From Amylibacter sp. (lineage in GTDB: Bacteria; Pseudomonadota; Alphaproteobacteria; Rhodobacterales; Rhodobacteraceae), in NCBI GenBank assembly GCA_027083485.1, contig JALWOO010000673.1:1-14514 (forward strand): a DNA stretch of 14,514 nucleotides. The letters run 5' to 3'. A program made the translations under genes and the position numbers. The notes below the pieces were generated by a model. That model had not been told where the DNA came from, did not search any database, and saw only the letters and a program-made list of their open reading frames with translations. Positions 1-14,514 of this stretch are shown here, one piece after another; within the stretch, counting starts at the first letter, position 1, and each line of letters begins with the position of its first letter.

Positions 1-1026
1 CCGATCATCCGATTTGCCGTTTTCCGTTTCCTGTCGATGCTGGGTACTCTGGTCGTTGTTTCCGCGCTGGTGTTTTTCATTATGAATCTGCCGCCCGGTG
101 ATTACCTGAGCAATCTTATTTCCGAGTTGCGCGCAACGGGGCAGGAATCCGGTATTGCCAAGGTGGAATTTCTGCGCCACGAATACGCATTGGATCAACC
201 CCTGTGGAAGCAATATCTGATCTGGATGGGGTTTTATCCCGGCCCGCACGGGTTTTCAGGCATCATACAGGGTGATTTCGGCTGGTCATTTGAATTTGAC
301 AAGCCGGTTGCGGATATTGTCGGCGAAGCCCTCTGGATGACGGTTCTGGTCAATGTCGCTGCGATCCTGTTCGTTTATATGGTGGCACTGCCGCTGGGGG
401 TTCTGGCTGCGGCGAAATCCAAAACATGGGTGGATTACACCTCGGCTTTTGTCGGGTATCTGGGGCTGGCAACGCCGAACTTCTTGCTGGCGTTGATCCT
501 GTTTTATTATGGGCACAAGTATTTCAATCTGCCAATTGGTGGTCTGATGGCACCTGAATACGAGGGCGAACCGATGTCCATGGGCAAAGTTCAATCCATC
601 CTGTTGCATCTGATTATCCCCACCTTTGTCATTGGGACCTCCGGTGCCGCCGCCATGATGCAGCGGTTGCGGGCGAACCTGCTGGACGAATTGGGCAAAC
701 CCTATGTGGATACCGCCCGCGCCAAGGGGGTACCGCCGGTACGGGCAATCCTGAAATACCCGCTGCGGGTGGCGTTCAACCCGTTTGTTGCCGATATCGG
801 CAACCTGCTGCCCTCGCTGATTTCCGGCTCTGTGTTGGTATCGGTGGTGCTCGGCTTGCAAACCATCGGCCCTGCCCTGCTGACAGCACTGAAATCACAG
901 GATCAGTTTCTGGCCGGCTTCATCTTGCTGTTTGTCGCCGCATTGACCCTGATCGGTACCATGGTTTCCGATGTTCTCCTGATGCTGCTTGATCCCCGTA
1001 TTCGTTACGGAGGCCGTGACAGATGA
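1..1026 (+). CDS. Peptide-type ABC transporter permease, DppB/YejB-like (5' partial)
   Basis: Inner-membrane permease subunit of a peptide/nickel/opine-type ABC importer. The frame is open to base 1 and the visible protein (341 residues) begins inside or just before the first membrane helix, so the true start lies upstream; the first visible Met (base 37) is within that helix. Membrane segments are seen near residues 8-28, 108-136, 150-172, 200-222, 260-292 and 300-330. The periplasmic loop after helix 1 carries a Dpp-type stretch with ALDQPLWKQY, and the cytoplasmic EAA loop, which docks on the ATPase, reads DTARAKG at 237-243. It ends with an ATGA overlap on the second permease, so the two are translated together and probably form a heterodimer. 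The binding protein and ATPases are not in the window. The substrate cannot be told from the sequence; peptides or oligosaccharides are both possible. Confidence 0.9.
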   Translation, partial: PIIRFAVFRFLSMLGTLVVVSALVFFIMNLPPGDYLSNLISELRATGQESGIAKVEFLRHEYALDQPLWKQYLIWMGFYPGPHGFSGIIQGDFGWSFEFDKPVADIVGEALWMTVLVNVAAILFVYMVALPLGVLAAAKSKTWVDYTSAFVGYLGLATPNFLLALILFYYGHKYFNLPIGGLMAPEYEGEPMSMGKVQSILLHLIIPTFVIGTSGAAAMMQRLRANLLDELGKPYVDTARAKGVPPVRAILKYPLRVAFNPFVADIGNLLPSLISGSVLVSVVLGLQTIGPALLTALKSQDQFLAGFILLFVAALTLIGTMVSDVLLMLLDPRIRYGGRDR

Positions 1027-2168
1027 AAAAACGTTACATTGACCCAACACCCTATGATCCTGATGCAGAACAAAGCGCCCCCGCACGCCCCGACCTGGAT
1101 GCCCCGAACTGGCTGCTGATCTGGCGCAAGTTCCGGCGGCACAAGCTGGGCCTGATTTCCGGCCTGTTCTTGCTGGTGTCCTATCTGATGATGCCCTTTG
1201 CCGGTTTCATTGCACCCTATGGGCCGAATGAAATTCACCGCGATCATTTGTACGCGGCACCGCAAATGGTGCGTCTGTTTCACAAGGGCGAATTCATCGG
1301 GCCGTTTGTCTATCCGGAAAAGGCCACAGCCGATCTGGTAAATTTCAAATGGGATTACATCGCCGATACCGAAAACCCGGCAAAGCTTGAATTTTTCTGT
1401 TCTGGCAGCAAGTATACATTTTTGGGCCTGATCGAGACCGATAAACATCTGTTTTGCGCCCCTGAAGGGGCCACGGTGTTTTTATGGGGGGCGGACCGGC
1501 TTGGTCGCGATGTGTTCTCGCGTATTTTTTACGGCGGGCAACTGTCGCTGACTGTAGGGCTAATCGGCATTACCGTGTCGTTTATTCTGGGCATCACCAT
1601 CGGCGGGATTTCCGGTTATTTTGGCGGGGTAATCGACTGGTTCACCCAGCGCGTGATCGAGGTGTTGCGTTCCATCCCCGAATTACCACTTTGGTTGGCA
1701 TTATCGGCAGCTGTGCCGTCGGACTGGAGCCCTGTTGCCGTGTTTTTTATCATTTCGGTGATCCTCGGGTTACTGGACTGGCCAGGGTTGGCGCGCGCCG
1801 TTCGGTCAAAGTTCCTGAGCCTGCGGGAAGAGGAATTCGTGCGCGCAGCCGAAATGATGGGGGCAAAACCCTCGCGCATTATCCGCAAACACCTGCTACC
1901 GAATTTTTCCAGCCACCTGATCGCCAGCGCCATGTTGTCCATTCCGGCGATGATTTTGGGGGAAACCGCCCTGTCCTTTCTGGGATTGGGGCTGCGGGCA
2001 CCGGCCGTTAGCTGGGGAGTGATGCTGAATGATGCGCAAAACCTGGCGTCGATCGAAATCTATCCCTGGACGGCGATTCCCATGCTGCCGGTAATTTTCG
2101 TTGTGCTGGCATTCAACTTTCTTGGCGATGCCATGCGGGATTCTCTTGATCCCTATTCACATGATTAG
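1023..2168 (+). CDS. Peptide-type ABC transporter permease, DppC/YejE-like
   Basis: Second inner-membrane permease of the same importer, 381 residues. A cytoplasmic N-terminus (1-42) is followed by helix 1 (about 43-65), then an unusually long periplasmic segment (about 65-150), as in YejE-type subunits rather than short DppC proteins. The family signature GADRLGRDVFSR lies at 156-167, several helices follow, and the EAA loop (EFVRAAEMMGAKPSRIIRKH) is at 271-290. The C-terminus NFLGDAMRDSLDP is typical of DppC/OppC. The start ATG overlaps the stop of the first permease (ATGA, 1023-1026) and is preceded by GGAGG at 1009-1013, nine bases away, so start and coupling are well supported. No transporter gene follows; radC comes next after 43 bases. 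Substrate unknown. Confidence 0.92.
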   Translation: MKKRYIDPTPYDPDAEQSAPARPDLDAPNWLLIWRKFRRHKLGLISGLFLLVSYLMMPFAGFIAPYGPNEIHRDHLYAAPQMVRLFHKGEFIGPFVYPEKATADLVNFKWDYIADTENPAKLEFFCSGSKYTFLGLIETDKHLFCAPEGATVFLWGADRLGRDVFSRIFYGGQLSLTVGLIGITVSFILGITIGGISGYFGGVIDWFTQRVIEVLRSIPELPLWLALSAAVPSDWSPVAVFFIISVILGLLDWPGLARAVRSKFLSLREEEFVRAAEMMGAKPSRIIRKHLLPNFSSHLIASAMLSIPAMILGETALSFLGLGLRAPAVSWGVMLNDAQNLASIEIYPWTAIPMLPVIFVVLAFNFLGDAMRDSLDPYSHD

Positions 2169-2211
2169 AACGATTAGGGAACATTTAACCTAATTCGGCC
2201 ACAGTCAAGGC

Positions 2212-2970
2212 ATGACATTATCTGATTCTCAAACCGCCTTTCGCGAAGTATCCCTGCCCGGATTTGATACCAAATCCCTGCTGCCTGAAATGACTCAGGC
2301 AGAAAATACCGGCAACCATCGGCAACGGTTGCGGGAACGGTTTATGCGGGCAGGTACCATTGCCCTGCAAGATTATGAAATGCTGGAACTGGTGTTGTTC
2401 CGCGCCATCCCGCGGCGCGATGTGAAACCTTTGGCAAAAACCTTGCTGCGCCATTTTGGTGATTTCAATCGGGTTATTTCGGCACGCCCGTCCTTGCTCG
2501 CCGAAATTCAGGGTGTCGGAGATGCCGTTATTCAGGAACTGAAAATCGTCGAGGCTGCCGCCCATTCCCTGGCACGGGCGCGCATCTTGCACAGGGATGT
2601 TCTGGCCTCCTGGGGCGCGTTGATGACCTATTGCAAAACCGCTATGGCCCATCGGGAAACCGAACAGTTCCGTATTCTTTTTCTGGACAAAAAGAACGTG
2701 TTGATCGCCGATGAAGAACAACAAAAAGGCACTGTTGACCATGTCCCTGTTTACCCGCGCGAGGTTGCGAAACGGGTTTTGGAACTTAACGCCAGCGCGG
2801 TTATTCTGGTGCATAACCACCCTTCCGGAAATCCAACCCCTTCACAGGCGGATATCGACATGACCATCCTGATCGAAAACGCCCTGATGGCGATTGGCGT
2901 CACCCTCCACGATCACGTTATCATTGGCAAAGAAGAGGACTGCTCTTTTCGCGCATTGGGGCTACTTTAA
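2212..2970 (+). CDS. radC: RadC-family JAMM/MPN-domain protein
   Basis: 252-residue RadC (YicR/DUF2466) protein. An N-terminal helical part with HRQRLRERF (36-44) and a helix-hairpin-helix-like stretch around IQGVGDAVIQELK (99-111) precede the C-terminal JAMM/MPN metal-binding domain. The putative zinc ligands are visible: Glu184 in PREVAK, His201 and His203 in HNHPSG, and Asp214, fitting the HxHx10D pattern. The family was once called a DNA repair protein on the basis of an E. coli allele later reassigned; its biochemical role is unsettled, so only the fold and metal site are safe statements. The ATG at 2212 has no good ribosome binding site (only AAGG two bases away), but the next Met (residue 27) has none either and would cut the N-terminal region. 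It follows the permeases by 43 bases with no visible terminator. Confidence 0.9.
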   Translation: MTLSDSQTAFREVSLPGFDTKSLLPEMTQAENTGNHRQRLRERFMRAGTIALQDYEMLELVLFRAIPRRDVKPLAKTLLRHFGDFNRVISARPSLLAEIQGVGDAVIQELKIVEAAAHSLARARILHRDVLASWGALMTYCKTAMAHRETEQFRILFLDKKNVLIADEEQQKGTVDHVPVYPREVAKRVLELNASAVILVHNHPSGNPTPSQADIDMTILIENALMAIGVTLHDHVIIGKEEDCSFRALGLL

Positions 2971-2978
2971 GCACTGGC

Positions 2979-3010
2979 ATTGCCCTGCCTAAAGGGGCTA
3001 CCTATATGGT
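2979..3010 (+). promoter_or_regulatory. Candidate RpoH (sigma32-type) promoter for hslVU
   Basis: ATTG at 2979-2982, an 18-base spacer, then CCTATAT at 3001-3007. This resembles the alphaproteobacterial heat-shock promoter pattern I recall (CTTG, 17-18 bases, CYTATNT), with one mismatch in the -35. The alternative sigma70 reading is TTGCCC (2981-2986) and TATATG (3004-3009), also 17 bases apart. The hslV ribosome binding site begins about ten bases past the -10, so the leader would be very short. hslVU is a classic heat-shock operon, which fits, but this is inference from pattern only. Confidence 0.45.
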
Positions 3011-3028
3011 AACGCGAAAGGATGCTAT

Positions 3029-3589
3029 ATGTCAGAAACTGATAAATTCCCCGGATGGCACGGCACCACAATTATCGGTGTCAAAAAGGGCGGCAAAGTC
3101 GTCGTTGCAGGTGATGGACAGGTCAGCCTTGGTCCCACCATCATCAAAGGCACCGCGCGCAAAGTACGCCGGATTTCCCCCGGTGGTTCCGATGTGGTCT
3201 GCGGGTTTGCCGGTTCGACCGCTGACGCCTTTACCCTGCTTGAAAGACTGGAAGCAAAACTGGAAGCCTCCCCCGGGAAATTGGCCAAAGCCTGTGTGGA
3301 ACTGGCCAAAGACTGGCGCACCGATAAATACCTTCGCAATCTGGAAGCCATGCTTATCGTCACAGACGGGGCCGACCTGTTCGTAATCACCGGGGCCGGC
3401 GACGTGTTGGAACCGGAAAACGATATTGCCGCCATCGGTTCGGGCGGCAATTTTGCGCTGGCCGCAGCCCGTGCCCTGATGGACACGGAGCAAGACGCGG
3501 AAACCATTGCCCGCCGCGCCTTGACCATTGCTGCCGAAATCTGCGTTTATACCAACGGCAATATGACCGTTGAAGTTATCGAAAGCTAG
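3029..3589 (+). CDS. hslV: ATP-dependent protease proteolytic subunit HslV (ClpQ)
   Basis: Threonine peptidase of the HslUV (ClpYQ) cytoplasmic protease; it forms a double hexameric ring with HslU caps and degrades misfolded and regulatory proteins. 186 residues. The nucleophile is Thr13 in WHGTTI, exposed after removal of a 12-residue propeptide, which alphaproteobacterial HslV proteins commonly carry and E. coli lacks. Counting from the mature Thr, Asp17 (AGDGQ) and Lys33 (ARK) are present at residues 29 and 45, completing the active-site set. Further conserved stretches are [17 protein letters not shown] and [22 protein letters not shown]-type binding site AAAGGA at 3017-3022, six bases before ATG, fixes the start. 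hslU follows after nine bases, as an operon. Nothing anomalous seen. Confidence 0.98.
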
Positions 3590-3598
3590 GAACTGCCC

Positions 3599-4906
3599 GT
3601 GACTGACCTGACCCCCCGCGAAATTGTTTCCGAACTGGACCGGTATATTATCGGCCAGAATGATGCCAAACGCGCCGTTGCCGTGGCGCTGCGCAACCGT
3701 TGGCGGCGTAAACTGTTGTCCGACGATTTGCGTGACGAAGTTTACCCGAAAAATATCCTGATGATCGGGCCGACCGGCGTTGGCAAAACTGAAATTTCCC
3801 GCCGTCTGGCCAAGCTGGCCAAGGCTCCTTTTCTCAAGGTCGAGGCCACCAAATTCACCGAAGTCGGCTATGTTGGGCGCGATGTGGAACAGATCATCCG
3901 CGATCTAGTGGATAGTGCCATTATCATGATCCGCGAACAAAAACGCGAAAAGGTCAAGGCAAACGCCCATGGTGCTGCCGAAGAGCGGGTGCTGGATGCA
4001 CTAACGGGGCCGGATTCCCGTGAACAAACCCGTGACCTTTTCCGCAAAAAATTGCGGGACGGACTGCTGGACGATAAAATAATCGAACTCGAGGTCGCGG
4101 ACGCAAGTAACCCCATGCAAATGTTTGACATCCCCGGCCAACCTGGCGGGGGCATGGGTATGATGAATCTGGGGGATCTGTTTGGCAAAGCCTTTAGCGG
4201 CCGCACCCAGACGCGTAAGCTTACTGTGGCGGAGAGCTATAAAATCCTGATTGAGGAAGAAGCCGATAAACTGGTCGATCAGGAAAGCGTCACCAAAGAG
4301 GCCGTCACCGCGGTCGAGGAAAACGGCATCGTGTTTTTGGACGAAATCGACAAGGTTTGCGCCCGTTCCGATGCGCGCGGGGCCGATGTATCCCGCGAAG
4401 GTGTGCAACGCGATTTGCTGCCTTTGATCGAGGGCACAACCGTTTCCACCAAACATGGACCCGTGAAAACCGACCACATCCTGTTTATCGCCTCCGGTGC
4501 ATTTCACATCGCCAAGCCGTCGGATTTGTTGCCGGAATTGCAGGGCCGCCTGCCGATCCGCGTAGAACTGCGCGCCTTGACAGAGCAGGATTTCGTGCGG
4601 ATTCTGACCGAAACCGACAATGCGCTGACCCGTCAGTATTCCGCCCTTATGGCAACCGAAAACGTCACCGTGGAGTTTGCCGATAGCGGGATCAAGGCAT
4701 TGGCCAAGATCGCTGCCGAGGTTAACCAATCAGTCGAAAACATCGGTGCCCGTCGGCTCTATACCGTGATTGAGCGGGTGTTTGAGGAACTGAGCTTTGC
4801 CGCGCCGGATCAACCGGGAACCTCTGTGGTGATTGATACAGAATATGTGGAAAAACATCTGGGCGAACTGGCCCGCAGTTCCGATATTTCGCGGTATGTT
4901 CTTTAG
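3599..4906 (+). CDS. hslU: HslUV protease ATPase subunit HslU (ClpY)
   Basis: AAA+ unfoldase that recognises, unfolds and feeds substrates into HslV. 435 residues, close to the usual 435-445. Walker A GPTGVGKT at 57-64, pore loop GYVG at 90-93, an intermediate (I) domain around 105-235 containing the Gly/Met-rich [12 protein letters not shown], Walker B IVFLDEID at 244-251, arginine-finger region ELQGRLP at 313-319 (Arg317), and sensor 2 GARRL at 383-387. The C-terminal SRYVL is the tail expected to insert between HslV subunits. Translation starts at GTG (3599) with AGGA seven bases upstream (3588-3591). The stop (TAG, 4904-4906) overlaps the stop of the convergent smr gene, so there is no room for a dedicated terminator between them. 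Confidence 0.98.
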
Positions 4907-5493
4907 CGCCGCCGCCGCAAATAAACGTAATAGGCACCGCCGCCCCCGTGGCGGCCGTGTGCTTGTGTGACTTGCAACACCAGCGATGACAATTGCGCCG
5001 ATTTCAACCATTCCGGCACGCCCTGTTTCAACACACCGATCTTGGGGCGGTTGAATTCATCATAGCCGGACATTTTTCCCTTGCCGGTAATCACCAACAG
5101 CAACCGATAACCTGCGGTGTGGGCATTATTGACATAGGCGTGCAACCGAATTCTGGCCTGTTCCACCGTCAGACCATGCAAATCCAGCGTGCCGTCAATT
5201 TCCACCTTGCCCTTTAACAAACGCTGAAAATTGCGTTTGTCCATATTGGGGGAGGTTTTGGCCGGATATTCCGAAAATGATGGCAGCAAATGTCCCGTCG
5301 GGCGGGTTTTTTGGCCTACTCGAAACGGTTTGATCACCGGTTGCGGGCTATGCTTGATCACTGGCAACGGCTTTACCGGCTGCGAATGTACAATAGGGGG
5401 CGTGGCGGCAGCTTTTTCCACCTGATGCACGACTTTACGCCAAAGCTCGGCTTCTTCAGAGGACAGCTGACGTGGTTTTTTTCGGCCAGCCAT
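4903..5493 (-). CDS. Smr-domain protein (possible nuclease)
   Basis: 196-residue protein with a basic N-terminus, a Pro-rich linker (about 32-60) and a C-terminal Smr domain. The domain signatures are LDLHG at 103-107, VITGKG at 134-139 and [16 protein letters not shown] at 179-194. Smr domains, named after MutS2 C-termini, have nicking-nuclease or RNase activity in several studied proteins; the specific role of short stand-alone alphaproteobacterial versions is not known to me. The start is three bases after the mltA stop and is preceded on its strand by a GGGGG tract, so it is the last gene of a timA-mltA-smr operon. The C-terminal RRRR is encoded by a run of four CGN codons at 4907-4918 (plus-strand view), next to the overlap with hslU. 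Confidence 0.88.
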
Positions 5494-5496
5494 AGG

Positions 5497-6546
5497 TTAA
5501 CCCCCAAGCGTTAAACGGCGGGCGGTTTCAATTGGCAACAGGGTATACATACGGCCACCGGATTTAGTGCGACCGGCGATACTGCCTGCTTCTTTGCCCG
5601 AACCAAAGAAGATATCCGCCCGTTGCGCACCCTTGATAGCGGATCCGGTATCTTGCGCCACCATGAGGCGTTGCATCGGATTGGGGTCGTTTTTGACAAT
5701 CCAGACCGGTGCCCCCAGCGGGGTATACCGTTGATCAACCGCCAGACTTCGCCCCGCAGTTACCGGAATATGCAATGCCCCAAGGGGTCCTTCATCCGGA
5801 GACAGGTTTTTTAGTTCCTTGAAAAATATATACGACGGATTCACTTGCAGCAGTTTGCGCCCGTTCACCGGATTGCGCCGAACCCAGGCCTTTATTCGCT
5901 GCGCCGACGCCTTATGCGCAGAAATGATCCCCATTCGCACCATTGCCTTGCCAACGGAGCGGTATTTGTGACCATTCTTGCCATCGAAACCGACCCGCAT
6001 CACGCCGCCTTCGGCAAGTTTCAGCCGGCCGGACCCCTGAATATGCAAGAAGAAGTTTTCTACCGGATCCGCCAGCCACGCCAATTCTAACCCGCGACCC
6101 CGCAAAATACCGGATTCAATTTGTGCGCGTGTTTTCCACTTGCGGCCGGTTTTCAGCTCTGGTGGACGGCGATAAATCGGGTATTGGAATTTTCCCCGTT
6201 TATGACGAGACCCGATAATTTCAGGTTCATAATATCCGGTAAACAAGGCGCGGCTGCCGTTTTCGATTAAAACCGGCTGAAAAAAGGTTTCAAAAAAGGT
6301 TTTCGCATCCGGTCTTGATTTGGCCACAGTGCAAACAGTTGCCCATTCGTTTTTGGATACCAGATCATTGGAACGTATCCTGTCGCAGCTTTTAACGAAG
6401 GCGGACAAAGCCGGCTTGTGATTGTCATTCTGCCAGCCGGGCAAATCCCGAAAGGAAACCGCCCGAACAGAAAAACCGCCCGCATTTGCCACAGTACCCA
6501 CCACCAAAAAGGCGGCGCAAAGATTTTTCGCCGCCTGAAATCGCAT
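5497..6546 (-). CDS. mltA: Membrane-bound lytic transglycosylase A (MltA)
   Basis: Murein lytic transglycosylase that cleaves the MurNAc-GlcNAc glycan bond with formation of 1,6-anhydro-MurNAc. Called as 349 residues. An N-terminal signal peptide (MRFQAAKNLCAAFLVVG, likely cut after VANA) targets it to the periplasm; I see no convincing lipobox, unlike the E. coli lipoprotein. The MltA barrel region has FTGYYEPEI and HIQGSGRLKL, and the C-terminal 3D domain has VDQRYTPLGAP and AQDTGSAIKGAQRADIFFG; Asp299 of AQDTG aligns by motif with the catalytic Asp of E. coli MltA, and the family's further Asp of RAD is present. The start was set at 6546 because TAATG overlaps the upstream gene's stop and the signal peptide begins there; the longer open frame would need TTG at 6573 and adds nine residues before the signal peptide. 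Confidence 0.94.
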   Translation of the reverse strand: MRFQAAKNLCAAFLVVGTVANAGGFSVRAVSFRDLPGWQNDNHKPALSAFVKSCDRIRSNDLVSKNEWATVCTVAKSRPDAKTFFETFFQPVLIENGSRALFTGYYEPEIIGSRHKRGKFQYPIYRRPPELKTGRKWKTRAQIESGILRGRGLELAWLADPVENFFLHIQGSGRLKLAEGGVMRVGFDGKNGHKYRSVGKAMVRMGIISAHKASAQRIKAWVRRNPVNGRKLLQVNPSYIFFKELKNLSPDEGPLGALHIPVTAGRSLAVDQRYTPLGAPVWIVKNDPNPMQRLMVAQDTGSAIKGAQRADIFFGSGKEAGSIAGRTKSGGRMYTLLPIETARRLTLGG

Positions 6547-7199
6547 TATTCGCCAGTTGCAACCAACTGCCAATTCGGATCATCACTGCCCATGATTCGG
6601 GCAAACGTCCAGATATCTTTTTGCTTTTTCACCGTTGTTTCATCACCTTCGATGATTTCGCCATCCTCGTTTTTCACCACAGAGGTCAGCTCACCAATAA
6701 ATCTCATGGTGATTTCGGCCTCCTTGCTGGCCGGATCAAACGTCACATCCACAACTTTGACTTCACGCACGCCAATAAAACTTGCTTCGATCACCAGTCC
6801 TTGAGCCTTGCGATGCTCGATGACAGATTCGAAACTTTCATAGACGTCAGATGACAAGAAAGGTTTAAGTGTTTCCAGATCGCCATTCTCAAAGGCCATC
6901 AGAATCATTTCATAAGCCTGTCTGGCACCGCTAAGGAAATCGGTAAACGAAAAATTCGGTTCGACTTCTTTCATGGCAAGCAATGCCTTGCCGGCAGGGC
7001 TATTGATATCCACGTGGTCGGCAATATCCTGATCCAGACCACCTTCGATCACTTCAAAATCCGGCATAGCTGATTGCTCTGGCTGCTGAACGGGGGGGCC
7101 TTCAAAGCCATCACGTGTGCCTAAAACATTCTTTAACCGCAAGATCAGGAAAACCGCGATACCGGCGAGTACAAGCAACTCAATTATAGGACCATTCAT
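6546..7199 (-). CDS. Tim44-domain membrane protein, TimA-like
   Basis: 217-residue inner-membrane protein. One N-terminal membrane helix (about residues 5-22, IIELLVLAGIAVFLILRL) anchors a low-complexity acidic/Pro/Gln linker (about 30-70) and a C-terminal Tim44-like (Tim44/MRPL45) domain from about residue 75 to the end, recognisable from FSFTDFLSGARQAYEMI, FLSSDVYESFESVI and the DIWTFARIMGSDDPNWQLVATG ending. The mitochondrial relative Tim44 links the TIM23 channel to Hsp70; in Caulobacter a related protein was named TimA. The bacterial function is not established, so import or membrane-protein roles are only suggestions. AAAGG six bases before ATG supports the start. It is the first gene of a leftward operon with mltA and smr and is divergent from fxsA by 117 bases. 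Confidence 0.88.
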   Translation of the reverse strand: MNGPIIELLVLAGIAVFLILRLKNVLGTRDGFEGPPVQQPEQSAMPDFEVIEGGLDQDIADHVDINSPAGKALLAMKEVEPNFSFTDFLSGARQAYEMILMAFENGDLETLKPFLSSDVYESFESVIEHRKAQGLVIEASFIGVREVKVVDVTFDPASKEAEITMRFIGELTSVVKNEDGEIIEGDETTVKKQKDIWTFARIMGSDDPNWQLVATGE

Positions 7200-7316
7200 C
7201 GAAAGCCTTTCAACTTTTTATCAAGACAGGTGGAACTGCCGTATGTTTGCACATATCTAAGACAGTGACGGGTGCAAGTCTACCTGTAGCATTAACTCAG
7301 AGGTTCAAGAGAGATC
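7200..7316. promoter_or_regulatory. Divergent intergenic region timA-like / fxsA
   Basis: 117 bases that must hold the start signals of both divergent units. I found no sigma70 hexamer pair that I trust on either strand. The only distinct structure is an inverted repeat TATGT-ttgc-ACATA at 7242-7255 near the middle, possibly an operator. Confidence 0.5.
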
Positions 7317-7808
7317 ATGTGGTTATTTCTGTTTTTGGTGGCCATTCCTGTAATCGAGATTGGTTTGTTCATTCAGGTAGGCGGATGGCTCGGTCTTTGG
7401 CCGACGTTAGCGATCGTTGTATTGACCGCATTTATCGGGTCAAACCTCTTGCGCCAACAGGGATTGGCAACGCTAAGCAAGCTGCAAGGGTCTGTTTCAA
7501 ATGGTGAAAATCCGATGGACCCGATTGCACATGCCGCAATGATTCTTGTTTCCGGAGTTTTGCTGCTGACACCTGGGTTTTTCACGGATGGCATCGGATT
7601 CGCGTTGCTACTGCCGCCCATTCGCAATGCAGTCATCAAATGGGGTGCGGCCCGAATCCTGCAAAGTAATACAGTTGTGTTTTCCAATATGTCGCAGACC
7701 AGAAGAGAATCTGCCTCGAATACGGACACTTTGGACGGAGAATATGAAATTCTGGATGACGAACCGGATAAGCCCGGCACTTCCGGTTGGACAAAACACG
7801 ATTCCTAG
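7317..7808 (+). CDS. fxsA: FxsA family membrane protein
   Basis: 163-residue cytoplasmic-membrane protein of the FxsA family. E. coli FxsA was found because its overproduction relieves exclusion of phage T7 by the F plasmid; the normal role is unknown. Hydrophobic segments occur at about 1-20, 27-45 and 72-100, with family stretches FLVAIPVIEIGLFIQVG, FIGSNLLRQQGL and LLLTPGFFTDGIGFALLLPP (81-100). The C-terminal 40 residues are hydrophilic and acidic (DGEYEILDDEPDKPG) and likely cytoplasmic. The start ATG has a GAGA-rich binding region just upstream. secB follows after 71 bases in the same direction, an adjacency known from other Rhodobacterales and Caulobacter-like genomes to my knowledge. 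Confidence 0.92.
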   Translation: MWLFLFLVAIPVIEIGLFIQVGGWLGLWPTLAIVVLTAFIGSNLLRQQGLATLSKLQGSVSNGENPMDPIAHAAMILVSGVLLLTPGFFTDGIGFALLLPPIRNAVIKWGAARILQSNTVVFSNMSQTRRESASNTDTLDGEYEILDDEPDKPGTSGWTKHDS

Positions 7809-7879
7809 GGTGTGATTTACGTTGTCCTTCACGGTTAATCTTGTTACCAAAATGCCGGTGATTTAACGGAGATTTACAC

Positions 7880-8350
7880 ATGGCCGAAGAAAATTCAGGC
7901 GCAGAACAGCAACAGCAAGTTGCGCCAACAATGAAGATCGTAAACCAGTACATTCGCGATCTGTCTTTTGAAAACGTTGCAGCCCAGAAAAATCTGGGAG
8001 GAGAGATTAAGCCGGAAATCAATATTCAGGTTAATCTGGATGCAAACAAGAAAGCAGAGAACCATTTCGAGGTTGCGCTGAAACTGACCGCCAAGGCCGT
8101 TTCCGGCGAAGACACGGTTTTCCTGCTCGAGCTGGATTATGCGGGTCTGTTCATTATTGAAAACCTGCCAGAGGAACAGCTGCATCCTTATTTGATGATC
8201 GAATGTCCGCGCATGATGTTCCCGTTTGTACGTCAGATCGCACGCCAGATCACTGCCGATGGTGGCTTCCCGCCGCTGAACATTGACAACATTGATTTCA
8301 TGGCCTTGTATCGGGCCGAACTCGAACGTCGCGCAGCGGCAGCAAATTAA
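7880..8350 (+). CDS. secB: Protein-export chaperone SecB
   Basis: Cytosolic tetrameric chaperone that keeps presecretory proteins unfolded and hands them to SecA. 156 residues, normal for the family. Conserved features: a Gln/Ala-rich N-terminus, MKIVNQYIRDLSFEN (18-32), PEINIQVNLDANK (45-57), EVALKLTAKA (64-73), and IECPRMMFPFVRQIARQIT (107-125) followed by FPPLNIDNIDFMALY (130-144). The acidic and hydrophobic SecA/substrate-contacting strands are intact. ACGGAG at 7867-7872 supports the ATG at 7880. Its TAA (8348-8350) overlaps the TAA of convergent dnaQ by four bases (8347-8350). No clear separate promoter was recognised in the 71 bases after fxsA, so co-transcription with fxsA is possible. 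Confidence 0.98.
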   Translation: MAEENSGAEQQQQVAPTMKIVNQYIRDLSFENVAAQKNLGGEIKPEINIQVNLDANKKAENHFEVALKLTAKAVSGEDTVFLLELDYAGLFIIENLPEEQLHPYLMIECPRMMFPFVRQIARQITADGGFPPLNIDNIDFMALYRAELERRAAAAN

Positions 8351-9039
8351 CCTTTAGGCCAAAGCGTTTCATCGCCAAGTTTCGCGATGAAGTCGGCATG
8401 AGCCTGTTTTTCCGCCTCGGTAATCCGGGGCGGTAATTTTTTGGGCCGCGATGGAACTGTCCAGTCCTGTGTCTGGGAACTACCGGATATATCGGTTCCG
8501 GCAACCACATTCAGGGCAAAATCGGGCTGACGTCCACCGATCAGTTCAAGATATACCTCTGCCAGAATTTCACTATCCAGCAAGGCCCCGTGTTTTTCGC
8601 GTGCCGAGTTATCAATTCCAAAACGGCGACACAGCGCATCCAGCGTGTTTTGTGCACCGGGAAACCGCCGTCGCGCCATATCCAGTGTATCAATTGCCTG
8701 AGACATGGGCAATTTGGGCAGGTTCATCCGTTCGAATTCCGCATTCAAGAATTTCATATCAAAGGGTGCGTTGTGGATCACCAGCTTGTCAGAGCCGACA
8801 AAATCCAGAAATTCCTGAGCAATTTTATGGAAAACCGGCTTGTCTGAGAGGAATTCAATGCTCAAACCATGCACGTTATAGGCCTCGACCGGCATGTCGC
8901 GTTCCGGATTGATGTATTGGTGATAAACCCGCCCTGTAGGCAGATGGTTAATCAATTCCACACCACCGATTTCAACAATACGGTCTCCGGTAAACGGATC
9001 AAGGCCGGTGGTTTCCGTATCCATTACTATTTCACGCAT
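8347..9039 (-). CDS. dnaQ: DNA polymerase III epsilon subunit (3'-5' proofreading exonuclease)
   Basis: Proofreading subunit of the replicative polymerase core. 230 residues. The DEDDh exonuclease set is complete: Asp7 and Glu9 in DTETTG, Asp94 in HNAPFDMKFL, His150 and Asp155 in EKHGALLDSEILAEVYLEL. After the catalytic domain (to about 175) comes a variable linker (about 176-205) and a C-terminal tail that in E. coli binds the polymerase alpha subunit. The start ATG lies eight bases inside coaE (overlap 9032-9039), the fourth gene of the maf-aroE-coaE-dnaQ operon. It sits about 2.1 kb from the proposed origin. Its stop codon overlaps that of secB, leaving no terminator between. Confidence 0.97.
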   Translation of the reverse strand: MREIVMDTETTGLDPFTGDRIVEIGGVELINHLPTGRVYHQYINPERDMPVEAYNVHGLSIEFLSDKPVFHKIAQEFLDFVGSDKLVIHNAPFDMKFLNAEFERMNLPKLPMSQAIDTLDMARRRFPGAQNTLDALCRRFGIDNSAREKHGALLDSEILAEVYLELIGGRQPDFALNVVAGTDISGSSQTQDWTVPSRPKKLPPRITEAEKQAHADFIAKLGDETLWPKG

Positions 9040-9646
9040 CCGTCCGGTCCTTTGTCAGATTGGCAACAAGGTCTTGCACATATTCCTGTGCCGCCTGTGG
9101 TGTTGTGGTTTCAAGCACATAATCCGCCGCAGCCCGTTTATCCGTATCCGGCATCTGGCGCGACAGAATAAATTGAAAGGCTTCTTCGGTCATACCGGGC
9201 CGCTCCAATACGCGGCGTTTTTGTTCTTCCGGTGAGGCAGATACAACCAAAACCGCATCGCAAATCCTGTCGCTGCCATTTTCAAACAAGAGCGGAATAT
9301 CGAATACCACTAGGGCAGCATGGTTATCTGTCGCCTTTTGCAGGAAATCTTGCCGATCTTTGGCAACAAGCGGATGCACAAGGGATTCGATCTGTTTCAA
9401 CAATTCCGGTGTTTCAGCAATTTTTTGTTTCAAAACCTGCCGATCCACTTGATTATCTATTACCGCATCCGGTGCCAGTTTTTGAACGCCCCGAACGGCC
9501 GGCGTATTCCCTGAATAGAGATCATGCACAACCGCATCTGCATCCCAAACCGGCACGCCAAGATCTGAAAATATCTGCGCAGTGGAAGATTTCCCCATGC
9601 CGATAGATCCGGTCAAGCCAAGGATAAAAGGGCGTTCTTGCGTCAT
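9032..9646 (-). CDS. coaE: Dephospho-CoA kinase
   Basis: Last enzyme of coenzyme A synthesis: ATP-dependent phosphorylation of the 3'-hydroxyl of dephospho-CoA, in the cytosol. Called as 204 residues. P-loop GSIGMGKS at 13-20, substrate-site DADAVVHDLY at 36-45, VHPLV at 90-94, DIPLLFENG at 116-124 and LSRQMP at 161-166 are all typical. The start was set at 9646 because its ATGA overlaps the aroE stop (9643-9646) and the family begins four to eight residues before the P-loop strand; a longer frame with ATG at 9703 would add 19 residues unlike the family and lie deep inside aroE. Coupled by overlap to aroE upstream and dnaQ downstream. Confidence 0.96.
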   Translation of the reverse strand: MTQERPFILGLTGSIGMGKSSTAQIFSDLGVPVWDADAVVHDLYSGNTPAVRGVQKLAPDAVIDNQVDRQVLKQKIAETPELLKQIESLVHPLVAKDRQDFLQKATDNHAALVVFDIPLLFENGSDRICDAVLVVSASPEEQKRRVLERPGMTEEAFQFILSRQMPDTDKRAAADYVLETTTPQAAQEYVQDLVANLTKDRTDA

Positions 9647-10479
9647 TCTGCCAATACCGTTTCGCGCAAATCGGCATCTACTTCCGGTTTTGTTCCGAAC
9701 CATTGCTGAAAGCCCGGTACCGCCTGATGCAACAACATGCCCAAGCCGTCCACAACCATTAGCCCGCGCTGTTCCGCCTGTAACAGCAGATCGGTTTTCA
9801 ACGGGCTATAGACAATATCCGTCACCAAAGACCCCGCCGCCGCCTTTTCGAGTGAAAACTCCAGTTTCGGCTGTCCAACCATTCCCAAAGATGTCGTGTT
9901 CACAATCGTTGCCGCATCTGCAATGATTTCCGGTGCTTCGTTCCAGTTGCAGACTTCGACCCGTCCGCCAAAATGCTCTTGCAATGTTTCAGCCCGCATG
10001 CGGGTACGGTTTGCCAGAATAACCTTTGGCGCGCCCTCACTCAGCAACGATGAAATCACCGCGCGCGCCGCACCGCCTGCCCCCAATACAACCGCAACAC
10101 CGGCTGACGGGTTCCACTCCGGCTGTTCCTGACGCAGGTTGTTAATGAAACCGATTCCGTCCGTGTTATCCGCATAAATTCCGCCATCCGCAGTAAAGGA
10201 AATCGTATTAGCCGCCCCGATCAGCGCCGCACGATCGCTTACAGAACTGGCCATGGCCAGAACGGTTTCTTTATAAGGGATTGTGACATTCACACCGACA
10301 AAACCGAGCTTGGGCATAGATCGCAAAGCGGTTTCAAATTCCTGCAAGCGAATGCCCACAGGAACATAATGCCCCTGAATACCGTATTTTTTTAACCAAT
10401 ACCCATGAATGCGAGGGGATTTACTGTGCGCAATCGGCCAGCCAACAACACCGGCAAGGGGGATTCGTTCAGGGGTCAT
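9643..10479 (-). CDS. aroE: Shikimate dehydrogenase
   Basis: Catalyses NADPH-dependent reduction of 3-dehydroshikimate to shikimate, the fourth step of chorismate and aromatic amino acid synthesis. 278 residues. Substrate-binding SKSPRIHGYW at 19-28, catalytic Lys70 in NVTIPYKE, Asn91 in GAANT, catalytic-dyad Asp107 in DNTDGIGF, the dinucleotide loop GAGGAARA at 133-140, and the NADP phosphate-binding ANRTR at 156-160, matching NADP rather than NAD preference. The C-terminal DGLGMLLHQAVPGFQQW closes the substrate site. ATGA overlaps exist at both ends: with maf at 10476-10479 and with coaE at 9643-9646, so translation of the operon is probably coupled throughout. Confidence 0.97.
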   Translation of the reverse strand: MTPERIPLAGVVGWPIAHSKSPRIHGYWLKKYGIQGHYVPVGIRLQEFETALRSMPKLGFVGVNVTIPYKETVLAMASSVSDRAALIGAANTISFTADGGIYADNTDGIGFINNLRQEQPEWNPSAGVAVVLGAGGAARAVISSLLSEGAPKVILANRTRMRAETLQEHFGGRVEVCNWNEAPEIIADAATIVNTTSLGMVGQPKLEFSLEKAAAGSLVTDIVYSPLKTDLLLQAEQRGLMVVDGLGMLLHQAVPGFQQWFGTKPEVDADLRETVLAE

Positions 10480-11075
10480 GTGGGCAATACTCCTCTGGTT
10501 CGTAAAAATCCGAGCACTTCGATCAAGGGCAAGCCAAGAATCGTGAAATAATCGCCCTGCACCTGTGAAAACAATTGTACACCCAGTGATTCCAATTTGT
10601 AACAGCCAACCGTGGTCAGAATATCATCCCCTATTTTCTGTACATACTCTGCCAGAAACGCATCTGAAAAATCACGCATAACCAGTTGCGCCCGCCCGAT
10701 ATGACGCCAAACCGGAGCGCCATCTTCAAAAATCACGACGGCAGATAGCAGTTGGTGGCCCTTGCCTCGCAGCTGTTGCAGTTGCTTCATCGCCTGCTCT
10801 TGCGTGTCGGGCTTGCTGTAAACCTGCCCTTCACAAACCAGAACCTGATCCGCTGAAATCACAATCTTGTCCGGATTTTTGATTGCCACACGACGGCCTT
10901 TATATTCTGCAAGCGTATCTGCAATATCGCGGGGTTTGGCATTCTCCTGTAATAATGCAGCCATGATGGACGGCTCGTCTACGGGGGATGTCTCGACGTT
11001 AATAGCAACTCCGGCACCAAGCAAAAGCTGTTGGCGAATTTCAGAGCCGGAGGCCAGGAGTACAGAAGTAGACAT
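10476..11075 (-). CDS. maf: Maf/YceF-family nucleotide pyrophosphatase
   Basis: 199-residue Maf-like protein. The family hydrolyses non-canonical or modified nucleoside triphosphates (house cleaning; dTTP/UTP, or m7GTP in the YceF branch) to the monophosphate. The N-terminal signature reads LASGSEIRQQLL (7-18) where many members have LASASPRRxELL; the second Arg-type position is kept (Arg14) but SPRR is not. The catalytic Asp76 in ISADQVLVCEG is present, as are LRGKGHQL (102-109), VGCYKLESLG (156-165) and GDYFTILGLPL (174-184). The divergent signature is one I associate with alphaproteobacterial Maf proteins, but I cannot assign the substrate branch. AAAGG six bases before ATG supports the start. 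It opens the maf-aroE-coaE-dnaQ operon and flanks the proposed origin. Confidence 0.93.
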   Translation of the reverse strand: MSTSVLLASGSEIRQQLLLGAGVAINVETSPVDEPSIMAALLQENAKPRDIADTLAEYKGRRVAIKNPDKIVISADQVLVCEGQVYSKPDTQEQAMKQLQQLRGKGHQLLSAVVIFEDGAPVWRHIGRAQLVMRDFSDAFLAEYVQKIGDDILTTVGCYKLESLGVQLFSQVQGDYFTILGLPLIEVLGFLRTRGVLPT

Positions 11076-11109
11076 TTTGCGCCTTTCTTTCCCAAATCAG
11101 CTTGGGGTT

Positions 11110-11137
11110 AACTGTAGAACAGTTTCTGAATAACTGT
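11110..11137. repeat. AACTGT inverted-repeat cluster beside maf
   Basis: AACTGT (11110-11115), AGA, ACAGTT (11119-11124) form a perfect 15-base inverted repeat, and a third copy AACTGT follows at 11132-11137, overlapping the reverse DnaA-type box. It lies 35 bases before the maf start on the minus strand, at the edge of the proposed origin. It could be an operator for the maf operon or an origin-regulator site; no protein is assigned. Confidence 0.5.
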
Positions 11138-11143
11138 GGAAAA
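11135..11143 (-). promoter_or_regulatory. DnaA box-like 9-mer, one mismatch (reverse)
   Basis: TGTGGAAAA, which reads TTTTCCACA on the minus strand, one mismatch from TTATCCACA. It is the only good box in the opposite orientation and lies on the maf side of the origin candidate. Confidence 0.5.
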
Positions 11144-11212
11144 CTATGGAGAAAAAATAAATTAACACCGGATGTTGACTAAAGACAGGGTTTTCCAGAA
11201 ACCGCACAAGAA

Positions 11213-11221
11213 TTATCCCCA
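11213..11221 (+). promoter_or_regulatory. DnaA box-like 9-mer, one mismatch
   Basis: TTATCCCCA, differing from TTATCCACA only at position 7. Part of the cluster in the origin candidate. Confidence 0.5.
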
Positions 11222-11241
11222 TAGGAATATCTGAAAAATAT

Positions 11242-11250
11242 TCATCCACA
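11242..11250 (+). promoter_or_regulatory. DnaA box-like 9-mer, one mismatch
   Basis: TCATCCACA, differing from TTATCCACA only at position 2. It keeps the CCACA core and lies 48 bases before the perfect box in the same orientation. Confidence 0.6.
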
Positions 11251-11289
11251 TACTGGGGAAAAGATATAATTATTGAAGTTATTCCCGTT

Positions 11290-11298
11290 TTATCCACA
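11290..11298 (+). promoter_or_regulatory. Perfect DnaA box
   Basis: TTATCCACA, the exact high-affinity DnaA box. It directly abuts the most AT-rich stretch of the window (11299-11345), the arrangement expected of a DnaA box next to a DNA unwinding element. Confidence 0.8.
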
Positions 11299-11345
11299 AG
11301 GTTATCTATATATATCATATTGAAATTATTCAATAATAATTGTTA
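11299..11345. other. Candidate DNA unwinding element
   Basis: AT-rich segment just after the perfect DnaA box, with alternating TATATATAT around 11306-11314 and a palindrome TATTGAA-atta-TTCAATA at 11318-11335. Only a few G/C pairs occur in it. The low stability and position next to the box suggest the site of initial strand opening; inference from composition only. Confidence 0.55.
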
Positions 11346-11378
11346 TCCCAGCGCATGTACTCTTTTTATTCCGTACCC

Positions 11379-11407
11379 CTGACAATTCCATTTTGGTGGA
11401 TGATAAT
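11379..11407 (+). promoter_or_regulatory. Candidate sigma70-type promoter for hemJ
   Basis: CTGACA (11379-11384, five of six to TTGACA), a 17-base spacer, and GATAAT (11402-11407, five of six to TATAAT). Predicted start of transcription is near 11414, about 108 bases before the hemJ ATG. A one-mismatch DnaA box (11409-11417) covers that predicted start, so DnaA binding could affect transcription out of the origin. Confidence 0.6.
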
Positions 11408-11408
11408 T

Positions 11409-11417
11409 TGATCCACA
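11409..11417 (+). promoter_or_regulatory. DnaA box-like 9-mer at predicted hemJ transcription start
   Basis: TGATCCACA, differing from TTATCCACA only at position 2. It begins one base after the -10 hexamer of the candidate hemJ promoter, and a GANTC methylation-type site (GATTC, 11418-11422) follows immediately. Confidence 0.55.
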
Positions 11418-11521
11418 GATTCCCTGATCCCTACATCAAATACTACTTTTTAAATTTCATTTATTTATATTGTATATTGAACGAGCTTGGCGCAAACCAA
11501 GCAAGGAACAGGGAACAGGCA

Positions 11522-11974
11522 ATGACAGATATATTCGCAAATCTTTATCCGTGGATGAAAACACTGCATATCATTTCGGTGATTTCATGGATGGCTGGCT
11601 TGCTGTATTTACCACGCTTGTTTGTGAACCATGTGCAATATGCGCCGGTTGGCAGTGAAACATCTGAAATATTCAAGGGCATGGAATATCGACTGCTGAG
11701 ATATATCATGAATCCGGCAATGATTTCGACTTGGCTGTTTGGTCTCGTTCTGGCTTTTACGCCGGGTGTCGTTGACTGGGAATCCGGTTACCCCTGGGTG
11801 AAACTTGCAATGATTAGCGGCATGACCGTGTTTCACATGTGGTTATCAAAACGGCGCAAGGATTTTGATGCAGACCGGAACAGCCTGTCATCCAAAGCCT
11901 ATCGCATCGCAAATGAAATTCCGACTTTGATGATGATCATCATTGTCATCATGATTGTTGTACGTCCCTTTTAA
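11522..11974 (+). CDS. hemJ: Protoporphyrinogen IX oxidase HemJ
   Basis: Integral membrane enzyme that oxidises protoporphyrinogen IX to protoporphyrin IX in heme (and bacteriochlorophyll) synthesis; common in alphaproteobacteria and cyanobacteria. Called as 150 residues with about four membrane segments (15-36, 62-84, 92-110, 132-148). The signature WMKTLHIISVISWMAGLLYL (11-30) continues into PRLFVNH and includes the essential His16; the conserved Lys94 is in YPWVKLAMISG. The ending IPTLMMIIIVIMIVVRPF is typical. The ATG at 11522 has GGGA seven bases upstream (11511-11514) and gives the normal family start; the open frame extends upstream to 11393 but that part is AT-rich origin DNA with no family similarity. 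First rightward gene after the origin candidate, followed by rho. Confidence 0.95.
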   Translation: MTDIFANLYPWMKTLHIISVISWMAGLLYLPRLFVNHVQYAPVGSETSEIFKGMEYRLLRYIMNPAMISTWLFGLVLAFTPGVVDWESGYPWVKLAMISGMTVFHMWLSKRRKDFDADRNSLSSKAYRIANEIPTLMMIIIVIMIVVRPF

Positions 11975-11975
11975 G

Positions 11976-11992
11976 CGGAATTGACAATTCCG
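11976..11992. repeat. 17-base palindrome with embedded TTGACA before rho
   Basis: CGGAATTG-A-CAATTCCG, perfect 8-base arms around one base, starting two bases after the hemJ stop. It contains a perfect TTGACA (11981-11986); 17 bases on is a weak -10 TATTCG (12004-12009). It could be an operator overlapping a rho promoter. A hairpin with loop GAC is also possible, but no T run follows, so I do not call it a terminator. Confidence 0.55.
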
Positions 11993-12018
11993 GTTTCAGC
12001 GCGTATTCGGAACGCAAT

Positions 12019-12051
12019 AGCCCGGTTTCCCCAACCGTTTTATGGGCTTTT
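12019..12051 (+). terminator. Possible attenuator/terminator-like structure in rho leader
   Basis: AGCCC (12019-12023) can pair with GGGCT (12044-12048), which runs into TTTT (12048-12051); inside it GGTT (12024-12027) can pair with AACC (12033-12036). A competing hairpin CGGTT/AACCG (12023-12037) is followed by TTTT at 12038-12041. Both are weak and imperfect. E. coli rho is autoregulated by termination in its leader, which makes a leader structure of interest, but the mechanism there is Rho-dependent. Confidence 0.25.
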
Positions 12052-12104
12052 CTCAATAATACTATGAAAGAACGTCGGCAGTGTTTCGGCGGCAGGTGAT
12101 ATTT

Positions 12105-13376
12105 ATGGAACAGGAAAAAATCTTTCTGTCAGAACTCAAAGCCAAGGCACCGGCAGATTTGTTGAAATTTGCCGAAGAGCTGGAAATTGAAAATGCATCC
12201 ACCATGCGCAAAGGCGACATGATGTTTGCTATTCTCAAAGAGATGGCCGACGATGGTGCGGAAATCTTTGGCGATGGCGTCGTAGAAGTTCTGCAAGACG
12301 GTTTCGGTTTTTTGCGTTCACCGGAGGCAAACTATTTGCCCGGTCCGGAAGATATCTATGTCAGCCCGGATATGATCCGAAAACATTCCTTGCGTACCGG
12401 TGATACGGTCGAAGGCCTTATTCGTGCGCCGGAACAGGGCGAGCGTTATTTTGGCCTGACCAAAGTTTCCACGATCAATTTCTCTAATCCTGAAGATGTG
12501 AAACACAAGGTTCATTTTGACAACCTGACGCCGTTGTATCCGGATGAACGTCTGAAGATGGAAGTAGAAGACCCCACCATCAAGGACAAATCCGCCCGTG
12601 TCATTGATCTGGTCGCGCCGATTGGTAAAGGCCAGCGTTGTCTGGTTGTGGCACCGCCGCGTACCGGTAAAACGGTGATCCTGCAAAATATCGCCAATTC
12701 CATCGAAAAGAACCATCCGGAATGTTATCTGATCGTGTTGCTGATCGACGAACGCCCCGAAGAGGTGACGGATATGCAGCGTTCGGTTAAAGGAGAGGTC
12801 GTTTCCTCCACTTTCGACGAGCCGGCAACCCGTCACGTTGCTGTTTCCGAAATGGTCATCGAAAAGGCCAAGCGTCTTGTGGAACATAAACGCGATGTTG
12901 TGATTCTGCTGGACTCCATTACCCGCCTTGGACGCGCCTATAACACGGTTGTACCGTCCTCTGGTAAGGTTCTGACCGGTGGTGTGGATGCCAACGCCCT
13001 GCAACGCCCCAAGCGTTTCTTTGGTGCTGCCCGCAACATTGAAGAGGGTGGCTCCTTGACCATCATTTCCACTGCGCTGATTGATACCGGTTCGCGTATG
13101 GACGAGGTTATCTTTGAGGAATTCAAGGGCACCGGTAACTCTGAAATCGTTCTGGATCGCAAGATTGCCGATAAACGGGTTTATCCGGCCATCGACATTA
13201 TGAAATCCGGTACCCGCAAAGAAGAGCTGTTGGTAGACAAAGGCGATCTGACCAAAACCTATGTTCTGCGCCGGATCCTGAACCCGATGGGCACGACAGA
13301 TGCTATTGAATTCCTGCTTGGCAAGCTTAAGCAAACCAAATCGAACCAGGAATTCTTTGATTCGATGAACAGCTAA
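12105..13376 (+). CDS. rho: Transcription termination factor Rho
   Basis: Hexameric RNA-dependent ATPase and translocase that ends transcription at Rho-dependent sites. 423 residues, close to E. coli (419). N-terminal helical domain (1-48); RNA-binding cold-shock-like domain with RNP1 DGFGFLR at 65-71 and [10 protein letters not shown] at 83-92; Walker A PPRTGKT at 184-190; catalytic Glu216 in [11 protein letters not shown]; Walker [10 protein letters not shown] with Asp270; Q-loop [14 protein letters not shown] at 286-299; R-loop region around 322-330. All motor residues look intact and no insertion domain is present. The ATG at 12105 has AGGTGA at 12094-12099; an in-frame GTG at 12081 would add eight residues and lacks a better site. 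mnmE follows after 29 bases. Confidence 0.98.
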
Positions 13377-13378
13377 CT

Positions 13379-13403
13379 TTAACCTTTTAAAACAAAGGGT
13401 TAA
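13379..13403 (+). promoter_or_regulatory. Hairpin burying the mnmE ribosome binding site
   Basis: In RNA, UUAACCUUUU (13379-13388) can pair with AAAGGGUUAA (13394-13403) around a five-base loop AAAAC: ten pairs, one of them G-U. The 3' arm contains AAAGGG (13394-13399), the mnmE Shine-Dalgarno sequence, two bases before the ATG. The 5' arm begins two bases after the rho stop, so ribosomes ending rho would melt it, which suggests translational coupling of mnmE to rho. Confidence 0.5.
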
Positions 13404-13405
13404 CT

Positions 13406-14514
13406 ATGAATGAAACCATTTTTGCCTTGGCAACGGCCAAAGGCAGGGCCGGAATTGCGGTAATTCGCCTTTCCGGCCCTTTGGCATTTGAAATCTCTGA
13501 AAAAATTACCGGCAGCCCGATTATCCCGCGCCGCCCGATGTTGCGCAGGTTGACATCAGGGGACGGGATTATTCTGGATGAAGCCCTTGTTCTGGCATTT
13601 CGGAAGGGTGCGAGTTTTACCGGCGAAGATGTGGTAGAATTTCAATGCCACGGAAGCCCTGCCGTTATAGATGCGGTGATACTGGAATTGTCCAGCCATC
13701 CCGCACGTCTGGCGGAACCGGGCGAATTTACCCGACGCGCACTTGAAAACGGCTGCCTTGACCTAAGTCAGGTCGAAGGTCTGTCCGATCTGCTGGAGGC
13801 CGAAACAGAGGCCCAGCGTGTCCAGGCCTTTCGGGTGATGCGCGGGGCTTTGTCTGACAAGGTTGAAATCTGGCGCAAGGATTTGATCCGCGCTGCGGCC
13901 CTTATCGAAGCAACAATTGATTTTGCCGATGAAGAGGTGCCAATCGATGTTTCGCCAGAGGTAGGTGAGTTGATCGCCAGAATCAAAGTTGACCTGCAAC
14001 GGGAAATCGACGGGAGTTATGTCGCCGAACGTATTCGGGATGGATTCGAGGTGGCCATTGTCGGCCCGCCGAATGTCGGTAAATCCACGCTGCTCAATAC
14101 GCTTGCTGGCCGTGATGCGGCGATTACCTCTGAGGTTGCGGGTACGACCCGTGATGTGATCGAGGTTCGAATGGATATCAAAGGACTGCCAGTGACATTG
14201 CTGGATACGGCAGGGCTGCGTGATACCGAAGATCATGTTGAATCTCTTGGTATTGCCTTGGCCAAAAAGCGGGCGCAACAGGCGGATTTACGGGTATTTC
14301 TGCTGGACGGGGATAAGACCGACGATCTGGATTTACTGCCTATGGCACAGGATATTGTTGTATCAGGCAAAGCGGACCTGTCAAAAAACGCTGGCAAGGA
14401 CGCTGTTTCCAGTGTCACAGGGCAGGGGGTCGATTCCCTGATTGACCGGATTGCCGCAGTTCTGGGGGAACGGTCTTCTCTGGCGCAGAATGCTGTGCGA
14501 CAACGGCACCGTAT
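13406..14514 (+). CDS. mnmE: tRNA modification GTPase MnmE (TrmE), 3' partial
   Basis: GTPase that with MnmG installs 5-carboxymethylaminomethyl (or related) groups on wobble uridine 34 of certain tRNAs, using a formyl-tetrahydrofolate-derived C1 unit. 369 residues are visible before the window ends; the C-terminal helical part with the expected CxGK motif is missing only because of the edge. N-terminal THF-binding domain: [20 protein letters not shown] (2-21), [15 protein letters not shown] (about 74-88), [28 protein letters not shown]. The G domain has G1 GPPNVGKS at 220-227, G2 GTTRD at 246-250, G3 DTAG at 267-270, and a G4 reading GKAD at 321-324 where NKxD is usual. AAAGGG six bases before ATG (13394-13399) fixes the start. 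The frame has no stop from 13406 to 14514. Confidence 0.96.

Follow-up and report, generated by a model that had tools for sequence, protein, structure and literature searches.

Does the intergenic gap between maf and hemJ in an Amylibacter genome serve as the chromosomal replication origin, as a sequence-only reading had proposed? The window analysed here is the whole of contig C673 (14,514 bp), which belongs to an assembly that totals 3.23 Mb over 854 contigs, with 93% completeness and 6% contamination. The proposal was upheld, in that the gap is very probably the chromosomal oriC of a Rhodobacteraceae species, ordinary in kind. This reading is supported by the gene neighbourhood, the DnaA boxes, conservation in the family, the nearness of parB in closed relatives, and the strand asymmetry seen in five relatives, the sister species among them.

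The gap between maf and hemJ and its DnaA boxes

The gap, the proposed chromosomal oriC, spans 11076–11521 (446 bp, 65% AT). It is bounded on the left by maf (10476–11075, minus strand), whose Maf-family matches stay under the equivalog cut-offs (117.0 against 117.15 for the subfamily profile TIGR00172), and on the right by hemJ (11522–11974, plus strand), for which TIGR00701 scores above its cut-off. The gene order of the window begins with two ABC permease genes, radC, hslV, hslU, an Smr-domain gene, mltA and a Tim44-like gene, and continues with fxsA, secB, dnaQ, coaE, aroE, maf and the gap, followed by hemJ, rho and mnmE, which is cut by the contig end. Genes adjoining the gap point outward on both sides, and farther left fxsA, secB, hslVU, radC and the permeases point toward it. 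An Rfam scan of the window gave no match, nor did a comparison of the gap with a plasmid collection; with generic motifs, no parS 16-mer was found in the window within three mismatches and no IHF site in the gap within one mismatch.

Five DnaA boxes with at most one mismatch are present in the gap, one of them perfect and four on the plus strand, just as had been described from the sequence alone. These are TTTTCCACA at 11135–11143 on the minus strand and, on the plus strand, TTATCCCCA at 11213–11221, TCATCCACA at 11242–11250, the perfect box TTATCCACA at 11290–11298 and TGATCCACA at 11409–11417, the four imperfect ones having one mismatch each. In 5000 Markov simulations of the gap, the mean was 0.22 boxes and the maximum four. 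The whole window holds 11 such matches against 2.86 expected, a number that none of 200 shuffles reached, while no 446-bp stretch clear of the gap neighbourhood exceeded two boxes. The claim that the clustering far exceeds that of the coding parts of the window held. The same account had listed three weaker TTATYC 9-mers, a count that has to be corrected to five beside the counted boxes, four on the plus strand (11279, 11326, 11343 and 11366) and one on the minus strand (11125–11133). Altogether, the gap contains seven TTATYC hexamers against 1.2 expected, and seven was also the maximum in 5000 simulations.

A single segment of 80% AT had been reported as well; its AT-rich character stood, but two such stretches were found instead of one. 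The stretch at 11296–11345 (84% AT), probably the earlier candidate for opening, is not conserved in sequence, and the other, at 11436–11485 (82% AT), follows the 11409 box and overlaps the conserved module described below. The gap thus combines a cluster of boxes beyond chance with an AT-rich element beside the boxes, both of which are marks of an oriC. Throughout the own assembly, 24 perfect boxes were found, each on a separate contig, against eight matches to a reversed control pattern.

Conservation of the gap and a 60-nt module

Searches with hemJ gave matches in 57 of 61 genomes of the family (strong in 49, with E below 1e-30, and weak in eight) and in 27 of 33 genomes of the genus; the loci kept were the best 30 matches from the family, the best 30 from the genus and 80 named-contig loci. 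Both maf and hemJ were present in 80 loci (a few genomes occur twice) and divergent in each, with a gap of 315–509 bp in 71 of the 80, of 1.2–1.3 kb in three and of more than 1.3 kb in six. Eleven genomes in which hemJ was absent, weakly matched or away from maf were picked in addition; in ten of these rho faces maf across 487–577 bp, and in G004 another gene adjoins maf. The gap set comprises 74 gaps of 300–1300 bp and the ten maf–rho gaps, that is 84 gaps of which 81 are unique, the window's included; it takes in neither the six gaps above 1.3 kb nor any locus that lacks maf. The unique gaps carry on average 2.98 boxes with at most one mismatch, compared with 0.14 in shuffles, and three of the 81 have none.

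Box clusters of this density were also looked for in a sample of 2.0 Mb from five closed relatives (100 stretches of 20 kb, some overlapping), and at least four boxes within 450 bp occurred only in the maf–hemJ gaps of G003, G045 and G089. The gap holds six boxes in G055 (joined across a stretch border), four in G090 and three each in G080, G062 and G064. The sister species G090, whose hemJ is 92% identical to that of the window compared with 73–75% for G080, G062 and G064, retains the boxes at 11135, 11290 and 11409 in place and orientation, the first of them as a perfect box. Conservation in close relatives, which the earlier reading had named as a check, is accordingly borne out by the enrichment in the family and by three of the five boxes in the sister species, but not by those at 11213 and 11242, which are not retained there.

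Alignment of nine gaps from the genus placed the strongest block on the hemJ side. This block, which is absent from the earlier account, corresponds in the window to a module at 11409–11468 (plus strand) composed of a DnaA box, a C-rich spacer, CCCTAC, a stretch of triplets and T/A-rich DNA; judged by the alignment, it is the best-conserved and most constrained part of the gap. The 11409 box stands at its head, and TAATCCACA or TGATCCACA is aligned at that place in eight of the nine genus gaps. A first regular expression for the module proved too strict (30 of 81 gaps; reverse 3; shuffle mean 0.45) and was replaced by a weight matrix of 60 positions, trained outside the genus of the window and also without G003, G045 and G055 (51 gaps, 50 kept, 37.8 bits). 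In the window, the top match of the matrix is 11409–11468 on the plus strand with 45.6 bits, the next unrelated place being at -3.9. The maf–hemJ gap ranks first in each of eight test relatives that had no part in the training (G080, G089, G003, G045, G055, G062, G064 and G090), judged over the stretches sampled from them, with 20 to 50 bits in the gap against 0.8 to 18.4 for the best place elsewhere. The module reaches at least 15 bits in 78 of the 81 unique gaps, training gaps included, whereas in the controls this score was reached on the reverse strand of one gap and in 7 of 1620 shuffled gaps; the three gaps under 15 bits are L018 (14.9), L025 (-0.4) and L214 (6.8).

Counted to its start, the module stands 320 bp from maf (median of 74 gaps); its median distance before hemJ is 91 bp, and in nine of the ten maf–rho gaps it lies 308–339 bp from maf and 176–239 bp from rho. 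Since the distance to maf is about the same with or without hemJ, the module belongs to the gap and not to hemJ. In L006, L013 and L079, an ORF of 282–311 aa was seen between maf and the module, for which the DUF299 regulatory protein ppsR is a candidate. The own assembly has a single match to ATCCACAG-N8..16-CCTAC, at the module. Across the 33 genus genomes, this pattern gave 17 matches in 14 of them, nine lying in the maf–hemJ gap, compared with seven for the reversed control. Among the papers listed by a literature search, none was seen to describe the module or a Rhodobacteraceae oriC. The module with its odd triplets appears to be the newer part of this description, and its function is one that we infer. 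Moreover, the matrix offers a sequence model to try on fragmented genomes where skew fails.

Strand asymmetry, parB and the rival readings

Cumulative GC skew, another check that had been named beforehand, was followed in relatives within the stretches taken, as distance from the gap edge; whole-contig samples were added for G080 and G089 only. The minimum lies 51 bp from the gap in G090 (whose contig extends 47 kb on the maf side and only 3 kb on the rho side), 0.9 kb in G045, 1.6 kb in G003 and 16 kb in G089; in G055 the curve kinks at the gap and reaches its minimum at a distance of 21 kb. Sparse samples of the whole G089 contig had their lowest skew at 961 kb, not at the gap, with several sign changes. 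In G062 and G064, there is no minimum at the gap within about 100 kb, and none was reached in the stretches taken, while that of G080 lies about 239 kb away. The expected minimum was thus borne out at or near the gap in four relatives and as a kink in a fifth, but not in G080.

Strand asymmetry was measured on the coding strand at fourfold-degenerate sites, and each pair of values gives outward genes first and inward genes second. On the maf side, the asymmetry is outward in G090 (0.142/-0.066), G089 (0.161/-0.114), G003 (0.099/-0.079), G045 (-0.010/-0.191) and G055 (0.071/-0.002), gives no signal in G062 (0.004/-0.008) and G064 (0.012/0.019), and is reversed in G080 (-0.275/0.317). The window's own maf side gives no signal either (0.047/0.039, about 1000 sites each). 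On the rho side, the asymmetry is outward in all seven relatives with enough genes (G080, G089, G003, G045, G055, G062 and G064). In the own assembly parB lies on a separate contig, C459, where the asymmetry is also outward (0.138/-0.150) with the orientation taken from relatives. The distance from parB to the gap is 6.5–6.9 kb in all five closed relatives, a conserved neighbourhood with parB near being a further mark of an oriC. By comparison, dnaA lies 67–205 kb from the gap in the closed relatives (contig taken as circular where needed), and in four of the five it is no more than 700 bp from the contig start.

G080, a closed genome of the same genus, is the contrary case. Its gap (L041) lies at 206,537–207,042 and keeps the module, but its skew minimum is at 3,420,763, which on a circular contig is about 239 kb away in the direction of maf. 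Strand asymmetry has a single sense across the gap, even when only the nearest 6.5 kb are considered, a pattern that a distant wrong join would not produce. The stretch around the minimum (C1, about 3,418,000–3,433,000; L258) holds two transposase genes with identical hmmscan scores and a ParB-like protein under the cut-offs. A KOPS-type pattern occurs 246 times forward and 193 times reverse in G080 in all; among the matches listed, from 15 kb to 1.326 Mb, all are on the plus strand, against what an origin at 207 kb would give. A plasmid initiator behind the shift was considered and rejected, as neither RepC nor RPA was found in G080. In the own assembly, contig C475 carries an RPA-type plasmid initiator, a weak ParB match and one perfect DnaA box, and is probably a plasmid contig. 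The gaps L037, L039 and L041 (of G064, G062 and G080, respectively) are without the expected maf-side asymmetry and also have only three boxes each. It is possible that the origin has moved, or that a second origin exists, in the sub-group of G080, G062 and G064, and G080 may serve as a test case in which the origin has perhaps moved while the old sequence stayed.

These observations bear on the reading in which the gap of the window is a relic or a secondary origin, that is, ancestral in nature with initiation moved in this sub-group. The three genomes of the same genus that keep the module without the asymmetry favour it; however, G090, which is nearer to the window by its hemJ, has both the outward asymmetry and the skew minimum at the gap, the window has five boxes instead of three, and the asymmetry of its own contig C459 agrees with an active origin, which leaves this reading improbable, though somewhat less so than the two that follow. 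One of these places the true origin near dnaA and gives the gap no role beyond DnaA titration. Box clusters can titrate DnaA, dnaA stands near the contig start in most closed relatives at the distances given above, and the skew minimum of G080, taking its contig as circular, is about 33 kb from dnaA and so closer to it than to the gap. Nevertheless, the first stretches of G003, G045 and G080, which contain dnaA, hold no cluster of four boxes, the own dnaA contig (3,994 bp) has a single box with at most one mismatch, and the local skew minima of G003 and G045 are at the gap and not at dnaA, all of which makes an origin near dnaA very improbable.

The conserved block might otherwise be a promoter or leader of hemJ, or of a hemJ–rho unit, regulated by the boxes. 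Its median position of 91 bp before hemJ would suit such a role, and DnaA is described as a regulator of genes in Caulobacter in PMC2877005. Against this, the module keeps its distance from maf in nine of the ten maf–rho gaps, where hemJ is missing from the site, the region has no more promoter-like matches than chance would give (3 against 2.8), and in six deeper loci the module precedes hemE. A regulatory role in place of an origin is accordingly hardly to be expected, and the gap is best read as the chromosomal oriC.

A possible opening mechanism and known origins

In this origin, DnaA would bind the boxes between 11135 and 11298 together with the box at 11409, from which it may load onto the adjoining triplet stretch, and the T/A-rich DNA at about 11431–11485 on the hemJ side would then open. 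The module at 11409–11468 is the putative opening site, a placement based on its conserved layout and on its likeness to unwinding systems made of a DnaA box and DnaA-trios, and it narrows the candidate to 60 nt. Two forks would then leave the gap, one to the left through maf-aroE-coaE-dnaQ and one to the right through hemJ-rho-mnmE in the direction of parB, as suggested by the strand asymmetry of the sister species and four other relatives and, in the own genome, by that of the rho side only, oriented after the relatives.

Alphaproteobacteria are known for a hemE-type oriC layout. The gap is like it in having maf-aroE-coaE-dnaQ on one side and hemJ-rho-mnmE with parB on the other, but it is adjoined by hemJ (by rho in ten relatives) and not by hemE. 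Among the 80 named-contig loci, 61 have an arrangement other than maf-gap-hemJ, and in six of these (L083, L095, L100, L102, L114 and L122) a module of the same layout was found with at least 25 bits on the plus strand upstream of hemE, with L100 and L122 near-identical at the module. No minus-strand match of at least 25 bits occurred among the 61 loci, and the other 55 stayed below 25 bits, though many contain hemE. Weaker matches in AT-rich Pelagibacter-type loci were set aside, as the minus strand reaches 21 bits there. The matches before hemE would suggest one origin element across the class, from which hemE and other neighbours may have moved away in Rhodobacteraceae. A second order of hemE-hemJ-rho-mnmE-mnmG was seen on the own contig C381 (L035; 5,729 bp), with a hemJ 59% identical; in an assembly with 6% contamination, L035 is probably from a contaminant alphaproteobacterium.

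For the CtrA site, taken as TTAA-N7-TTAAC, the gap gave none within one mismatch and only matches with two. With the origin Cori of Caulobacter crescentus, as described in PMC4468827 and PMC2877005, the gap shares boxes at 11242, 11290 and 11409 that fit the Caulobacter DnaA consensus [TC][TCG][AG]TCCACA, and TGATCCACA has the T-to-G change described there for G-boxes. However, the same sources give Cori five CtrA sites against none in the gap, which is not of the Cori type in this respect.

The layout of the module, in which a box and a C-rich spacer are followed by CTA, a stretch with a 3-nt rhythm and T/A-rich DNA, could be followed across gaps. In 78 modules, 48 of which come from training gaps, C stands at 0, 3, 6, 9, 12 and 15 from CTA with frequencies of 0.92, 0.90, 0.65, 0.55, 0.63 and 0.59, compared with at most 0.31 at other positions up to 15. 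Among 30 held-out gaps, 25 of them anchored, the values at 3, 6, 9, 12 and 15 are 0.96, 0.80, 0.16, 0.56 and 0.44, a rhythm that is strong at 3 and 6 and weaker beyond. The triplets after CTA are mostly CAA and CAT, without a middle adenine on the opposite strand. In the window, the run reads CTA-CAT-CAA-ATA-CTA-CTT-TTT, in which four triplets have T at the centre and thus an adenine in the middle on the opposite strand; these four begin 22 nt from the 11409 box. At the triplet position of L095 stands CTACTACTACTACC. Repeated CTA, the ordinary trio type, was seen in L095 (at 1753), L102 (at 823) and L121 (at 809), labelled Micavibrio, Rickettsiales and Alphaproteobacteria, respectively, where Rhodobacteraceae mostly have CAA or CAT.

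The module may resemble the origin of Bacillus subtilis. It has a likeness to the basal unwinding system (BUS) in its box, its C-rich spacer, its first triplet CTA (3'-GAT-5' on the opposite strand), its 3-nt rhythm and the AT-rich DNA beyond; in the deeper loci L095 and L102, the likeness extends to CTA repeated at the triplet position. The difference is that most gaps continue beyond CTA with CAA or CAT, in which the middle adenine is lacking. The BUS rule, as given in PMC8287927, is at least three middle-adenine trios within 16 nt of a box. Anywhere in the gap, with boxes of up to two mismatches, such an arrangement was found at 11213, 11242, 11290 and 11302 on the plus strand and once on the minus strand, and a stricter form with four trios was found in 35 of 81 gaps forward, 21 reverse and 8.0 in shuffles; these matches carry little weight, as they come easily by chance in AT-rich DNA. 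At the conserved module itself, the four trios lie 22 nt from the box against the 16 of the published rule, and the module is for this reason not classed as a BUS. On our reading, it nevertheless resembles one and would work like one.

A tentative idea, which we consider possible but rather doubtful, is that Rhodobacteraceae origins open by a lineage-specific form of the BUS, in which the trios after the first would be 3'-GTW-5' (CAW on the box strand), with T for the middle adenine, derived from GAT trios still seen at the same place in some other alphaproteobacteria. The range from ordinary to altered triplets would provide a natural series with which to address the question of what base in a DnaA-trio is read. 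The BUS authors state in PMC8287927 that trios without the middle adenine may exist, and the altered trios of Rhodobacteraceae, if real, would supply a natural instance of the deviant type suspected there.
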